From Moraxella haemolytica (GTDB lineage Bacteria; Pseudomonadota; Gammaproteobacteria; Pseudomonadales; Moraxellaceae), in assembly GCF_030177935.1 (NCBI RefSeq), contig NZ_CP089974.1, positions 1,984,001 through 2,048,000 of the forward strand: a DNA stretch of 64,000 nt. Reading direction: 5' to 3'. The notes below the pieces were generated by a model. It made no database searches, had not been told where the DNA came from, and worked only from the letters and a program-made list of their open reading frames with translations. Position 1 is the first letter of the stretch. Each line of letters begins with the position of its first letter. Positions 1-64,000 of the stretch are shown here, one piece after another. The translations under genes and the position numbers were made by a program.

Positions 1-1
1 G

Positions 2-3000
2 ACCTTAGGTGACACTACCGGTCCGAAGATTGTGCGTGATGGTGACAATATCAAAGTTCAGAAGAATGGTGGTGGTGCAGCACGTATTACCAATATTGCT
101 GCTGGTGAACAAGACGGTGATGCGGTTAACTTTAAGCAAGTGAAGGACGGAATTGCTGGTATTACCACTAAAGGTCTTAAGTTTGCAGGCGATATTAACG
201 GTGAAGTCCATCGTGAATTAGGTCAGGCGCTGACGATTACCGGTGGTGTAACCCAAGAGGGGAATCTGACTGACAGTAATATCGGTGTAGTGAAAAATCC
301 TAATAATCAGGGATTGATTGTAAAACTTGCCAAGAATCTTCAAAACCTAGATTCAGTAGCGACAAACACACTGACAACCACTGGAGCTGCGACTATTGGT
401 GGTGGTTTGACAGTGACCGGTGATACATCGCTTCAAAAAGTGGATGTTACTGGTGCGTTGGATGTGACTGGTAAAACAACGGTTACACAATTAGAAGCAA
501 GCGGCGAAGTGACGCTTAAAGATGCGTTAATCGTTGAGGGTCAAGCACAGCTTAAAGATACCTTGGTTGTTACCAAAGAAGCAACCTTTAATGGTGCAGT
601 TACGGCAAATCAAGGTTTGACTGTTGCTCAGGGTAACTTGGAAGTAACCAATGGCAATACTACGCTTAAGACTTTGACTGTTAATGAAACGCTAGCTGTT
701 AAGCAAAAAGCAACCTTTGAACAAGGTCTGGATGTGACTGCCGGTAAAACCAATTTGAACGGTGGTTTGACAGTAACCGGCGGCAAAACTGAGTTGCAAC
801 AAGGTTTGGAAGTAACCGGTGACACAAAAGTTGCTAACCTAACAGCAACCGGTAATACATTGCTTCAAAAAGTGGATGTTGCTGGTGCGTTGGATGTGAC
901 TGGTAAAACAACGGTTACACAATTAGAAGCAAGCGGCGAAGTGACGCTTAAAGATGCGTTAATCGTTGAGGGTCAAGCACAGCTTAAAGATACCTTGGTT
1001 GTTGATAAGCAGGCGACCTTTAAACAAGGTGTGACCTTAGGTGACACTACCGGTCCGAAGATTGTGCGTGATGGTGACAATATCAAAGTTCAGAAGAATG
1101 GTGGTGGTGCAGCACGTATTACCAATATTGCTGCTGGTGAACAAGACGGTGATGCGGTTAACTTTAAGCAAGTGAAGGACGGAATTGCTGGTATTACCAC
1201 TAAAGGTCTTAAGTTTGCAGGCGATATTAACGGTGAAGTCCATCGTGAATTAGGTCAGGCGCTGACGATTACCGGTGGTGTAACCCAAGAGGGGAATCTG
1301 ACTGACAGTAATATCGGTGTAGTGAAAAATCCTAATAATCAGGGATTGATTGTAAAACTTGCCAAGAATCTTCAAAACCTAGATTCAGTAGCGACAAACA
1401 CACTGACAACCACTGGAGCTGCGACTATTGGTGGTGGTTTGACAGTGACCGGTGATACATCGCTTCAAAAAGTGGATGTTACTGGTGCGTTGGATGTGAC
1501 TGGTAAAACAACGGTTACACAATTAGAAGCAAGCGGCGAAGTGACGCTTAAAGATGCGTTAATCGTTGAGGGTCAAGCACAGCTTAAAGATACCTTGGTT
1601 GTTACCAAAGAAGCAACCTTTAATGGTGCAGTTACGGCAAATCAAGGTTTGACTGTTGCTCAGGGTAACTTGGAAGTAACCAATGGCAATACTACGCTTA
1701 AGACTTTGACTGTTAATGAAACGCTAGCTGTTAAGCAAAAAGCAACCTTTGAACAAGGTCTGGATGTGACTGCCGGTAAAACCAATTTGAACGGTGGTTT
1801 GACAGTAACCGGCGGCAAAACTGAGTTGCAACAAGGTTTGGAAGTAACCGGTGACACAAAAGTTGCTAACCTAACAGCAACCGGTAATACATTGCTTCAA
1901 AAAGTGGATGTTGCTGGTGCGTTGGATGTGACTGGTAAAACAACGGTTACACAATTAGAAGCAAGCGGCGAAGTGACGCTTAAAGATGCGTTAATCGTTG
2001 AGGGTCAAGCACAGCTTAAAGATACCTTGGTTGTTGATAAGCAGGCGACCTTTAAACAAGGTGTGACCTTAGGTGACACTACCGGTCCGAAGATTGTGCG
2101 TGATGGTGACAATATCAAAGTTCAGAAGAATGGTGGTGGTGCAGCACGTATTACCAATATTGCTGCTGGTGAACAAGACGGTGATGCGGTTAACTTTAAG
2201 CAAGTGAAGGACGGAATTGCTGGTATTACCACTAAAGGTCTTAAGTTTGCAGGCGATATTAACGGTGAAGTCCATCGTGAATTAGGTCAGGCGCTGACGA
2301 TTACCGGTGGTGTAACCCAAGAGGGGAATCTGACTGACAGTAATATCGGTGTAGTGAAAAATCCTAATAATCAGGGATTGATTGTAAAACTTGCCAAGAA
2401 TCTTCAAAACCTAGATTCAGTAGCGACAAACACACTGACAACCACTGGAGCTGCGACTATTGGTGGTGGTTTGACAGTGACCGGTGATACATCGCTTCAA
2501 AAAGTGGATGTTACTGGTGCGTTGGATGTGACTGGTAAAACAACGGTTACACAATTAGAAGCAAGCGGCGAAGTGACGCTTAAAGATGCGTTAATCGTTG
2601 AGGGTCAAGCACAGCTTAAAGATACCTTGGTTGTTACCAAAGAAGCAACCTTTAATGGTGCAGTTACGGCAAATCAAGGTTTGACTGTTGCTCAGGGTAA
2701 CTTGGAAGTAACCAATGGCAATACTACGCTTAAGACTTTGACTGTTAATGAAACGCTAGCTGTTAAGCAAAAAGCAACCTTTGAACAAGGTCTGGATGTG
2801 ACTGCCGGTAAAACCAATTTGAACGGTGGTTTGACAGTAACCGGCGGCAAAACTGAGTTGCAACAAGGTTTGGAAGTAACCGGTGACACAAAAGTTGCTA
2901 ACCTAACAGCAACCGGTAATACATTGCTTCAAAAAGTGGATGTTGCTGGTGCGTTGGATGTGACTGGTAAAACAACGGTTACACAATTAGAAGCAAGCGG

Positions 3001-6000
3001 CGAAGTGACGCTTAAAGATGCGTTAATCGTTGAGGGTCAAGCACAGCTTAAAGATACCTTGGTTGTTGATAAGCAGGCGACCTTTAAACAAGGTGTGACC
3101 TTAGGTGACACTACCGGTCCGAAGATTGTGCGTGATGGTGACAATATCAAAGTTCAGAAGAATGGTGGTGGTGCAGCACGTATTACCAATATTGCTGCTG
3201 GTGAACAAGACGGTGATGCGGTTAACTTTAAGCAAGTGAAGGACGGAATTGCTGGTATTACCACTAAAGGTCTTAAGTTTGCAGGCGATATTAACGGTGA
3301 AGTCCATCGTGAATTAGGTCAGGCGCTGACGATTACCGGTGGTGTAACCCAAGAGGGGAATCTGACTGACAGTAATATCGGTGTAGTGAAAAATCCTAAT
3401 AATCAGGGATTGATTGTAAAACTTGCCAAGAATCTTCAAAACCTAGATTCAGTAGCGACAAACACACTGACAACCACTGGAGCTGCGACTATTGGTGGTG
3501 GTTTGACAGTGACCGGTAATACATTGCTTCAAAAAGTGGATGTTACTGGTGCGTTGGATGTGACTGGTAAAACAACGGTTACACAATTAGAAGCAAGCGG
3601 CGAAGTGACGCTTAAAGATGCGTTAATCGTTGAGGGTCAAGCACAGCTTAAAGATACCTTGGTTGTTACCAAAGAAGCAACCTTTAATGGTGCAGTTACG
3701 GCAAATCAAGGTTTGACTGTTGCTCAGGGTAACTTGGAAGTAACCAATGGCAATACTACGCTTAAGACTTTGACTGTTAATGAAACGCTAGCTGTTAAGC
3801 AAAAAGCAACCTTTGAACAAGGTCTGGATGTGACTGCCGGTAAAACCAATTTGAACGGTGGTTTGACAGTAACCGGCGGCAAAACTGAGTTGCAACAAGG
3901 TTTGGAAGTAACCGGTGACACAAAAGTTGCTAACCTAACAGCAACCGGTAATACATTGCTTCAAAAAGTGGATGTTGCTGGTGCGTTGGATGTGACTGGT
4001 AAAACAACGGTTACACAATTAGAAGCAAGCGGCGAAGTGACGCTTAAAGATGCGTTAATCGTTGAGGGTCAAGCACAGCTTAAAGATACCTTGGTTGTTG
4101 ATAAGCAGGCGACCTTTAAACAAGGTGTGACCTTAGGTGACACTACCGGTCCGAAGATTGTGCGTGATGGTGACAATATCAAAGTTCAGAAGAATGGTGG
4201 TGGTGCAGCACGTATTACCAATATTGCTGCTGGTGAACAAGACGGTGATGCGGTTAACTTTAAGCAAGTGAAGGACGGAATTGCTGGTATTACCACTAAA
4301 GGTCTTAAGTTTGCAGGCGATATTAACGGTGAAGTCCATCGTGAATTAGGTCAGGCGCTGACGATTACCGGTGGTGTAACCCAAGAGGGGAATCTGACTG
4401 ACAGTAATATCGGTGTAGTGAAAAATCCTAATAATCAGGGATTGATTGTAAAACTTGCCAAGAATCTTCAAAACCTAGATTCAGTAGCGACAAACACACT
4501 GACAACCACTGGAGCTGCGACTATTGGTGGTGGTTTGACAGTGACCGGTGATACATCGCTTCAAAAAGTGGATGTTACTGGTGCGTTGGATGTGACTGGT
4601 AAAACAACGGTTACACAATTAGAAGCAAGCGGCGAAGTGACGCTTAAAGATGCGTTAATCGTTGAGGGTCAAGCACAGCTTAAAGATACCTTGGTTGTTA
4701 CCAAAGAAGCAACCTTTAATGGTGCAGTTACGGCAAATCAAGGTTTGACTGTTGCTCAGGGTAACTTGGAAGTAACCAATGGCAATACTACGCTTAAGAC
4801 TTTGACTGTTAATGAAACGCTAGCTGTTAAGCAAAAAGCAACCTTTGAACAAGGTCTGGATGTGACTGCCGGTAAAACCAATTTGAACGGTGGTTTGACA
4901 GTAACCGGCGGCAAAACTGAGTTGCAACAAGGTTTGGAAGTAACCGGTGACACAAAAGTTGCTAACCTAACAGCAACCGGTAATACATTGCTTCAAAAAG
5001 TGGATGTTGCTGGTGCGTTGGATGTGACTGGTAAAACAACGGTTACACAATTAGAAGCAAGCGGCGAAGTGACGCTTAAAGATGCGTTAATCGTTGAGGG
5101 TCAAGCACAGCTTAAAGATACCTTGGTTGTTGATAAGCAGGCGACCTTTAAACAAGGTGTGACCTTAGGTGACACTACCGGTCCGAAGATTGTGCGTGAT
5201 GGTGACAATATCAAAGTTCAGAAGAATGGTGGTGGTGCAGCACGTATTACCAATATTGCTGCTGGTGAACAAGACGGTGATGCGGTTAACTTTAAGCAAG
5301 TGAAGGACGGAATTGCTGGTATTACCACTAAAGGTCTTAAGTTTGCAGGCGATATTAACGGTGAAGTCCATCGTGAATTAGGTCAGGCGCTGACGATTAC
5401 CGGTGGTGTAACCCAAGAGGGGAATCTGACTGACAGTAATATCGGTGTAGTGAAAAATCCTAATAATCAGGGATTGATTGTAAAACTTGCCAAGAATCTT
5501 CAAAACCTAGATTCAGTAGCGACAAACACACTGACAACCACTGGAGCTGCGACTATTGGTGGTGGTTTGACAGTGACCGGTGATACATCGCTTCAAAAAG
5601 TGGATGTTACTGGTGCGTTGGATGTGACTGGTAAAACAACGGTTACACAATTAGAAGCAAGCGGCGAAGTGACGCTTAAAGATGCGTTAATCGTTGAGGG
5701 TCAAGCACAGCTTAAAGATACCTTGGTTGTTACCAAAGAAGCAACCTTTAATGGTGCAGTTACGGCAAATCAAGGTTTGACTGTTGCTCAGGGTAACTTG
5801 GAAGTAACCAATGGCAATACTACGCTTAAGACTTTGACTGTTAATGAAACGCTAGCTGTTAAGCAAAAAGCAACCTTTGAACAAGGTCTGGATGTGACTG
5901 CCGGTAAAACCAATTTGAACGGTGGTTTGACAGTAACCGGCGGCAAAACTGAGTTGCAACAAGGTTTGGAAGTAACCGGTGACACAAAAGTTGCTAACCT

Positions 6001-9000
6001 AACAGCAACCGGTAATACATTGCTTCAAAAAGTGGATGTTGCTGGTGCGTTGGATGTGACTGGTAAAACAACGGTTACACAATTAGAAGCAAGCGGCGAA
6101 GTGACGCTTAAAGATGCGTTAATCGTTGAGGGTCAAGCACAGCTTAAAGATACCTTGGTTGTTGATAAGCAGGCGACCTTTAAACAAGGTGTGACCTTAG
6201 GTGACACTACCGGTCCGAAGATTGTGCGTGATGGTGACAATATCAAAGTTCAGAAGAATGGTGGTGGTGCAGCACGTATTACCAATATTGCTGCTGGTGA
6301 ACAAGACGGTGATGCGGTTAACTTTAAGCAAGTGAAGGACGGAATTGCTGGTATTACCACTAAAGGTCTTAAGTTTGCAGGCGATATTAACGGTGAAGTC
6401 CATCGTGAATTAGGTCAGGCGCTGACGATTACCGGTGGTGTAACCCAAGAGGGGAATCTGACTGACAGTAATATCGGTGTAGTGAAAAATCCTAATAATC
6501 AGGGATTGATTGTAAAACTTGCCAAGAATCTTCAAAACCTAGATTCAGTAGCGACAAACACACTGACAACCACTGGAGCTGCGACTATTGGTGGTGGTTT
6601 GACAGTGACCGGTAATACATTGCTTCAAAAAGTGGATGTTGCTGGTGCGTTGGATGTGACTGGTAAAACAACGGTTACACAATTAGAAGCAAGCGGCGAA
6701 GTGACGCTTAAAGATGCGTTAATCGTTGAGGGTCAAGCACAGCTTAAAGATACCTTGGTTGTTGATAAGCAGGCGACCTTTAAACAAGGTGTGACCTTAG
6801 GTGACACTACCGGTCCGAAGATTGTGCGTGATGGTGACAATATCAAAGTTCAGAAGAATGGTGGTGGTGCAGCACGTATTACCAATATTGCTGCTGGTGA
6901 ACAAGACGGTGATGCGGTTAACTTTAAGCAAGTGAAGGACGGAATTGCTGGTATTACCACTAAAGGTCTTAAGTTTGCAGGCGATATTAACGGTGAAGTC
7001 CATCGTGAATTAGGTCAGGCGCTGACGATTACCGGTGGTGTAACCCAAGAGGGGAATCTGACTGACAGTAATATCGGTGTAGTGAAAAATCCTAATAATC
7101 AGGGATTGATTGTAAAACTTGCCAAGAATCTTCAAAACCTAGATTCAGTAGCGACAAACACACTGACAACCACTGGAGCTGCGACTATTGGTGGTGGTTT
7201 GACAGTGACCGGTGATACATCGCTTCAAAAAGTGGATGTTACTGGTGCGTTGGATGTGACTGGTAAAACAACGGTTACACAATTAGAAGCAAGCGGCGAA
7301 GTGACGCTTAAAGATGCGTTAATCGTTGAGGGTCAAGCACAGCTTAAAGATACCTTGGTTGTTACCAAAGAAGCAACCTTTAATGGTGCAGTTACGGCAA
7401 ATCAAGGTTTGACTGTTGCTCAGGGTAACTTGGAAGTAACCAATGGCAATACTACGCTTAAGACTTTGACTGTTAATGAAACGCTAGCTGTTAAGCAAAA
7501 AGCAACCTTTGAACAAGGTCTGGATGTGACTGCCGGTAAAACCAATTTGAACGGTGGTTTGACAGTAACCGGCGGCAAAACTGAGTTGCAACAAGGTTTG
7601 GAAGTAACCGGTGACACAAAAGTTGCTAACCTAACAGCAACCGGTAATACATTGCTTCAAAAAGTGGATGTTGCTGGTGCGTTGGATGTGACTGGTAAAA
7701 CAACGGTTACACAATTAGAAGCAAGCGGCGAAGTGACGCTTAAAGATGCGTTAATCGTTGAGGGTCAAGCACAGCTTAAAGATACCTTGGTTGTTGATAA
7801 GCAGGCGACCTTTAAACAAGGTGTGACCTTAGGTGACACTACCGGTCCGAAGATTGTGCGTGATGGTGACAATATCAAAGTTCAGAAGAATGGTGGTGGT
7901 GCAGCACGTATTACCAATATTGCTGCTGGTGAACAAGACGGTGATGCGGTTAACTTTAAGCAAGTGAAGGACGGAATTGCTGGTATTACCACTAAAGGTC
8001 TTAAGTTTGCAGGCGATATTAACGGTGAAGTCCATCGTGAATTAGGTCAGGCGCTGACGATTACCGGTGGTGTAACCCAAGAGGGGAATCTGACTGACAG
8101 TAATATCGGTGTAGTGAAAAATCCTAATAATCAGGGATTGATTGTAAAACTTGCCAAGAATCTTCAAAACCTAGATTCAGTAGCGACAAACACACTGACA
8201 ACCACTGGAGCTGCGACTATTGGTGGTGGTTTGACAGTGACCGGTGATACATCGCTTCAAAAAGTGGATGTTACTGGTGCGTTGGATGTGACTGGTAAAA
8301 CAACGGTTACACAATTAGAAGCAAGCGGCGAAGTGACGCTTAAAGATGCGTTAATCGTTGAGGGTCAAGCACAGCTTAAAGATACCTTGGTTGTTACCAA
8401 AGAAGCAACCTTTAATGGTGCAGTTACGGCAAATCAAGGTTTGACTGTTGCTCAGGGTAACTTGGAAGTAACCAATGGCAATACTACGCTTAAGACTTTG
8501 ACTGTTAATGAAACGCTAGCTGTTAAGCAAAAAGCAACCTTTGAACAAGGTCTGGATGTGACTGCCGGTAAAACCAATTTGAACGGTGGTTTGACAGTAA
8601 CCGGCGGCAAAACTGAGTTGCAACAAGGTTTGGAAGTAACCGGTGACACAAAAGTTGCTAACCTAACAGCAACCGGTAATACATTGCTTCAAAAAGTGGA
8701 TGTTGCTGGTGCGTTGGATGTGACTGGTAAAACAACGGTTACACAATTAGAAGCAAGCGGCGAAGTGACGCTTAAAGATGCGTTAATCGTTGAGGGTCAA
8801 GCACAGCTTAAAGATACCTTGGTTGTTGATAAGCAGGCGACCTTTAAACAAGGTGTGACCTTAGGTGACACTACCGGTCCGAAGATTGTGCGTGATGGTG
8901 ACAATATCAAAGTTCAGAAGAATGGTGGTGGTGCAGCACGTATTACCAATATTGCTGCTGGTGAACAAGACGGTGATGCGGTTAACTTTAAGCAAGTGAA

Positions 9001-12000
9001 GGACGGAATTGCTGGTATTACCACTAAAGGTCTTAAGTTTGCAGGCGATATTAACGGTGAAGTCCATCGTGAATTAGGTCAGGCGCTGACGATTACCGGT
9101 GGTGTAACCCAAGAGGGGAATCTGACTGACAGTAATATCGGTGTAGTGAAAAATCCTAATAATCAGGGATTGATTGTAAAACTTGCCAAGAATCTTCAAA
9201 ACCTAGATTCAGTAGCGACAAACACACTGACAACCACTGGAGCTGCGACTATTGGTGGTGGTTTGACAGTGACCGGTAATACATTGCTTCAAAAAGTGGA
9301 TGTTGCTGGTGCGTTGGATGTGACTGGTAAAACAACGGTTACACAATTAGAAGCAAGCGGCGAAGTGACGCTTAAAGATGCGTTAATCGTTGAGGGTCAA
9401 GCACAGCTTAAAGATACCTTGGTTGTTGATAAGCAGGCGACCTTTAAACAAGGTGTGACCTTAGGTGACACTACCGGTCCGAAGATTGTGCGTGATGGTG
9501 ACAATATCAAAGTTCAGAAGAATGGTGGTGGTGCAGCACGTATTACCAATATTGCTGCTGGTGAACAAGACGGTGATGCGGTTAACTTTAAGCAAGTGAA
9601 GGACGGAATTGCTGGTATTACCACTAAAGGTCTTAAGTTTGCAGGCGATATTAACGGTGAAGTCCATCGTGAATTAGGTCAGGCGCTGACGATTACCGGT
9701 GGTGTAACCCAAGAGGGGAATCTGACTGACAGTAATATCGGTGTAGTGAAAAATCCTAATAATCAGGGATTGATTGTAAAACTTGCCAAGAATCTTCAAA
9801 ACCTAGATTCAGTAGCGACAAACACACTGACAACCACTGGAGCTGCGACTATTGGTGGTGGTTTGACAGTGACCGGTGATACATCGCTTCAAAAAGTGGA
9901 TGTTACTGGTGCGTTGGATGTGACTGGTAAAACAACGGTTACACAATTAGAAGCAAGCGGCGAAGTGACGCTTAAAGATGCGTTAATCGTTGAGGGTCAA
10001 GCACAGCTTAAAGATACCTTGGTTGTTACCAAAGAAGCAACCTTTAATGGTGCAGTTACGGCAAATCAAGGTTTGACTGTTGCTCAGGGTAACTTGGAAG
10101 TAACCAATGGCAATACTACGCTTAAGACTTTGACTGTTAATGAAACGCTAGCTGTTAAGCAAAAAGCAACCTTTGAACAAGGTCTGGATGTGACTGCCGG
10201 TAAAACCAATTTGAACGGTGGTTTGACAGTAACCGGCGGCAAAACTGAGTTGCAACAAGGTTTGGAAGTAACCGGTGACACAAAAGTTGCTAACCTAACA
10301 GCAACCGGTAATACATTGCTTCAAAAAGTGGATGTTGCTGGTGCGTTGGATGTGACTGGTAAAACAACGGTTACACAATTAGAAGCAAGCGGCGAAGTGA
10401 CGCTTAAAGATGCGTTAATCGTTGAGGGTCAAGCACAGCTTAAAGATACCTTGGTTGTTGATAAGCAGGCGACCTTTAAACAAGGTGTGACCTTAGGTGA
10501 CACTACCGGTCCGAAGATTGTGCGTGATGGTGACAATATCAAAGTTCAGAAGAATGGTGGTGGTGCAGCACGTATTACCAATATTGCTGCTGGTGAACAA
10601 GACGGTGATGCGGTTAACTTTAAGCAAGTGAAGGACGGAATTGCTGGTATTACCACTAAAGGTCTTAAGTTTGCAGGCGATATTAACGGTGAAGTCCATC
10701 GTGAATTAGGTCAGGCGCTGACGATTACCGGTGGTGTAACCCAAGAGGGGAATCTGACTGACAGTAATATCGGTGTAGTGAAAAATCCTAATAATCAGGG
10801 ATTGATTGTAAAACTTGCCAAGAATCTTCAAAACCTAGATTCAGTAGCGACAAACACACTGACAACCACTGGAGCTGCGACTATTGGTGGTGGTTTGACA
10901 GTGAAAAAAGCAACCATGTTATTAGGTGGATTAACCACCGTTGGGAACAATGTCACCATTGGTGATAGTTTTACTATAGGTAATAGTCTTGTCTCTGGTG
11001 ATGCAGGTGTTCAAGGTGATTTGTATGTCTCTGGTGATACCAATCTTAAAGACACCACTGTTGATGGCAAGCTGAAAGTAACCAAAGGTATGGATGTAAA
11101 AGGTAAATCAACCTTTGATGCGATAGAGATCCCAAGTTCAAAAGAGAATCAACCGCCACTGTTGCTTGACAATACAGGTATTAGTGGTTTGCCAGGTAAT
11201 ATCGCAGCGACTGCTGATAATACACTGTCATCAGATATTGATGCCAAATTAGATATTTCTAAACCAACAGATGATCCAGCAGAAAGAGCAAAAAGATTGT
11301 CTCGTGCAGCAACCATAGCTGATGTGTTGTCGGTGGGCTTTAACCTAAAAAACAATGGTGCATCAAGAGACTTTATTCGTGGTTTTGATACAGTTGACTT
11401 TATCGATGGTAAGGCAACTACTGCAGTTGTCACTCGTGAGGGTAACAGCAAAACAAGCAAAGTGACCTTTAATGTCAATGTTGATAATGACACCATTAAG
11501 CTGATTGACGGCAATAAGATTGCTGCTAACACCACCGATTTGATGGTAAGCAATAGCGGTCGATTAGATATTCCAATGGTATCTTTCGATGCGATAGACA
11601 ATGCTAAGAAACTGATGACCGCCAGAGATATTGCCTATGCGATTAATCAATCCGGTTTCCAAGTCATCTCCGGTCAAACCGGACTTGGTACTAATTCTGG
11701 TGCATCCGAAGAAGTGGTGAGAGCTGGTGATTTGATTAAGCTGATTGCCGGTGACAACTTGGATATTAAACAAGAAGGTACAACCTTTACCTTCTCTCTT
11801 AAAAAGACATTAACGCTTAAAGATGATAAGGGTGATGTGACCACACTCTCCCCTGCAGGTGTTAAGACACAGGGTAATGGCGGTGGTAGTACTCTGGGCA
11901 ACGGCGGTGGTAGTAATGTCGGTGGCAATGGCGGTAATGTCGGTAACGGCAATGGTGCTGGCGGCGGTGCAGTCGGTAATGGCGGCGGTGAGAGCACAGT

Positions 12001-13966
12001 CGATAAAGGCGGGCTTACTGTTGCAGACAGAGACGGTAATGTCAGCAAAGTGACGGCGAACGGTGTTGCTGTTGAAGGCAAAAACGGTAGTAGTAGTCTT
12101 GAAGAAGGCGGTTTATCAGTTATCGGTAAAGACGGTGAAAGCAGTCTTAAAGAAGGCGGTTTATCGGTCATCGGCAAAAACGGCAGCAGTAGTCTTGAAG
12201 AAACCGGTTTGTCAGTTGCGGGCAAAAACGGCAGCAGTAGTCTTGAAGAAGGCGGTTTATCAGTTATCGGTAAAGATGGTGAAAGCAGTCTTAAAGAAGG
12301 TGGTTTATCGGTCATCGGCAAAGACGGTAGTAGTAGTCTTGAAGAAACCGGTTTGTCAGTTGAAGGCAAAAACGGCAGCAGTAGTCTTGAAGAAGGCGGT
12401 TTATCAGTTATCGGTAAAGATGGTGAAAGCAGTCTTAAAGAAGGTGGTTTATCGGTCATCGGCAAAGATGGTGAAAGCAGTCTTAGTGGCGATGGTGTGA
12501 ATGTTATCGATAAAGATGGTAACGGGGGCGAGTTTAATGCAAAAGGCATCTCACTCATTGGACCAAAAAACCAATTAAACCTACAAAACAATAAGCTTGA
12601 AATGACCGCAACCAATGCTGGTAAAACCAATACATTTAGTATTGAAAATACGGCAGAAGGAGCGAAAGTTAGTGGCGTTGCTGATGGTGTTGACCCTAAC
12701 GATGCAGTCAATAAGAGCCAGCTGGATGCACAGGCAAATAAAGGCCTGAAGTTCGTTGGTGATGACAATCAAGAAGTCCATCGTAAATTAGGTGAGACGC
12801 TAACCATTGCCGGTGGCTTAACGGATGCAACCAAGCTGTCTGATAATAATATCGGAGTGATGAAAGATGGTGATGGCAAGTTGGTTGTAAAACTTGCTAA
12901 GAATATTAGCGGTTTAAGCAATATTGAAACCACTGGTCGTATTACTGCCGGCGATGGTCTGACTGTTGAAGCTGGTGGCTTAAATGTTAAAGGTGATACG
13001 ACGCTTCAAAAGACAACCGTTACTGATTTCACTGCAAATGGCGATACAACGCTTCAAAAGACTGTTGTGAATCAAACCCTAACGGTTGAAAAACAAGCGA
13101 CCTTTAAAGATACAGTTGAGGTAAATAATGGCTTGACAGTAACCAATGGCGAAACCAAGCTGAAAAATACTGCTGTTAATGGTACGCTGAATGTGACTGG
13201 TAACACAACGATTGATAAAACCTTGATAGTTAAGGGTGATACAACTGTTGAGAAGTTAACAGCAAATGGCGATACAACGCTTGAAAAATCATTGACTGTT
13301 AAAGAGAAAGCGACCTTTAAAGATACAGTTGAGGTAAATAATGGCTTGTCAGTAACCAATGGCGAAACCAAGCTGAAAAATACTGCTGTTAATGGTACGC
13401 TGAATGTGACTGGTAACACAACGATTGATAAAACCTTGATAGTTAAGGGTGATACAACTGTTGAGAAGTTAACAGCAAATGGTGATACAACGCTTGAAAA
13501 ATCATTGACTGTTAAAGAGAAAGCGACCTTTAAAGAGGGTATCACCTTAGGTGATGCTACTACAGGACCACAGATTGTTCATGAAGGTGATGATACCATC
13601 AGAATTCAGCAGAACGATGGCAGTGCAGCACGCATCACCAATGTGGCTGATGGTCATATCGCACCAGACAGTAAAGATATCGTCAATGGTGGTCAGCTGA
13701 TGAATGTTTATAACCACATCGGTAAAATTGAAAGTCAGCTACAAGCAGGTATTGCCGGTAATAACGCTGCAGCGTCCCTACCACAAGTCATGATGCCAGG
13801 CAAATCTATGGTATCGGCAGCATTGGGCGGCTTCCGCGATAAGAAAGCAATCGCCATTGGTTATTCTCGCTTGAGTGACAATGGACGCATGGCATTGAAG
13901 TCAAACTTAAATGTTGACACCGAGAAGAACCTTGGCTATGGTGTGGGCGTAGGCTTTACCTGGTAA
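2..13966 (+). CDS. Giant trimeric autotransporter adhesin (type Vc), 5'-partial
   Basis: The frame is open from base 2 with no start, so the gene begins upstream; at least 4654 residues lie here. Trimeric autotransporters form surface fibres that bind host cells or abiotic surfaces. Seen in order: a stalk of 344-residue repeats with neck-like motifs (AGEQDGDAVNFKQV) to about 10.9 kb; a unique segment to 11.87 kb; a Gly/Asn-rich linker (11.87-12.0 kb); nine 16-residue repeats (12062-12493); a neck motif DPNDAVNKSQLDA near 12.69 kb; two 71-residue repeats (13.1-13.5 kb); and a C-terminal YadA-type anchor (13.78-13.96 kb) with GKSMVSAALGGF and a final aromatic residue (GVGFTW). The family identity is firm from the anchor and necks; the ligand cannot be inferred. 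The stop is followed 40 bp later by the TpgA-like gene. Confidence 0.95.
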   Translation, partial: TLGDTTGPKIVRDGDNIKVQKNGGGAARITNIAAGEQDGDAVNFKQVKDGIAGITTKGLKFAGDINGEVHRELGQALTITGGVTQEGNLTDSNIGVVKNPNNQGLIVKLAKNLQNLDSVATNTLTTTGAATIGGGLTVTGDTSLQKVDVTGALDVTGKTTVTQLEASGEVTLKDALIVEGQAQLKDTLVVTKEATFNGAVTANQGLTVAQGNLEVTNGNTTLKTLTVNETLAVKQKATFEQGLDVTAGKTNLNGGLTVTGGKTELQQGLEVTGDTKVANLTATGNTLLQKVDVAGALDVTGKTTVTQLEASGEVTLKDALIVEGQAQLKDTLVVDKQATFKQGVTLGDTTGPKIVRDGDNIKVQKNGGGAARITNIAAGEQDGDAVNFKQVKDGIAGITTKGLKFAGDINGEVHRELGQALTITGGVTQEGNLTDSNIGVVKNPNNQGLIVKLAKNLQNLDSVATNTLTTTGAATIGGGLTVTGDTSLQKVDVTGALDVTGKTTVTQLEASGEVTLKDALIVEGQAQLKDTLVVTKEATFNGAVTANQGLTVAQGNLEVTNGNTTLKTLTVNETLAVKQKATFEQGLDVTAGKTNLNGGLTVTGGKTELQQGLEVTGDTKVANLTATGNTLLQKVDVAGALDVTGKTTVTQLEASGEVTLKDALIVEGQAQLKDTLVVDKQATFKQGVTLGDTTGPKIVRDGDNIKVQKNGGGAARITNIAAGEQDGDAVNFKQVKDGIAGITTKGLKFAGDINGEVHRELGQALTITGGVTQEGNLTDSNIGVVKNPNNQGLIVKLAKNLQNLDSVATNTLTTTGAATIGGGLTVTGDTSLQKVDVTGALDVTGKTTVTQLEASGEVTLKDALIVEGQAQLKDTLVVTKEATFNGAVTANQGLTVAQGNLEVTNGNTTLKTLTVNETLAVKQKATFEQGLDVTAGKTNLNGGLTVTGGKTELQQGLEVTGDTKVANLTATGNTLLQKVDVAGALDVTGKTTVTQLEASGEVTLKDALIVEGQAQLKDTLVVDKQATFKQGVTLGDTTGPKIVRDGDNIKVQKNGGGAARITNIAAGEQDGDAVNFKQVKDGIAGITTKGLKFAGDINGEVHRELGQALTITGGVTQEGNLTDSNIGVVKNPNNQGLIVKLAKNLQNLDSVATNTLTTTGAATIGGGLTVTGNTLLQKVDVTGALDVTGKTTVTQLEASGEVTLKDALIVEGQAQLKDTLVVTKEATFNGAVTANQGLTVAQGNLEVTNGNTTLKTLTVNETLAVKQKATFEQGLDVTAGKTNLNGGLTVTGGKTELQQGLEVTGDTKVANLTATGNTLLQKVDVAGALDVTGKTTVTQLEASGEVTLKDALIVEGQAQLKDTLVVDKQATFKQGVTLGDTTGPKIVRDGDNIKVQKNGGGAARITNIAAGEQDGDAVNFKQVKDGIAGITTKGLKFAGDINGEVHRELGQALTITGGVTQEGNLTDSNIGVVKNPNNQGLIVKLAKNLQNLDSVATNTLTTTGAATIGGGLTVTGDTSLQKVDVTGALDVTGKTTVTQLEASGEVTLKDALIVEGQAQLKDTLVVTKEATFNGAVTANQGLTVAQGNLEVTNGNTTLKTLTVNETLAVKQKATFEQGLDVTAGKTNLNGGLTVTGGKTELQQGLEVTGDTKVANLTATGNTLLQKVDVAGALDVTGKTTVTQLEASGEVTLKDALIVEGQAQLKDTLVVDKQATFKQGVTLGDTTGPKIVRDGDNIKVQKNGGGAARITNIAAGEQDGDAVNFKQVKDGIAGITTKGLKFAGDINGEVHRELGQALTITGGVTQEGNLTDSNIGVVKNPNNQGLIVKLAKNLQNLDSVATNTLTTTGAATIGGGLTVTGDTSLQKVDVTGALDVTGKTTVTQLEASGEVTLKDALIVEGQAQLKDTLVVTKEATFNGAVTANQGLTVAQGNLEVTNGNTTLKTLTVNETLAVKQKATFEQGLDVTAGKTNLNGGLTVTGGKTELQQGLEVTGDTKVANLTATGNTLLQKVDVAGALDVTGKTTVTQLEASGEVTLKDALIVEGQAQLKDTLVVDKQATFKQGVTLGDTTGPKIVRDGDNIKVQKNGGGAARITNIAAGEQDGDAVNFKQVKDGIAGITTKGLKFAGDINGEVHRELGQALTITGGVTQEGNLTDSNIGVVKNPNNQGLIVKLAKNLQNLDSVATNTLTTTGAATIGGGLTVTGNTLLQKVDVAGALDVTGKTTVTQLEASGEVTLKDALIVEGQAQLKDTLVVDKQATFKQGVTLGDTTGPKIVRDGDNIKVQKNGGGAARITNIAAGEQDGDAVNFKQVKDGIAGITTKGLKFAGDINGEVHRELGQALTITGGVTQEGNLTDSNIGVVKNPNNQGLIVKLAKNLQNLDSVATNTLTTTGAATIGGGLTVTGDTSLQKVDVTGALDVTGKTTVTQLEASGEVTLKDALIVEGQAQLKDTLVVTKEATFNGAVTANQGLTVAQGNLEVTNGNTTLKTLTVNETLAVKQKATFEQGLDVTAGKTNLNGGLTVTGGKTELQQGLEVTGDTKVANLTATGNTLLQKVDVAGALDVTGKTTVTQLEASGEVTLKDALIVEGQAQLKDTLVVDKQATFKQGVTLGDTTGPKIVRDGDNIKVQKNGGGAARITNIAAGEQDGDAVNFKQVKDGIAGITTKGLKFAGDINGEVHRELGQALTITGGVTQEGNLTDSNIGVVKNPNNQGLIVKLAKNLQNLDSVATNTLTTTGAATIGGGLTVTGDTSLQKVDVTGALDVTGKTTVTQLEASGEVTLKDALIVEGQAQLKDTLVVTKEATFNGAVTANQGLTVAQGNLEVTNGNTTLKTLTVNETLAVKQKATFEQGLDVTAGKTNLNGGLTVTGGKTELQQGLEVTGDTKVANLTATGNTLLQKVDVAGALDVTGKTTVTQLEASGEVTLKDALIVEGQAQLKDTLVVDKQATFKQGVTLGDTTGPKIVRDGDNIKVQKNGGGAARITNIAAGEQDGDAVNFKQVKDGIAGITTKGLKFAGDINGEVHRELGQALTITGGVTQEGNLTDSNIGVVKNPNNQGLIVKLAKNLQNLDSVATNTLTTTGAATIGGGLTVTGNTLLQKVDVAGALDVTGKTTVTQLEASGEVTLKDALIVEGQAQLKDTLVVDKQATFKQGVTLGDTTGPKIVRDGDNIKVQKNGGGAARITNIAAGEQDGDAVNFKQVKDGIAGITTKGLKFAGDINGEVHRELGQALTITGGVTQEGNLTDSNIGVVKNPNNQGLIVKLAKNLQNLDSVATNTLTTTGAATIGGGLTVTGDTSLQKVDVTGALDVTGKTTVTQLEASGEVTLKDALIVEGQAQLKDTLVVTKEATFNGAVTANQGLTVAQGNLEVTNGNTTLKTLTVNETLAVKQKATFEQGLDVTAGKTNLNGGLTVTGGKTELQQGLEVTGDTKVANLTATGNTLLQKVDVAGALDVTGKTTVTQLEASGEVTLKDALIVEGQAQLKDTLVVDKQATFKQGVTLGDTTGPKIVRDGDNIKVQKNGGGAARITNIAAGEQDGDAVNFKQVKDGIAGITTKGLKFAGDINGEVHRELGQALTITGGVTQEGNLTDSNIGVVKNPNNQGLIVKLAKNLQNLDSVATNTLTTTGAATIGGGLTVKKATMLLGGLTTVGNNVTIGDSFTIGNSLVSGDAGVQGDLYVSGDTNLKDTTVDGKLKVTKGMDVKGKSTFDAIEIPSSKENQPPLLLDNTGISGLPGNIAATADNTLSSDIDAKLDISKPTDDPAERAKRLSRAATIADVLSVGFNLKNNGASRDFIRGFDTVDFIDGKATTAVVTREGNSKTSKVTFNVNVDNDTIKLIDGNKIAANTTDLMVSNSGRLDIPMVSFDAIDNAKKLMTARDIAYAINQSGFQVISGQTGLGTNSGASEEVVRAGDLIKLIAGDNLDIKQEGTTFTFSLKKTLTLKDDKGDVTTLSPAGVKTQGNGGGSTLGNGGGSNVGGNGGNVGNGNGAGGGAVGNGGGESTVDKGGLTVADRDGNVSKVTANGVAVEGKNGSSSLEEGGLSVIGKDGESSLKEGGLSVIGKNGSSSLEETGLSVAGKNGSSSLEEGGLSVIGKDGESSLKEGGLSVIGKDGSSSLEETGLSVEGKNGSSSLEEGGLSVIGKDGESSLKEGGLSVIGKDGESSLSGDGVNVIDKDGNGGEFNAKGISLIGPKNQLNLQNNKLEMTATNAGKTNTFSIENTAEGAKVSGVADGVDPNDAVNKSQLDAQANKGLKFVGDDNQEVHRKLGETLTIAGGLTDATKLSDNNIGVMKDGDGKLVVKLAKNISGLSNIETTGRITAGDGLTVEAGGLNVKGDTTLQKTTVTDFTANGDTTLQKTVVNQTLTVEKQATFKDTVEVNNGLTVTNGETKLKNTAVNGTLNVTGNTTIDKTLIVKGDTTVEKLTANGDTTLEKSLTVKEKATFKDTVEVNNGLSVTNGETKLKNTAVNGTLNVTGNTTIDKTLIVKGDTTVEKLTANGDTTLEKSLTVKEKATFKEGITLGDATTGPQIVHEGDDTIRIQQNDGSAARITNVADGHIAPDSKDIVNGGQLMNVYNHIGKIESQLQAGIAGNNAAASLPQVMMPGKSMVSAALGGFRDKKAIAIGYSRLSDNGRMALKSNLNVDTEKNLGYGVGVGFTW
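6197..6796 (+). repeat. 600-bp short stalk unit (432-bp internal deletion)
   Basis: This unit lacks 432 bp (144 codons) of the full repeat. Each full unit carries two internal copies of a segment of about 155 bp, 432 bp apart, which differ at a few positions (ACATCG versus ACATTG; GTTACTGG versus GTTGCTGG). The short unit has the second copy directly after the first flank, as expected from recombination between the two copies. Confidence 0.9.
8861..9460 (+). repeat. 600-bp short stalk unit, second copy
   Basis: It has the same 432-bp deletion and the same junction as the unit at 6197-6796. It either arose independently by the same recombination or was copied when the array expanded. Confidence 0.9.
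12062..12493 (+). repeat. Nine 48-bp (16-residue) repeats in the adhesin
   Basis: Nine tandem units of the form GLSVIGKDGESSLKEG, with alternating variants (KNGSSSLEET, KNGSSSLEEG), span exactly 432 bp. A degenerate tenth unit follows. They come after a glycine-rich linker and probably form a rigid stalk segment. Confidence 0.9.
13097..13522 (+). repeat. Two 213-bp (71-residue) tandem repeats near the anchor
   Basis: The motif KATFKDTVEVNNG recurs after exactly 213 bp, and the KATFK start recurs again after another 213 bp. The copies differ at only a few bases. The units share short motifs (LTV, GDTT, VTGNTT) with the large 5' array, suggesting a common origin. Confidence 0.85.
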
Positions 13967-14006
13967 CCCACCCATTGCGATAACTTTTATCTTAGGAAAA
14001 CATGAT

Positions 14007-14873
14007 ATGAATAAAAAACATACCGCATTGTTTGGTGTGATGTTGATGGCGATGACGCTAACTGGTTGTGTTTCAACTTCTGCTTTGGAAGTTGAAACAG
14101 ACACAGAGGTTGAGTTTCCAAAGATTGATGATGCTGTTGTTTCATCAAATAACTATAAAGGCTCACGGGCTAATTGGAGTAACATTGCTCAGATTGAACA
14201 TGGCATGAGTAAAGATCAGCTGTATCATTTGATTGGCTATCCGCATTATCATGAAGGCTTGTATGGTGTTTATGAATGGAATTACATCTTTAATTATCGT
14301 GATCAAGTAGGTGATTACAGACAATGTCAATTCCAAATTCGTTTTGATAAAAACAAAACCATCAATGCCATGTACTGGTCTGCACCTGAGTGTGAAGAGA
14401 AAGTAAAACAAGCAGGTTTGCTACACACTCAAGCAGTGATTCAAGACATCGTTCAGCAGATGCCATCTTCGCCTGCGACACCAACAGAAACTTTTGCCTT
14501 GCAAGCAGATGCTTTATTTGCTTTTGATAAATCAGGTATAAAAGATATGTTACCAGGTGGTCTGACCAAACTTGATGAGCTTGCAGATAAGCTAAAAGAC
14601 TATCAAAGCCAAGGTAAAGTAAAAGCCCATATCATCGGTCATACTGACAGACTAGGTTCAAAAGAGTATAATCTGGCTTTATCAAAAAGTCGTGCTGATA
14701 CGGTTGCTACCTATCTGTTATCAAAAGGTATTGCATCAGATATACTAAATACCACAGGTGCAGGTGAGTATATGCCAATAAAAGACTGCTCTATCAATGG
14801 CACCAAAAAACAACAAATCCGTTGTCTACAACCCAATCGCCGTGTTGAGGTGCAGATTTATGTTGAGCAGTAG
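14007..14873 (+). CDS. tpgA: TpgA-like lipoprotein: BamE/SmpA-like plus OmpA-like domain
   Basis: A 288-residue protein starting at ATG 14007 behind AGGA (13994-13997). The N terminus is a lipoprotein signal with lipobox LTGC (Cys about 21). Residues about 45-130 resemble BamE/SmpA (SNIAQIEHGMSKDQLYHLIG). Residues about 170-285 are an OmpA-like peptidoglycan-binding domain (IIGHTDRLGSKEYNLALSKS). In Acinetobacter, TpgA lies directly downstream of the giant adhesin AtaA, binds peptidoglycan and helps anchor the fibre. Order, spacing and domain pair match that arrangement, so a role in adhesin stability is a good inference. It is probably co-transcribed with the adhesin; a terminator follows. 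Confidence 0.85.
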   Translation: MNKKHTALFGVMLMAMTLTGCVSTSALEVETDTEVEFPKIDDAVVSSNNYKGSRANWSNIAQIEHGMSKDQLYHLIGYPHYHEGLYGVYEWNYIFNYRDQVGDYRQCQFQIRFDKNKTINAMYWSAPECEEKVKQAGLLHTQAVIQDIVQQMPSSPATPTETFALQADALFAFDKSGIKDMLPGGLTKLDELADKLKDYQSQGKVKAHIIGHTDRLGSKEYNLALSKSRADTVATYLLSKGIASDILNTTGAGEYMPIKDCSINGTKKQQIRCLQPNRRVEVQIYVEQ

Positions 14874-14900
14874 TTTTTGGTAGAATTGTTTAAAAAGATG

Positions 14901-14924
14901 CCACCCTGATGGGTGGTGTTTTTT
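14901..14924 (+). terminator. Intrinsic terminator after the adhesin/tpgA operon
   Basis: The hairpin CCACCC-TGAT-GGGTGG is followed by a T-rich run, 27 bp after the tpgA stop. Confidence 0.8.
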
Positions 14925-15139
14925 ATACATGGTAGATTGATGCATGGTAAAACAATCTACCACCTTTTATTATGACATAGACCAAAATAAACATTTCATA
15001 CAATCCAAAATTTTGTTAGAATAGGCAGTTTGGGCTTATTTATTTTTAATGAATGCCCAATTTGTATTTATTCTGATACTTTTTGATATTTCGATAGTTT
15101 TATCATTGGCTTTTGGTATTTTTTTAGTAAGGCATTTTT

Positions 15140-15862
15140 GTGTTTGATTTACACGGCTACGGTCCGATTTTACTCAAAGGCACATGGCTGACCATTCAGC
15201 TAGGAGCGACAAGTTTGCTGTTTGGTCTGCTATTTGGTTTGATGGGTGCAGGTGCCAAACTCTCTGGCATCTGGTCTCTGCAGCGTCTTGCTGACATTTA
15301 TACAACGGTCGTGCGTGGCGTGCCTGAACTACTCATGGTGTTTTTTGTTTATTTTGGGGGCGAGGCATTACTACAACTCATCGCCAATCAAATGGGCTAT
15401 ACCGGTCGCACTGATTTGAGTAGGTTTTGGGCAGGTGTGACGGCATTGTCTTTGATGTTTGGTGCTTATGCCACCGAAGTCTTTCGCATGGCAATCCAAG
15501 ACATTCCAAAGGGTCAATGGGAATCCGCCCAAAGTCTTGGCATGAGACCTGTTCAGACCATCAGACGCATCATCTTGCCACAGATGTGGCTGGTCGCCCT
15601 GCCTGGTCTTGGCAATCTGACTTTGGTTTTGCTCAAAGACACCGCCCTTGTCTCCTTGATTGGTTTGCAAGATTTGATGTACTATGCCACTCGTGCCGTT
15701 CAAAGCACCCAACAGCCTTTTACTTTTTATATCGTTGCAGCACTCATTTATTTGGCATTAACCACCGTCATCACTTTACTTTTGACGCATTTTGAGTGGC
15801 GTGCCAACCCCGCTGCTCGCTACGCCAAGTCCATGACCAAACACAAAGGGGGGCAAGCATGA
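15140..15862 (+). CDS. hisQ: Polar amino-acid ABC transporter permease, HisQ/ArtQ type
   Basis: A 240-residue inner-membrane permease of an arginine/lysine/histidine-type importer. It starts at GTG 15140 behind TAAGG. Several hydrophobic segments are visible, and the cytoplasmic EAA loop that contacts the ATPase is recognisable (ESAQSLGMRPVQTIRRIILP, about residues 133-152). The closest family by eye is HisQ (TTVVRGVPELL, KDTALVSLIGLQDL). Its stop overlaps the start of the next permease (ATGA), so the two are translationally coupled. No ATPase or binding-protein gene lies within the window, so these must be supplied from elsewhere. The amino acid transported cannot be fixed from sequence. Confidence 0.85.
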   Translation: MFDLHGYGPILLKGTWLTIQLGATSLLFGLLFGLMGAGAKLSGIWSLQRLADIYTTVVRGVPELLMVFFVYFGGEALLQLIANQMGYTGRTDLSRFWAGVTALSLMFGAYATEVFRMAIQDIPKGQWESAQSLGMRPVQTIRRIILPQMWLVALPGLGNLTLVLLKDTALVSLIGLQDLMYYATRAVQSTQQPFTFYIVAALIYLALTTVITLLLTHFEWRANPAARYAKSMTKHKGGQA

Positions 15863-16566
15863 GCCTAAATTGGGGTGCTATTATTGACCAACTGCCCACC
15901 ATGCTACAAGCATCGGTTCTAACCATTGAGCTTGTGGTGCTGTCGTGTTTGTTTGGTTTGATTGTTGGCGTGGTTTTGGGGCTGATGCGTTCATCTAGGC
16001 ATTTATGGATAAAAGCCCTACCCTTTGCTTATATTTTCTTTTTTCGTGGCACCCCGCTACTCATTCAGATTTTCTTGATTTATCAAGGGCTAGGTCAGTT
16101 TGACTTCATCAAAGACAGCTTTCTGTGGGATCCGATTTTCTCCAAAGCCTACTGGTGTGCCATCATTGCGTTTACCCTAAATACCGCCGCTTATATCGCT
16201 GAGATTATCAGAGGCTCTATCGCTGCCATTCCTAAAGGCGAGCTTGAAGCAGCTGATGCCATCGGTATGTCAAATACCCAAAAAGTACGCCGCATCATCT
16301 TGCCTCGTGCCTTTGGTATCATGATTCCTGCATACAGCAACGAGGTGCTATTTATCCTAAAAGGCAGTGCATTGGCGGCATCCATCACACTGGCGGAACT
16401 GACTTATACCGCCAAAAATTTGGGGGCGGTCAATTATCTGCACCTTGAAATGTACACCGCAGCAGGCATCATCTACCTACTGCTTGCGTGGATTTTGATG
16501 ATTGGTTTTAGACTATTTGAAAACCACATCAATAAGCACAAACGCTACATACCACCAACCACCTAG
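15859..16566 (+). CDS. hisM: Polar amino-acid ABC transporter permease, HisM/ArtM type
   Basis: A 235-residue permease, partner of the preceding HisQ-like gene. ATG 15859 is chosen because it makes an ATGA overlap with the upstream stop and gives the normal family length; the frame is open further upstream but would overlap hisQ. It carries the EAA motif (ELEAADAIGMSNTQKVRRII, about residues 129-148) and the IFFFRGTPLLIQ segment typical of the family. HisQ and HisM-type subunits form the membrane heterodimer of the importer. A bidirectional terminator follows. Confidence 0.85.
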   Translation: MSLNWGAIIDQLPTMLQASVLTIELVVLSCLFGLIVGVVLGLMRSSRHLWIKALPFAYIFFFRGTPLLIQIFLIYQGLGQFDFIKDSFLWDPIFSKAYWCAIIAFTLNTAAYIAEIIRGSIAAIPKGELEAADAIGMSNTQKVRRIILPRAFGIMIPAYSNEVLFILKGSALAASITLAELTYTAKNLGAVNYLHLEMYTAAGIIYLLLAWILMIGFRLFENHINKHKRYIPPTT

Positions 16567-16580
16567 CATCACAGCCAAAC

Positions 16581-16607
16581 AAAAAGAGCGTTCCAAACGC
16601 TCTTTTT
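16581..16607. terminator. Bidirectional terminator between hisM and hslO
   Basis: The perfect inverted repeat AAAAAGAGCGTT / AACGCTCTTTTT has a 3-nt loop. It lies between two convergent genes and has A and T runs suited to both strands. Confidence 0.9.
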
Positions 16608-16627
16608 TAGTGCCAATACAGCCAAGG

Positions 16628-17527
16628 TTAAATGAACAAGGCGTTAATTTTCGCCTCATCAAATTGATACGACTGCCCACAAAAACCGCAGTCAAGTGCC
16701 AACACGCCACCATGTGCGTCCAACGCATTCAAGGCTTCTTCATGCCCTAACTGCAAAATCGCCCCCTCACTTTTTTGGGCAGAACAAGTACAACCAAAAC
16801 TCAGCGGATTCGCCTCAGGAGTGACCACTTCTTCTTCATGATATAGACGATATAAAATTTCATCTGCCTGCAATTCTGTCAGCTCATCGGTCTTGATGGT
16901 GCCAGTCAATGCACTCATACGCTCCCATAGGTCTGGATCGTTTTCACGGTCTTCGTCCGTCTGCGGTAGTAGTTGCACCAAAATCCCACCTGCCACTTCA
17001 TCACTGGTGGCAAGTTTTAAGAGAGTAGGAATCTGGGCTGACTGCTTTTGATAATGTGCCAAGCACTCTGCCAAATCATCACTGACACGCTCTACAATGC
17101 CTTGATACGCCTCGCCTCGCTCTGGATGGATACTGATGAACAGCACCACCCCCTGCCCTAGCTGACCGAACGCCTGACGACTGGTGTTGATATTCTGCCA
17201 TGCCTGATTCTCTTTAAAACCTGCTAACGCACGCACGCACCCTGTGTGATCACACTCCGCCATCGCCCATGACAGCAGGCTTGTCTCATCTGATGATTGT
17301 AATTGTACAGACAGCCTGCCATTGATTTTTAGAGTACCAATCAATAAACTTGCCGCCACTAGCATCTCGCCAAGCAGTGCTTTGACGGCGGTGGGATAAT
17401 TTTTTTTGGTGATGATGGTCTGATATGCCTCCGTTAAGCGTACCACATCACCACGCACAGGCGACCGCTCAATAAAAAATCGCTGGCGGTATTGGTTGGC
17501 AGAATTTGGGGTTTGAATGTCGGTCAT
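16628..17527 (-). CDS. hslO: Hsp33 redox-regulated chaperone
   Basis: A 299-residue cytoplasmic holdase activated by oxidation. The C-terminal zinc/redox switch is visible: CTC (FGCTCSAQKS, about residue 246) and CGFC (about residue 281), giving the four cysteines in CxC and CxxC spacing. Length and motif order fit the family. In the oxidised state these cysteines form disulfides, release zinc and expose the client-binding surface. It is transcribed convergently with hisM. Confidence 0.95.
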   Translation of the reverse strand: MTDIQTPNSANQYRQRFFIERSPVRGDVVRLTEAYQTIITKKNYPTAVKALLGEMLVAASLLIGTLKINGRLSVQLQSSDETSLLSWAMAECDHTGCVRALAGFKENQAWQNINTSRQAFGQLGQGVVLFISIHPERGEAYQGIVERVSDDLAECLAHYQKQSAQIPTLLKLATSDEVAGGILVQLLPQTDEDRENDPDLWERMSALTGTIKTDELTELQADEILYRLYHEEEVVTPEANPLSFGCTCSAQKSEGAILQLGHEEALNALDAHGGVLALDCGFCGQSYQFDEAKINALFI

Positions 17528-17756
17528 AAGATTGCTTCTTTATTAGATACAGATGATGACTAAATGGGGACGACTTAAAAAAATACAAATCTGCATCCAA
17601 CGGCTGACCGCCCTGCCATATTTTGTTATGAATACTGCCCATGACTGTGCTAAAATAGAACAAATGTAAGCTGATTTTATGTTTTGGTTTGATAAAATTT
17701 TGGCAATACCAAACCAAGCACACACCACCCCGTCACAACAATCAACAAGGTCATTT

Positions 17757-19109
17757 ATGAGCATTAGCACAGACAAACAACCCCATTGGAAAAAATTCAT
17801 CTGCCTTGCCTGCGGATATATTTATGATGAGCAAGCTGGCGACCCCACCAGCGGACTACCTGCTGGCACTCGCTTTGATGATATCCCTGACGACTGGCAT
17901 TGCCCTGTGTGTGGCGTTACTAAAGATGGTTTTGAGCCTTATGATGAGCATCAAATCAGCAGTACTGACAGCACGCATAAACAAGGCGTTGTCATCATCG
18001 GTGCAGGCTTGGCTGGTTGGAGCGTGGTTGATGCCCTACGCACGCTAAATAAAGACATTCCCATCACGCTCATCTGTGCTGACTTGGGCGACCGTTATCA
18101 TAAACCCATGCTATCTGTCGCCATCTCTCAGGGCAAGACCGCCCAAGAGCTTGTTCGAACCACAGCGGTACAATCAGCTAAAGACAACCAAATCACACTA
18201 TTGGCAAACACTGTCGTTACTAGCATTGATACCGCCACACAAACAGTGCATACGCCTAGCGACAGCATAAGCTATGATCATCTGGTGCTTGCCATTGGGG
18301 CGACGCCTGCCTATCCGCCTACCATCAACCCAAAAGCGACTTGGCATGTCAATAATCTTGAGCAATTTAGCAAACTACAAACAGCCCTTAACCATCAAGA
18401 CACACCAAGACACATCGCCATCATCGGTGCTGGCATGGTTGGCACCGAACTTGCCGAAGACCTAATCAATGCAGGGCATACCGTCAGTTTGATTGATGTT
18501 AATGCTTATCCATTATCTGCCATGTTGCCTGTGGTGGCAGGCGAACGCATTTTAGCTGCCATCATAAATAAAGGCATCAGTTGGCTAGGTTCAAGCATGG
18601 TAAAAGCCATCAGTGAGAACCAATCTGGCGGTCATGACATCACGCTACACGATGGCACAGACAGCGAGCAGACTGTACACGCTGATGAAGTGATTGTGGC
18701 GACAGGGCTTGTCATTGACGAGCAACTCCCCACCCAAGCAGGTCTTGACTTTGACAGACGCACAGGCATCGCCATCAATCCTGCTACCTTGCAGACGAGC
18801 GTGCCGAACATCTATGCCTTGGGCGACTGCATCAGCATCCATGGCACGCCTTGTCGCTATGTCGCACCACACCGAGCCCAAGCTACCGCCATTGCTTATG
18901 AAATCTTGGGCCTACCCCATGCAGGATACGAGCATAAAGCACCAATGATTCGCCTAAAAAATAAGAGCATCAATGTTACCGCCAATGGCAATCCACGAGC
19001 AGATGGTGATTGGCATATCATCAAAGATGATAAGGACGAGCTGTCTCTTGAGCTACATGATGGCGGTCAAGTCATCGCCAAAGCCCTACTCAAATCCCCT
19101 CAAAGCTAA
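17757..19109 (+). CDS. Rubredoxin-rubredoxin reductase fusion protein
   Basis: A 450-residue protein. ATG 17757 is chosen because AAGG lies 6 bp upstream; the frame also stays open 26 codons further upstream. Residues about 13-60 are a rubredoxin with iron ligands CLAC and CPVC. From about residue 80 comes an FAD/NAD(P)-dependent reductase with two Rossmann motifs ([25 protein letters not shown]) and the late FAD motif NIYALGD. It would pass electrons from NAD(P)H through FAD to its own rubredoxin, supporting alkane hydroxylation or oxygen/superoxide detoxification. In Acinetobacter the two activities are separate adjacent genes (rubA, rubB); here they are one polypeptide. The partner enzyme is not in the window. 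Confidence 0.9.
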
Positions 19110-19136
19110 ACTCATCACTCACTCACAACCAAAATG

Positions 19137-19171
19137 AAACACCTTACACGCCATAAGGTGTTTAATTTTTG
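19137..19171 (+). terminator. Terminator after the rubredoxin fusion gene
   Basis: The perfect 10-bp stem AAACACCTTA / TAAGGTGTTT is followed by a T-rich run (AATTTTTG). Confidence 0.85.
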
Positions 19172-19319
19172 TAAATCATTGTCAATTTAGCCCCACACAG
19201 CACCAAAGTCCACTATAATAACAAGACCAATAAAAAGCATCTGTGATATTGGTCGTATTCTAAGCGATGAAGCTGTTCGCTTAATTTTTCATTGATTTTT
19301 TTGATACTAAGGAATGTTT

Positions 19320-21164
19320 ATGTGCGGTATCGTTGGGGCCATTCGTAGCCAAGCTAATGTTGTTGATTTTTTGACCGATGGTCTAAAACGCCTAGAATAT
19401 CGAGGCTATGATTCATCTGGTATCGCTGTGTATAGCGAAAATGAAAACAAAATCAAACGGGTTCGCCGTGTTGGTCGTGTGGCACTCATGGAAGAAGCAG
19501 CCAAAGCCAAAGGGTTATTTAGCAACATCGGTATCGGGCACACTCGCTGGGCAACGCACGGTGGCGTAACAGAGCCAAACGCTCACCCACACATCTCAGG
19601 CGGTACGATTGCGGTGGTGCATAACGGCATCATTGAGAATTTTGAGGCGGAGCGTACTCGCTTAGAAGCATTGGGGTTCCATTTTGAATCCCAGACTGAC
19701 ACCGAAGTCATCGCCCACAGCATTCACCACGAATACACCCAAAATGGTGGTCATCTTTACCGTGCCGTTCAGACTGCCTGCTCTCGCTTTCATGGTGCTT
19801 ATGCCATCGCTGTCATCACCCCAAACGACCCAACCAAAATGGTGGTCGCTCGCATGGGTTGTCCGCTACTCATCGGTTTTGGCGAGCATGAAGTATTCAT
19901 TGCATCTGATGTGTCGGCGGTGGTGTCATTTACTCGTCAAGTCAGCTACCTAGAAGATGGCGACATTGCCTTACTTAGTGCAGACGGCATCGAAACCCTG
20001 CTAGATAAAGACGGCAACACCCCACAGCGTCAAATCAAAACCTCTCAGCTATCATTGGCAAGCCTTGAGCTAGGTCCATACAGCCACTTCATGCAAAAAG
20101 AAATCAATGAACAACCAAGAGCGGTTGCTGATACGGCAGAGATTTTCTTGGACGGTGGCTTTATTGCCAAGAATTTTGGCGAAAATGCCCCAGAGGTATT
20201 CTCCAAGATTAACAGCATTAAGATTCTCGCCTGCGGTACTTCGTACTATGCCGCTTTGACGGGCAAATATTGGCTAGAATCCATCGCCAAAATTCGCTGT
20301 GATGTTGAGATTGCCAGCGAATATCGCTATCGTGATGTCATCGCCGACCCAAGCGAGCTGATCATCACCATCAGTCAGTCAGGCGAGACACTAGACACAA
20401 TGGAAGCCTTAAAATACGCCATCAGTGAAGGTCATGAATACAGCCTATCTGTCTGCAATGTCATGGAGTCTGCCCTACCACGCAATAGCACGCTTGCCAT
20501 CTATACCCGTGCAGGGGCAGAGATTGGCGTAGCAAGCACCAAAGCCTTTACCACACAGCTTGTGATCTTATTTGGTCTGGCAGTAACCTTAGGCAGGTTG
20601 CGTGGACACATCAGCGATGAGCAGGTGGCACAATATGGCGAAGAGCTACGCCTACTGCCCGGTAGCATTCAGCACGCCCTAAATCTTGAGCCACAGCTTT
20701 CTACTTGGGCACAAAAATTCGCCACCAAACCATCAGCATTATTCTTAGGTCGTGGCATTCACTACCCAATCGCCCTAGAAGGGGCATTAAAACTAAAAGA
20801 GCTGACCTACATTCATGCAGAAGCCTATCCAGCAGGCGAGCTAAAGCATGGTCCGCTAGCACTTGTTGATGAAAATATGCCTGTGGTGGTCATCGCACCA
20901 AACGATAAGCTACTCGATAAAGTCAAAGCCAATATGCAAGAAGTCGGTGCAAGGGGTGGCGAGCTGTTTGTTCTGACCGACCTTGACAGCGACTTTACCG
21001 AGACCGAAGGGGTTCATGTAATCCGTACACCACGCCATGTCGGTGTGCTATCGCCCATCGTTCATACCATCGCCGTACAGCTACTGTCCTATCATGTCGC
21101 TTTGGTGCGTGGCACTGATGTTGATAAACCAAGAAATCTGGCAAAATCGGTAACAGTTGAATAG
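19320..21164 (+). CDS. glmS: Glutamine-fructose-6-phosphate aminotransferase (isomerizing)
   Basis: A 614-residue cytoplasmic enzyme that makes glucosamine-6-phosphate from fructose-6-phosphate and glutamine, the first step to UDP-GlcNAc. ATG 19320 is preferred over ATG 19314: it places the catalytic Cys directly after Met (MCGIVGA), as in the family, and sits 6 bp after AGGA. Residues about 2-220 are the class II amidotransferase domain (HTRWATHG). The rest holds two SIS sugar-isomerase domains ([35 protein letters not shown]) and the C-terminal [13 protein letters not shown]. The window also encodes rapZ, whose E. coli homologue controls glmS through small RNAs. Confidence 0.97.
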
Positions 21165-21181
21165 CCCATTAGCCCATACAT

Positions 21182-21217
21182 AAAAAAGGCGAATTGCTTT
21201 ATCAGCTCGCCTTTTTT
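21182..21217 (+). terminator. Terminator after glmS
   Basis: The 11-bp stem AAAAAAGGCGA / TCGCCTTTTTT has a 14-nt loop and ends in a T run. The A-rich left arm means it may also serve the convergent gene. Confidence 0.85.
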
Positions 21218-21286
21218 ATGTCTCATCAAATAACCAAAATACCAATCGCACAGTAACAAAAACTACATGGGCATTTTATAATCAAT

Positions 21287-22033
21287 CTACACCAACCCCA
21301 CCACCGCACTGATTGGTAGATGGTCGGATAAATTTGACCACGGAATGCCAGCATGAACAGTGGCGTGATGGACTTTTAGGTTTCGTACATAGATGCGATC
21401 AAGGCTTAATACAGGCATTTTGGCAGGATAGGTGGCAGGATACGCCCCATGAATGTCATAAAACGCCTCCACCATGCCTAAAGATTCTAAAACCTTGGTT
21501 GATTTTTTTGTCCAATCATTAAAATCTCCTGCCAAAATCAAAGGGGTATCTTTGTTGATATTGCCATCAATATAATCAATGATGGCTTGATACTGTTTCA
21601 CTCTATCCATGTGAAGCAGGTTTAAATGAACACACAGCACCACGACAGGCACACCCCAGCCATCAGGATACACCTCACAATGCAACACCCCTCGCTTTTC
21701 TAGGCGAGTTACTGTGATATTGACATTATGCTTGGGGTCAAGTGGGTGGCAAGACAGCACAGCATTGCCATGATGACCGTGTTCGTACTGTGCATTTTTA
21801 CCATAGCTGTCAGCATATGACAAATACTCACCAAACCATTCATGTTGCGACTGATTAGGATACTCATTAAAAGCAACCGCTCGTTTTAGGTTTTGTCCTT
21901 GTACCTCTTGTAAGCACAAAATATCAGGATTAAGGGACTTAATCGCCCCTGCCATACCATCTAGCTTAACAAGGCGATTAAAAGGAGACATACCTTTATG
22001 GATATTATAACTGGTAACAGTAATGGGGTTCAT
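21287..22033 (-). CDS. Endonuclease/exonuclease/phosphatase (EEP) family protein
   Basis: A 248-residue hydrolase of the EEP fold. Visible active-site motifs are YNIHKG near the start, LQEVQG (metal-binding Glu), AGDFND and the C-terminal SDHLPI. ATG 22033 is used; the frame could also start at TTG 22054, and neither has a good ribosome site. Family members of this size resemble E. coli YbhP and act on DNA, phospholipid or phosphodiester substrates, so the substrate is open. No signal peptide is obvious. It is convergent with glmS. Confidence 0.8.
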   Translation of the reverse strand: MNPITVTSYNIHKGMSPFNRLVKLDGMAGAIKSLNPDILCLQEVQGQNLKRAVAFNEYPNQSQHEWFGEYLSYADSYGKNAQYEHGHHGNAVLSCHPLDPKHNVNITVTRLEKRGVLHCEVYPDGWGVPVVVLCVHLNLLHMDRVKQYQAIIDYIDGNINKDTPLILAGDFNDWTKKSTKVLESLGMVEAFYDIHGAYPATYPAKMPVLSLDRIYVRNLKVHHATVHAGIPWSNLSDHLPISAVVGLV

Positions 22034-22260
22034 GGGGCATGATATTTTTAGCAATAAACAAATCAGTCATTGTAGCACGATTTTTGGCACATTTTTTATC
22101 TGACTATCAATTTTATCTCAACTTCAAAGCTCCCAAAAACTGACACCCACAAATAGCACAGCCCAAACCAAAATAAAATCCCCAAAAAACACCGCCCGTC
22201 ATTGCAAATTGTCCTACTCGCCCTTATAATTTTATAACATTTATTCATATTGGACATACC

Positions 22261-24363
22261 ATGAGCATTGATTTTAACCACAACAACTTTGATTCACGCT
22301 TACGCTTAGTAGATTTTAGTAAAGCCAGCCCCCAACAACTTGCAGATGACATTACGCACGCACTTGGTGTTGCTCATGCGTTTTTGGATAAAATAGAGCA
22401 AGCAGAAACGGGCGGTATGCCACTTGCCATCATTGATGAATTTGACAGCCTAAACCACGCCATTCATCGCCCTTTTGGTGTGCTATCACATCTCAATAGC
22501 GTCATGAATAATGACGAGATTCGCCATGTTCATCACGAGATTTTGCCAAAACTCAGTGAGTTTGGTGTGCGTGTTGGTCAATCAAAACCTTTGTACGACT
22601 TGTATAAATCCGTGGAAAGCCAGTTGTCTGACAGTAACGACATCGCTCGTGTGCGTGCTGTCACTCTTGCCTTGCAAGGCTTTGATTTATCAGGAGTGAG
22701 CCTACCTGATCACAAAAAAGCCCAATTTGCCGACATTCAAAGCGAGTTGTCGCTACTGTCTGCTAAGTTTTCAGACAATGTGCTAGATGCCAGTGCTGCT
22801 TTTGCCCTGCCACTAACACAGGCTCAATTAGACGGCATCACCCCAAGCGGACTTGCCCTATTAAAAGCAGCAGGCGACAACTACAAAGCCAAGCACCCCA
22901 CAGCCACTTTGCCAACTGACTATGTCGCCACACTGGATATGCCGATGTATCTGGCAGTCATGCAGTACGCCACCGACCGCAACCTGCGTGAAACGCTATA
23001 TCACGCCTACAACACACGAGCATCTGACCAGATGACTTTTGATGGCGAAAAAGACGGCAAGCCTAGCAAATTTGACAACAGCGACATCATGACACGCATT
23101 CTAACCTTGCGTGCCAAACAAGCTGCCCTGCTTGGCTTTGATAACTACACCCAAGTATCGCTCGCCACCAAGATGGCAGATACCCATGAAGAAATTGAAA
23201 CTTTCTTATTAAATCTTGCTGATAAGGCACGACCTTTTGCTGAAGCGGACTTAGCACAAGTTAAAGACTTTGCCAAAACTTTAGGGATTGATGAAGTCCA
23301 ACCATGGGACATTCCATTCATCAGCGAAAAGTTACAAAATGCCAAATACAGCCTAGACAACGAGGCAATTCGCCCTTACTTCCCTGTACCTGTGGTGCTA
23401 GAGGGTATGTTTAATATCATTGATACGCTGTTTGGTGTACGCTTTATTGCCAAAGATGCACCAACTTGGCATGATGATGTGCAGTTTTTTGAGGTGCATG
23501 ACAAAGATGGCTTGATTGGCGGTGTTTACATTGACCTATATGCTCGTGCGGGCAAATCAGGTGGTGCATGGTTGTCAGATTTTCAAAACAAGCACGCCAC
23601 CTTGGCAGGCGATGAGACCCTACCTGTATGCTTTGTTGTAGGCAACTTCTCGCCTGCCGTCGATGGCAAGCCAAGCCTACTGACCCATGACGAGGTTTTA
23701 ACTTTATTCCATGAATTTGGTCATGCTCTGCATCATTTATTGACCAAAGTCAGTATCGCCGATGTCTCTGGCATCAGTGGCGTGGAGTGGGATGCAGTTG
23801 AGCTACCCAGCCAGTTTATGGAAAACTTTGCTTGGGATAGTGATGGCATTGCCAAAATCAGTCGTCATGTCAAAACAGGCGAGCCACTACCTAGTGATAA
23901 GCTATCTGCGATGCTTGCTGCCAAAAACTTCCAGTCAGGCTTGCAAACACTGCGTCAGATTGAGTTCGCTTTATTTGACCTGCGTATCCACACAGGTAAT
24001 CTAGACAACTACGCCCAAATCTTAGACACCCTGCATAAAGTCCGCCAAGAGGTATCGGTCATCATACCACCTGCCAATAACCGCTTTGGTAATGGGTTTG
24101 CCCATATCTTTGCAGGTGGTTATGCTTCAGGCTATTATTCTTATAAATGGGCAGAGCTGTTATCGGCAGATGCTTTTGGCTTGTTTGAGGCGAATGCCGA
24201 TACCGTAGGCGTGCTAAACCCTGCCATAGGTCAAGCGTTTTATCATCATATCCTAGCGATGGGCGGGTCACGCACAGCCAAAGAGAATTTCATGGCCTTT
24301 GCTGGGCGTGAGGCACAGATTGATGCCTTACTGCGTCATAGTGGCTTTACCGAGGCGGCGTGA
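22261..24363 (+). CDS. prlC: Oligopeptidase A (M3 metallopeptidase)
   Basis: A 700-residue cytoplasmic zinc peptidase that degrades short peptides, including cleaved signal peptides. The HEFGHALHH sequence (about residue 483) supplies the zinc-binding HExxH, with the third ligand Glu in the following helix (GVEWDAVELPSQFME). The long helical N-terminal half fits the M3 fold. A GGA-containing ribosome site precedes ATG 22261. Its stop overlaps the next start (TGATG), so prlC and the YheV-like gene are coupled. Confidence 0.95.
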   Translation: MSIDFNHNNFDSRLRLVDFSKASPQQLADDITHALGVAHAFLDKIEQAETGGMPLAIIDEFDSLNHAIHRPFGVLSHLNSVMNNDEIRHVHHEILPKLSEFGVRVGQSKPLYDLYKSVESQLSDSNDIARVRAVTLALQGFDLSGVSLPDHKKAQFADIQSELSLLSAKFSDNVLDASAAFALPLTQAQLDGITPSGLALLKAAGDNYKAKHPTATLPTDYVATLDMPMYLAVMQYATDRNLRETLYHAYNTRASDQMTFDGEKDGKPSKFDNSDIMTRILTLRAKQAALLGFDNYTQVSLATKMADTHEEIETFLLNLADKARPFAEADLAQVKDFAKTLGIDEVQPWDIPFISEKLQNAKYSLDNEAIRPYFPVPVVLEGMFNIIDTLFGVRFIAKDAPTWHDDVQFFEVHDKDGLIGGVYIDLYARAGKSGGAWLSDFQNKHATLAGDETLPVCFVVGNFSPAVDGKPSLLTHDEVLTLFHEFGHALHHLLTKVSIADVSGISGVEWDAVELPSQFMENFAWDSDGIAKISRHVKTGEPLPSDKLSAMLAAKNFQSGLQTLRQIEFALFDLRIHTGNLDNYAQILDTLHKVRQEVSVIIPPANNRFGNGFAHIFAGGYASGYYSYKWAELLSADAFGLFEANADTVGVLNPAIGQAFYHHILAMGGSRTAKENFMAFAGREAQIDALLRHSGFTEAA

Positions 24364-24599
24364 TGCGTTATCAATCCAACCGTCCAAAACGCCAGTTTCT
24401 CGCTGGCGTTGCCTGCCCAAAATGTCGCACCATGGACGCTATCGTACAGATTCAAGTTTTTCTCCCTGAATTTGACGAATGGATAGAATGCACTGCCTGC
24501 AACCACAGCGAACGCCGTCCCACCATCGATGAGACCGCCACCATGCGTGAACAAGATGGTTTCACACCTGATGGCGTGGGCGTGGTGAAGTTTAAATAA
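24363..24599 (+). CDS. yheV: YheV-like putative zinc-ribbon protein (DUF2387)
   Basis: A 78-residue protein with ATG 24363 inside the prlC stop (TGATG). Two CxxC pairs, CPKC (about residue 18) and CTAC (about residue 44), form a likely zinc ribbon. The sequence ends with a conserved-looking charged tail. The biochemical role of the family is unknown. Its position between prlC and pdxH and the tight coupling suggest expression with prlC. Confidence 0.85.
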   Translation: MRYQSNRPKRQFLAGVACPKCRTMDAIVQIQVFLPEFDEWIECTACNHSERRPTIDETATMREQDGFTPDGVGVVKFK

Positions 24600-24611
24600 G
24601 TGAGCAACATC

Positions 24612-25244
24612 ATGAACCTGCACGACATTCGAGAAGAATACAGCAAACAAGAGTTGGACAAATCACACTGCCATGACCACCCCATTGAGCAGTTTAAGAT
24701 TTGGTTAAACGAGGCAATGGCCACTAAGGTCAATGAGCCTACTGCCATGAACATCGCTACCATTGATGCCAACGGTCGCCCAAGTAATCGCATGGTTTTA
24801 TTAAAAGAAGTCAATGATGACGGCTTTGTGTTTTTTAGCAACTACCACAGTCGCAAAGGTCAAGCATTATCACACAGCCCTTATATCGCCATCACTTTTT
24901 TTTGGGCAGAATTAGAACGCCAAGTGCGTATTGAAGGCATGGTAGAAAAACTTGATGAGCAAGCATCTGATGAGTATTTTAACAGTCGTCCCTACACCAG
25001 TCGCATCGGTGCATGGGCAAGTGAACAAAGCCAAGTCATCAGCGACAAATCCGTCATCGTCAAGCGTGCTGCCATGTTTGGCATCAAACACCCCCTGCAT
25101 GTGCCTCGACCAACACACTGGGGGGGCTATCTGGTGCGAGCAGATGCCATTGAGTTTTGGCAAGGTCGCCCCTCTCGCCTGCACGACCGCATTCGCTATC
25201 GCCTAGATGGCGATGATTGGGTGATTGAACGCCTTGCTCCTTAG
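24612..25244 (+). CDS. pdxH: Pyridoxamine 5'-phosphate oxidase
   Basis: A 210-residue FMN enzyme that oxidises pyridoxine/pyridoxamine 5'-phosphate to pyridoxal 5'-phosphate. Seen are the FMN-binding region ([20 protein letters not shown]), SRKGQAL, and the C-terminal signature [15 protein letters not shown] with a terminal RLAP. ATG 24612 is chosen; GTG 24600 would add four residues. It lies 12 bp after the YheV-like gene and is probably in the same transcript. The cofactor it makes is used by CysK in this window. Confidence 0.95.
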
Positions 25245-25443
25245 GCTTGTGCATCATTAATAGCAACTGCGATATAGGCTGTAGAATGTGTAAACTAAAG
25301 CCCGACAGCTAAAGTAAGACTAGCGAACGGCTCTACATCAAGATACAGCTTGTCAGATATATCTGGCATTGTTAAAAGCACACACCAATCAAAACAGGCA
25401 CAAAAAGTAGCAGTCAAAAATTGGTTGACCCACCCAAGCATAC

Positions 25444-25470
25444 AAAAAAATAAGGGCGGATATACGCCCC
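25444..25470 (-). terminator. Terminator after plsB
   Basis: Read on the minus strand, the stem GGGCG / CGCCC is followed by a T-rich run (TTATTTTTTT), 17 bp beyond the plsB stop. Confidence 0.75.
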
Positions 25471-25486
25471 GATTTTGCCAACTGCT

Positions 25487-28099
25487 CTATGACCGCTTTG
25501 ACTTACCAAAAATATTCTTAGCATTCATCTGCTCGATGGCGGTTGCGATGTCGCCATCATTTAAACTTGCTGTATGGCGAAGCAACTGCATCATGTCAGG
25601 AGTTAATACAAACTTGGCATTTTGGGCGATATTATCAATCCGCTCATCAAAGACCACCACACCTGTGTCATCCATCCGTATGTAACCTAGACGCTGCAAG
25701 GTGTCAATAAAACTTGTGAACAATGCCTTATCAAACATATCTGGCAAATCATCTGCATATAACACCGAGATTCGCTGTCCAAGTACATGGCACAGATTAA
25801 CCACTTGCTCTGCCGTCAAGCGACCACTACCCTGCTCTGATAATAATGCTAATGCCATAAAATAGCGTTCAAGACTCTGCTGAGCGGCACTTGCCAATAC
25901 GATGAGTTGTTGATAGCTATCCGAGTTGGTCTCAGGCACACCCAGAACACCATCACCCAAATCCACAATAACCGCTTCATCAATCAGTACAGACAAGATT
26001 TTATCGGTTAGCTTGCCAGTATTTTTTAGGGCGGTGTTTAAGAATAATTCGGCTTGCAAGAATGGATACATCAGCTCAACAATGGCGTCTAGCTTACTAC
26101 GATAAATGCGACCATTACGCTGTACCAATGCCGCTAAAAAACTTGCCATGATGAACACATGCAAAATGTTGTTTCTAAAATAGCTCAGTAGCGGTGCTTG
26201 CTTGTCTGCCACACGAATCATATCACCCAAGACATGGGGCGTGCGTTCGATGAGTTTTAATTTTTCACCATAAGCTATAATCTCTTTGGGCGATAAATCC
26301 GTAATATAGGTATCTGCATCATAAGGTAAGGCGTTGGCGATGCGTTGATACAGGGCAAGCTGTTCGGTGCATTGCTCTTCATCTAAGGCGGCTTTTGGTG
26401 TGGACAACAATACCAACGCCAAAAGCGATACAGGATTAACCACCGCAGATTTATTGATATTTTGTAATACTTTTACGCCCAAGTTTTGTACCATGGCGTG
26501 GGTATTTTTGATGTTTGTTGGGCTTCGGTCTTGGGGCTTGACCGAAAATTTGGTTATAAAATCATCTAAATAAAGCGGTTCGCCAAAGGACAGATTCACC
26601 GTGCCAAAGACACGCTCAATCTTGCGTGCAGCTTTTAAAATCCCTAGCCAGTTTTCAGACTCCTTTGGTTTACCCTTTAGCTCACCCACATAAGTTGCCC
26701 CCTCCATGATGCGTTCATAGCTAATGTAAGTAGGGATAAATACCACCGGTTTGGCAGGCTCACGCAGATGGCTGTTTACCGTCATCGCCAACATACCCAG
26801 CTTCGGTGGCAACAAGCGACCCGAACGAGAACGCCCGCCTTCGATGAAATACTCCATCGGCACCGCCCTTTGCATCAGGCTATGTACATATTCTTTAAAC
26901 ACCGTGCTATAAAGAGCATTGCCTTTAAAGCTACGACGCATAAAGAATGCTCCGCCATTTCGTAGCATCTGACCAAGCACAGGAATATTTAGGTTCTCGC
27001 CTGCGGCAATATGCGGAATACGAAGCCCTCGCTTATAAATCACATAAGATAACAGCAGATAATCCATGTGACTGCGATGGCACGGAACATAGACGACCTG
27101 ATGGTCAGGAGCAAGTCGTCTGACTCGCTCAAAATTACGCACCTCAACACCATCATACAGACGAGTCCATAACCATGTCAAAAAATGGTCAAAAAATCTT
27201 AACACCGAGTGCGAATAATCGCTAACGATTTCGTTAATGTAGCCTGCTGCTTCTTTTTTAACAGCAGCGATGGATTTGCCAGATTCTACTGCTTGCTTTT
27301 CGATGGCAGCCAACACCACAGGTGATGATAAAATTTTTCCCGCTTCGTTGCGTCTATCGGATAAATCAGGGCCAACGATACTGGTGTGTTGCTTATCCAA
27401 AAACCCTTTTAACCTTAGATGAATGGTGCAAGGTAGATTGTCGCTCACCCCTGCTTTGGCATCTTTGATGAGTGTTTGTAGTGATTTAGCTTCAGAGAAT
27501 CGCACAAAGGTATCACGCCCCATGACACCGATATTAAACAGCTGTTTAGGAATGCTAGGCGAACGCCACTCATCAGCAAACAGCAAACGAAACATGGATT
27601 CTTCTTTATCAGGGGCACGCCCCCACAAGATGGTAACTGGTATCAAATTAACATCAAAATCAGGATTATTAAGACAAATCTCAACCAGTCTTTGTAAGCG
27701 TGGAGAGACACTTTCTTCACGGTCTTTGTTACGCCCACGCAAAAAAATCATCGCAGATGACTCCGCCAAAAGCAGATGATTGACCTGTGCCAAGGCTGAT
27801 GGCAACTCCAGCTCATCTGTCATCATGCCCACCAACAGACTGTTTGAACGAGAGTAATCTCGTATCACATAAAAAGTCGGATTGTCATTGTCAATAACAG
27901 GTGCATGACCTATCACGGTCGGCTTAACCATCAAAGACAGGCTTTTTGCAGAGGTTTTGCGGTAGGCATTTGGACTCTCCCCTGTCTTTTTTGGGGTGGT
28001 TTTGGTGGTATCATGCTCATCATGTGCCGTCAGTGGCGATGCAGTTTTTTTTCCAAAACCTAGTAGGTTAGTCAATTTTGATTTGGGCAGTTTTAACAT
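25487..28099 (-). CDS. plsB: Glycerol-3-phosphate 1-O-acyltransferase
   Basis: An 870-residue inner-membrane enzyme catalysing the first acylation of glycerol-3-phosphate in phospholipid synthesis. The acyltransferase block is clear: catalytic HRSHMD (about residue 343), then GAFFMRR, FIEGGRSRSG and VFIPTYISYE. Length fits the long PlsB family rather than PlsY. The N terminus is basic and low in complexity (LTNLLGFGKKTASPLTAHDE). It lies alone, divergent from tesB across a 456-bp gap. Confidence 0.95.
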   Translation of the reverse strand: MLKLPKSKLTNLLGFGKKTASPLTAHDEHDTTKTTPKKTGESPNAYRKTSAKSLSLMVKPTVIGHAPVIDNDNPTFYVIRDYSRSNSLLVGMMTDELELPSALAQVNHLLLAESSAMIFLRGRNKDREESVSPRLQRLVEICLNNPDFDVNLIPVTILWGRAPDKEESMFRLLFADEWRSPSIPKQLFNIGVMGRDTFVRFSEAKSLQTLIKDAKAGVSDNLPCTIHLRLKGFLDKQHTSIVGPDLSDRRNEAGKILSSPVVLAAIEKQAVESGKSIAAVKKEAAGYINEIVSDYSHSVLRFFDHFLTWLWTRLYDGVEVRNFERVRRLAPDHQVVYVPCHRSHMDYLLLSYVIYKRGLRIPHIAAGENLNIPVLGQMLRNGGAFFMRRSFKGNALYSTVFKEYVHSLMQRAVPMEYFIEGGRSRSGRLLPPKLGMLAMTVNSHLREPAKPVVFIPTYISYERIMEGATYVGELKGKPKESENWLGILKAARKIERVFGTVNLSFGEPLYLDDFITKFSVKPQDRSPTNIKNTHAMVQNLGVKVLQNINKSAVVNPVSLLALVLLSTPKAALDEEQCTEQLALYQRIANALPYDADTYITDLSPKEIIAYGEKLKLIERTPHVLGDMIRVADKQAPLLSYFRNNILHVFIMASFLAALVQRNGRIYRSKLDAIVELMYPFLQAELFLNTALKNTGKLTDKILSVLIDEAVIVDLGDGVLGVPETNSDSYQQLIVLASAAQQSLERYFMALALLSEQGSGRLTAEQVVNLCHVLGQRISVLYADDLPDMFDKALFTSFIDTLQRLGYIRMDDTGVVVFDERIDNIAQNAKFVLTPDMMQLLRHTASLNDGDIATAIEQMNAKNIFGKSKRS

Positions 28100-28387
28100 G
28101 GCTTGAATGTGTCGTTATGATTGGTGATATTTTACCATTTTTTATGGCATTGGGCGACAAAAGTTATCAAGAAAATCACCGAAATAATGCTATAATAATG
28201 CACATTTGTACACATTTGTTATACTATCAAGGCAAGGACTCTGTTTGGTGGCAGATTGGGTAAATTGTTGGCAACCCTACGCACACAACCGTATTTTCGG
28301 CTATTTTTTGGATAGCATTCCCCAATCAGTCAGATGATTCATGTAAAATTCATACACAAAAAGGCAATATAATTACCCCCATAAATA

Positions 28388-28416
28388 TTGACAATAGAAA
28401 AAGGCAATTAGATAAT
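28388..28416 (+). promoter_or_regulatory. Sigma-70-type promoter upstream of tesB
   Basis: A perfect -35 TTGACA (28388-28393), a 17-bp spacer and GATAAT (28411-28416). It would give an untranslated leader of about 130 nt before tesB. The rest of the 28100-28555 gap is AT-rich; I see no other gene in it. Confidence 0.65.
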
Positions 28417-28555
28417 ATCAGCTTTTTTAATTCGCACAAATCATCAACACAAGATAAATACCAAACAGGTCTGCATGATTGCTTGTTTTTTGTGTTTTAG
28501 CCTGCTTGTTTTTATTATTGAACATTATTCACCAAATAGTTAGTAGCTCTCTGCC

Positions 28556-29473
28556 ATGACCCATATTTTTGCCAAAAGCGATGACCCACAAGATTTGGTC
28601 GCTGATTTATTACAAACCATCAACCTTAAGCAGACCACCACAGATGTCTTTGTCGGACCGAGCTTTGACTATGTAGGACCTCGCATTTTTGGTGGTCAGG
28701 TGTTAGCACAGGCGCTCATGGCGGCAGCGATGACGCTAGAACATGATAAGCCCTGCCACTCTTTGCATGGGTATTTTTTGCGTGGGGGTGATATCCGCTA
28801 CGATGTGCATTATCAAGTTCGCCGTCTGCGTGATGGGCGCAGTCTATCCGCCCGAGAGGTCATCGCTGTGCAGTACACCCCCAATGATGCAGGCGAGCTG
28901 ACCGAGCAGGTGATTTTTTCGATGATTGCATCATTCTCACCGATGGAAGGCGGACTTGAATACCAAAAGACCATGCCAAGCTATCCTGACCCACAGACAC
29001 TGCTGAACGAACAAGAGCTTAAGTCGTCTTATGTGGACAGCATTCCAGATGCCCTAAAAACAAGATTCATGCGAAAACGCCATGTAGAAATCAAGCCCAT
29101 TGAGGCAAGAGACCCAATCACGCCCAAACCCATGCGACCACGCCAAGCCAACTGGCTACGCATTAGCGAGCTAGGCGAGCATCCTGTAGCGGTACATCAG
29201 GCATTGCTAGCTTTTGCTTCTGATTTTTATTTGGTGGGGACAGGGCTGATGAGTCATGGGCTAAGCTACCTAAGTCGTGGATTGCAAGTGGCGAGCATTG
29301 ACCACTCCATGCACTTTCATCGTCCCTTTGACATCAATGAGTGGTTGCTGTACGATATGTGGAGCGACACCACAAGTCATGCCAAAGGACTCAACCACGG
29401 ACAATTTTGGCAAGCTGGCAAGCTGGTCGCCACCACACAACAAGAAGGTCTGATGCGTCTGCATTCATCATAG
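28556..29473 (+). CDS. tesB: Acyl-CoA thioesterase II
   Basis: A 305-residue double-hotdog enzyme that hydrolyses acyl-CoA to free fatty acid and CoA. N-terminal hotdog features (RIFGGQVLAQALMAA, HSLHGYFLRGGD) and the C-terminal half (SHGLSYLSRGLQVASIDHSM, HFHRPF, RGL) match TesB. The active-site Asp/Thr/Gln region lies near residues 200-285. A strong promoter lies about 140 bp upstream. It is followed closely by the DUF1615 lipoprotein gene and may be co-transcribed with it. Confidence 0.93.
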   Translation: MTHIFAKSDDPQDLVADLLQTINLKQTTTDVFVGPSFDYVGPRIFGGQVLAQALMAAAMTLEHDKPCHSLHGYFLRGGDIRYDVHYQVRRLRDGRSLSAREVIAVQYTPNDAGELTEQVIFSMIASFSPMEGGLEYQKTMPSYPDPQTLLNEQELKSSYVDSIPDALKTRFMRKRHVEIKPIEARDPITPKPMRPRQANWLRISELGEHPVAVHQALLAFASDFYLVGTGLMSHGLSYLSRGLQVASIDHSMHFHRPFDINEWLLYDMWSDTTSHAKGLNHGQFWQAGKLVATTQQEGLMRLHSS

Positions 29474-29487
29474 GTTTTATAGTTATT

Positions 29488-30642
29488 ATGCCAAAACGCA
29501 CATTACCCATCGTGCTTGGTGCTGTTTTTTTGACAGCGTGTAACAGCCCAGAAAGCACCCCTATCAATACATTGAGTGATAAACAAATCGCCAAACTCAT
29601 TCCTGCTCGTGTGTCCGACAGGGCTTCTTGGGCAGGCGATATCGCACAGATATTTGACCAACTAAAACTACCCAAAACCACCCAAAACATCTGTACTGCC
29701 ATCGCCGTCATCGATCAAGAATCCAACTTTCGTGCTGATCCGCCTGTTGCCAATTTGGGCAACTTGTCTTTAAAAGCCATCGATGAAAAGCTAGAAGCGA
29801 AGTTTGGCAAAATGCTTGCCAAGACCTTTCGTACCATGCTTGAGACCAAACCCTCTACCGAAAACAGCTTCATCAAGCAAATCAAACAAGTCAAAACCGA
29901 ACGAGAGCTTGATGAACTGTACCAACAAATCTTTGATTATTTTACCAGTACTTATAAGGTCTCAGGGTTGGCACACATTACCAAACTGTCGGGCGAAGGC
30001 ATTGATGAGCGCATCAATCCCATTACCACACTTGGTTCAATGCAGGTTCATATTGACTATGCTCGCACCCATCGTCGTAGTAGCATGGATGACCGCTCCC
30101 TAAGAGCTGACCTATATAGTCAATACGGTGGGCTATACTATGGCATTCACCGCTTGATGATGTACAAGGCAGACTATGACAAGCCTCTGTACCGCTTTGC
30201 TGATTATAATTCTGGTATGTATTCTAGTCGCAATGCCGCCTTTCAACAGCGTATCAGTAGCCTAAGTGGCTCAAAAATAGATATTGATGGCGACCTGCTT
30301 TTATATAATGGCGGTAGTATCAGCAGTAAAAAAAGCCAAAGCGAGACCGTGCTTATCAAACTGCTCACTAGTGGTCCAACACCATTGAGTGAACGGCAGA
30401 TTCGCAGCGACCTAAAAAAAGAAAAGTCCAAAGACTTTGAGACAACACAGACCTACCGTGCCATCAACGAAATGTTCAAGAAAAAATACAAAAAAGAGCC
30501 AAGTTATGCCATCATGCCTCAAGTAATCATTTCAGGTCCTAAACTTAGCCGTGATTATAATACCAATTGGTTCGCCTCTCGTGTGGATAAACGCTACCAA
30601 ACTTGCATGGCAACCGCCAAAAAATACAAAATCAAATCATAA
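29488..30642 (+). CDS. DUF1615 family lipoprotein
   Basis: A 384-residue predicted lipoprotein. ATG 29488 is used because it starts a signal sequence with lipobox LTAC (MPKRTLPIVLGAVFLTAC); the longer open frame overlaps tesB. Segments IDQESNF (about residue 75) and TLGSMQVHID (about residue 182) resemble the Glu-Ser and GlyLeuMetQ-type motifs of lytic transglycosylases, so a peptidoglycan role is plausible. That function is an inference; the family is officially uncharacterised. It lies 14 bp after tesB. Confidence 0.75.
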   Translation: MPKRTLPIVLGAVFLTACNSPESTPINTLSDKQIAKLIPARVSDRASWAGDIAQIFDQLKLPKTTQNICTAIAVIDQESNFRADPPVANLGNLSLKAIDEKLEAKFGKMLAKTFRTMLETKPSTENSFIKQIKQVKTERELDELYQQIFDYFTSTYKVSGLAHITKLSGEGIDERINPITTLGSMQVHIDYARTHRRSSMDDRSLRADLYSQYGGLYYGIHRLMMYKADYDKPLYRFADYNSGMYSSRNAAFQQRISSLSGSKIDIDGDLLLYNGGSISSKKSQSETVLIKLLTSGPTPLSERQIRSDLKKEKSKDFETTQTYRAINEMFKKKYKKEPSYAIMPQVIISGPKLSRDYNTNWFASRVDKRYQTCMATAKKYKIKS

Positions 30643-30676
30643 TCCAAAAAGACCGCAGTCAAGATAAGCCAACAGC

Positions 30677-31660
30677 ATGAGCATACCAACCACCCCTACA
30701 CGCACACCTGCCACACTCATCACAGGATTTTTAGGGGCGGGTAAAACCACTTTTATCAACGCCTTGCTGTCTTATAAAGATGATGAAAGATGGGGCATTT
30801 TGGTGAATGAATTTGGTAACATTGGTATTGATGGAAGTTTATTTGACACCAAAGACATTGATATTCAAGAAGTGAGTGGTGGCTGTATTTGTTGCAACAG
30901 TCAGCTACCCATGCAAGTGGCACTACTACAACTATTAAAACATCAGCCCACCCATCTCATCATTGAGCCAACAGGCTTAGCTCATGCAGATGAGCTGATA
31001 GAACAGTTTGAACTACCCCATTGGCAAAACACCCTTCGCCTAAATGCCGTCATCTGTATTCTAAATGCCTCACAATGGCAACAAGAACAATATCGCACGC
31101 ACACCAGTTATCAGATGCACATTAAATATGCCGACATCATCATCGTCAGTCGTGCCGACACACTAAACGATGATGATTATCAGCAGATGATGAGTTGGGC
31201 TGATACCATCAATAATACCGCCAAGATCATAAAGTTTACTGATGATGCCTGCCTGCTTGACCTACTACATACCCCAAGAAAGGCACAGCAACCACACACA
31301 AACCCCCTGTCTATCAGACCGCCATCACAAATGGCATCACAGCATACCAACGATGGCACATCTTTACCCTATCGTTATCATGAGCGAATGTCAGGCTATG
31401 AAGTCGGTGGGTGGCGACTGCCTAAGTCGTGGCGATTTGACAGCTATCGACTACAAAAATGGCTACTTAATCTACCCAGCTACGCTCGTATTAAAGGCAT
31501 CATGCACACCGATGAAGGTTGGCTGTCTTTGAACATCACGCCAGAAAGCATCACCATCAGCCCCACCACCAAAAGAGATGATGGTAAACTTGAGCTGATT
31601 TTGACAAACACTGTCTGCTGGGAAAGCCTTGATGATGAACTGATGGCATTTATTCTTTAA
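30677..31660 (+). CDS. CobW/G3E-family GTPase (metal chaperone type)
   Basis: A 327-residue P-loop GTPase. Walker A is GFLGAGKTT (about residue 18), and the metal-binding CICC motif (GGCICCNSQ, about residue 72) is present. IIEPTGLAHADELI and SRADTL supply further nucleotide-site motifs. The C-terminal CobW_C-like part starts near residue 240. Such proteins deliver zinc, cobalt or other metals to client enzymes (YjiA, ZNG1, CobW). The metal and client cannot be told here, and no zinc-uptake genes lie nearby. Confidence 0.85.
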   Translation: MSIPTTPTRTPATLITGFLGAGKTTFINALLSYKDDERWGILVNEFGNIGIDGSLFDTKDIDIQEVSGGCICCNSQLPMQVALLQLLKHQPTHLIIEPTGLAHADELIEQFELPHWQNTLRLNAVICILNASQWQQEQYRTHTSYQMHIKYADIIIVSRADTLNDDDYQQMMSWADTINNTAKIIKFTDDACLLDLLHTPRKAQQPHTNPLSIRPPSQMASQHTNDGTSLPYRYHERMSGYEVGGWRLPKSWRFDSYRLQKWLLNLPSYARIKGIMHTDEGWLSLNITPESITISPTTKRDDGKLELILTNTVCWESLDDELMAFIL

Positions 31661-31766
31661 ATTTCGTTATTTTCTTATCTATTTTCATTCCATAAAAAAA
31701 AGAAGAAATACCCCCTCTTTTTTTATCTAACTTATCATAAAACCAACTAAACAAACCTAATCATGA

Positions 31767-33083
31767 CTATATCCAATCCCGATCTGCCTCATCGGCAGGT
31801 AGACGAGTAACAAGCACTTGGTCAATCTTATAATAGTCAATGTCCACCACTTCAAATTTGAGATTCTCATGTACCACAAAGTCAGCAGGTCTAGGAATCT
31901 TACGCAAGCGATACATGATAAATCCTGCCAATGTCTCATAATGATCCCAATCATCAAACTCTGTAATATCCAAAGCGTGCTTGACATCATCAATCGGTGT
32001 ACTGCCATCAATCAACCAAGAATGCTCATCTCGCTTGATGATTTGTTGCTCCTCTTCAATGGGTGCGACCCAATCCCCCATCACAGTTATCATGATATCA
32101 GATAAGGTAATCACGCCAACCACAAGGGCGTACTCATTGATGGCAACAGCAAATTTTTCTTTACTAGCACGAAATTTATCCAGTAGCTCTGATAAAGTAA
32201 GCGTATCGGGGATAATCAGCACATTTCTAATCGCACTTTCATGGATATTTAAAATAGACTGGTTATTCAAAATTCGCACCAAGATATCTTTGGTGTCAAT
32301 ATAGCCAATCACATTATCAATACTCTCACCACACACCAAAAATTTAGAATACGGATATTCAGCAATCTTTTGGCGGATGCTCTCTTCGCTCTCGTCTAGT
32401 GTAAAATACACCACATCTTCACGCACAGTCATAGAAGATGGCACGGTACGCTCTTCTAGCTCAAAGACATTTTCAATAAAATGTTGTTCTTGTTGCAACA
32501 CCACGCCCGCCTCCGCTCCTGCATCCATGATGGCAGAGACATCATCAAAGGTGATGCTTTCTTCTCGTACGGTATTGATTTTAAAAACACGAAATACCAA
32601 GTTGGCGATACCATTGATGACCCAGACAAGGGGTTTGACAATCCTAACCACGACAAGCACAGGGTCAATAACCATGAGTGCCATTTTTTCAGGGTTAATC
32701 ATGGCAAGGCGTTTGGGAATTAGGTCGGCATACAAGATAAATAGTAGCGTTACCACCACGAAACTGGTAAAAAACGCAATGTTGTCTAAATACTGCCCAT
32801 CATAAAGATAGCTAATCCACTGAGCAAAATAAGGACGCAACGCCCCCTCACCCACCGAACCGCCCAAGATGGCAACAGCATTTAGACCAATTTGACTGGT
32901 GGCAAAAAAATCAGCAGAGTTTTCTTGCAGGTGCATGATTTTATCAGCACGGGCATCACCACCTTCACTGATGAGTTTCAATTTTAATTTTCTAGCACCC
33001 GCTAGGGCGATCTCCGAGATGGAAAAAAAGCTAGACACCAAAATCAAAACAGCAATTAAAAATAAATTTTGTAGTAATTCCAT
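31767..33083 (-). CDS. paeA: PaeA/YtfL-like CNNM-CBS-CorC membrane transporter
   Basis: A 438-residue membrane protein often annotated as hemolysin-like. N-terminal CNNM/DUF21 transmembrane domain (residues about 1-200), two CBS domains (about 215-345: VPSSMTVRED, SKFLVCGESID, IPDTLTLSELLDKF) and a C-terminal CorC_HlyC domain (WLIDGSTPIDDV). By eye it is very close to E. coli YtfL (PaeA), which is linked to polyamine (cadaverine/putrescine) export. There is no evidence that it is a toxin. It is monocistronic, separated from yciK by a terminator. Confidence 0.85.
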   Translation of the reverse strand: MELLQNLFLIAVLILVSSFFSISEIALAGARKLKLKLISEGGDARADKIMHLQENSADFFATSQIGLNAVAILGGSVGEGALRPYFAQWISYLYDGQYLDNIAFFTSFVVVTLLFILYADLIPKRLAMINPEKMALMVIDPVLVVVRIVKPLVWVINGIANLVFRVFKINTVREESITFDDVSAIMDAGAEAGVVLQQEQHFIENVFELEERTVPSSMTVREDVVYFTLDESEESIRQKIAEYPYSKFLVCGESIDNVIGYIDTKDILVRILNNQSILNIHESAIRNVLIIPDTLTLSELLDKFRASKEKFAVAINEYALVVGVITLSDIMITVMGDWVAPIEEEQQIIKRDEHSWLIDGSTPIDDVKHALDITEFDDWDHYETLAGFIMYRLRKIPRPADFVVHENLKFEVVDIDYYKIDQVLVTRLPADEADRDWI

Positions 33084-33162
33084 GTGAATGACGAAAGTAT
33101 TAGGTAGATGAAAGATAGTTTATCAAGTTCATGATAAATTGCAAGTATCATCCGCACGCACC

Positions 33163-33187
33163 AAAAAGGGCGAACACTCGCCCTTTT
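33163..33187 (-). terminator. Terminator just after yciK
   Basis: The stem AAAAGGGCGA / TCGCCCTTTT has a 4-nt loop. On the minus strand it starts 2 bp after the yciK stop and ends in a T-rich run. Confidence 0.85.
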
Positions 33188-33188
33188 A

Positions 33189-33950
33189 TTATTTTGGTTG
33201 GCAATGAATAACTTGCCCCTTAATACCAGATGCCGAATCGGTCATCAAATACACATAAGCACTCATGATATCCTCAGGTGTTTTTAAGGTATTTGGGTCC
33301 TCACCAGGAAAGGCATGAGCTCTCATGTTGGTGCGAGTCGCCCCGGGGTTAATGCAATTAAAGCGTAGGGCGGTGTGGTTTTTGGTCTCTTCGGTAAAAA
33401 TCGTGCTCATGCCTTCTACCGCTTGCTTGGATAAAGCGTACGCCCCCCAAAATGGTCGCACCTTCGCCACACCAGAGCTAGTAAACACCACCGAGCCACT
33501 TGGGGCAGACATCAGTAAAGGAAATAGCGACTGGGTCAGCATAAAGACAGCGGTGGTATTTACACGAATGACTTGCTCAAAAGTGATGGGGTCATACATT
33601 TCAAGCGGTGTTAATGCCCCCAAAATTGCAGCATTGTGCAACACCCCATCTAGTCGCCCAAACTCTTTTTGGATTAAAGTGGCAAGCTCATTCATCTGAG
33701 CAAAACTTGCATTTTGTAGATCCATTGGCAAGATGGCAGGCATGGCAAGCCCCAACTCTTCTATCTCATCATAGACCGTCTCTAGCTTAGATTGTGTCTT
33801 GCCCAACAGTAGTACGGTCGCACCACACTTAGCATAAGTTAAAGCAACCGCCTTACCAATACCAGAGCCAGCCCCTGTTACCAAGATTATTTTATCTTTT
33901 AGGCAGGTGGTAGTCGGTGTGTAATGAATGATGTCGTGATGTGTTGTCAT
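33189..33950 (-). CDS. yciK: YciK-like short-chain dehydrogenase/reductase
   Basis: A 253-residue NAD(P)-dependent oxidoreductase. Cofactor motif TGAGSGIG (about residue 28), NAA-type motif (LHNAAILGALTP), and a catalytic Ser with YALSK Tyr/Lys (about residue 172). ATG 33950 is used rather than the upstream TTG. It closely matches the E. coli YciK pattern (INPGATRTNMRAHAFPGEDP). The physiological substrate is unknown. It lies downstream of ubiG and mupP in the order seen in Pseudomonas, although 208 bp separate it from mupP here. Confidence 0.88.
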   Translation of the reverse strand: MTTHHDIIHYTPTTTCLKDKIILVTGAGSGIGKAVALTYAKCGATVLLLGKTQSKLETVYDEIEELGLAMPAILPMDLQNASFAQMNELATLIQKEFGRLDGVLHNAAILGALTPLEMYDPITFEQVIRVNTTAVFMLTQSLFPLLMSAPSGSVVFTSSGVAKVRPFWGAYALSKQAVEGMSTIFTEETKNHTALRFNCINPGATRTNMRAHAFPGEDPNTLKTPEDIMSAYVYLMTDSASGIKGQVIHCQPK

Positions 33951-34158
33951 GATTGTATCTTTGATTAAAATTGTCAATATCAATGCTTAATTGAGTGCGA
34001 TGGCTGTTTAATCAATCCTTAAAACACTGTCATCTTAGCAGTTTATTATCTTAATGCCTGCCATGTTACGCTTTAGTCTTAGGCTCATGTTTGTCGTCAA
34101 CAGCAGTTGGCACAAAAGCATAAAAGTGCGTAGTTCTGATAAGCACATCAACAAGTGC

Positions 34159-34869
34159 CTAACAGCCATCACCAAGCTGAGCCAAAATAAATTCGCCAAG
34201 TTCATGTGTGCTTGCCACCACTTTATCCGCTCCCCACTCGTGTGGGTTCTCATTGGGGACAATATAACCAAACTCCACCGCAACCGTCATCATGTTAGCA
34301 GAACGACCTGCTTGTATGTCACGGATATGGTCGCCCACATAAATGCAGTGATCAGCAGTGATTTTTGTGTCATACTTATCATTTAAAAGGCTGACTGCCA
34401 AATACATCGGTTCAGGGTCGGGCTTGGTATTGACCACATCATCAGGGCAGACCAGTACACAGCAACGGTCGGTTAAGGCAAGTTTAGCCAATAATTGCTC
34501 GGCTAAATATCTAGGTTTATTCGTAACAATGCCCCAAGCCACACCTTGACGCTCAAGGGTCGTTAATAGCTCATCTAGTCCGTCAAAGAGTCGGCTATCC
34601 ACACAGATATCCTGCTCGTAAAGGTCTAAGAATTCTTGGCGGTAGGCAAGCAATCTCTCATCAGTATCCATACTCTGAGCAAGCTCATCACCGAACATCA
34701 GGCGTACCATCGCCCTTGCACCTGCCGAAACTTGCTCACGAATGGCAACATCTGTTGGCGGTAAGTGGTCGTATTTATGACACATCTGCTTGATGATGCG
34801 GATAAAATCAGGGGCGGTATCAATGAGCGTGCCATCTAGGTCAAATAAAACAGCCTTGATTGTTGTCAT
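34159..34869 (-). CDS. mupP: HAD-family phosphatase, MupP/Gph type
   Basis: A 236-residue HAD hydrolase. The nucleophile motif DLDGT (about residue 10), the Thr-containing VTNKPR motif, the Lys region and the acidic VGDHIRDIQAG motif are all visible. It is similar to phosphoglycolate phosphatase, but the order ubiG, this gene, yciK is that of Pseudomonas mupP, which encodes the N-acetylmuramate-6-phosphate phosphatase of cell-wall recycling. I favour MupP from context; Gph is the alternative. It starts 2 bp after the ubiG stop. Confidence 0.8.
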   Translation of the reverse strand: MTTIKAVLFDLDGTLIDTAPDFIRIIKQMCHKYDHLPPTDVAIREQVSAGARAMVRLMFGDELAQSMDTDERLLAYRQEFLDLYEQDICVDSRLFDGLDELLTTLERQGVAWGIVTNKPRYLAEQLLAKLALTDRCCVLVCPDDVVNTKPDPEPMYLAVSLLNDKYDTKITADHCIYVGDHIRDIQAGRSANMMTVAVEFGYIVPNENPHEWGADKVVASTHELGEFILAQLGDGC

Positions 34870-34871
34870 GC

Positions 34872-35618
34872 TTACCTACCATCATGCTTTTTGGTAAATG
34901 CCATCATATAATTAACATCAACATTCGCATTAGATAGCCAAAATCTTTTGGTTAGTGGATTATAATGCAGTCCTGTCATATCCATGCGGTCAAAACCCGC
35001 TCGGATTGCCATTTGATCAAGCTCGGCTGGCGTGATGAATTTATGGTAATCATGCGTACCCTTATCCACCAATCTCAACACATACTCCGCCCCCAAAATG
35101 GCGAACAAATAGGATTTGGGGTTGCGATTGATGGTTGAAGCAACAAATACGCCACCAGCTTTTAATAGAGTAAAGCATGCCTCAATGATGGCAGATGGAT
35201 TGGGCACATGCTCCAACATTTCCATGCAAGTAACCACATCATAAACGCCCGCCTGCTCTTTGGCTAGCTCCTCTATCGCCACACATCGAAACGACAGGCT
35301 GTCTGCCATGCCAGTCCGCTCAGCATGAATCCTGCCAGCATGAAGGTTTTCTTCTCCTAGATCCACACCCAACACTTTCGCCCCACGCACCGCCATCGAA
35401 TGCGACAAAATACCACCGCCACAACCAACATCCAGTACGCTTTTGTTTAACAGTGGTGAGCCATACTGCTCTTGTGCCTTATCTTCAATCCAGTTTAATC
35501 GCAACGGATTGATGTCATGCAAAGACTTAAATGCCCCATTTCTATCCCACCATTCATCGGCAAGACGGGTAAATTTACCAATTTCATCAAAATCAACATT
35601 CTGCTGTGCTGTGTGCAT
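34872..35618 (-). CDS. ubiG: Ubiquinone biosynthesis O-methyltransferase
   Basis: A 248-residue SAM-dependent methyltransferase that carries out both O-methylations in ubiquinone synthesis. SAM motif I is VLDVGCGGGILS (about residue 59), followed by GVDLGEENL, and the UbiG signatures EWWDRNGAFKSLHDINPLR and HDYHKFITPAEL are present. ATG 35618 is chosen because GGA lies 6 bp upstream; ATG 35639 is less well placed. It is the first gene of a run with mupP. Confidence 0.95.
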   Translation of the reverse strand: MHTAQQNVDFDEIGKFTRLADEWWDRNGAFKSLHDINPLRLNWIEDKAQEQYGSPLLNKSVLDVGCGGGILSHSMAVRGAKVLGVDLGEENLHAGRIHAERTGMADSLSFRCVAIEELAKEQAGVYDVVTCMEMLEHVPNPSAIIEACFTLLKAGGVFVASTINRNPKSYLFAILGAEYVLRLVDKGTHDYHKFITPAELDQMAIRAGFDRMDMTGLHYNPLTKRFWLSNANVDVNYMMAFTKKHDGR

Positions 35619-35941
35619 ATTTATTCCAAGATTAGGCATACTGCCAATATCTTATCATCTTAGGCAAAATTAAGCAAAAATTTACGCTTCTGGCAATACA
35701 TCTCTAACAATACGCACCAATCAACCACAACCATTAACCTGCTCACCAAAACACCACCAAAACCCACAAAAATGCCAAAGTATCACCCCAATCAGCCAAA
35801 CACAGTCTATCAAATCGCATGAGTATGCAAAATCACCACAATCTGTAAGAGAGTGTTAATAAATCTGTTACTCTTTTTTACCAAAAATGCGGTAAACTAT
35901 CGCAATATTTTTATTTGCATTATTTCAATGACGAGTCAAAT

Positions 35942-35976
35942 TTGATAAAATGAGTAATCTTGACAATTTTTATCAA
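35942..35976. promoter_or_regulatory. Inverted repeat and possible promoter upstream of dsbA
   Basis: TTGATAAAA (35942-35950) and TTTTATCAA (35968-35976) form a perfect inverted repeat. A TTGACA (35960-35965) lies between them, with a weak -10 candidate (TAACAA, 35984-35989). It could be a promoter overlapped by an operator. The rest of the 35619-36036 gap shows no gene; AAGGA precedes the dsbA start. Confidence 0.35.
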
Positions 35977-36036
35977 TGAGTGCTAACAAAAGCGGGTGAA
36001 AGTTTGTTGCCCAATGCCGTTTTATAAGGATTTCCA

Positions 36037-36660
36037 ATGAAATACATCCCAAAGTTCTCTCTACTGGTAACTGCCATCGCCTTAGCAGGTCAGGCATTTG
36101 CTGCCGATTTTGTTGAAGGCAAAGACTATCAAAAAGTCGCCAACCCTGAAAACATTGCAGGGGACATCATCGTTGTTCGTGAGTTCTTTTGGTATGGTTG
36201 CCCACATTGTTACGCCCTAGAACCACATATGCAAAAATGGGCAAAAACTCGTGCCAAAGATGTGGCATTTTTCCGCACCCCTGCCGCCATGAATCCTGTC
36301 TGGGAAGTGCCTGCTCGTGGTTTTTATGCTGCTCAGCAGATGGGGCTTGAAAACAAAACCCATCAAGCACTATTTGACGCTGTGCATAAAGATGGCAAAA
36401 GAAACATCATCTCTAATCAAGAAAATTTAGCGAACTGGTATGCTTCACAAGGTGCCGACAAAAGCAAATTTAACAGCTTCTACAACTCATTTTCCGTAAG
36501 CACCAAGATTGAGCGTGCCAAACAAGGGGCAACTCGCTACCAGTTGACAGGCGTGCCTGCGGTCGTAGTACATGGTAAATATGTCGTACCTGGTACAGAT
36601 GAAAAAGTAACACAAGTTGTTGATTTTCTTATTAACAAAGTGCGTAATGAAAAACAATAA
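36037..36660 (+). CDS. dsbA: Periplasmic thiol:disulfide oxidoreductase DsbA
   Basis: A 207-residue periplasmic enzyme that introduces disulfides into exported proteins. A Sec signal peptide is followed by an AFA-A cleavage site (about residue 22). The active site is CPHC in FFWYGCPHCYALEP (about residue 55), and the cis-Pro loop is seen as TGVPAVVV. Length and order match DsbA. It has a clear ribosome site and a terminator of its own. Confidence 0.95.
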   Translation: MKYIPKFSLLVTAIALAGQAFAADFVEGKDYQKVANPENIAGDIIVVREFFWYGCPHCYALEPHMQKWAKTRAKDVAFFRTPAAMNPVWEVPARGFYAAQQMGLENKTHQALFDAVHKDGKRNIISNQENLANWYASQGADKSKFNSFYNSFSVSTKIERAKQGATRYQLTGVPAVVVHGKYVVPGTDEKVTQVVDFLINKVRNEKQ

Positions 36661-36684
36661 CTCATACAAATCCCTTCAAAAACC

Positions 36685-36712
36685 AAGCCTGCATTCTCAT
36701 GCAGGCTTTTTT
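36685..36712 (+). terminator. Terminator after dsbA
   Basis: The 9-bp stem AAGCCTGCA / TGCAGGCTT has a 6-nt loop and is followed by TTTT. Confidence 0.9.
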
Positions 36713-36871
36713 GTCGGCAATCGCTTACACTTATTGACGACATTTACCAATAGCAAAACATGGCTGATTTTGAGATACTATGCACACAGCGAAGGATAAG
36801 GTAAACGGAGCTACCAACTAAGGATAGATGCTGTAACATGGAGTAAACGCAAAGGGCAAGATCGCCGAAGG

Positions 36872-36920
36872 ACTAAAGTAATAAAGCCGAGTGTTTGACA
36901 TTCGGCTTTATTACTTTAGT
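36872..36920. repeat. Perfect 19-bp inverted repeat between dsbA and darP
   Basis: The arms 36872-36890 and 36902-36920 are exact reverse complements, with an 11-nt loop. Neither side has a classical T run outside the stem, though the distal stem is AT-rich. It lies between a plus gene and a minus gene and could end transcription from both, or could be the 3' end of a small RNA. No protein gene is seen in 36713-36976. Confidence 0.7.
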
Positions 36921-36976
36921 CTAGTGCATTTATTCGCTTGATTACATTGGCATGGGCGATGATGCATGGACATTCA

Positions 36977-37483
36977 TCACATTGATAAGATTGCCACTTC
37001 TTTGACATAGCTTGTAAAATCTGCTTCACTCTCCAACAATAGTTCATCATCACCTAAATGCTTGGCGTATGCTATCCACAATAACAACTGATAGACACTG
37101 TTGTATTCTGCCTTTTTAAACTGCTTAACAAACTGCTTCATCGCACCATCATCGTGTAGCTGTAAGCGAGATAACCACGCTTCAATCTTGGTGCGTTGCT
37201 CAGGCGTAAACAACATCTCAAATAAAGCCTGCGTCAGCACATGACGATCTTCTTCAATGATGAGTTTACCCACTCGCTTGATTTGACGGTTTTTGGCGGC
37301 AACACTATTGATTTGGATAAGGTGCTTTAATTCTTCCAAAAAATACTCACTGACAGGCAGATTGTCTAACTGTTTTTTGGATAAATTGGCAAGTGGCTCG
37401 CATAGAGCTTGCAGACGCTCATGAGCTTTTTTAATCTCGGTGCGAGATACTCGCATGTCTTGTTTTGACCAGTCGATGTTCAT
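36977..37483 (-). CDS. darP: DarP/YjgA 50S ribosome assembly factor (DUF615)
   Basis: A 168-residue helical, highly charged protein. ATG 37483 is chosen because AGAG lies upstream; the longer open frame runs toward rapZ. Family motifs are SKTEIK-like SRTEIKKAHERLQ, LPVSEYFLEELKHL and RQIKRVGKLI. E. coli YjgA (DarP) binds late 50S precursors and the peptidyl-transferase centre region. It lies 31 bp after rapZ and is probably the last gene of the pcnB-to-darP run. Confidence 0.88.
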   Translation of the reverse strand: MNIDWSKQDMRVSRTEIKKAHERLQALCEPLANLSKKQLDNLPVSEYFLEELKHLIQINSVAAKNRQIKRVGKLIIEEDRHVLTQALFEMLFTPEQRTKIEAWLSRLQLHDDGAMKQFVKQFKKAEYNSVYQLLLWIAYAKHLGDDELLLESEADFTSYVKEVAILSM

Positions 37484-37514
37484 GGATATTCTCTTTTTGA
37501 TTAACTGAATAAAT

Positions 37515-38384
37515 TCACCAGTGGCGTTTTTCACGGTGCTTGACGATGACTGGCATATTGGCAGGCAATCTAAGCCTTAACAGCTCACCCACCATCTCAT
37601 TGATATACACCGAGCGATGTTTACCACCTGTGCAACCGATGCCAATAGTAACAATATAGCGGTTATTATTTAAGAAGCTAGGCAACCATTTTTCCAAAAA
37701 GTCTGCGATGTCATGTGCCATGTCATCCACTTCTGGATAACCAGCAAAAAATGCCTTAACTTCATCATCACGACCTGTCTGCACCCGAAGACGCTCTTGC
37801 CAATATGGATTGGGCAAGATACGCACATCAAAGATAAAATCAGCGTCAATAGGTGCACCATTTTTAAAGCCAAAAGACAGCAGATTGACCACCACGACAT
37901 TATCCACGCCGATGTGGTCTCTTACCTTTTCTTTTAGCTCGTGGATATTAAGCATACTGGTATCTATCTTAATATCTGCAAGGTTAGCGACAGGCTGTAA
38001 TAACTCTATCTCTTTGGCCAGTGCGTTAGGCAGGCTATTGACAGTTGGCATGAGCGGATGCACACGGCGAGTCGCTCCAAAACGAGCCACCAGTACGCTC
38101 TCTTGGGTGGTGGCATACAACACCTTAACCGCATCGCCATATTTACTCATCAAAGTGGCATAAACCGCAGGAAAATTAGATAAATCCGCTTTCGGTGCAC
38201 GCACATCAATGCCAAGTGCAACTTTTTTCATGTCGTTGCCAATCAAATCATCCACCGCTTGACCAACCAATGACAACAACAGATTATCAATGACATAAAA
38301 ACCAAAATCTTCTAAGATATTGAGTATCGAGGTTTTGCCAGAGCCTGATCGCCCTGAGACGATGATGATTTGTGTATCTGTCAT
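37515..38384 (-). CDS. rapZ: RNase adapter protein RapZ
   Basis: A 289-residue P-loop protein. ATG 38384 sits 8 bp after AAGGA; the longer open frame runs back into panC and is rejected. Walker A is SGRSGSGKTS (about residue 9), a YVIDNL segment follows, and the C-terminal RNA-binding/metabolite domain has IGIGCTGGKHRSVYI. In enterobacteria RapZ senses glucosamine-6-phosphate and guides RNase E to the sRNA GlmZ, thereby tuning glmS. Whether such RNAs exist here is unknown. The usual DNLP Pro is Leu here. Confidence 0.92.
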   Translation of the reverse strand: MTDTQIIIVSGRSGSGKTSILNILEDFGFYVIDNLLLSLVGQAVDDLIGNDMKKVALGIDVRAPKADLSNFPAVYATLMSKYGDAVKVLYATTQESVLVARFGATRRVHPLMPTVNSLPNALAKEIELLQPVANLADIKIDTSMLNIHELKEKVRDHIGVDNVVVVNLLSFGFKNGAPIDADFIFDVRILPNPYWQERLRVQTGRDDEVKAFFAGYPEVDDMAHDIADFLEKWLPSFLNNNRYIVTIGIGCTGGKHRSVYINEMVGELLRLRLPANMPVIVKHREKRHW

Positions 38385-38412
38385 ACAAAATTCCTTACCG
38401 TAGTCATCTGCG

Positions 38413-39261
38413 TTATGACAAGACCATCTCCAAATTATCCAAAAGCCTTGCACGCCCCACAAAGACAGCTGCCAATATAACCAAATTTTTATCGTCAGGG
38501 CTAATCGGTTGTAGCCGATCATTTAAAAGCTCTAAATAATCAACTTTTAGATTTAGGGCTGTCAATTCATCATTGTACTTTTGAATGATATTGGCATAGT
38601 CAGCAAAATCTGCCTTTTGAATGTCGCTTTTAATTTTTTGCAAGGTTTGCTGAATGACTGGGGCAATTTTTCTTTGGTCATCAGATAAATAGCCGTTTCT
38701 TGACGACAACGCCAAGCCGTCATTAGCACGCACAACATCCACCCCAACGACATCAATGCCAAAATTTAATTCATCATTTAACTGGCGAATGATGGCAAGC
38801 TGTTGATAGTCTTTTTTGCCAAAGACCGCCACATCAGGACGCACAATATTAAAAAGCTTTGAAACCACCAACCCCACCCCATCAAAATGCGTAGGACGAC
38901 TTTTACCGCATAAAACTTTGGTTATCTCACCGCTTAATACCTGTACATTCGGCGGATAAGTCGGATACATCTCTGCCACACTGGGTGCAAAAACGAAGTT
39001 AGCTTCAGCGTTTTGTAATTTTTGACAATCTTCATCTAGCGTTCGTGGATAGCTGTCAAAATCTTCGCCTACGCCAAACTGCGTAGGATTAACAAAAATA
39101 CTCACCACAACAATATCAGCGTATTGTTTGGCGGTTTTGACAAGCTGAATATGCCCTGCGTGCAGATTACCCATTGTGGGGACAAGGGCGATTTTTTGAT
39201 GGCGATGTGCCGTCAGTTGAGCTTGCAGGTCTGCAATGGTGTTAAGAATTTTCATATTCAT
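38413..39261 (-). CDS. panC: Pantothenate synthetase
   Basis: A 282-residue cytoplasmic enzyme joining pantoate and beta-alanine with ATP. The HIGH-like nucleotide motif (PTMGNLHAGH, about residue 31), NPTQFG, FGKKDYQQL and the KMSKS-like LSSRNGYLS are present. ATG 39261 and ATG 39255 are both possible starts. It sits 12 bp after panB and 28 bp before rapZ, in a compact operon. Confidence 0.95.
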   Translation of the reverse strand: MNMKILNTIADLQAQLTAHRHQKIALVPTMGNLHAGHIQLVKTAKQYADIVVVSIFVNPTQFGVGEDFDSYPRTLDEDCQKLQNAEANFVFAPSVAEMYPTYPPNVQVLSGEITKVLCGKSRPTHFDGVGLVVSKLFNIVRPDVAVFGKKDYQQLAIIRQLNDELNFGIDVVGVDVVRANDGLALSSRNGYLSDDQRKIAPVIQQTLQKIKSDIQKADFADYANIIQKYNDELTALNLKVDYLELLNDRLQPISPDDKNLVILAAVFVGRARLLDNLEMVLS

Positions 39262-39272
39262 CAAACTTTGAC

Positions 39273-40100
39273 TTAAAAACTGTGTTCTACACTAGGGAAT
39301 GAACCGTCCTTGACCGACCGATGATAATTAACAAACGCTCCTAAAATATCGCCTGTCGTATTGCCATCATCCTTTAAGAAGTCTTTAACAAATCTAGCAG
39401 GCTTGCGAGTATGCACGCCCAACATATCGTGCATCACAAGCACCTGACCATCTGTACCTGCACCTGCCCCAATACCGATAACAGGCACGGCAAACTGCTG
39501 AGTAACGATTGTAGCAAGGCTTGCAGGCACACATTCAAGCAAAATGATGCTCGCCCCTGCATTGACTAAAATCTCACAATCTTTAATAAGTCTATCCGCT
39601 TGCTCATCTGTCTTGCCTTGCACCTTATATCCGCCAAAGACATTAACCGACTGTGGTGTCAATCCTAAATGCACGCAGGTTGGCACACCGTTTTTGGCAA
39701 GAATCTCAACAATGGGTGCAAGCTCACTACCACCTTCAATCTTGACAACATTCGCCCCCGCCTGCATCACCGCACGACTGCTGACAATCGCATCATGAAT
39801 CGTGGCATAGCTCATGAATGGCAAATCAGTCAAAATCAAGGCATGCTGATTGGCTCGAGCGACATTGGCGGTATGATAGACCATATCTGCCACCGCAACA
39901 GGCAAAGTAGAGGCCTGTCCTTGCACCACCATACCCAAGCTATCACCAATCAAAATCGCATCAATCTTAGCAAGTTCCATCAGATGGGCAAAAGACGCAT
40001 CGTAGCAGGTTAAGCAACTAAACTTTTCGCCAGTTTTTTTAAATTTGGTTAGGGTGGATAAGGTAGTAGGAGCTGTTGGTTTTTCGGCTAAGTAGGTCAT
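39273..40100 (-). CDS. panB: 3-methyl-2-oxobutanoate hydroxymethyltransferase
   Basis: A 275-residue TIM-barrel enzyme that makes ketopantoate, the first committed step to pantothenate and CoA. Signatures are LTCYDASFA, DSLGMVVQG (metal-binding Asp), VKIEGG, GLTPQSVN and IGIGAGAGTDGQVLV. Length is normal. It lies 1 bp after folK and 12 bp before panC. Confidence 0.96.
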   Translation of the reverse strand: MTYLAEKPTAPTTLSTLTKFKKTGEKFSCLTCYDASFAHLMELAKIDAILIGDSLGMVVQGQASTLPVAVADMVYHTANVARANQHALILTDLPFMSYATIHDAIVSSRAVMQAGANVVKIEGGSELAPIVEILAKNGVPTCVHLGLTPQSVNVFGGYKVQGKTDEQADRLIKDCEILVNAGASIILLECVPASLATIVTQQFAVPVIGIGAGAGTDGQVLVMHDMLGVHTRKPARFVKDFLKDDGNTTGDILGAFVNYHRSVKDGSFPSVEHSF

Positions 40101-40101
40101 A

Positions 40102-40614
40102 TTATTTTTCTTGTTTTATCAATCCGTCATGACAAGAAGCGATGGTCAGTTCGGCAATTTTGATATCACCAATCACAAGGCTAGGGTCCAACTCAAGCAG
40201 TGGAATAACCACAAAATTTCTTAGCAAAATCTCTTTATGTGGCACAATTAAGCGTTCATTATGAATTATCTCATCGCCATACAGCAAGACATCTACATCA
40301 AGCGAGCGTTCACCCCAGCGTCTTAGCCGTACTCGCCCTGCACTATTTTCTAGGGCTTGACAAACATCAAGTAGCTCAAGTGGGGCAAGCGTAGTCTTAG
40401 CAGACAACACCGCATTAACAAAATCAGGCTGGTCGGTAACGCCATAAGCCTTTGATGAATACAACGATGACAACCTGACATCACAAAAACGCTCATCGGT
40501 CAGCAGGGCATCACGCACCGCCAAAATGTGGCTGGTCGGGTCGCCCAATTCATTAGCAATGTTGCCACCAAGCCCCAAATAAATCCGTACCATCTCCGTC
40601 ATGATTGCACCCAT
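40102..40614 (-). CDS. folK: 6-hydroxymethyl-7,8-dihydropterin pyrophosphokinase
   Basis: A 170-residue folate-pathway kinase. The start YLGLGGNIANELGDP and the signature RRWGERSLDVDVLLYGDE (about residue 98) with the Mg-binding Asp pair are clear. ATG 40614 overlaps the pcnB stop (TAATG); ATG 40602 is an alternative. It is translationally coupled to pcnB, an order common in gamma-proteobacteria. Confidence 0.95.
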   Translation of the reverse strand: MGAIMTEMVRIYLGLGGNIANELGDPTSHILAVRDALLTDERFCDVRLSSLYSSKAYGVTDQPDFVNAVLSAKTTLAPLELLDVCQALENSAGRVRLRRWGERSLDVDVLLYGDEIIHNERLIVPHKEILLRNFVVIPLLELDPSLVIGDIKIAELTIASCHDGLIKQEK

Positions 40615-42404
40615 TAGTCCTGCAATCGTGGTTTGGCGTTGGGTTTTTTGCGTTTTTTGGATTTGGTGGTTTTGTCGTTAGCATTGGCTTTTTTGGGCTG
40701 TTGTGTCTGCTTGGATTTTGGTTTGGCGGACTTCACAGGCTGACCACTGACATCTGACTCAGTCAATCCAAGTAGCTTATCTTTGATGGATAATAGCGAT
40801 GATGGCTGACGCTTACGGTAGCGGCGAGCAGGAATGTATGGCTCATCATTATTGAGTAGTTTTAAAAATTCTGCTTGCGTATAATTCACCTGCTCAAAAG
40901 TCGGCACAATCACCTCACGCAGGCGAGGCGTGGCTTTTTGGTCTTTTGGTAAAAACTCATCAAGGTTTTTGGCGACAAAGAGTGGCTTGCGAACTTGCGT
41001 CTGATCAGTTTCATCATACTCAGATGCTGATAACTGCTGTAGTTGTAACAGCTCATCATTCATGCCACTTCTTTGACGGCGGCGGCGTGATGGGGTGCCT
41101 GCAGTGCTACCACCATTGGTAAAAGCCTCAATCATCTGTGCTTTTTGGATAGCATCTGCATCTTGATAAGCCTGCCACCACTTACCCATACCATTGGTCG
41201 ACTCGGACAGTTCATGCTTATCATGCACCTCTCTTACAACCAAAAAATCAAACGCCGCACGGAACTTGGCGTGACGCTCAAGAGTAGCAATATCACGCAC
41301 ACGAGGATTGGCAAGTTTGGGCTGCATTAGCCAAATACTTGTGATAAATTCTTCAGCAAATTTTGGAATGGCGGTTTTTAGACGCTGAGCGTCAATGACC
41401 TTGGCAGCAGATTTTTGCTGTGCTTCATAAAAAGGCAAGCCTTTTTTCTTAAGTTTGGCAAGCTGATGCAAATAATTTTCCCACAAAAGTGCCGCATAAA
41501 AAAACGCAGGATTTACCCCTTTGCCCATATTAACACGCTTATCGGTATTATTTGCAATAGCCATCATCAATGGTGTCGGCTGTTTTGGTGCATAGGTCAT
41601 CAAGCTACTCATCGCACCATGTTGAAAAAGCAGTGGCAACAGTGGGGTCAGATAACCCCCCACAAACATTTTGACCGTCTCATCATATAAGCGATGAGCA
41701 GACACCTGCTCAAGTAGCGACCAGTTAGTCTCATGAAACTGCCGTGCCAACTCATCATCAAATTCAAAGCTCAATTTCGCCTTAAATCGCAAGGCACGAA
41801 GCAGACGCACAGGGTCTTCTTCTATTCGCACTTTAGCATCGCCTAGAAGCCTTAATACACCGCTTTTAATATCAGCAGTTGCCCCACAAAAATCAAGCAC
41901 TTCGCCTTTGATTGGCTGATAATATAAAGCATTAACAGAAAAATCACGACGAGCAAAGTCCTGCTCTATCGTCCCCCAGACATTATCACGAGTAATCATG
42001 CCGTCTTCGGTGGTATGTGTGTCGTCCTTAGGCGGTGCACGAAAAGTCGCCACTTCTATCATTTCACGCCCAGAATAAACATGGGCAAGCTGAAAACGCT
42101 TACCAATGATACGACAACGACCACCAAAAACTGCCTTAATCTCATGCGGACGAGCATTCGTCACTGCATCAAAATCCTTCGGCACAAGCCCCAAAAGACT
42201 ATCACGCACACCGCCCCCCACGATATACGCCTCAAAGCCCGCCTTAGTCAAGGTACTGGCCACCTCAATAATGCTGTGTGGCAAAGCCGACTTGCTCAGA
42301 CCAAGTGCTTTATCGTGATGCACAACCATTTTTTGTGTTTTCTTGGTTTTTCTGCTTCGGCTTGACTTATTGGATCTACCAAAGTTCGCTGGCTGATACG
42401 CCAT
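40614..42404 (-). CDS. pcnB: Poly(A) polymerase I
   Basis: A 596-residue nucleotidyltransferase adding 3' poly(A) tails that promote RNA decay. The catalytic block is AYIVGGGVRDSLLGLVPKDFDAV (about residues 54-76, written across the two sites), then RRDFSVNALYY and EDPVRLLRALRFKAKL. The C terminus is long and Lys-rich (KPKSKQTQQPKKAN), which fits RNA binding and makes the protein longer than E. coli PcnB. GGAG lies 9 bp before the start. It is the first gene of the pcnB-folK-panBC-rapZ-darP run. Confidence 0.94.
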   Translation of the reverse strand: MAYQPANFGRSNKSSRSRKTKKTQKMVVHHDKALGLSKSALPHSIIEVASTLTKAGFEAYIVGGGVRDSLLGLVPKDFDAVTNARPHEIKAVFGGRCRIIGKRFQLAHVYSGREMIEVATFRAPPKDDTHTTEDGMITRDNVWGTIEQDFARRDFSVNALYYQPIKGEVLDFCGATADIKSGVLRLLGDAKVRIEEDPVRLLRALRFKAKLSFEFDDELARQFHETNWSLLEQVSAHRLYDETVKMFVGGYLTPLLPLLFQHGAMSSLMTYAPKQPTPLMMAIANNTDKRVNMGKGVNPAFFYAALLWENYLHQLAKLKKKGLPFYEAQQKSAAKVIDAQRLKTAIPKFAEEFITSIWLMQPKLANPRVRDIATLERHAKFRAAFDFLVVREVHDKHELSESTNGMGKWWQAYQDADAIQKAQMIEAFTNGGSTAGTPSRRRRQRSGMNDELLQLQQLSASEYDETDQTQVRKPLFVAKNLDEFLPKDQKATPRLREVIVPTFEQVNYTQAEFLKLLNNDEPYIPARRYRKRQPSSLLSIKDKLLGLTESDVSGQPVKSAKPKSKQTQQPKKANANDKTTKSKKRKKPNAKPRLQD

Positions 42405-42531
42405 GCTTAACTTCTCCTTGATGGTTATAAAATATTTTTTATGATAAAACCATCTATTTTAACTGTTATTGACAAAAAAAGCGACAACCGCCTCTTTTTT
42501 ATCCAAAAATGCTGCCCAAACACCCATCTGA

Positions 42532-42867
42532 TCAATCCAAAACACTCAATCGGTGCCTGTTTTTATCCAAAATCGCTTGCCCAATACCCTTTACCTGCAT
42601 CAAATCATCTACCCGCTCAAACCGTCTTATCTGTGTGCGGTACTTGATGATGCGTTCGGCAGTGGCAACACCCACCCCTTGCAGGCTAGCAAAGTCGCTG
42701 GCAGTGGCGGTGTTAATGTTGATGGGCTTAGTGCGTGGTTTTTTAATGAGTTGCTCATAGGCACTGATGGCATCAAGATAGCATTGTTCTTTGGCGGTGG
42801 CGGTAGGTGAAAGAAAAACCGTAGCAATCACACCCATGACAAGTAAGATGTTCAATCGTGCACACAT
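42532..42867 (-). CDS. comEA: ComEA-like helix-hairpin-helix DNA-binding protein
   Basis: A 111-residue secreted protein. A signal peptide (LNILLVMGVIATVFL) is followed by a ComEA helix-hairpin-helix domain: ININTATASDFASLQGVG and KGIGQAILDKN. ComEA holds incoming DNA in the periplasm during natural transformation, for which Moraxella is well known. ATG 42867 follows GGTGA; ATG 42885 is an alternative overlapping mazG. A weak hairpin with T run (about 42474-42501) may end transcription. Confidence 0.87.
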   Translation of the reverse strand: MCARLNILLVMGVIATVFLSPTATAKEQCYLDAISAYEQLIKKPRTKPININTATASDFASLQGVGVATAERIIKYRTQIRRFERVDDLMQVKGIGQAILDKNRHRLSVLD

Positions 42868-42871
42868 ACCA

Positions 42872-43699
42872 TCACCGCTTTTCATCAGCCTTTGCCATGT
42901 TCCAATAGTTATCCATCTCAGCCAAGTCGCTTTCTGCTAGCGTTTTGCCTTGTGCCATCAACGACTGCTCAACATAGGCAAATCGGCGTTTAAATTTACT
43001 ATTAGCATCTTGCAACGCCATTTCAGCGTCAATATCTAGATGACGAGCCAGATTGGTCAGCACAAATAACACATCGCCAAGCTCGCCTGCAATCTTGTCT
43101 TTTTGGGTGTCATTGAGCTTATCGGTCTTATAAGCAAAATCAGGCGTGGGCAATTCGGCTTGTAACTCGCCTAGTTCCTCTTGCAATTTACCCAATACAC
43201 CACCCAGATTTTCCCAATCAAAACCCACCTTAGCAGATGATTTTTGTAAATTTTGGGCTGTCATCAGTGCCGTACCTGCCCTTACCTCTGATAGCAACCG
43301 TTTTGGACGATTTTTATTTTCGGCAGCTTTAATCTCGTTCCAACGGCGTTTGACATCTTCATCTGTTTGTAGGTTTTCTTTGTCAAAGACATGGGGGTGC
43401 CTGCGTATCAGCTTTTCTTGCAAGGCATGAATGACATCACCCATATCAAATCTTCCTGCTTCAGCATATAGATGAGCATGAAAGATGACCTGCAACAACA
43501 CATCGCCAAGCTCACCTTTAATATCATCTGTGGCAGATGGGCTTTGGTCATCATTGCTAATTGCCTCTATGAGTTCAAAGACTTCTTCTAGGGCGTATTT
43601 TTGCAAAGATTGGTTGGTTTGTTTAGCGTCCCAAGGGCAATCGGCACGAAGGCGTTTCATGAGAGCGACAAGGTCAGTAAAATTGGGCGTAGGAGTCAT
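42872..43699 (-). CDS. mazG: Nucleoside triphosphate pyrophosphohydrolase MazG
   Basis: A 275-residue all-helical enzyme that hydrolyses NTPs and can lower ppGpp. The start MTPTPNFTDLVALMKRLRAD is used; the longer frame reaches into cysK. The first MazG domain has CPWDAKQT, EEVFELIEAI and GELGDVLLQVIFHA, and a second similar domain follows (EELGELQAEL; GELGDVLFVLTNLA). Both carry the EExxE...ExxD metal pattern. It is followed within 4 bp by comEA. Confidence 0.94.
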   Translation of the reverse strand: MTPTPNFTDLVALMKRLRADCPWDAKQTNQSLQKYALEEVFELIEAISNDDQSPSATDDIKGELGDVLLQVIFHAHLYAEAGRFDMGDVIHALQEKLIRRHPHVFDKENLQTDEDVKRRWNEIKAAENKNRPKRLLSEVRAGTALMTAQNLQKSSAKVGFDWENLGGVLGKLQEELGELQAELPTPDFAYKTDKLNDTQKDKIAGELGDVLFVLTNLARHLDIDAEMALQDANSKFKRRFAYVEQSLMAQGKTLAESDLAEMDNYWNMAKADEKR

Positions 43700-43710
43700 G
43701 ACACCATCCA

Positions 43711-43744
43711 AAAATAAACCCCATGATAGCACATCATGGGGTTT
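43711..43744 (-). terminator. Terminator after cysK
   Basis: The perfect 12-bp stem AAACCCCATGAT / ATCATGGGGTTT has a 5-nt loop. On the minus strand it is followed by a T-rich run. Confidence 0.88.
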
Positions 43745-43757
43745 GATAAAAGAGATA

Positions 43758-44687
43758 CTATTGAGCCAAATCAGCAAACAACGCCGTGGATAAGTACCGC
43801 TCGCCTGATGAAGGTACCACCACCACAATCATTTTGCCTGCATTTTCAGGACGACTTGCCACTTGTAGTGCTGACCAAACGGCTGCTCCTGCACTAATAC
43901 CCACCAAAATCCCTTCTTTTTCTGTCATCTGGCGAGCTGTGGCAAAAGCAGAGTCTGCCGTAACCGTGATGACCTCATCATAAATTTTGGTGTTTAAAAT
44001 ACTTGGTACAAAACCAGGAGCCAAACCTTGTAATTTATGAGGTCCTTTTTCGCCGCCACTAAATACGGGTGAATCAGATGGCTCTACTGCGATGATTTGC
44101 ACGCTTGGTTTTTTGGACTTTAATACCTCGCCCACGCCTGTAATCGTGCCACCTGTGCCGATACCTGCCACCACAATATCCACCTGTCCGTCCGTATCAT
44201 TCCAGATTTCTTCGGCGGTTGTCTCACGGTGAATCTTGGGGTTGGCTAAGTTATCAAACTGGCGTGGCATAAAATAGCCATCTTTGCTTGCCAGCTCATT
44301 TGCCTTAGCAATCGCCCCACCCATACCCTCTGATGCAGGGGTTAGCACCAGCTCTGCTCCGTATGCACGAAGCAAAGCACGGCGTTCTAAGCTCATGCTC
44401 TCTGGCATGGTGATGACAAGCTGATAACCCTTAGAAGCACACACCATGGCAAGCCCGATGCCTGTATTGCCACTCGTGGCTTCTACAATTTTGGTATTTT
44501 TGTCAATCAAGCCATCTTTTTCAGCTTCATTAATCATAGAGATGGCGATGCGGTCTTTAACCGAGCTTGCTGGGTTGAAATACTCTAGTTTAGCAACCAC
44601 ACGAGCAGGCAAACCTTCAGTTAGGCGGTTTAACGCCACCAAAGGCGTGTTGCCAATGAGATCTGTGATGTTCTTAGCGATATTCAT
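43758..44687 (-). CDS. cysK: Cysteine synthase A
   Basis: A 309-residue PLP enzyme forming cysteine from O-acetylserine and sulfide. The PLP Lys is in [10 protein letters not shown] (about residue 43), followed by the asparagine loop TSGNTGIGL and the phosphate cradle [11 protein letters not shown] 44687 follows GGAGA. The loop residues fit CysK better than CysM, but this is a judgement by eye. It is monocistronic with a strong terminator. Confidence 0.93.
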
Positions 44688-44856
44688 GATAGGTCTCCGA
44701 TATATAATAGCATAATCATCATAACAAACTTTTCTCAAAATTTATAGGCAAAAAAAGTTAAGAGTTATTCTATTTTAGAATTTTAACAACCCATCATTTT
44801 TGTTGGTAAAAACATGGTAAAATTAAACTTATTTTTATTGATAATCAGGATAACCT

Positions 44857-46266
44857 ATGACCACTTTTGCCCCCATCTCCATCTCCTGCTTTAAAGCATA
44901 TGATGTGCGTGGCGAGCTTGATGTTAATTTAGATAGCACCATTGCTTATCGCATTGGGCGTGCTTTTGCCCAGTATTTAAACAATGGCAAAGACAACCCC
45001 GCCATCGTGGTTGGTTCAGACATTCGCCCCTCTAGCGAATGCCTAAAACAATCTGTCATTGATGGCATTACAGATGCAGGTGTTAATGTCATTGACTTGG
45101 GCATGACAGGCACCGAAGAAGTTTATTTTGCCACCAGCCACTACAACGCCATCGGTGGTGTTGAAGTAACCGCAAGCCACAACCCCATCAATTACAACGG
45201 TCTAAAAATGGTGCGTGAAAACTCTCGCCCCATCAGTGCTGACACAGGTCTGACAGACATTCGCACCATCGCCGAAAACGGTGAGTTTGTACACGCCACC
45301 AAAGGCAAAGTTAGCCTAATTACCAACAAAACCGCCTATATTGACAAGCTCATGAGCTTCACCAACACCGCCAAATTTAGCCCAAAAAAAATCGTAGTCA
45401 ATAGCGGTAATGGGTCAGCAGGTCCTGTGGTTGATGAGCTTGAACAGCGTCTTGGCGATAAAATTGAGCTCATCAAAATACACCACACCCCAGATGGTTC
45501 ATTTCCCAATGGCATTCCAAATCCCATGATTACCGCCAACCAACAAGTCACTTCACAGGCGGTCATCGCTCACAAGGCAGACTTTGGTGTGGCGTTTGAT
45601 GGGGATTTTGACAGATGTTTTTTGTTTGATGAACAAGGCAGATTTATTGAAGGCTCATACATCGTAGGTATGTTGGCCGAGGTCTTTTTAAAAAAACATC
45701 AAGGTCAATCCATCGTCTATGACCCTCGTGTGATTTATAACACCCAAAACATCATCGCCAACAATGGTGGCATACCTGCCATCAGCAAATCAGGGCATTC
45801 ATTCATCAAGCAAGTCATGCGTGAAACAGGGGCGATTTATGGTGGCGAAATGTCCGCCCACCATTATTTCCGTGATTTTGCCTATTGCGATAGTGGCATG
45901 ATTGTCTGGCTACTTGTCATTGAGCTCTTATCGGTAACAGGTAAAACATTATCAGAGTTGGTCAACGGCTACATTGCCGATTTTCCAAGTTCAGGAGAGC
46001 TAAACTTTCGCTTGGGTGCTTTGACCGCAGATGACATTTGTGCCAAACTTGAACAAACATACAAAGAATTTCACCCCACCAAAAACACCCTAGATGGTTT
46101 GAGTCTAGATTTTGGTCATTGGCGATTCAACCTGCGTTCGTCCAATACCGAGCCACTCATTCGCCTTAATATTGAAACCAAAGGCGACTCAACGCTCCTA
46201 ACAACCAAAACCGATGAGATTTTGACGCTACTAGCAGAATCTGGAGCGGTGAGTGCCGATCATTAG
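44857..46266 (+). CDS. manB: Phosphomannomutase/phosphoglucomutase (CpsG/ManB type)
   Basis: A 469-residue alpha-D-phosphohexomutase. KAYDVRGELDVN opens the protein, the phosphoserine loop is TASHNPINYNG (about residue 108), the Mg site is FDGDFDRCF (about residue 249) and the C-terminal phosphate loop is RSSNTEP. The sequence follows E. coli CpsG rather than GlmM. It makes mannose-1-phosphate or glucose-1-phosphate for surface polysaccharide. It stands alone, with its own terminator. Confidence 0.9.
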   Translation: MTTFAPISISCFKAYDVRGELDVNLDSTIAYRIGRAFAQYLNNGKDNPAIVVGSDIRPSSECLKQSVIDGITDAGVNVIDLGMTGTEEVYFATSHYNAIGGVEVTASHNPINYNGLKMVRENSRPISADTGLTDIRTIAENGEFVHATKGKVSLITNKTAYIDKLMSFTNTAKFSPKKIVVNSGNGSAGPVVDELEQRLGDKIELIKIHHTPDGSFPNGIPNPMITANQQVTSQAVIAHKADFGVAFDGDFDRCFLFDEQGRFIEGSYIVGMLAEVFLKKHQGQSIVYDPRVIYNTQNIIANNGGIPAISKSGHSFIKQVMRETGAIYGGEMSAHHYFRDFAYCDSGMIVWLLVIELLSVTGKTLSELVNGYIADFPSSGELNFRLGALTADDICAKLEQTYKEFHPTKNTLDGLSLDFGHWRFNLRSSNTEPLIRLNIETKGDSTLLTTKTDEILTLLAESGAVSADH

Positions 46267-46280
46267 GTGTATGCCAGTAT

Positions 46281-46318
46281 AATAAAAGTCCTACCAACCG
46301 CAGGACTTTTATTATTTT
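46281..46318 (+). terminator. Terminator after manB
   Basis: The 12-bp stem AATAAAAGTCCT / AGGACTTTTATT is followed by a run of T. Confidence 0.88.
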
Positions 46319-46346
46319 TTTATGGCAGATTTGTTGTTAGAGTGCA

Positions 46347-48236
46347 TCACACCGCCAAATCTGCCAAGTCTCCTTTATCTTCTAACCACGCCTTACGATC
46401 GGACGAGCGTTTTTTTGCAAGTAGCATATCCATGACACTACTGGTGCTGCCAAAGTCATCAATATCAAGTTGCACCAAACGGCGAGTATCAGGATTCATA
46501 GTTGTCTCACGCAAATGATCAGGGTTCATCTCGCCTAAACCCTTAAAGCGGGTAATTTGTGGCTTACCCTTAGACTTGGTTTGTTTCAAGATGGCGTTTA
46601 GCTCATTATCATCTAGGGCATAATGCACATCTTTACCAATGTCTATGCGGTACAAAGGGGGCATGGCAACAAACAAATGCCCTGCTTCCACCAGCGCGCG
46701 AAAATGCTTGACAAACAATGCACAAATAAGCGTAGCAATATGCAGTCCATCCGAGTCTGCATCCGCTAGGATACAGATCTTGTCATAGCGTAATTCAGAT
46801 AAATCATCAGATGCTGGATCTACGCCTATGGCGATGGCGATGTCATGAATCTCTTGACTGGATAATACGGTGTCATGCGAAACTTCCCATGTATTTAGGA
46901 TTTTGCCACGCAGGGGCAAGATTGCCTGAAAATGTCTGTCTCGGGCTTGCTTAGCAGACCCACCTGCACTGTCGCCTTCCACCAAGAACAACTCTGCACC
47001 GTCTTTGAATTCACCCTTACAATCAGCCAACTTACCTGGCAAGGCAGGCCCTTGGGTGATTTTTTTTCGGGCGACTTTTTGGGCAGATTTTAACCGTTTA
47101 CCTGCTTTACTGATGGCAAGCTCAGCAATCGCTTTGGCAGTGTCAGGATAAGCATTTAACCACAGACTAAACGCATCTTTAGCAAGTGCCTGCACCAGTG
47201 GCGACGCTTCACGGCTTGATAAGCGTTCTTTGGTTTGACCGCTAAACTGCGGCTCAGCAAATTTTAAGGATAAAATATAATTAACGCCGTCCCACACATC
47301 ATCAGCAGTTAGGCGAACATTTCTAGGCAAAAGGCTGTGAATCTCACAAAACTCACGCAAAGCGTCCGTAATCCCTGTGCGAAGTCCATTAACATGCGTA
47401 CCGCCTTGTGCTGTGGGGATAAGGTTGACATAACTTTCACAAATGGGCGTGCCAGACTCAGGCAACCACGCAATCGCAAAAGTCGCTCCACCACGCTCGC
47501 CTGCTGTCGGCTCTCCACTAAAATAAAAAGGCACCTCAGGAATGATGGCAAGCTCGCCAAGCTGTTCGGTCAAATATTGCACCACACCATCTGTGTATTG
47601 CCAGCTTTCGCTGGTATCAGGCTCGATTTCGTTGATAAAGTCAATCTTTAGCCCTGCTGATAGGACGGCTTTGGCTTTTAAGTTGTGCTTTAGGGCTTTG
47701 ATGGAGAACTTAGGATTATCAAAATACTGCTCATCTACCCAAAATCGCACCTGCGTGCCTCGTTTTTTCTTGATGGCAGACGGCTGATTCATCAAGGGGC
47801 TGATCGCTGTGCCATGCTCAAAATTCATCTGATACTGTATGCCATCTCGCCACACAGTAACCTCCACACGCTTGGATAAAGCATTGACCACGCTAATCCC
47901 CACGCCATGCAGACCACCAGAGATGGCGTAATTATCGGTGGAGAATTTTCCTCCTGCGTGCAGACGAGTCAAGATAAGCTCCACACCTGACTGGTTAAAT
48001 TCAGGGTGAATATCGGTGGGCATACCTCGTCCGTCATCAAGCACAGATAGCGAGCCGTCAGTATGCAGGGTAACAATGATATTTTTGGCGTGTCCAGCCA
48101 ACGCTTCATCCACAGAATTATCAATCACCTCTTGAGCCAAATGATTGGGGCGAGTGGTGTCGGTATACATACCAGGGCGGCGGCGGACAGGTTCTAGCCC
48201 TTCTAGGACTTCTAGGTTTTGGGTGGTGTAGCTCAT
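46347..48236 (-). CDS. parE: DNA topoisomerase IV subunit B
   Basis: A 629-residue GHKL ATPase that with ParC decatenates daughter chromosomes. Seen are the ATP-site motifs VIDNSVDEALAG, DDGRGMP and GGLHGVGISVVNA. The Toprim part has VEGDSAGGSAKQ and LADADSDGLHI, and a C-terminal RFKGLGEMNPDHL follows. Length and absence of the GyrB insertion favour ParE. It is the last housekeeping gene before the plasmid-like segment. Confidence 0.96.
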   Translation of the reverse strand: MSYTTQNLEVLEGLEPVRRRPGMYTDTTRPNHLAQEVIDNSVDEALAGHAKNIIVTLHTDGSLSVLDDGRGMPTDIHPEFNQSGVELILTRLHAGGKFSTDNYAISGGLHGVGISVVNALSKRVEVTVWRDGIQYQMNFEHGTAISPLMNQPSAIKKKRGTQVRFWVDEQYFDNPKFSIKALKHNLKAKAVLSAGLKIDFINEIEPDTSESWQYTDGVVQYLTEQLGELAIIPEVPFYFSGEPTAGERGGATFAIAWLPESGTPICESYVNLIPTAQGGTHVNGLRTGITDALREFCEIHSLLPRNVRLTADDVWDGVNYILSLKFAEPQFSGQTKERLSSREASPLVQALAKDAFSLWLNAYPDTAKAIAELAISKAGKRLKSAQKVARKKITQGPALPGKLADCKGEFKDGAELFLVEGDSAGGSAKQARDRHFQAILPLRGKILNTWEVSHDTVLSSQEIHDIAIAIGVDPASDDLSELRYDKICILADADSDGLHIATLICALFVKHFRALVEAGHLFVAMPPLYRIDIGKDVHYALDDNELNAILKQTKSKGKPQITRFKGLGEMNPDHLRETTMNPDTRRLVQLDIDDFGSTSSVMDMLLAKKRSSDRKAWLEDKGDLADLAV

Positions 48237-48382
48237 ATGTATTGGAATGTTATGATGAAAGAGAGTATTTTAGCCGATTTTTGATTTAATTTGAATGCTT
48301 AGTTTAACTGATTGATTTTATTTATTTTTATTATGGCGTATTATCAAAAAGACATTTTTGATATCATCATCAGACTTACACT

Positions 48383-48661
48383 TTGAGTAAAGCACTTGTG
48401 GGCTTATGGCATATTTTATGGGGCTGGGTTCGTGATACCTGTTTAGGGGCTGAAAGTGTTAAACGCTCATACAAGCCCGTAGAACCGCTTTTACTGCGTG
48501 AATTAGGCAAGAAGGGTAACCTTAACCAAATCGCCAAACACGCCAATACGGACGCATTAGGGGACAAAATAGACCGTTTACGGCTACTAGGGGAATTAGC
48601 CGTAATTCGTGAACAATTAGACGAGCTTTTGAAACGCTATGATGACAGCATAGGCAATTAA
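48383..48661 (+). CDS. MobC-like plasmid mobilization accessory protein
   Basis: A 92-residue protein starting at a TTG. The second half matches MobC-type relaxosome proteins (LLRELGKKGNLNQIAKHAN followed by a charged helix). The first 35 residues are not recognisable and the start is weak, so the true gene may be 5'-truncated at the insertion border. It ends 1 bp before the mobA start, the normal mobC-mobA order. Such proteins open oriT for the relaxase. Confidence 0.65.
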   Translation: MSKALVGLWHILWGWVRDTCLGAESVKRSYKPVEPLLLRELGKKGNLNQIAKHANTDALGDKIDRLRLLGELAVIREQLDELLKRYDDSIGN

Positions 48662-49349
48662 GATGATTGTAAAATTTTTCTCTCGTGGGCGTGGTAATTG
48701 TTCGGCAACAATGAATTATTTGCTAGGCAAAGACAAAGACCGAGAACACGCCAAAGTATTGCAGGGCAATCCAGAGCTAACTGAACGATTAGCAGATAAT
48801 TTGGAGTTTAAAAACCGTTACACGGTTGGCGTGCTATCTTTTCAAGAAAGCGACCTTGACGACAACGCCAAGCGTGAGATTATGGCAAGTTTTGAGAAAT
48901 CATTACTGGCAGGACTAGACCAAGACCAATACGACATTACTTGGATAGAACACAAAGACAAAGACCGCCTAGAACTTAACTTTGTGATACCCAATGTAGA
49001 GCTTACCACAGGCAAACGCTTACAACCCTACTATGACCGAGCCGACCGCCCACTGGTTGAAAACTGGAAACAAGTCATTAACCACGATTACGGATTATCT
49101 GACCCTAACGACCCAAGAAAAGCCCAAGCAATCAAAATAGACCCTCACAGGCTCCCAGAGAGCGTACAGGCGATTAAAGAGACCATAGGTATAATAACCA
49201 GCAAATTGAGAAAGGGGCTATAACGAGCCGTACGGGCGTTTTAGAGCTATTAGGGCAATCAGGCTTTGAAATCGCCCGAGTTACGGACAAATCAATCAGC
49301 GTTAAAAATCCTAACGGCAAAAGAAACATCAGATTAGAGGGTTTTATTT

Positions 49350-49829
49350 ATGAAAATAGACGATTTAGTGGCGAACTTGGAGCGGAACGCACAAGAGCAA
49401 AACAAGATTATGACCGAGAAAATACAGAGCGTTACCAATCAGCACTTGGCAAGTTACAACGAGCTATTGCAATCAAATCTGAAAGCAACACAAAAAATTT
49501 TAGACGACCAGCAAGCGACCATACGCCAAAGCCTATCCAAATTGGCGATTATCAACAGAATTACAGCAATGACATCAGCCATAATGGTAATTTTGATGAT
49601 AGGGCTAGGTCTTGGCAACCTATGGCTTTACAAGAAGTCCCAAGACCAAACAGAAGTATTGATACAGATACAAGACAAGATAGACCAATCACCCCTAGAA
49701 GCCAAGATATTATCAAAAGTGGAGATTGGGGAGGAGAACGGTACATATTTCATCATCAGCAACCACAAGAAAGCGACAACTTATACCTCAGACAAGAAAC
49801 AACAAGTATTGACCTTTCCAAGCAACTAG
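49350..49829 (+). CDS. MobB-like mobilization protein, nested in mobA
   Basis: A 159-residue ORF in a different frame entirely inside mobA, as in ColE1 where mbeB lies within mbeA. Residues about 1-70 are a charged coiled coil, and a single membrane segment follows (SAIMVILMIGLGLGNLWL, about residue 78). MobB-type proteins link the relaxosome to the membrane or coupling protein. It is intact even though the surrounding mobA frame is broken upstream. The overlap is expected for the family, so I do not treat it as a shadow frame. Confidence 0.65.
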   Translation: MKIDDLVANLERNAQEQNKIMTEKIQSVTNQHLASYNELLQSNLKATQKILDDQQATIRQSLSKLAIINRITAMTSAIMVILMIGLGLGNLWLYKKSQDQTEVLIQIQDKIDQSPLEAKILSKVEIGEENGTYFIISNHKKATTYTSDKKQQVLTFPSN

Positions 49830-49841
49830 GGGTTTTTGACC

Positions 49842-50090
49842 GTGCAAAACAGCTTCATGAACGACTACAACAATTTACTAACCGAGTTAGAACAGCAATT
49901 AAACGAACTTACCGAGACGAACGCCAATCAGAACGAGCGGATACAGAAATTAACGGCAGCCAATCAGTCTTTGAGAGTGCAGAACGAGCAATTACAGGGG
50001 TTAATCAGCAGATTGACAGCACAGAACAGCAGATTAAACAGCGAGAACAACAGGCTAATGAACTTATTGCAGGGCAACAAAAAGCCCTAG
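49842..50090 (+). CDS. MobD-like coiled-coil protein, nested in mobA
   Basis: An 82-residue protein, nearly all coiled coil (ELEQQLNELTETNANQNERI). GTG 49842 is chosen because AGGGG (49828-49832) lies 9 bp upstream; an in-frame ATG is at 49857. It follows the MobB-like ORF by 12 bp and ends inside mobA, as mbeD does in ColE1. MbeD-like proteins have been tied to entry exclusion and mobilization. Confidence 0.6.
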   Translation: MQNSFMNDYNNLLTELEQQLNELTETNANQNERIQKLTAANQSLRVQNEQLQGLISRLTAQNSRLNSENNRLMNLLQGNKKP

Positions 50091-50306
50091 ATAAGGGCAA
50101 GGGCTTTGATTTTGGACGGTAGGTTGGTTAAATAATTTGCTATGGCTGTCAAGATAGTATAGTAGCTCTATGATGTTATCAAAGATTTTATATCCCAAAA
50201 CCAAATCAGGTTTAATTATGATGGTCTCGCAAGCCTTACTTTACTAGCAATATTCAAAATTCTGTATTATTTTCATAAATTATCTTAAAACATAAGGAGT
50301 AACGCC

Positions 50307-50390
50307 ATGAAACTATTAGAGATACAATACCCAATCAGCGCTCTTAATTGTTTCAGGTCGGTGTGCTATCATCACTCGTGTGATACCTAG
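50307..50390 (+). pseudogene. Truncated 5' end of an unknown gene
   Basis: A strong ribosome site (AAGGAG, 50294-50299) precedes ATG 50307, but the frame runs only 27 codons and overlaps the 3' end of the exporter on the other strand. An AT-rich promoter-like stretch lies upstream. This looks like the start of a lost plasmid gene cut by a recombination junction near 50330. Confidence 0.4.
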
Positions 50391-52301
50391 TGATTTGATC
50401 ATCTTATTAATCTGATGCTCTTTTTTAACATCCAAATGACTAGTGGCTTCATCCAAAAATAAAATTTTTGGTCTGCGGTATAGGGCGCGGGCAATAAAAA
50501 TACGTTGCTTTTGACCGCCTGATAGTATATTACCCATATCGCCGACAAGCGTCTGATAGCCCATAGGCATTGACATGATTTCATCATGAATCCCAGCCAT
50601 AATGGCGCATTTTTCCACCCATTCATTATCTGGTTTATCATCAAAAAAGCTGATATTTTCAACTAAAGAGCCTGCAAATAGTGTGTCATCTTGACTAACA
50701 CAGGCAATAATATCACGGGCATTTAGCTCTGCCATGCTGTGGTGAACCTTGCCTGCAATTTTAATCTCTCCTGATTTGGGCGTAAGTTCACCCATAAGTA
50801 AGCTCATCAGTGTACTCTTTCCACAACCTGTTGCCCCAACGATGGCTACCGATTCTTTATCTTTGATGTGAAAACTCAAATTGTCAATAATATAGGGTTC
50901 ATCATCATTATAAGCAAAGGATAGATTGTTTACCTGTATATCATAAACCAGTTTATCTTTTTGCTCTATTAGAGGTAGATAGCTATTTTTTTCTGTTTTT
51001 TCTAAAACAATGTCTGCTAACCTTTCACCATGCAAGTTTAACATTTTTACTTCAATAAATTTATCTATTAGATTGCTCACTCGTCCACCAAACTGGTTTT
51101 TATAGGCGATAAATGCCATTAAAATGCCAACTGTAAAAGTACCATCAATAACTAAATTTGCACCCAAATAGATAATGATAAGGTTTTCAAGCCCAAAAAT
51201 AATACCATTAATAAATCCAAACATAAGCCCTAATTTTTGGGTATAAAGTCCTGCATTAATGGTATTAACAAATAAGGTAAGCCATGTACTCTTTCTTATA
51301 TCTTCCTTGTTGAAACGTTTAATAGCACGAATACCGCACATAGTCTCCATAAAATGCGTACTCTGCTTAGCTGCATGTATAATTTGCTCTTCGGTAGCTT
51401 GTTTTAGGGGTGTATACCAGAGAAAGCGCAGGAGTCCATAGATCATCATTGCACCCACTGCAACCCATGCCAAAGCCGGGCTATAAAAGAACATCAATAC
51501 AAGTGTAAATACTGTCATCACACCATCTAAGACAACGGTCAAAAAAGTTGTGGTCAGCGTAGACTGAATGCTATCAATTGCTCCAAAACGAGAAATAATA
51601 TCACCCAAATGTCTTTTTTGAAAAAATTGACTGGGTAGATGAGTTAAATGATGAAAAACATTAGACTTCCATTGTATATTGAGTGTAGTAGAGATATACA
51701 TACTTATCCATGACTGAAGCAAGCTGGTTAGCTGTGTTAAAAACATAAGTATGCCAAAGCCAATAACCAGTGTCGTTAATAAATCTTTGTCAGCCGAAAC
51801 AATAGCATGATCAATCACCCACTGCATAAAAAATGGACTGGTTAGAGCAAATATCTCTAGCACCAATGCCAGTATTAATATCTGACCAAAAGACTTGTAA
51901 AGTCCTTTTATTTCACCAATCAGTTTGGATAAACGAATATTGACCTTATCTTCTTTTTTCTCAAAATCACTATCCGCCCATACCTCTAGGGCTATTCCTG
52001 TAAAATGATCTGATGCCTCTTGAAGTGTCATTAGTCTTTGTCCAGCACTTGGGTCTAGGATGGTAATTTTAGTTTTGGATACAGATTTTAATACCACAAA
52101 GTGATTCATATCCCAATGCAGAATACACGGCGTACGCAGCTGATTAAGCTCATTCAGTTCCAGCCTTAAAGGGCGTGTGCTAAGCTTCATTTGCCTAGCA
52201 ATCTTAATAAGCGTGTGCAAAGTTGCACCTTTTTGAGAAATAGGATATTTTTGGCGCAAACTCCATAAATCAGTAAGATACCCATGATAATGAGCTATCA
52301 T
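50316..52301 (-). CDS. C39-peptidase ABC exporter of a bacteriocin, N-terminally interrupted
   Basis: The open frame from ATG 52301 gives 661 residues. It holds most of the C39 peptidase domain (catalytic His in HWDMNHFVVLKS and the following Asp), a six-helix membrane domain, and an ABC ATPase with Walker A GATGCGKST, signature LSGGQKQR and Walker B ILFLDEATSHLD. Codons upstream read TESAECGLACLA, the catalytic-Cys motif, preceded by MPVIL and a TAA at 52338-52340. ATG 52355 with a Gln codon at that TAA would give a normal peptidase start. As it stands, initiation at 52301 loses the Cys, so processing should fail. The C terminus also ends early (ADWVLYL). The intact protein would cut double-glycine leaders and export the peptide. 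Confidence 0.85.
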   Translation of the reverse strand: MIAHYHGYLTDLWSLRQKYPISQKGATLHTLIKIARQMKLSTRPLRLELNELNQLRTPCILHWDMNHFVVLKSVSKTKITILDPSAGQRLMTLQEASDHFTGIALEVWADSDFEKKEDKVNIRLSKLIGEIKGLYKSFGQILILALVLEIFALTSPFFMQWVIDHAIVSADKDLLTTLVIGFGILMFLTQLTSLLQSWISMYISTTLNIQWKSNVFHHLTHLPSQFFQKRHLGDIISRFGAIDSIQSTLTTTFLTVVLDGVMTVFTLVLMFFYSPALAWVAVGAMMIYGLLRFLWYTPLKQATEEQIIHAAKQSTHFMETMCGIRAIKRFNKEDIRKSTWLTLFVNTINAGLYTQKLGLMFGFINGIIFGLENLIIIYLGANLVIDGTFTVGILMAFIAYKNQFGGRVSNLIDKFIEVKMLNLHGERLADIVLEKTEKNSYLPLIEQKDKLVYDIQVNNLSFAYNDDEPYIIDNLSFHIKDKESVAIVGATGCGKSTLMSLLMGELTPKSGEIKIAGKVHHSMAELNARDIIACVSQDDTLFAGSLVENISFFDDKPDNEWVEKCAIMAGIHDEIMSMPMGYQTLVGDMGNILSGGQKQRIFIARALYRRPKILFLDEATSHLDVKKEHQINKMIKSLGITRVMIAHRPETIKSADWVLYL

Positions 52302-52426
52302 AGCAAGACAGGCTAGACCACATTCAGCAGATTCGGTTTATAAAATAACGGGCATTTTGGCTGATAAACCAAAATTAATGCGTTTTAAAAAATCCATGAC
52401 TAAGATTATCCATAAAAACTTTGACA

Positions 52427-52449
52427 ATAAAAAAGGTGCAATTGCACCT
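52427..52449 (-). terminator. Terminator between the HlyD gene and the exporter gene
   Basis: The perfect 16-bp palindrome AGGTGCAATTGCACCT is followed on the minus strand by a T-rich run. It lies just after the HlyD stop, which is unusual inside an export operon and may reduce exporter transcription. Confidence 0.75.
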
Positions 52450-52466
52450 ATGACAAATTGATTGGT

Positions 52467-53729
52467 TTAAATTTTACCTGTGAGACTATATAGCGGTTCA
52501 AGCACCCATTCATATAATTTGCGTGTTTCATGCATGACATCACCCTCCAAGGTCATGCCAACTGCTAGGGGTAGTTCTTTGCCGTAGGCTGTTATGGTTT
52601 GCTTATCTAAATGTGCTTTGATGACATACATCGGTTCATTGGCGATTTGTTCAGTGGCTGATACTGTGCCAATGGTGGGTAAATTTTGTCCTGCATGAGC
52701 AGTTTTGGCAACAGAGATAATACGCCCCTTGGCATGTCCAAATTTTTGATAAGGATACGCTACATAGCGAAGCAATACTTCATCATCCGTCTTAACAAAA
52801 CCAATAGCACGACTCGGTACATACATCACTGCAATCAAATGGCTGTCATTAGGTAGGATGCTTACAAGTGACTGACTACTATCCACAAATTGCCCCACAT
52901 CGGCATGAGCGACACTTGCCACACCATCTACTTGGGCTTTGATAATCAAAGTATCGTTGGCTTGGTTTTGGATGCTATCGCTTTTGTTGTCAGACAATGT
53001 GCGTTCATATTGTAGAAGTGTTGTTTTATGCTCATGTTCTAGACGGGATAAGGCGATGGTTTGCTCTTTGATTTGCTTAGCAATCATCTCCTTTTCTCGC
53101 TCAAGGGCGGTCAGACTATTTAACTGTGTATTGTGTGCCATTGTTTGTGATTCTAGCTCTTGCTTGGATACCGCCTCACTTTGCATGGCAAATTCATATC
53201 GTGCCAAAGTCTCTTTGGCAATGGCAACCTGATGTGCCTGTAAATCTATTTGAGCTTGCAGTTTATCCATGTCTACTTGTAGACGCTCTATGGTATTTGC
53301 GATATTTCTTTTTTCAGCAGCTTGAGCTTGCTTGGTGCGAGTGATTTCATGTTCTATCAGCTGTCTTTTAAAGGCGAGCTCTTTATCTATAATACTTTGT
53401 ACATTACCTGCATCGGTATGACGAGTGGTAGAGATTTTATATAGCATATCTCCTGCCTTAACCGCCTGACCTTCTGATACATATTTTTCTATAATAACTC
53501 CTGCTGTTGTGGTATAGACTTGTACCAACCCTTTGTCAGGAATGAGTTGACCTTTGACTGTACTACGCTTGGTATATTCACCCCATACCAAAAATATCAT
53601 TAGTACAAGCCCTGCCATAAACGCACAAAACGTCAAAAAAGCAAAGCTAATCGGCGTTACTATCACAACTTTACCCACCCAATCTATTTTTTGGGCAGAT
53701 AAAGCTTCAGGACGAAATAGACTGGACAT
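52467..53729 (-). CDS. HlyD-family periplasmic adaptor of the bacteriocin exporter
   Basis: A 420-residue membrane-fusion protein. One N-terminal membrane helix (residues about 20-50), a biotinyl-lipoyl-like segment (GVIIEKYVSEGQAVKAGDML), a long coiled coil (about 115-250) and a beta-barrel C-terminal part (VPSRAIGFVKTDDEVLLRY). It resembles CvaA-type adaptors of microcin secretion, which join the inner-membrane ABC exporter to TolC. The frame appears intact. It overlaps the small upstream ORF by 23 bp. Confidence 0.9.
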   Translation of the reverse strand: MSSLFRPEALSAQKIDWVGKVVIVTPISFAFLTFCAFMAGLVLMIFLVWGEYTKRSTVKGQLIPDKGLVQVYTTTAGVIIEKYVSEGQAVKAGDMLYKISTTRHTDAGNVQSIIDKELAFKRQLIEHEITRTKQAQAAEKRNIANTIERLQVDMDKLQAQIDLQAHQVAIAKETLARYEFAMQSEAVSKQELESQTMAHNTQLNSLTALEREKEMIAKQIKEQTIALSRLEHEHKTTLLQYERTLSDNKSDSIQNQANDTLIIKAQVDGVASVAHADVGQFVDSSQSLVSILPNDSHLIAVMYVPSRAIGFVKTDDEVLLRYVAYPYQKFGHAKGRIISVAKTAHAGQNLPTIGTVSATEQIANEPMYVIKAHLDKQTITAYGKELPLAVGMTLEGDVMHETRKLYEWVLEPLYSLTGKI

Positions 53730-53916
53730 GATAGGTGTTATGATTTATAAATAAATTTATCATAAGGCATAATACAAGCACATATACAGCCATCCCTAAA
53801 ATAGCATTATCAGGAATTATGTCATTGTAATTGTGATAAACAACTTTTGATAATGTAAAAAATGATAGAATGGCTAAAACTCTAGATATGGTCATCATTT
53901 TATCGCGCATACTCAT
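53707..53916 (-). CDS. Small two-helix membrane protein, unknown
   Basis: A 69-residue protein with two hydrophobic segments (about residues 10-25 and 38-58). The ribosome site is weak, but the stop overlaps the HlyD start, suggesting coupling. Small membrane proteins beside bacteriocin exporters are often immunity proteins; that is inference only. Confidence 0.5.
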   Translation of the reverse strand: MSMRDKMMTISRVLAILSFFTLSKVVYHNYNDIIPDNAILGMAVYVLVLCLMINLFINHNTYHVQSISS

Positions 53917-53931
53917 ACATATTTCTAATCA

Positions 53932-54117
53932 TTAAAAATATTGGTCATTATGAAATAGACCATTTTGCAAATGCCTGTCTACGTAATTTTTGTAATCCTC
54001 ACCCATTTTATGATAATCCTGTATTTCTACAACATGACCTATGGTAAATACTGCCGCTACTTTTTTGTTTGGTGTTAGAACTATCCGACACCCCCAGATA
54101 CCATTAAGACTTGTCAT
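53932..54117 (-). CDS. Small hypothetical protein in the bacteriocin cluster
   Basis: A 61-residue soluble-looking protein. Its ATG overlaps the end of the preceding membrane-protein gene by 14 bp. No family is recognised. It could be part of a small immunity pair or a spurious frame. Confidence 0.4.
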   Translation of the reverse strand: MTSLNGIWGCRIVLTPNKKVAAVFTIGHVVEIQDYHKMGEDYKNYVDRHLQNGLFHNDQYF

Positions 54118-54295
54118 TCTTGTTAGAAAATTTTCTTTTCTTAAATATAAAAAATATACCCAAAAAAACCAAAGAACAATATATTACCCAATAAATATAG
54201 ACGTCAAAATTTGTTATCGTATCTATTTTTTGAACAAATAAACCGACAGCTAAAATATAAAAAAATACAACAACAGGCCTTGGGATTAAATCCAT
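54104..54295 (-). CDS. Small two-helix membrane protein, possible immunity protein
   Basis: A 63-residue protein with two membrane segments (VVVFFYILAVGLFVQ; VYIYWVIYCSLVFLGIFF) and a basic tail (KKRKFSNKN). AGGA lies 8 bp before ATG 54295, so translation is credible. Its size and topology resemble microcin immunity proteins. The function is inferred from location. Confidence 0.55.
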   Translation of the reverse strand: MDLIPRPVVVFFYILAVGLFVQKIDTITNFDVYIYWVIYCSLVFLGIFFIFKKRKFSNKNDKS

Positions 54296-54470
54296 ATTTA
54301 CATCCTAATAAGAAAATAAATTAAAGGGTAATAATAAAAAAATACACTAATCAGATTTCCTGTTTGGATTAAGTTTGTTGAAGTACAGGAAAATCATACC
54401 ATTTTAAGTTTGTGACGAATGTTTTTCTTTATAGTATATTTTTTAAACCAAAACCACTTCAAAGAATAAG

Positions 54471-54627
54471 CTAGGGTAAAATAATACCTAATTTATCACG
54501 ATGATCTTGAACTTTGCGATACATATCTAATGCCTCTTTTGTTAACTCACTATTCTCTATATTCTGTTATCAATACAGATAAAATAAAAGAATTTAAATC
54601 TGACATTTCTAAAGTAATAATTGTCAT
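54471..54627 (-). pseudogene. Frameshifted remnant of a small gene
   Basis: Two adjoining frames on the minus strand read MTIITLEMSDLNSFILSVLI and ELTKEALDMYRKVQDHRDKL and end at a TAG at 54471. They join at about 54555 through a one-base shift. Together they would make about 52-55 residues. The otherwise empty 54296-54711 gap contains nothing else that I can support. Confidence 0.35.
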
Positions 54628-54711
54628 CTTTTTGTCTATAATATTAATCCGTGTGATAGCTGCCGATTTTAATTTCTTGATTTATGCTTAATTTAAAATA
54701 TTCTAAAAAAA

Positions 54712-54906
54712 TTAGCGAGATTGCGATTTAGTCTTAATCATTTTTTTTGATATCTTAGAAAAAATAATCATTATAAATATAAACAATAACCATGAACTTG
54801 CATTTGATAAATCAAATAAATATTTAATAAACATATATATCAAGAAGCCTACTGTGAATGAAACCCATCCGCAATCACCAACAATATTTTTTAATAATTT
54901 TTTCAT
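54712..54906 (-). CDS. Candidate bacteriocin immunity protein (two membrane helices)
   Basis: A 64-residue basic protein with two hydrophobic segments (about residues 13-30 and 38-52) and a Lys-rich tail. Its ATG overlaps the precursor stop (TAATG), and a strong GGAGGA ribosome site lies inside the last codons of the precursor gene. Tight coupling to the precursor and its small basic membrane character are classic for immunity proteins, but no homologue is recognised. Confidence 0.65.
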   Translation of the reverse strand: MKKLLKNIVGDCGWVSFTVGFLIYMFIKYLFDLSNASSWLLFIFIMIIFSKISKKMIKTKSQSR

Positions 54907-55208
54907 TAAGGTAGTCCTCCAGAATACTCTAATTCGTAAGGTTCAGCAATTGTTCTATATTTACGATACCATTCCCAATCAAAATTTTCTACAGAATGTC
55001 CAATAACTACACCAACTTCCATACCTTTTGTTCCACCAAGCCTTTGTCCAGCAATACCTCCTATTAGAGCGCCCCAACTAGGCGGTTTTGATAAATCTGT
55101 TTTTGGTAATCCTAAAGACTGATTACCGCTATCCCCATAATTGTTCCCAGAACTATCCAACCCACCCCCAGATACCATCTTCATTTGCTCAATGTTTAGT
55201 TCAAACAT
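54906..55208 (-). CDS. Double-glycine bacteriocin (microcin-like) precursor
   Basis: A 100-residue peptide. The first 15 residues form a double-glycine leader of the class II type (MFELNIEQMKMVSGG), to be cut by a C39 peptidase. The core would be about 85 residues. It is Gly/Ser-rich at first, then has a glycine-zipper-like stretch (GALIGGIAGQRLGGTKG) that could insert in membranes, then a charged aromatic tail (FDWEWYRKY). The ribosome site AGGAG lies 7 bp upstream. It lies between the oxygenase and immunity genes. I do not recognise the core sequence. Confidence 0.8.
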   Translation of the reverse strand: MFELNIEQMKMVSGGGLDSSGNNYGDSGNQSLGLPKTDLSKPPSWGALIGGIAGQRLGGTKGMEVGVVIGHSVENFDWEWYRKYRTIAEPYELEYSGGLP

Positions 55209-55235
55209 AATAAACTCCTGTGAATAAAAAACAAC

Positions 55236-56342
55236 TTAAAGTACCAATTCAATAATATCCAACTCAGCCATTTTGGCTATCGCCGACCTAATATCATTGG
55301 ACATACTTTTATCAGTTATCTGTAAAAGATTGCATAAACTAATTGGCTCATATTGTATAATTTTCTTAAGCAAATATTGACTATCGTCATTGATATTAAT
55401 CTTTAAGCCATTGGCAATGACATAGCCTTTTTCAAGCGTTCTGCCATCTACAATGTTAGAGATAATCAACGCATCATCAGGAATGTCATTTGCGTCAGCA
55501 TTGGCATTACCAAACAACTGCATATTAAAAGCACTGTCACTGCGATAGTTCGCCATATGTTCTTGCATGAATTTATCATAAATCACTGGGTCTGTCATGA
55601 TGGCAGACAATTCATTACAAGCTTGTATAATATTATCTTTGTCACTTTCCCAGTCAGACAAATTGTATCTTAAGGGTAGGATGTTGGGGGTTTGTTTGGC
55701 TAACCACTGCATATAATCATAGCCTGTTGGGGCAAATGTTCCTATCGCTAAATGGAATGTCTCGCAACCCATTGGAACAGGATTGTGCCACCACCCACGT
55801 GGGATATATAGCACATCACCAGCTTCCAATACAATCTCCATGTCAGGTGTGGTTGGCTCTGGTACATCCACATCTTTGGATTGTTGCATATATAACGGAC
55901 TTTCAAAATTGGGTTTGTATAACGCCCAGTGTTTTTTGCCCATCAGTTGCACTGCAAACACATCACGAGTATCCCAATGGCTTTTAAAAGAGGCATCACT
56001 ACCAAACGCCAAATAACCACTTACAACCGTTGGCGCTTGTACAAAATGGGAAATTTGTTTTGCCAAATTATCTACAAAAGGTTCATTGTTAATGCGATTA
56101 TAAACAATGGTTGCGCCATGTTTCATATGATGATAAATGGCAGATTTAATAAAACGATAGCGAGTTCGTCCCATGTCATTAAAGCTTTCTACATACTCAG
56201 AAATGGGTACGATTTCACCCTTTCTAAGGCGAAAAAGCTCATCTGTGGGATTGGCTCGCTGATATAATTCGTTGATTTGTTTCCAAGTAATATTCAAATC
56301 TTTGACTGCACCCTTGAATACTTTGGGTGCTTGGTATAGCAC
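55236..56342 (-). CDS. JmjC/cupin_4-type Fe(II)/2-oxoglutarate oxygenase
   Basis: From GTG 56342 the frame gives 368 residues. The metal-binding HxD lies in SHWDTRD (about residue 155) with the distal His in ETFHLAIG, and YIPRGWWHNP is typical of the cupin_4/JmjC (YcfD-like) group. A C-terminal segment resembles a winged helix. Upstream in frame are several ATGs (56387, 56381, 56369) and SSQDFRR, then TAA 56343-56345, then the GTG. The upstream codons fit the family's usual start, so the TAA is probably a nonsense change. The gene leads straight into the precursor gene, so hydroxylation of the bacteriocin is a reasonable hypothesis. Confidence 0.8.
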   Translation of the reverse strand: MLYQAPKVFKGAVKDLNITWKQINELYQRANPTDELFRLRKGEIVPISEYVESFNDMGRTRYRFIKSAIYHHMKHGATIVYNRINNEPFVDNLAKQISHFVQAPTVVSGYLAFGSDASFKSHWDTRDVFAVQLMGKKHWALYKPNFESPLYMQQSKDVDVPEPTTPDMEIVLEAGDVLYIPRGWWHNPVPMGCETFHLAIGTFAPTGYDYMQWLAKQTPNILPLRYNLSDWESDKDNIIQACNELSAIMTDPVIYDKFMQEHMANYRSDSAFNMQLFGNANADANDIPDDALIISNIVDGRTLEKGYVIANGLKININDDSQYLLKKIIQYEPISLCNLLQITDKSMSNDIRSAIAKMAELDIIELVL

Positions 56343-56459
56343 TTACCGCCTAAAATCTTGAGATGACATACCAAGATCCATGTGCATATAATACATCCCT
56401 ATTCAATTAAAACATTTTATAAAAATTTTTATCATTATATTCAAATAAAGGCAATTTGA

Positions 56460-56640
56460 CAACACAGAATAACAAAAGCCCTAGATAGGGGGATAAAAAT
56501 TGGGATTTTGGGCGATGACTTTGGGTTACCCCCCACAAGGTTTGTATTTGCTAAAATTTTTGATTTAGTATATTGCAAACAAAGAAAAACCCACCATAAG
56601 GCGGGCTTTTCACTTAATACTAGGGGGTAGGCGTAAGCCC
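56460..56640 (+). pseudogene. Second mobA 3'-end remnant
   Basis: The plus strand resembles the 3' end of mobA at about 50068-50120 (AACAAAAGCCCTAGATAGGG versus AACAAAAAGCCCTAGATAAGG), with the reading KALDRGIKIG corresponding to KALDKGKG. The frame stays open to a TAG near 56629. It suggests a second, older plasmid mobilization gene once ended here. Confidence 0.45.
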
Positions 56641-56684
56641 TCAATAGACCCTAGCAAACAGTAATATTTTAAGGATTTATCCCT

Positions 56685-57321
56685 ATGAAATCAAGTGAAA
56701 ATTACCCGAATGTCAAAAATACCCTATCGCATCCACGCCTTGCCACTTACGAGAAGTTTGCCAAAGATGCCGAACAGGCAATAAGTTTATATCAATGGAA
56801 CTTACAAATATCATCCGCCCTGTTTGAGTGTTTGGCGGTGTGCGAAGTGGTTATTATAAATTCCGTTGCCAATGCTACACAAGCTGAACATGGTGCAGAT
56901 TGGGCTTTCAATGTGCGATTTGTCCGAAGTATGCAACAAAACCGTCGAAATGAACTCCTAAACGCACGTCAAGAAACCACAGAACAGACCATTTGCGAAT
57001 TGCCGTTTGTGTTTTGGCAAGGATTTTTTTACAGCTCGTTTTGATGATGAGATTTGGAAGAAGCATTGGGCTGTTGCCTTACCCAATGCCAAGCACGCAG
57101 ATTTAGCCACAATGAGAACAGAAGTATTTGATAATCTTGAAAAAATTAGAAAACTAAGAAATCGTATTGCCCACCACGAACCAATTTTTAACCGCAATCT
57201 GCAAGGCGACTACAAACGGATTATTAAAATCATTGGCTACTGCTCACAAGATACCGCAGAATGGGTAAAATCTTGGCAAAGGGTTGTTGAATTATTAAAA
57301 ATCAAGCCTACACTCCCATAA
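56685..57321 (+). pseudogene. Abi-family (AbiF/AbiD-like) protein, frameshifted at a T7 run
   Basis: The first frame (56685-57044) gives HPRLATYEKFAKDAEQAISL and ends at TGA. The second frame continues to 57321 with FTARFDDEIWKKHW and RKLRNRIAHHEPIF. Both parts match the Abi_2 family of abortive phage-infection proteins. The shift lies at seven T (57024-57030); six T would join the frames (FWQGFFTARFDDEIW). The lesion could be a real pseudogene, slippage-based switching, or a base-call error. The gene converges on rep and overlaps its former 3' end. Confidence 0.7.
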
Positions 57322-57451
57322 CTTGCTTAAATACTCCACGATACATCAAATCCTTATGAGATGAACCATTTTTGACGGATTTATCAAAAAATTGTTTTAA
57401 AAATGGTTCAATAGTATGCCCAACTTCATCAATAATCCAACTTTGCTCATC

Positions 57452-58345
57452 TTAGGGCAAATTCTCAAAATATTCAATAAATGCCCTGTTTTCGCTTTCT
57501 TGGCGTTGTTTCTCGGCTTGTTCCGCTATTTTGGCTTGTCTTTCACGCTCCGCCTGTTCCTTGCCTGCTAGGCGTTCATTCTCGGCTTTTTGTAGGTTCT
57601 CATAGTACTCATCAAGCCCCCAACGCTCATCAATGGCTTTATTCTCAATGTTTCTTTTGCGAAAATGATTGACTGTTTCGCCCTTGCTTTCCAAATAGAT
57701 AATATATTCAGCGACTTTTTGACGGACAATAACAAGCTCTTTATCAGTCAAGCCATGCAAAATGTCTAGCGTGTCAGGGTCTCTTTCCTTGCTACTAGGG
57801 TTCAAAGCATTTGCCAATGAGTCAGCCTTTTTGCGTTTATCATTGATAATTAGCGTAAAATGCGTGATGATTTTACCTAGTTTTTCCTGTTCAAGGGTCA
57901 ATTCAAATTCGCCTTGTTCGTTAATTTCTTTTATAACTGGGTTTAAAACATATCTTTTAAAATCATTGACCGCACTATATTTATCAATACACCCAAAGAA
58001 ATCTTTCCATTCATCAATAACCATTGTTACTTGTGGATGTTTTTTGCCGTGTGGCGGTTTTGCCCCTGCTCTTTTACAGCACAATTCATAAAGGCGTTTT
58101 GTGTGAAAACGCTTTAAATCTATGGTTTTCTCATAGGGATATCTAGTGTAGGCTTCCCCTGTTTTTTGGATTAAATACGCCAAAACATCTGAAAACATCA
58201 AATAAATAAAACCGCTCTTTTCTTGGTAGGCTACCGCCTGCACCCAATTAGCGTGCAAGTCTAACAACTCATAATCACCTTTTGGGTTTATAAAATACAA
58301 TCTGACAAAAAAGGAATGCAACACTACATTCCTTTTTATTGACAA
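57452..58345 (-). CDS. Rep_3-family plasmid replication initiator, truncated
   Basis: The open frame gives 297 residues from a TTG. It matches the C-terminal two thirds of Rep_3 initiators (ANWVQAVAYQEKSGFIYLMF, RLYELCCKRAG, DFKRYVLNPVIKEINEQG), winged-helix proteins that bind iterons. The N-terminal domain is missing because the frame runs back into the GST stop codon. Downstream of the TAA at 57452-57454 the same frame continues to 57308 (DEQSWIIDEVGHTIEPFLKQ), so the C terminus is also cut by a likely nonsense change. The C-terminal part is an Ala/Glu/Arg-rich coiled coil. It is almost certainly non-functional. Confidence 0.75.
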   Translation of the reverse strand: MSIKRNVVLHSFFVRLYFINPKGDYELLDLHANWVQAVAYQEKSGFIYLMFSDVLAYLIQKTGEAYTRYPYEKTIDLKRFHTKRLYELCCKRAGAKPPHGKKHPQVTMVIDEWKDFFGCIDKYSAVNDFKRYVLNPVIKEINEQGEFELTLEQEKLGKIITHFTLIINDKRKKADSLANALNPSSKERDPDTLDILHGLTDKELVIVRQKVAEYIIYLESKGETVNHFRKRNIENKAIDERWGLDEYYENLQKAENERLAGKEQAERERQAKIAEQAEKQRQESENRAFIEYFENLP

Positions 58346-58351
58346 ACAAGA

Positions 58352-58948
58352 TTATAAATCCTTGACGCTACTTGGTTTTGCCTCTAGTGCCTCAGCGTTG
58401 AGCTGTTGCATGAGCGGACTTTGATGAAAATCATAAACCGCTTGTTTATTTGATTCGCTTAGCGTCTCAAATACATCGGGCAGTCGCACACCAATCCAAA
58501 TCAATGCACACATCAACACCTTATCGCCCCACGAGTTGCTGTCGGCCGATAGGGGTGCTAGATTTGGCAAAGTACCTTTTAATAACTCAGTGGAGCGAGC
58601 CACAAAGGGGTGAAGCTCTTGTCCTTCTGGTGTAAATCGCTGGATTGAAAAAGCACGCACACCCTGAGCCAAAATCCCAAATGCTTTGGCAATTGAAGGC
58701 AAATCGGTGCTGTTATTGGCATAAAATTGCGGAGCAATCGCCTGAATGATGAGCATGGTCTCAGTGATGACCTCGCCTGTATCTAAGAGCAAAGCTGGCA
58801 CTTGGCTGAACGAATTGACAGAGACAAGCTCTGTAGGATTATCCCAAGGCATGACAAACTTTAATGCCAAGTCCACCTGCTCTAGCTTGGCAATCATAAG
58901 TAAAATACGAGTATAAGGCGAAGTGGTACTGATGTATAAAGTGTGCAT
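58352..58948 (-). CDS. Glutathione S-transferase family protein
   Basis: A 198-residue soluble protein. The N-terminal thioredoxin-like half starts with LYISTTSPYTRILLMIAKLE and has the cis-Pro region FSQVPALLLDTGEVITET with the GSH-binding Glu-Thr. A helical C-terminal half follows. The substrate is unknown. It is probably the original neighbour of parE: both are on the minus strand, and the plasmid-like block lies between them with its rep end touching this stop codon. Confidence 0.88.
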   Translation of the reverse strand: MHTLYISTTSPYTRILLMIAKLEQVDLALKFVMPWDNPTELVSVNSFSQVPALLLDTGEVITETMLIIQAIAPQFYANNSTDLPSIAKAFGILAQGVRAFSIQRFTPEGQELHPFVARSTELLKGTLPNLAPLSADSNSWGDKVLMCALIWIGVRLPDVFETLSESNKQAVYDFHQSPLMQQLNAEALEAKPSSVKDL

Positions 58949-59229
58949 AAAAACTCCGTGATGATTAATTAGTGAATAATAAAACCCAGTCCATCATAAA
59001 CCCCACCACAATAAACCAACTATATACTCTGCAATAAATGGGATAATTTAAAATGATAAGGTATGATGTGGGATAGGGTATTTGAAAGGGCGTTACACTA
59101 GGTGCAACAAATTGACAGGTCAAAAACTTTTTTGAGAAAGATGAGATTCATTACTCATCTTATAAATTTTCCATATTTTAGCATATAAGCCAGCATAAAC
59201 ACTATGGGATTTTATTTAAAGCGAATAAA

Positions 59230-60138
59230 TTAATCCAAAATTTCTAAGTATGCCAAGCCTTCCAGTATAAAGTTAATATACTCTTTGGTTTGGTTGAGTG
59301 CTGGCTTATGAGCCATAATAAATACTTGATGCAGTTTTTTATTAGTTTTTTGCTTCATTCTCTGAATGCTAAATTTAACAAAACTAGTTTGTTCAATCAT
59401 TTCTTTGGGGATAAAAAAGGTAGGTCTTACGGTATTAGCTGTATCGCTCTCATTGATTTTTAGCTCCTCGTCCTTCAGAGTATCTTTAAATCTTATTAGA
59501 AAGCCGCCATCATCCATCTCGTTTACCCAAGCCTTGCCATAATAAATACGCCAGCAATCATCTTCAAGCTCTGATAAATCTTGCCCTGCTATTTCAATAA
59601 AAATGTCTTGTAAACTCTTTCTTTCTTGAAAGGGTATTGGCAAGGTCAAAAGATAGTTCTCTTGATTTAAAAAAGCAGACACAATAACAGACAGTCTTTG
59701 TCTGCTATTTATTTTTCTTTTGTGGGTGTTATTATTCTGTTTTGGGCTGCGTCTTTTGATTGATTGCGAAGAGTTACGGTCTAAGTCATCATCGTACTGC
59801 TTTTTTGGTGCTGGTTCTGTTAGGTCAAATAGGATTTCACCACTTTGCACATTTTGATAATGACTGTCATTATCTGATTGGCTATGGTTAATCTTAGCAA
59901 GGTTTTCTTGTTTGCCTAACTTGCAATCAATCTTGTGATTTTCTACTGAGCGAAAGTGTGGCTCTACTTTGCGTTCGTTTTTAGGTTTGGATAGATTGAC
60001 ACAAGTTACGGCTATGCCACACAAAGGACAGGTAAAATTCTTTTGACTTGCAATCTTGCCAGCCTGATAAGCAATATCGGCATCTTTGGGATTGATGACT
60101 TTTTGTAAATCCAATGAGTAGGCGTTAGGTAAGGTCAT
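59230..60138 (-). CDS. Hypothetical protein with N-terminal zinc-finger-like motif
   Basis: A 302-residue protein starting at ATG 60138 behind AGG. N-terminal CPLC (about residue 37), a Cys at about 46, EPHFRS and a later Cys resemble the zinc-binding start of CoiA-like proteins, but nothing more of that family is evident. A basic low-complexity middle (IKRRSPKQNNNTHKRKINSR) separates it from a globular C-terminal half with a conserved-looking WRIYYGKAWVNEMDDGGF. Function unknown. It lies next to the palindrome array and phage-like genes and is probably accessory. Confidence 0.7.
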   Translation of the reverse strand: MTLPNAYSLDLQKVINPKDADIAYQAGKIASQKNFTCPLCGIAVTCVNLSKPKNERKVEPHFRSVENHKIDCKLGKQENLAKINHSQSDNDSHYQNVQSGEILFDLTEPAPKKQYDDDLDRNSSQSIKRRSPKQNNNTHKRKINSRQRLSVIVSAFLNQENYLLTLPIPFQERKSLQDIFIEIAGQDLSELEDDCWRIYYGKAWVNEMDDGGFLIRFKDTLKDEELKINESDTANTVRPTFFIPKEMIEQTSFVKFSIQRMKQKTNKKLHQVFIMAHKPALNQTKEYINFILEGLAYLEILD

Positions 60139-60261
60139 TGTAGTGCCTGATGGTTGCTAATTTGAAAATTATCATAGCAATTTCTAAGAAATAGCACAAG
60201 ATGGACAAAGTGGAAAAGGTTTAAAAAGTGCCGATGTCGGCACATTTAAAAATATTGAACA

Positions 60262-60371
60262 AAAGCGACGATGTCGTCGTTATTTACTCTGCCTTTTGAT
60301 TAATTCAAAAGGTAATGCTGGTGTTACTTTGATTGTTGTTAGCTTTCAAATGTGCCGATGTCGGCACATTT
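60262..60371 (+). repeat. Block A of a diverged direct repeat within the palindrome array
   Basis: It is homologous to block B (60906-61017) over about 110 bp, sharing TTTACTCTG, TTGATTAATTCAAAAGGTAA-like and GTTGTT stretches. It contains three palindromes whose arms differ from those in block B by paired changes. Confidence 0.8.
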
Positions 60372-60651
60372 AAGACTGGTAGTGGTTATCGCTTCTACAT
60401 AAATTACCCACTGTCGGGCAATTTAAAAATGAAACAGCCTTTCAAATGTATCGCTGGCGAGACATTTGAAATTAAATTTCAAAAACAAAAAAAATCAGAT
60501 AAGGATAGCAATCACATAAAATGGACGCTGGCGTCCGTTTTAAATGTAAAAAAACAACAAGTCCAAAAAGTGAAAACGTTTTCACTTTTTAAAATTAAAT
60601 AGATTAGTAAACTGTATCGTCCGTTTTAAACACTTAAAATAGCGGTCAAAA

Positions 60652-60777
60652 ATGGTCATAACCGTCTTAATTGGCATTGATAGGGCTAAATCAACACTTA
60701 ACAAAGAGGGCGTAAGAGAGCTTGTTTTTATGTGTGCAGATGTCTGCGAAACAGTCATCAAAATTATCAACCAATAG
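60652..60777 (+). CDS. Very short ORF inside the palindrome array
   Basis: A 41-codon ORF (MVITVLIGIDRAKSTL at its start) reading through one palindrome as MCADVCET. No ribosome site is seen. It may be a chance frame. Confidence 0.15.
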   Translation: MVITVLIGIDRAKSTLNKEGVRELVFMCADVCETVIKIINQ

Positions 60778-60905
60778 CAAAAATCCCGACATCGGGATTT
60801 TTGGGTAAAAGTGACGACGGCGTCACATTTGAAATACTAGAAAAGTTCCGCCGGCGGGATTTTTGTAAAATGGACGATGTCGTCCATTTTGATGAAATGC
60901 TGAGT

Positions 60906-61017
60906 AAAAGCGACGCTGGCGTCGTTTTTACTCTGTCTTTGGATTAATTCAAAAGGTAACGCCAGCACGTTACCTTTGGCTATTGTTGGTTTTAAATGTG
61001 ACGATGTCGTCACATTT
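60906..61017 (+). repeat. Block B of a diverged direct repeat within the palindrome array
   Basis: The counterpart of block A (60262-60371). First palindrome: CGACGA-TG-TCGTCG in A becomes CGACGC-TG-GCGTCG in B. Last palindrome: GTGCCGA in A becomes GTGACGA in B, with matching changes in the other arm. Confidence 0.8.
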
Positions 61018-61106
61018 GCCCTTTATGGCACTGTTTAAAAATGACCGCTGTCGGTCATTTTGGCAATCCTTAAATCGGAAAACTGTTTTCCATTTTGCTA
61101 ACAAAA

Positions 61107-61145
61107 ACCGCCCCAAAACCTTAAACAGTAAGGATTTGGGGCGGT
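61107..61145. repeat. Long hairpin (17-bp stem) near the end of the palindrome array
   Basis: The arms 61107-61123 and 61129-61145 pair with one mismatch around a 5-nt loop. On the minus strand it is followed by a T-rich stretch and would work as a terminator. It is larger than the 24-bp elements and unrelated in sequence. Confidence 0.7.
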
Positions 61146-61293
61146 AGCGAGAACGCTTAAATGAAACCAACCGTTGCACTTGTTGGCGGATGTATTATAG
61201 CCCAAAATGGGTAAAAGCGAAAACGGTTTTCGCTTTTGGACGGTGATTTTTTAAACTCGTTTGAGAAAATTTGAATCAAAAAGTAAAAAATGC

Positions 61294-61322
61294 TTGACAA
61301 TATCCCATAAAATTAGCATAAT
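61294..61322 (+). promoter_or_regulatory. Strong sigma-70-type promoter before the phage leader
   Basis: TTGACA (61294-61299), a 17-bp spacer and CATAAT (61317-61322). It drives transcription toward the structured leader and the 90-residue ORF. Confidence 0.7.
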
Positions 61323-61328
61323 GATTGT

Positions 61329-61447
61329 GCTACTGCAAAATCAGTAGCCAGCCGTGAGAAGCTGAGTATTAACAACAGGCTAGCAAGCCGTATTTGTCAT
61401 TATCGCAGTCTACAATGATTGCTTTATGTAATGATAAGCGGTTTTTT
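61329..61447 (+). ncRNA. Structured leader RNA, possibly C4/cI-type phage immunity RNA
   Basis: Just downstream of the promoter is a perfect hairpin CTACTG/CAGTAG (61330-61347), then further short stems, and an attenuator-like stem before TTTTTT near 61441. In phages P1 and P4, a leader RNA of this layout acts in antisense to silence downstream genes. The class assignment is a guess from layout, not from a covariance match. Confidence 0.3.
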
Positions 61448-61616
61448 GTTTGCACCCCTTTTATGCCTTTTCTTTTTATGGTGGATAAGGGGCAAGGCGA
61501 GCTTATGCTCGGCTGGTGTCTGTTGTGCCAGTTTCTCACCCTTGTCCTTTATCCATCGCCCTATACGTGAGAAATATAGAGCGGTATTTTACGATACAAC
61601 AGAAAAGGTAATCCCT

Positions 61617-61889
61617 ATGATCACTCCCAATTTTTCCCATTCTGGCAATCCTAATTGCGATAGCACCAATCAACGCCCCATCAGACCAAAGCCAAGCTGT
61701 GTTTGGCAAAATGGGCAATGGGTACTCAATGATGAAGCCTATAACCATCTTTTGAATGTGCGTGATACGCTACTTGCGTTTAGTAGCTATGCTCGTATCA
61801 ATAACGATAAATGCAGTGATGCCCTATTAAACACTTTGGGTATGCTGTCAGACATGATGACTAACACCCTAGAAGCCCAAGAGTCCTAG
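61617..61889 (+). CDS. Small phage-like hypothetical protein
   Basis: A 90-residue protein. ATG 61617 is used, with AAGG 8 bp upstream; a longer open frame to 61419 has no ribosome site. It contains CVWQNGQWVLNDEAYNHLLN followed by a helical region. Short proteins of this pattern occur in prophages, and its place after a leader RNA resembles Icd-like phage genes. Function unknown. A terminator follows. Confidence 0.6.
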   Translation: MITPNFSHSGNPNCDSTNQRPIRPKPSCVWQNGQWVLNDEAYNHLLNVRDTLLAFSSYARINNDKCSDALLNTLGMLSDMMTNTLEAQES

Positions 61890-61914
61890 TCAATATCGTA
61901 GCAATCCTTTGATT

Positions 61915-61952
61915 AAAACCGCCTAAAAATACTTTTGGGCGGTTTTTGTTTT
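61915..61952 (+). terminator. Terminator after the 90-residue phage-like gene
   Basis: The stem AAAACCGCC / GGCGGTTTT is followed by a T run. Confidence 0.85.
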
Positions 61953-62089
61953 TAAAGTGTTTTCTTAAAACGTTTTCATGGAGAGTTTGTCGCCTGTTTT
62001 TGTAAAATGTTTTTAAAAATTTGGCAAGCCTTTTTTGGGCGTGCTTGATTTTTTTTTGTTATTTTATTTATCACTTTTTAAGGTGTTTT

Positions 62090-62437
62090 ATGAGCAAAAT
62101 CAATGCACAAGATGAACAGCAGTACGAAATGGTGATGACAATCTCAGAATTTTTAAAAAATGAGAATCTTGTCGCCAATGATTGTGATGGTGTGGCAATG
62201 CGATTGTATGAATGCTTGCAAAAGGTTTTTGGTGGCTGTAACATCTATTTTAAAAAAGGTGTTGTTGGGCAAGCGGACGAAGAAGGTCGGCAAATGCTGA
62301 TAGACCAAGATAAAGGACTTAGTATTCATCAAATTGCCCAAAAATATCAAAAAACCTGTCAATCTGTCTACAAGAAGCTATCCAAAGCAAGGGCAGAAAG
62401 ACGCAAGCAAAATAATGAAAACTTTGGAGATTTATAA
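62090..62437 (+). CDS. Mor/C-family phage transcription activator
   Basis: A 115-residue protein. ATG 62090 follows AGGTG; the longer frame codes for a spurious hydrophobic extension. The N-terminal half carries the Mor dimer domain (NDCDGVAMRLYECLQKVFGG) and the C-terminal half a helix-turn-helix (LSIHQIAQKYQKTCQSVYKKL) with a basic tail. Mor and C switch on middle and late genes of Mu-like phages. It lies 11 bp before the I-like gene, so it may control that operon. It is the clearest phage regulator in the window. Confidence 0.82.
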   Translation: MSKINAQDEQQYEMVMTISEFLKNENLVANDCDGVAMRLYECLQKVFGGCNIYFKKGVVGQADEEGRQMLIDQDKGLSIHQIAQKYQKTCQSVYKKLSKARAERRKQNNENFGDL

Positions 62438-62448
62438 GGTGGCAAACA

Positions 62449-63159
62449 ATGAATGACTTAGAAGTAAAACGCTTTCAAATTTCAAGAACGGGCGTGCATA
62501 CAGACAGTAACGGCAATGAACATACTTTTTCTGATACGCTATTTGATAAACTGGTAGCACGATTTAATCAACTGGCAAATCATGGTAATCGACAAACACC
62601 CCTATATCTTGAACACCCCCAAAGCAAAGCTGACAATGACCCAACACGCCATAAAAACTATGGCTATGTGTCTAGCCTTGAACTGGATAATGGGCGATTG
62701 TATGCGGTAGCGTGGGTTAATCGTGAACTTGTCAATTTGGTAAAAAGCGGACAATATCAAGCAGTATCGGCTGGCTTTATGAAAGTGGGTGATGATTTGT
62801 GGTTAGACCATGTCGCTTTTGTCAAAAGACCTGCGGTAAAAGGCATGGAGGTGCTTAGTTTCTCGGAAAATTCTTTTGTGCAAAACTGCGTAACAGCCTT
62901 AGTAAATACTCATGATTTCAATGCTGGCAATACCATTCACGAAAAGGCTTTATCGTGGATGAAAGCCTTTAAAACCGATTATGAGACAGCGGTTATTTCA
63001 ATCATGCGTGAGCAAGCAAGTACTGCTAATTTTTCAAAAAGAAACAGCAACAACCAATCCTATCAGCTGCACCAAAAAGCATTGGCTTACCAAGCTCAAT
63101 ACGGCGTAAGTTATGAAGTGGCGGTGCGTGAATGCTTAAAACGAGGAGCGGCTCTATGA
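62449..63159 (+). CDS. Mu I-like phage head protease/scaffold protein
   Basis: A 236-residue protein matching the N-terminal protease part of Mu gpI (TPLYLEHPQS, GYVSSLELDNGRLYAVAWVN, AVSAGFMKVGDD, KRPAVKGMEVL). gpI processes the phage prohead. The C-terminal third holds two similar short segments (EKALSWMKAFKTDYETAV; QKALAYQAQYGVSYEVAV). It is shorter than Mu gpI. No other head genes precede it, so it may be part of a remnant or of a satellite element. Its stop overlaps the next start (ATGA). Confidence 0.78.
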   Translation: MNDLEVKRFQISRTGVHTDSNGNEHTFSDTLFDKLVARFNQLANHGNRQTPLYLEHPQSKADNDPTRHKNYGYVSSLELDNGRLYAVAWVNRELVNLVKSGQYQAVSAGFMKVGDDLWLDHVAFVKRPAVKGMEVLSFSENSFVQNCVTALVNTHDFNAGNTIHEKALSWMKAFKTDYETAVISIMREQASTANFSKRNSNNQSYQLHQKALAYQAQYGVSYEVAVRECLKRGAAL

Positions 63160-63785
63160 GTAAATCAATCATCAAAAATGACATTGCCAAAATCAAAAGT
63201 GAGATTCAAAAATGGCACGATGAATTAAAGCAATTAAATCAAGAAAAATCAAGCTATGAAATGCAAATCAAAGAGCTTGAAATGATGCCTGTAAATCGTA
63301 CGGATTTTGGTGTATTGCTGAAAGAATCCATCGCACAAGAAGCAAATAACTACACCAAAAACATTGCTCAAAGCCTATTACAACCTGAATTTTCCGACAA
63401 AGAAATGCAAGAAAAGCACAACGGATTTAAGGCGATGAATGAAAGAAGTCTTAAAGACTTTGAGTGGTGTAAGAATAATCAAAGATTTGAGTGGCTATTT
63501 AATTCTTTTCGTAGCCATCAAAATCTAATGACTCCAAGCAATAGCACAGAAACAAGACAAATGTTATGTTGGTTAATGCCTGATGTGGTGTATGAAAAAA
63601 CCATGCACATTATCAATACCGAAATAGGCGACGAATGGGGGAATGATGATTTACCAAGCATTAGTGAGAGATATAAACTAATTTTATCATTAAAGGAGAA
63701 AATTAGTTCATGCCAAAATCGGATTGATGAATTACAAGGGGTTATTGATGAGATGAGTTCAATAACAATTAAGCCCGAAATTTAA
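63156..63785 (+). CDS. Hypothetical coiled-coil protein in the phage-like operon
   Basis: A 209-residue protein. ATG 63156 overlaps the upstream stop and follows GAGGAG. Residues about 1-50 and about 175-205 are predicted coiled coils (IKSEIQKWHDELKQLNQEK). The middle is helical with several Trp residues. No family is recognised. Its coupling to the I-like gene suggests a shared role. A strong terminator follows. Confidence 0.65.
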   Translation: MSKSIIKNDIAKIKSEIQKWHDELKQLNQEKSSYEMQIKELEMMPVNRTDFGVLLKESIAQEANNYTKNIAQSLLQPEFSDKEMQEKHNGFKAMNERSLKDFEWCKNNQRFEWLFNSFRSHQNLMTPSNSTETRQMLCWLMPDVVYEKTMHIINTEIGDEWGNDDLPSISERYKLILSLKEKISSCQNRIDELQGVIDEMSSITIKPEI

Positions 63786-63788
63786 GTG

Positions 63789-63827
63789 AAAAAACACCTT
63801 TAATGTAAAAAATTAAAGGTGTTTTTT
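63789..63827 (+). terminator. Terminator after the phage-like operon
   Basis: The perfect 16-bp stem AAAAAACACCTTTAAT / ATTAAAGGTGTTTTTT has a 7-nt loop. No gene is seen between here and the window end at 64000. Confidence 0.9.
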
Positions 63828-64000
63828 GTTTTGTGTCATAAATAAATTGAAATGCCCTTACACCAAGTGAAAGAAAATTTTGTTTGTTTTATTGTAAAAA
63901 TTTGGGAGTTTTATCGTGTTGCGTAACACCATCACCTGCTGAACCTGACTATCGTAGTCGCTCATGCGGTGGTCGCCCCCATCTTGGGCGGTTACACCAA

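Follow-up and report, generated by a model that had tools for sequence, protein, structure and literature searches.

A palindrome array in Moraxella haemolytica composed of candidate operators of the phage protein family DUF3102

Introduction

About 1 kb of Moraxella haemolytica DNA (60224–61237 of the window, which is the whole stretch of 64,000 nucleotides analysed) holds an array of at least 17 palindromes of 24–26 bp. AAA[AT]...[AT]TTT ends and a YR centre are common to all members, while bases 4–8 are variable but paired. The locus raises the question of what these palindromes are, and what a row of them with so many different arms does in one genome. The preliminary description of this DNA held that a structure or a two-fold symmetric binding mode seems to be maintained here. 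As possible roles it named a replication or packaging region, the binding targets of a dimeric protein family and a self-spreading palindromic element.

Results

Composition of the array

With a threshold of at least 9/12 arm matches, 14 even-centred 24-bp palindromes were counted in 60224–61061, compared with a mean of 0.64 and a maximum of 4 in 500 shufflings of the array region. Two odd-centred members with one additional centre base (61072–61096 and 61213–61237) and one decayed member (60401–60424, 8/12) bring the count to 17. This bears out the earlier figure of about 18, or at least 17, palindromes of 24–26 bp in 1 kb. The claim that they are too regular for chance also held, as shuffling failed to reproduce them, and the flanks (AAAA/AAAT ... 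TTTT/ATTT) and the TG, CG and CA centres were as first described. Twenty other 20-kb stretches sampled from the same genome showed 0–4 sites of the outer design each and none with the CG-NYRN-CG core.

The first palindrome (60224–60247, AAAAGTGCCGATGTCGGCACATTT) has GTGCCG arms, the same as those of the site linked to the gene of a phage protein family, DUF3102, in Moraxella phage L474/L217. The second (60261–60284) has the GCGACG arm, as in the DUF3102 site of an M. cuniculi phage. The third (60348–60371, AAATGTGCCGATGTCGGCACATTT) is found as an identical 24-mer in phages L474/L217 and L211. The decayed fourth member has an orthologue of 12/12 in a second array, L220. The fifth (60444–60467, AAATGTATCGCTGGCGAGACATTT) lies in a segment (60423–60491) with an 87% match over 69 bp to DNA upstream of DUF3102 in phage L452/L353. 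The TGGACG arm of the sixth (60518–60541) is an M. lacunata phage specificity, and the seventh (60566–60589, AAAAGTGAAAACGTTTTCACTTTT) is 12/12. The eighth (60779–60802, ATCCCG arms) and ninth (60807–60830, GTGACG arms) fall within 60777–60834, a stretch similar to the double site that the M. lacunata phage has upstream of its DUF3102 gene. These flank matches to L452 and the M. lacunata phage suggest that array modules derive at least partly from the segment upstream of DUF3102.

The tenth palindrome (60841–60864) has GTTCCG/ATCCCG arms, and the 24-mer of the eleventh (60867–60890, AAAATGGACGATGTCGTCCATTTT) is also present in a Neisseria prophage (L183). The twelfth (60906–60929, GCGACG arm) opens a duplicated module, in which 60261–60371 is repeated at 60906–61017 with paired arm changes. 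The thirteenth (60952–60977, AAAGGTAACG...CGTTACCTTT) has an L220 homologue of 11/12, and the fourteenth (60994–61017) shows GTGACG arms. The fifteenth (61038–61061) has TGACCG arms, which are TGCACG in L220 through two compensatory pair changes. Of the odd-centred members, the sixteenth is of the CGGAAAACG type and the seventeenth is AAAAGCGAAAACGGTTTTCGCTTTT; the 24-bp form of the latter, shorter by a single base at the centre, occurs inside the DUF3102 genes of several phages. Some array sites were decayed (8–10/12). In total, the approximately 17 sites represent at least 10 arm specificities.

BLAST searches of phage and plasmid collections gave no match to the array, and the Rfam search of the array found nothing except the adjoining C4 RNA. 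Members vary in arms and centre, in agreement with the earlier statement that the array is unlike CRISPR, with its identical repeats and unique spacers. The absence of T tails, also asserted before, stood only in part: 13 terminator-like sites were called against 2.5 expected, because the conserved TTTT ends double as a short tail.

Island genes and orthologous arrays

The array belongs to a shared island (about 58996–63931). On the minus strand, a 302-aa ORF of unknown family (59230–60138) is transcribed away from the array. Just past the array on the plus strand lies a putative sigma-70-type promoter (61294–61322, TTGACA-17-CATAAT), assigned by its 11/12 consensus match. It is followed on the same strand by a C4 antisense RNA (61474–61563, Rfam RF01695, 61.4 bits with gathering at 45), a Mor-like late transcription activator (62087–62437), a short Mu I-like head maturation protease (62449–63159, 236 aa vs 363 aa in the M. 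lacunata phage) and an unknown 217-aa ORF (63132–63785), the last gene of the shared island.

Three arrays were found. The one at L220, on a Moraxella-type viral contig (IMGVR 2847060657_000007), comes with counterparts of the 302-aa ORF, C4 RNA, Mor and protease; array and neighbours are 87–94% identical to those of the window, and the genes that flank the island differ. In M. cuniculi (G003, contig 36) the array is shortened and sits among different genes, one of them transposase-like; the window's array neighbours are lost there. The suggestion that arrays sit beside Mor/I-like genes was therefore right for two of the three, while the general partner is DUF3102, which is absent from the window. 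The 302-aa ORF has one relative, in G007, with no array there.

When 11 orthologous palindromes were compared between the window and L220, five pairs were changed on both sides and still complementary, against 0.46 expected if sites change independently. Centres switched between TG and CA, and orthologous arrays also differ by deletions. L220 retains the dyads, so the symmetry is kept in a related element, which the preliminary description had made a test of its view.

Two other features of the window were recorded. Just outside the shared island, 57452–58345 encodes a Rep3 initiator of plasmid type whose N-terminal domain is apparently short. A peptidase-type ABC exporter, an HlyD-like protein, a small double-glycine-leader ORF (MFELNIEQMKMVSGG) and a cupin-type protein occupy 50316–56342, which by its gene content looks like a bacteriocin cluster.

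Palindromes linked to DUF3102 genes

Single palindromes of the same grammar were observed in Moraxella and Neisseria phages and prophages and in those of many other hosts, transposable phages included; a loose core pattern run on viral contigs matched mostly by chance. Palindromes inside reading frames recur at one place of one protein family, identified by Pfam as DUF3102 for part of the members. To avoid bias, 119 distinct DUF3102 genes were gathered only by the domain that precedes the palindrome. An in-frame palindrome at a fixed place was present in 94 of these genes over all offsets tested. At the commonest offset after the domain, the mean dyad of the 119 genes was 7.92/12, compared with 2.95 ± 0.36 at other offsets, and 59 genes reached at least 10/12, of which 21 were perfect. 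Synonymous codons redrawn from each gene's own usage, with the amino acids kept, gave expectations of 0.53 sites of at least 10/12 and 0.005 perfect sites. Set against the 59 observed, the figure of 0.53 places the constraint on DNA; constraint on the protein does not account for the palindrome. In the fusions of DUF3102 with an adenine methyltransferase-type domain (L231:7880 and L232:5113), the palindrome is read in another frame (KTDAGVHF and KTDASVQF) at about the same place. A protein motif, N-x-x-T-S-x-x-L, was considered as the cause and was ruled out by the synonymous redraw and these other-frame palindromes.

The in-gene site of phage B3 is the sole perfect 24-bp palindrome in 38.4 kb. 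Mu-like Moraxella and Neisseria phages have DUF3102 without an in-gene site, and the palindrome lies just upstream of the start codon instead. A few DUF3102 types (e.g. L324 and Ps60) showed no palindrome nearby. Nearly all DUF3102-linked sites have a YR centre, and the two bases flanking that centre are complementary to each other. Centres of TA, AT or GC were seen at in-gene sites of L325, L323 (AAAAGCGGCGTTAACGCCGCTTTT), L430 and L327; the YR preference is strong, not absolute. The DUF3102 gene of transposable phages precedes transposase A and follows a small regulator annotated as IclR-like. PHROG families of DUF3102 are of unknown function, no paper on its function was found by title or abstract, and literature on palindromes in Mu-like phages and on decoy operators contained nothing on point.

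Extra intergenic sites were observed in Neisseria-type transposable phages (L299, L296, L214, L218, L250 and L261), some of them just before capsid/tail genes. Their arms are mostly GCGACG, also in phages whose DUF3102 site has a different arm (G025, G026 and G028); in G029 the two match. Four Neisseria-type phages with such sites were sampled, and three of them carry arms at odds with the phage's DUF3102; sites and proteins can evidently become uncoupled.

Three further observations deserve mention. At least six dispersed AAA..GAAAACGTTTTC..TTT palindromes occur in L514, L493, L512 and L517 (contig IMGVR 3300049847_000435), with no DUF3102-like ORF in the stretches looked at; perhaps these belong to another partner protein. 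About 12 short palindromes of different families, three of the AAA..TTT design, lie within 450 bp of an Acinetobacter modestus contig (L181:1230–1700), possibly another operator array. One gene at L087:2604–2794 has three in-frame palindromes with different arms right after an sRNA-Xcc1 match, which recalls the C4 RNA beside the window's array.

A residue-to-base code

Near-identical DUF3102 proteins with different sites differed mainly in the helix-turn-helix. EREARRLM, in one Neisseria and one Moraxella phage, goes with CGGACG, and HYRE(A/T)ARLM with GTGACG. HKREVQRLI and GRRESQRLM are both paired with GCGACG, HT(K/R)E(I/V)TRLM with TGGACG, and (G/R)SETARL with GTGCCG. Mutual information over 114 rows peaked for residue 55 with base 6 (z = 23) and for residue 52 with base 7 (z = 14). 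Related proteins are non-independent samples and phylogenetic background inflates these z scores; outside the stretch encoded by the palindrome, almost every other column gave at most 12, which represents that background. Both residues (in our numbering) belong to the second helix of the modelled helix-turn-helix. Arginine at residue 55 was associated with CG (19/24), glutamine with GC/AC (17/22) and alanine with GT/TT (18/19). Six named phages outside the code-building set (B3, KP12, Ps59, PhiKM, Mae-JY22 and phiSHP3) have an in-gene palindrome, and all six obeyed R-CG or Q-GC.

Among the roles proposed at first, this covariation favours that of binding targets for a dimeric protein family. 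Regarding what is maintained, the two-fold symmetric binding mode agrees with arms that co-vary with recognition-helix residues, while the alternative half of that proposal, a hairpin or cruciform, is disfavoured. No support was found for a replication or packaging region.

Predicted structure of DUF3102

The predicted DNA-binding core of DUF3102 (130 residues, mean pLDDT 89.9) matched Noc–NBS (Z 7.9, 102 residues, 2.7 Å), Spo0J–parS (7.4), ParB (7.3 and 7.2) and KorB–operator (6.1), Z values under 8 being ones that, as the structure-comparison tool warns, can reflect a common arrangement. ParB-family chains held ranks 1–5, 7, 10 and 11, and the unrelated Raf1 appeared at 6.2 and below. Foldseek alone found no significant match for either DUF3102 model, and the sequence search of solved structures found no DUF3102 match. 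The N-terminal part was modelled as helices only. Taken together, structure and code give good support to a predicted core resembling those of Noc, ParB and KorB, and we strongly infer that DUF3102 forms dimers and is a helix-turn-helix protein whose DNA-binding domain is of this type.

DUF3102 shares with ParB, Noc and KorB a core of the same predicted shape, a short palindromic site and a specificity set by few interface residues. A parS site of Bacillus subtilis lies inside spo0J, a parallel to the in-gene DUF3102 site. In ParB/Noc, four residues suffice for specificity, and R173/Q173 selects the base (PMC7383237). There are also differences. Pfam scans of three DUF3102 proteins detected no ParB-type (CTPase) domain. 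In phage B3, DUF3102 (B3ORF13) has no ParA neighbour and adjoins transposase A and a regulator that related phages have annotated as IclR-like. Site specificity changes from one phage to another in DUF3102 and is not conserved.

Array arms and phage specificities

Array arms cover all five sampled DUF3102 specificities of Moraxella phages (GCGACG, CGGACG, TGGACG, GTATCG and GTGCCG). For the in-gene set the coverage was 11/52 and for other Mu-like phages 6/14; the comparison of Moraxella with the latter gives P about 0.014 with only five Moraxella phages sampled. At least six array arm types match DUF3102-linked sites (GTGCCG, GCGACG, TGGACG, GTATCG, GTGACG and GTTCCG), as does the GAAAACG type, which is found inside DUF3102 genes. 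ATCCCG, TACCCG, TGACCG and GTAACG had no partner among the sampled Mu-like phages. No DUF3102 match was detected in the M. haemolytica genome.

Discussion

The palindromes are most likely operators of a specificity-diversified DUF3102 family, and their identity as DUF3102-linked sites is very probable. Each half-site would be read by a recognition helix, of which two residues would set the variable arm bases, and the AAA/TTT ends and YR centre would be common to all specificities. Arms would then differ because the helix residues differ between phages. The Moraxella array holds at least 10 arm specificities on a small island of phage origin, in a genome where no DUF3102 gene was detected, and it may act on the DUF3102 that transposable phages bring in on infection. 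This explanation as a whole has in our estimate a probability of about 0.6.

As to how the array may act, DUF3102 made early by the phage could be captured at foreign copies of its own site, a decoy or centromere-incompatibility-like effect that would disturb phage control of the early operon. Such a function would explain both the breadth of specificities and the absence of an own DUF3102, and we put it forward tentatively, at somewhat less than even odds. One or two sites per specificity would be a weak sponge against a replicating phage, and regulatory DNA left behind by phages would have a similar appearance. A bolder proposal, and a rather unlikely one, gives the island a part in anti-phage defence or in competition between phages, with a catalogue of variant operators titrating or sensing the DUF3102 of transposable phages.

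The array could also be passive, built by repeated recombination or duplication of the short segment upstream of DUF3102 in successive Mu-like phages. This origin would explain the decay and the duplications: array segments share flanks with that phage segment, a module is duplicated internally, deletions separate orthologous arrays and several members are decayed. The excess of compensatory pair changes and the 17 recognisable sites suggest some upkeep instead, although whole-site replacement by recombination could also yield compensatory pairs. We consider a purely passive array unlikely.

An infecting phage's DUF3102 might instead bind its matching array site, spread or loop, and switch the island genes, so that one locus would detect many phages. 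The placement of the array between divergent units (the 302-aa ORF on one side; C4 RNA, Mor and protease on the other), with the putative promoter just beyond, would be explained in this way, and L220 has the same neighbours. KorB provides a precedent for long-range silencing (PMC11790492). Against this reading, sites are not concentrated at the promoters, the island genes have no known function and the M. cuniculi array lacks these neighbours. We consider such switching unlikely.

RNA hairpins serving as terminators, processing or stabilising stems are very improbable. Most members do fold, with stems up to 10 pairs and 4-base loops, the terminator-like calls are numerous, and several phages have an intergenic site right after a stop codon. 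However, the arms track a DNA-recognition helix, many sites lie within a reading frame, and a loop needs neither the complementary outer pair of the central four bases nor the nearly constant YR centre. A self-spreading REP-, RPE- or dRS3-like element is scarcely credible: the palindromes are dispersed across unrelated phages and some copies lie in other genes (L087 and L183), but they keep one fixed place in one gene family of distant phages, their arms follow that gene's protein, and a mobile repeat was rejected on finding that place.

The DUF3102 operator reading can be set beside known systems. Known parS and operator clusters repeat one specificity beside their own protein. The array likewise has several sites for DNA-binding dimers close together; it differs in its approximately 17 sites of at least 10 specificities, with no protein of the family detected in the genome. 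The neisserial dRS3/NIME and REP sequences are short repeats of palindromic form whose inner bases vary, and they occur scattered or in arrays. They have other ends and another core, the ATTCCC-N8-GGGAAT repeat of dRS3/NIME is absent from the array members, and the array type goes with a single phage gene and the recognition helix that it encodes. The C4 immunity regions of P1/P7 and P4 share the C4 RNA, which here stands beside the array, but no antirepressor gene could be recognised among those of the island, and we know of no such array as part of C4 systems. A CRISPR array is a loose parallel only, as a row of items corresponding to different phages; here the items would be protein-binding sites. 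As far as could be found, the Moraxella array is the first row of many-specificity candidate operators in a genome without the protein.

Conclusions

DUF3102 is a widespread phage family without known function, and our results predict a ParB/Noc-like DNA-binding protein whose palindrome usually lies in its own gene. The testable residue-to-base code, extending over phages of several bacterial groups, offers a natural collection in which to study how DNA-binding specificity evolves. If the catalogue of variant operators does serve against phages, it would have an immune-like breadth obtained through protein–DNA recognition and not through RNA guides. Should the array indeed affect incoming phages, bacteria or prophages would have in it a new means of dealing with rivals.
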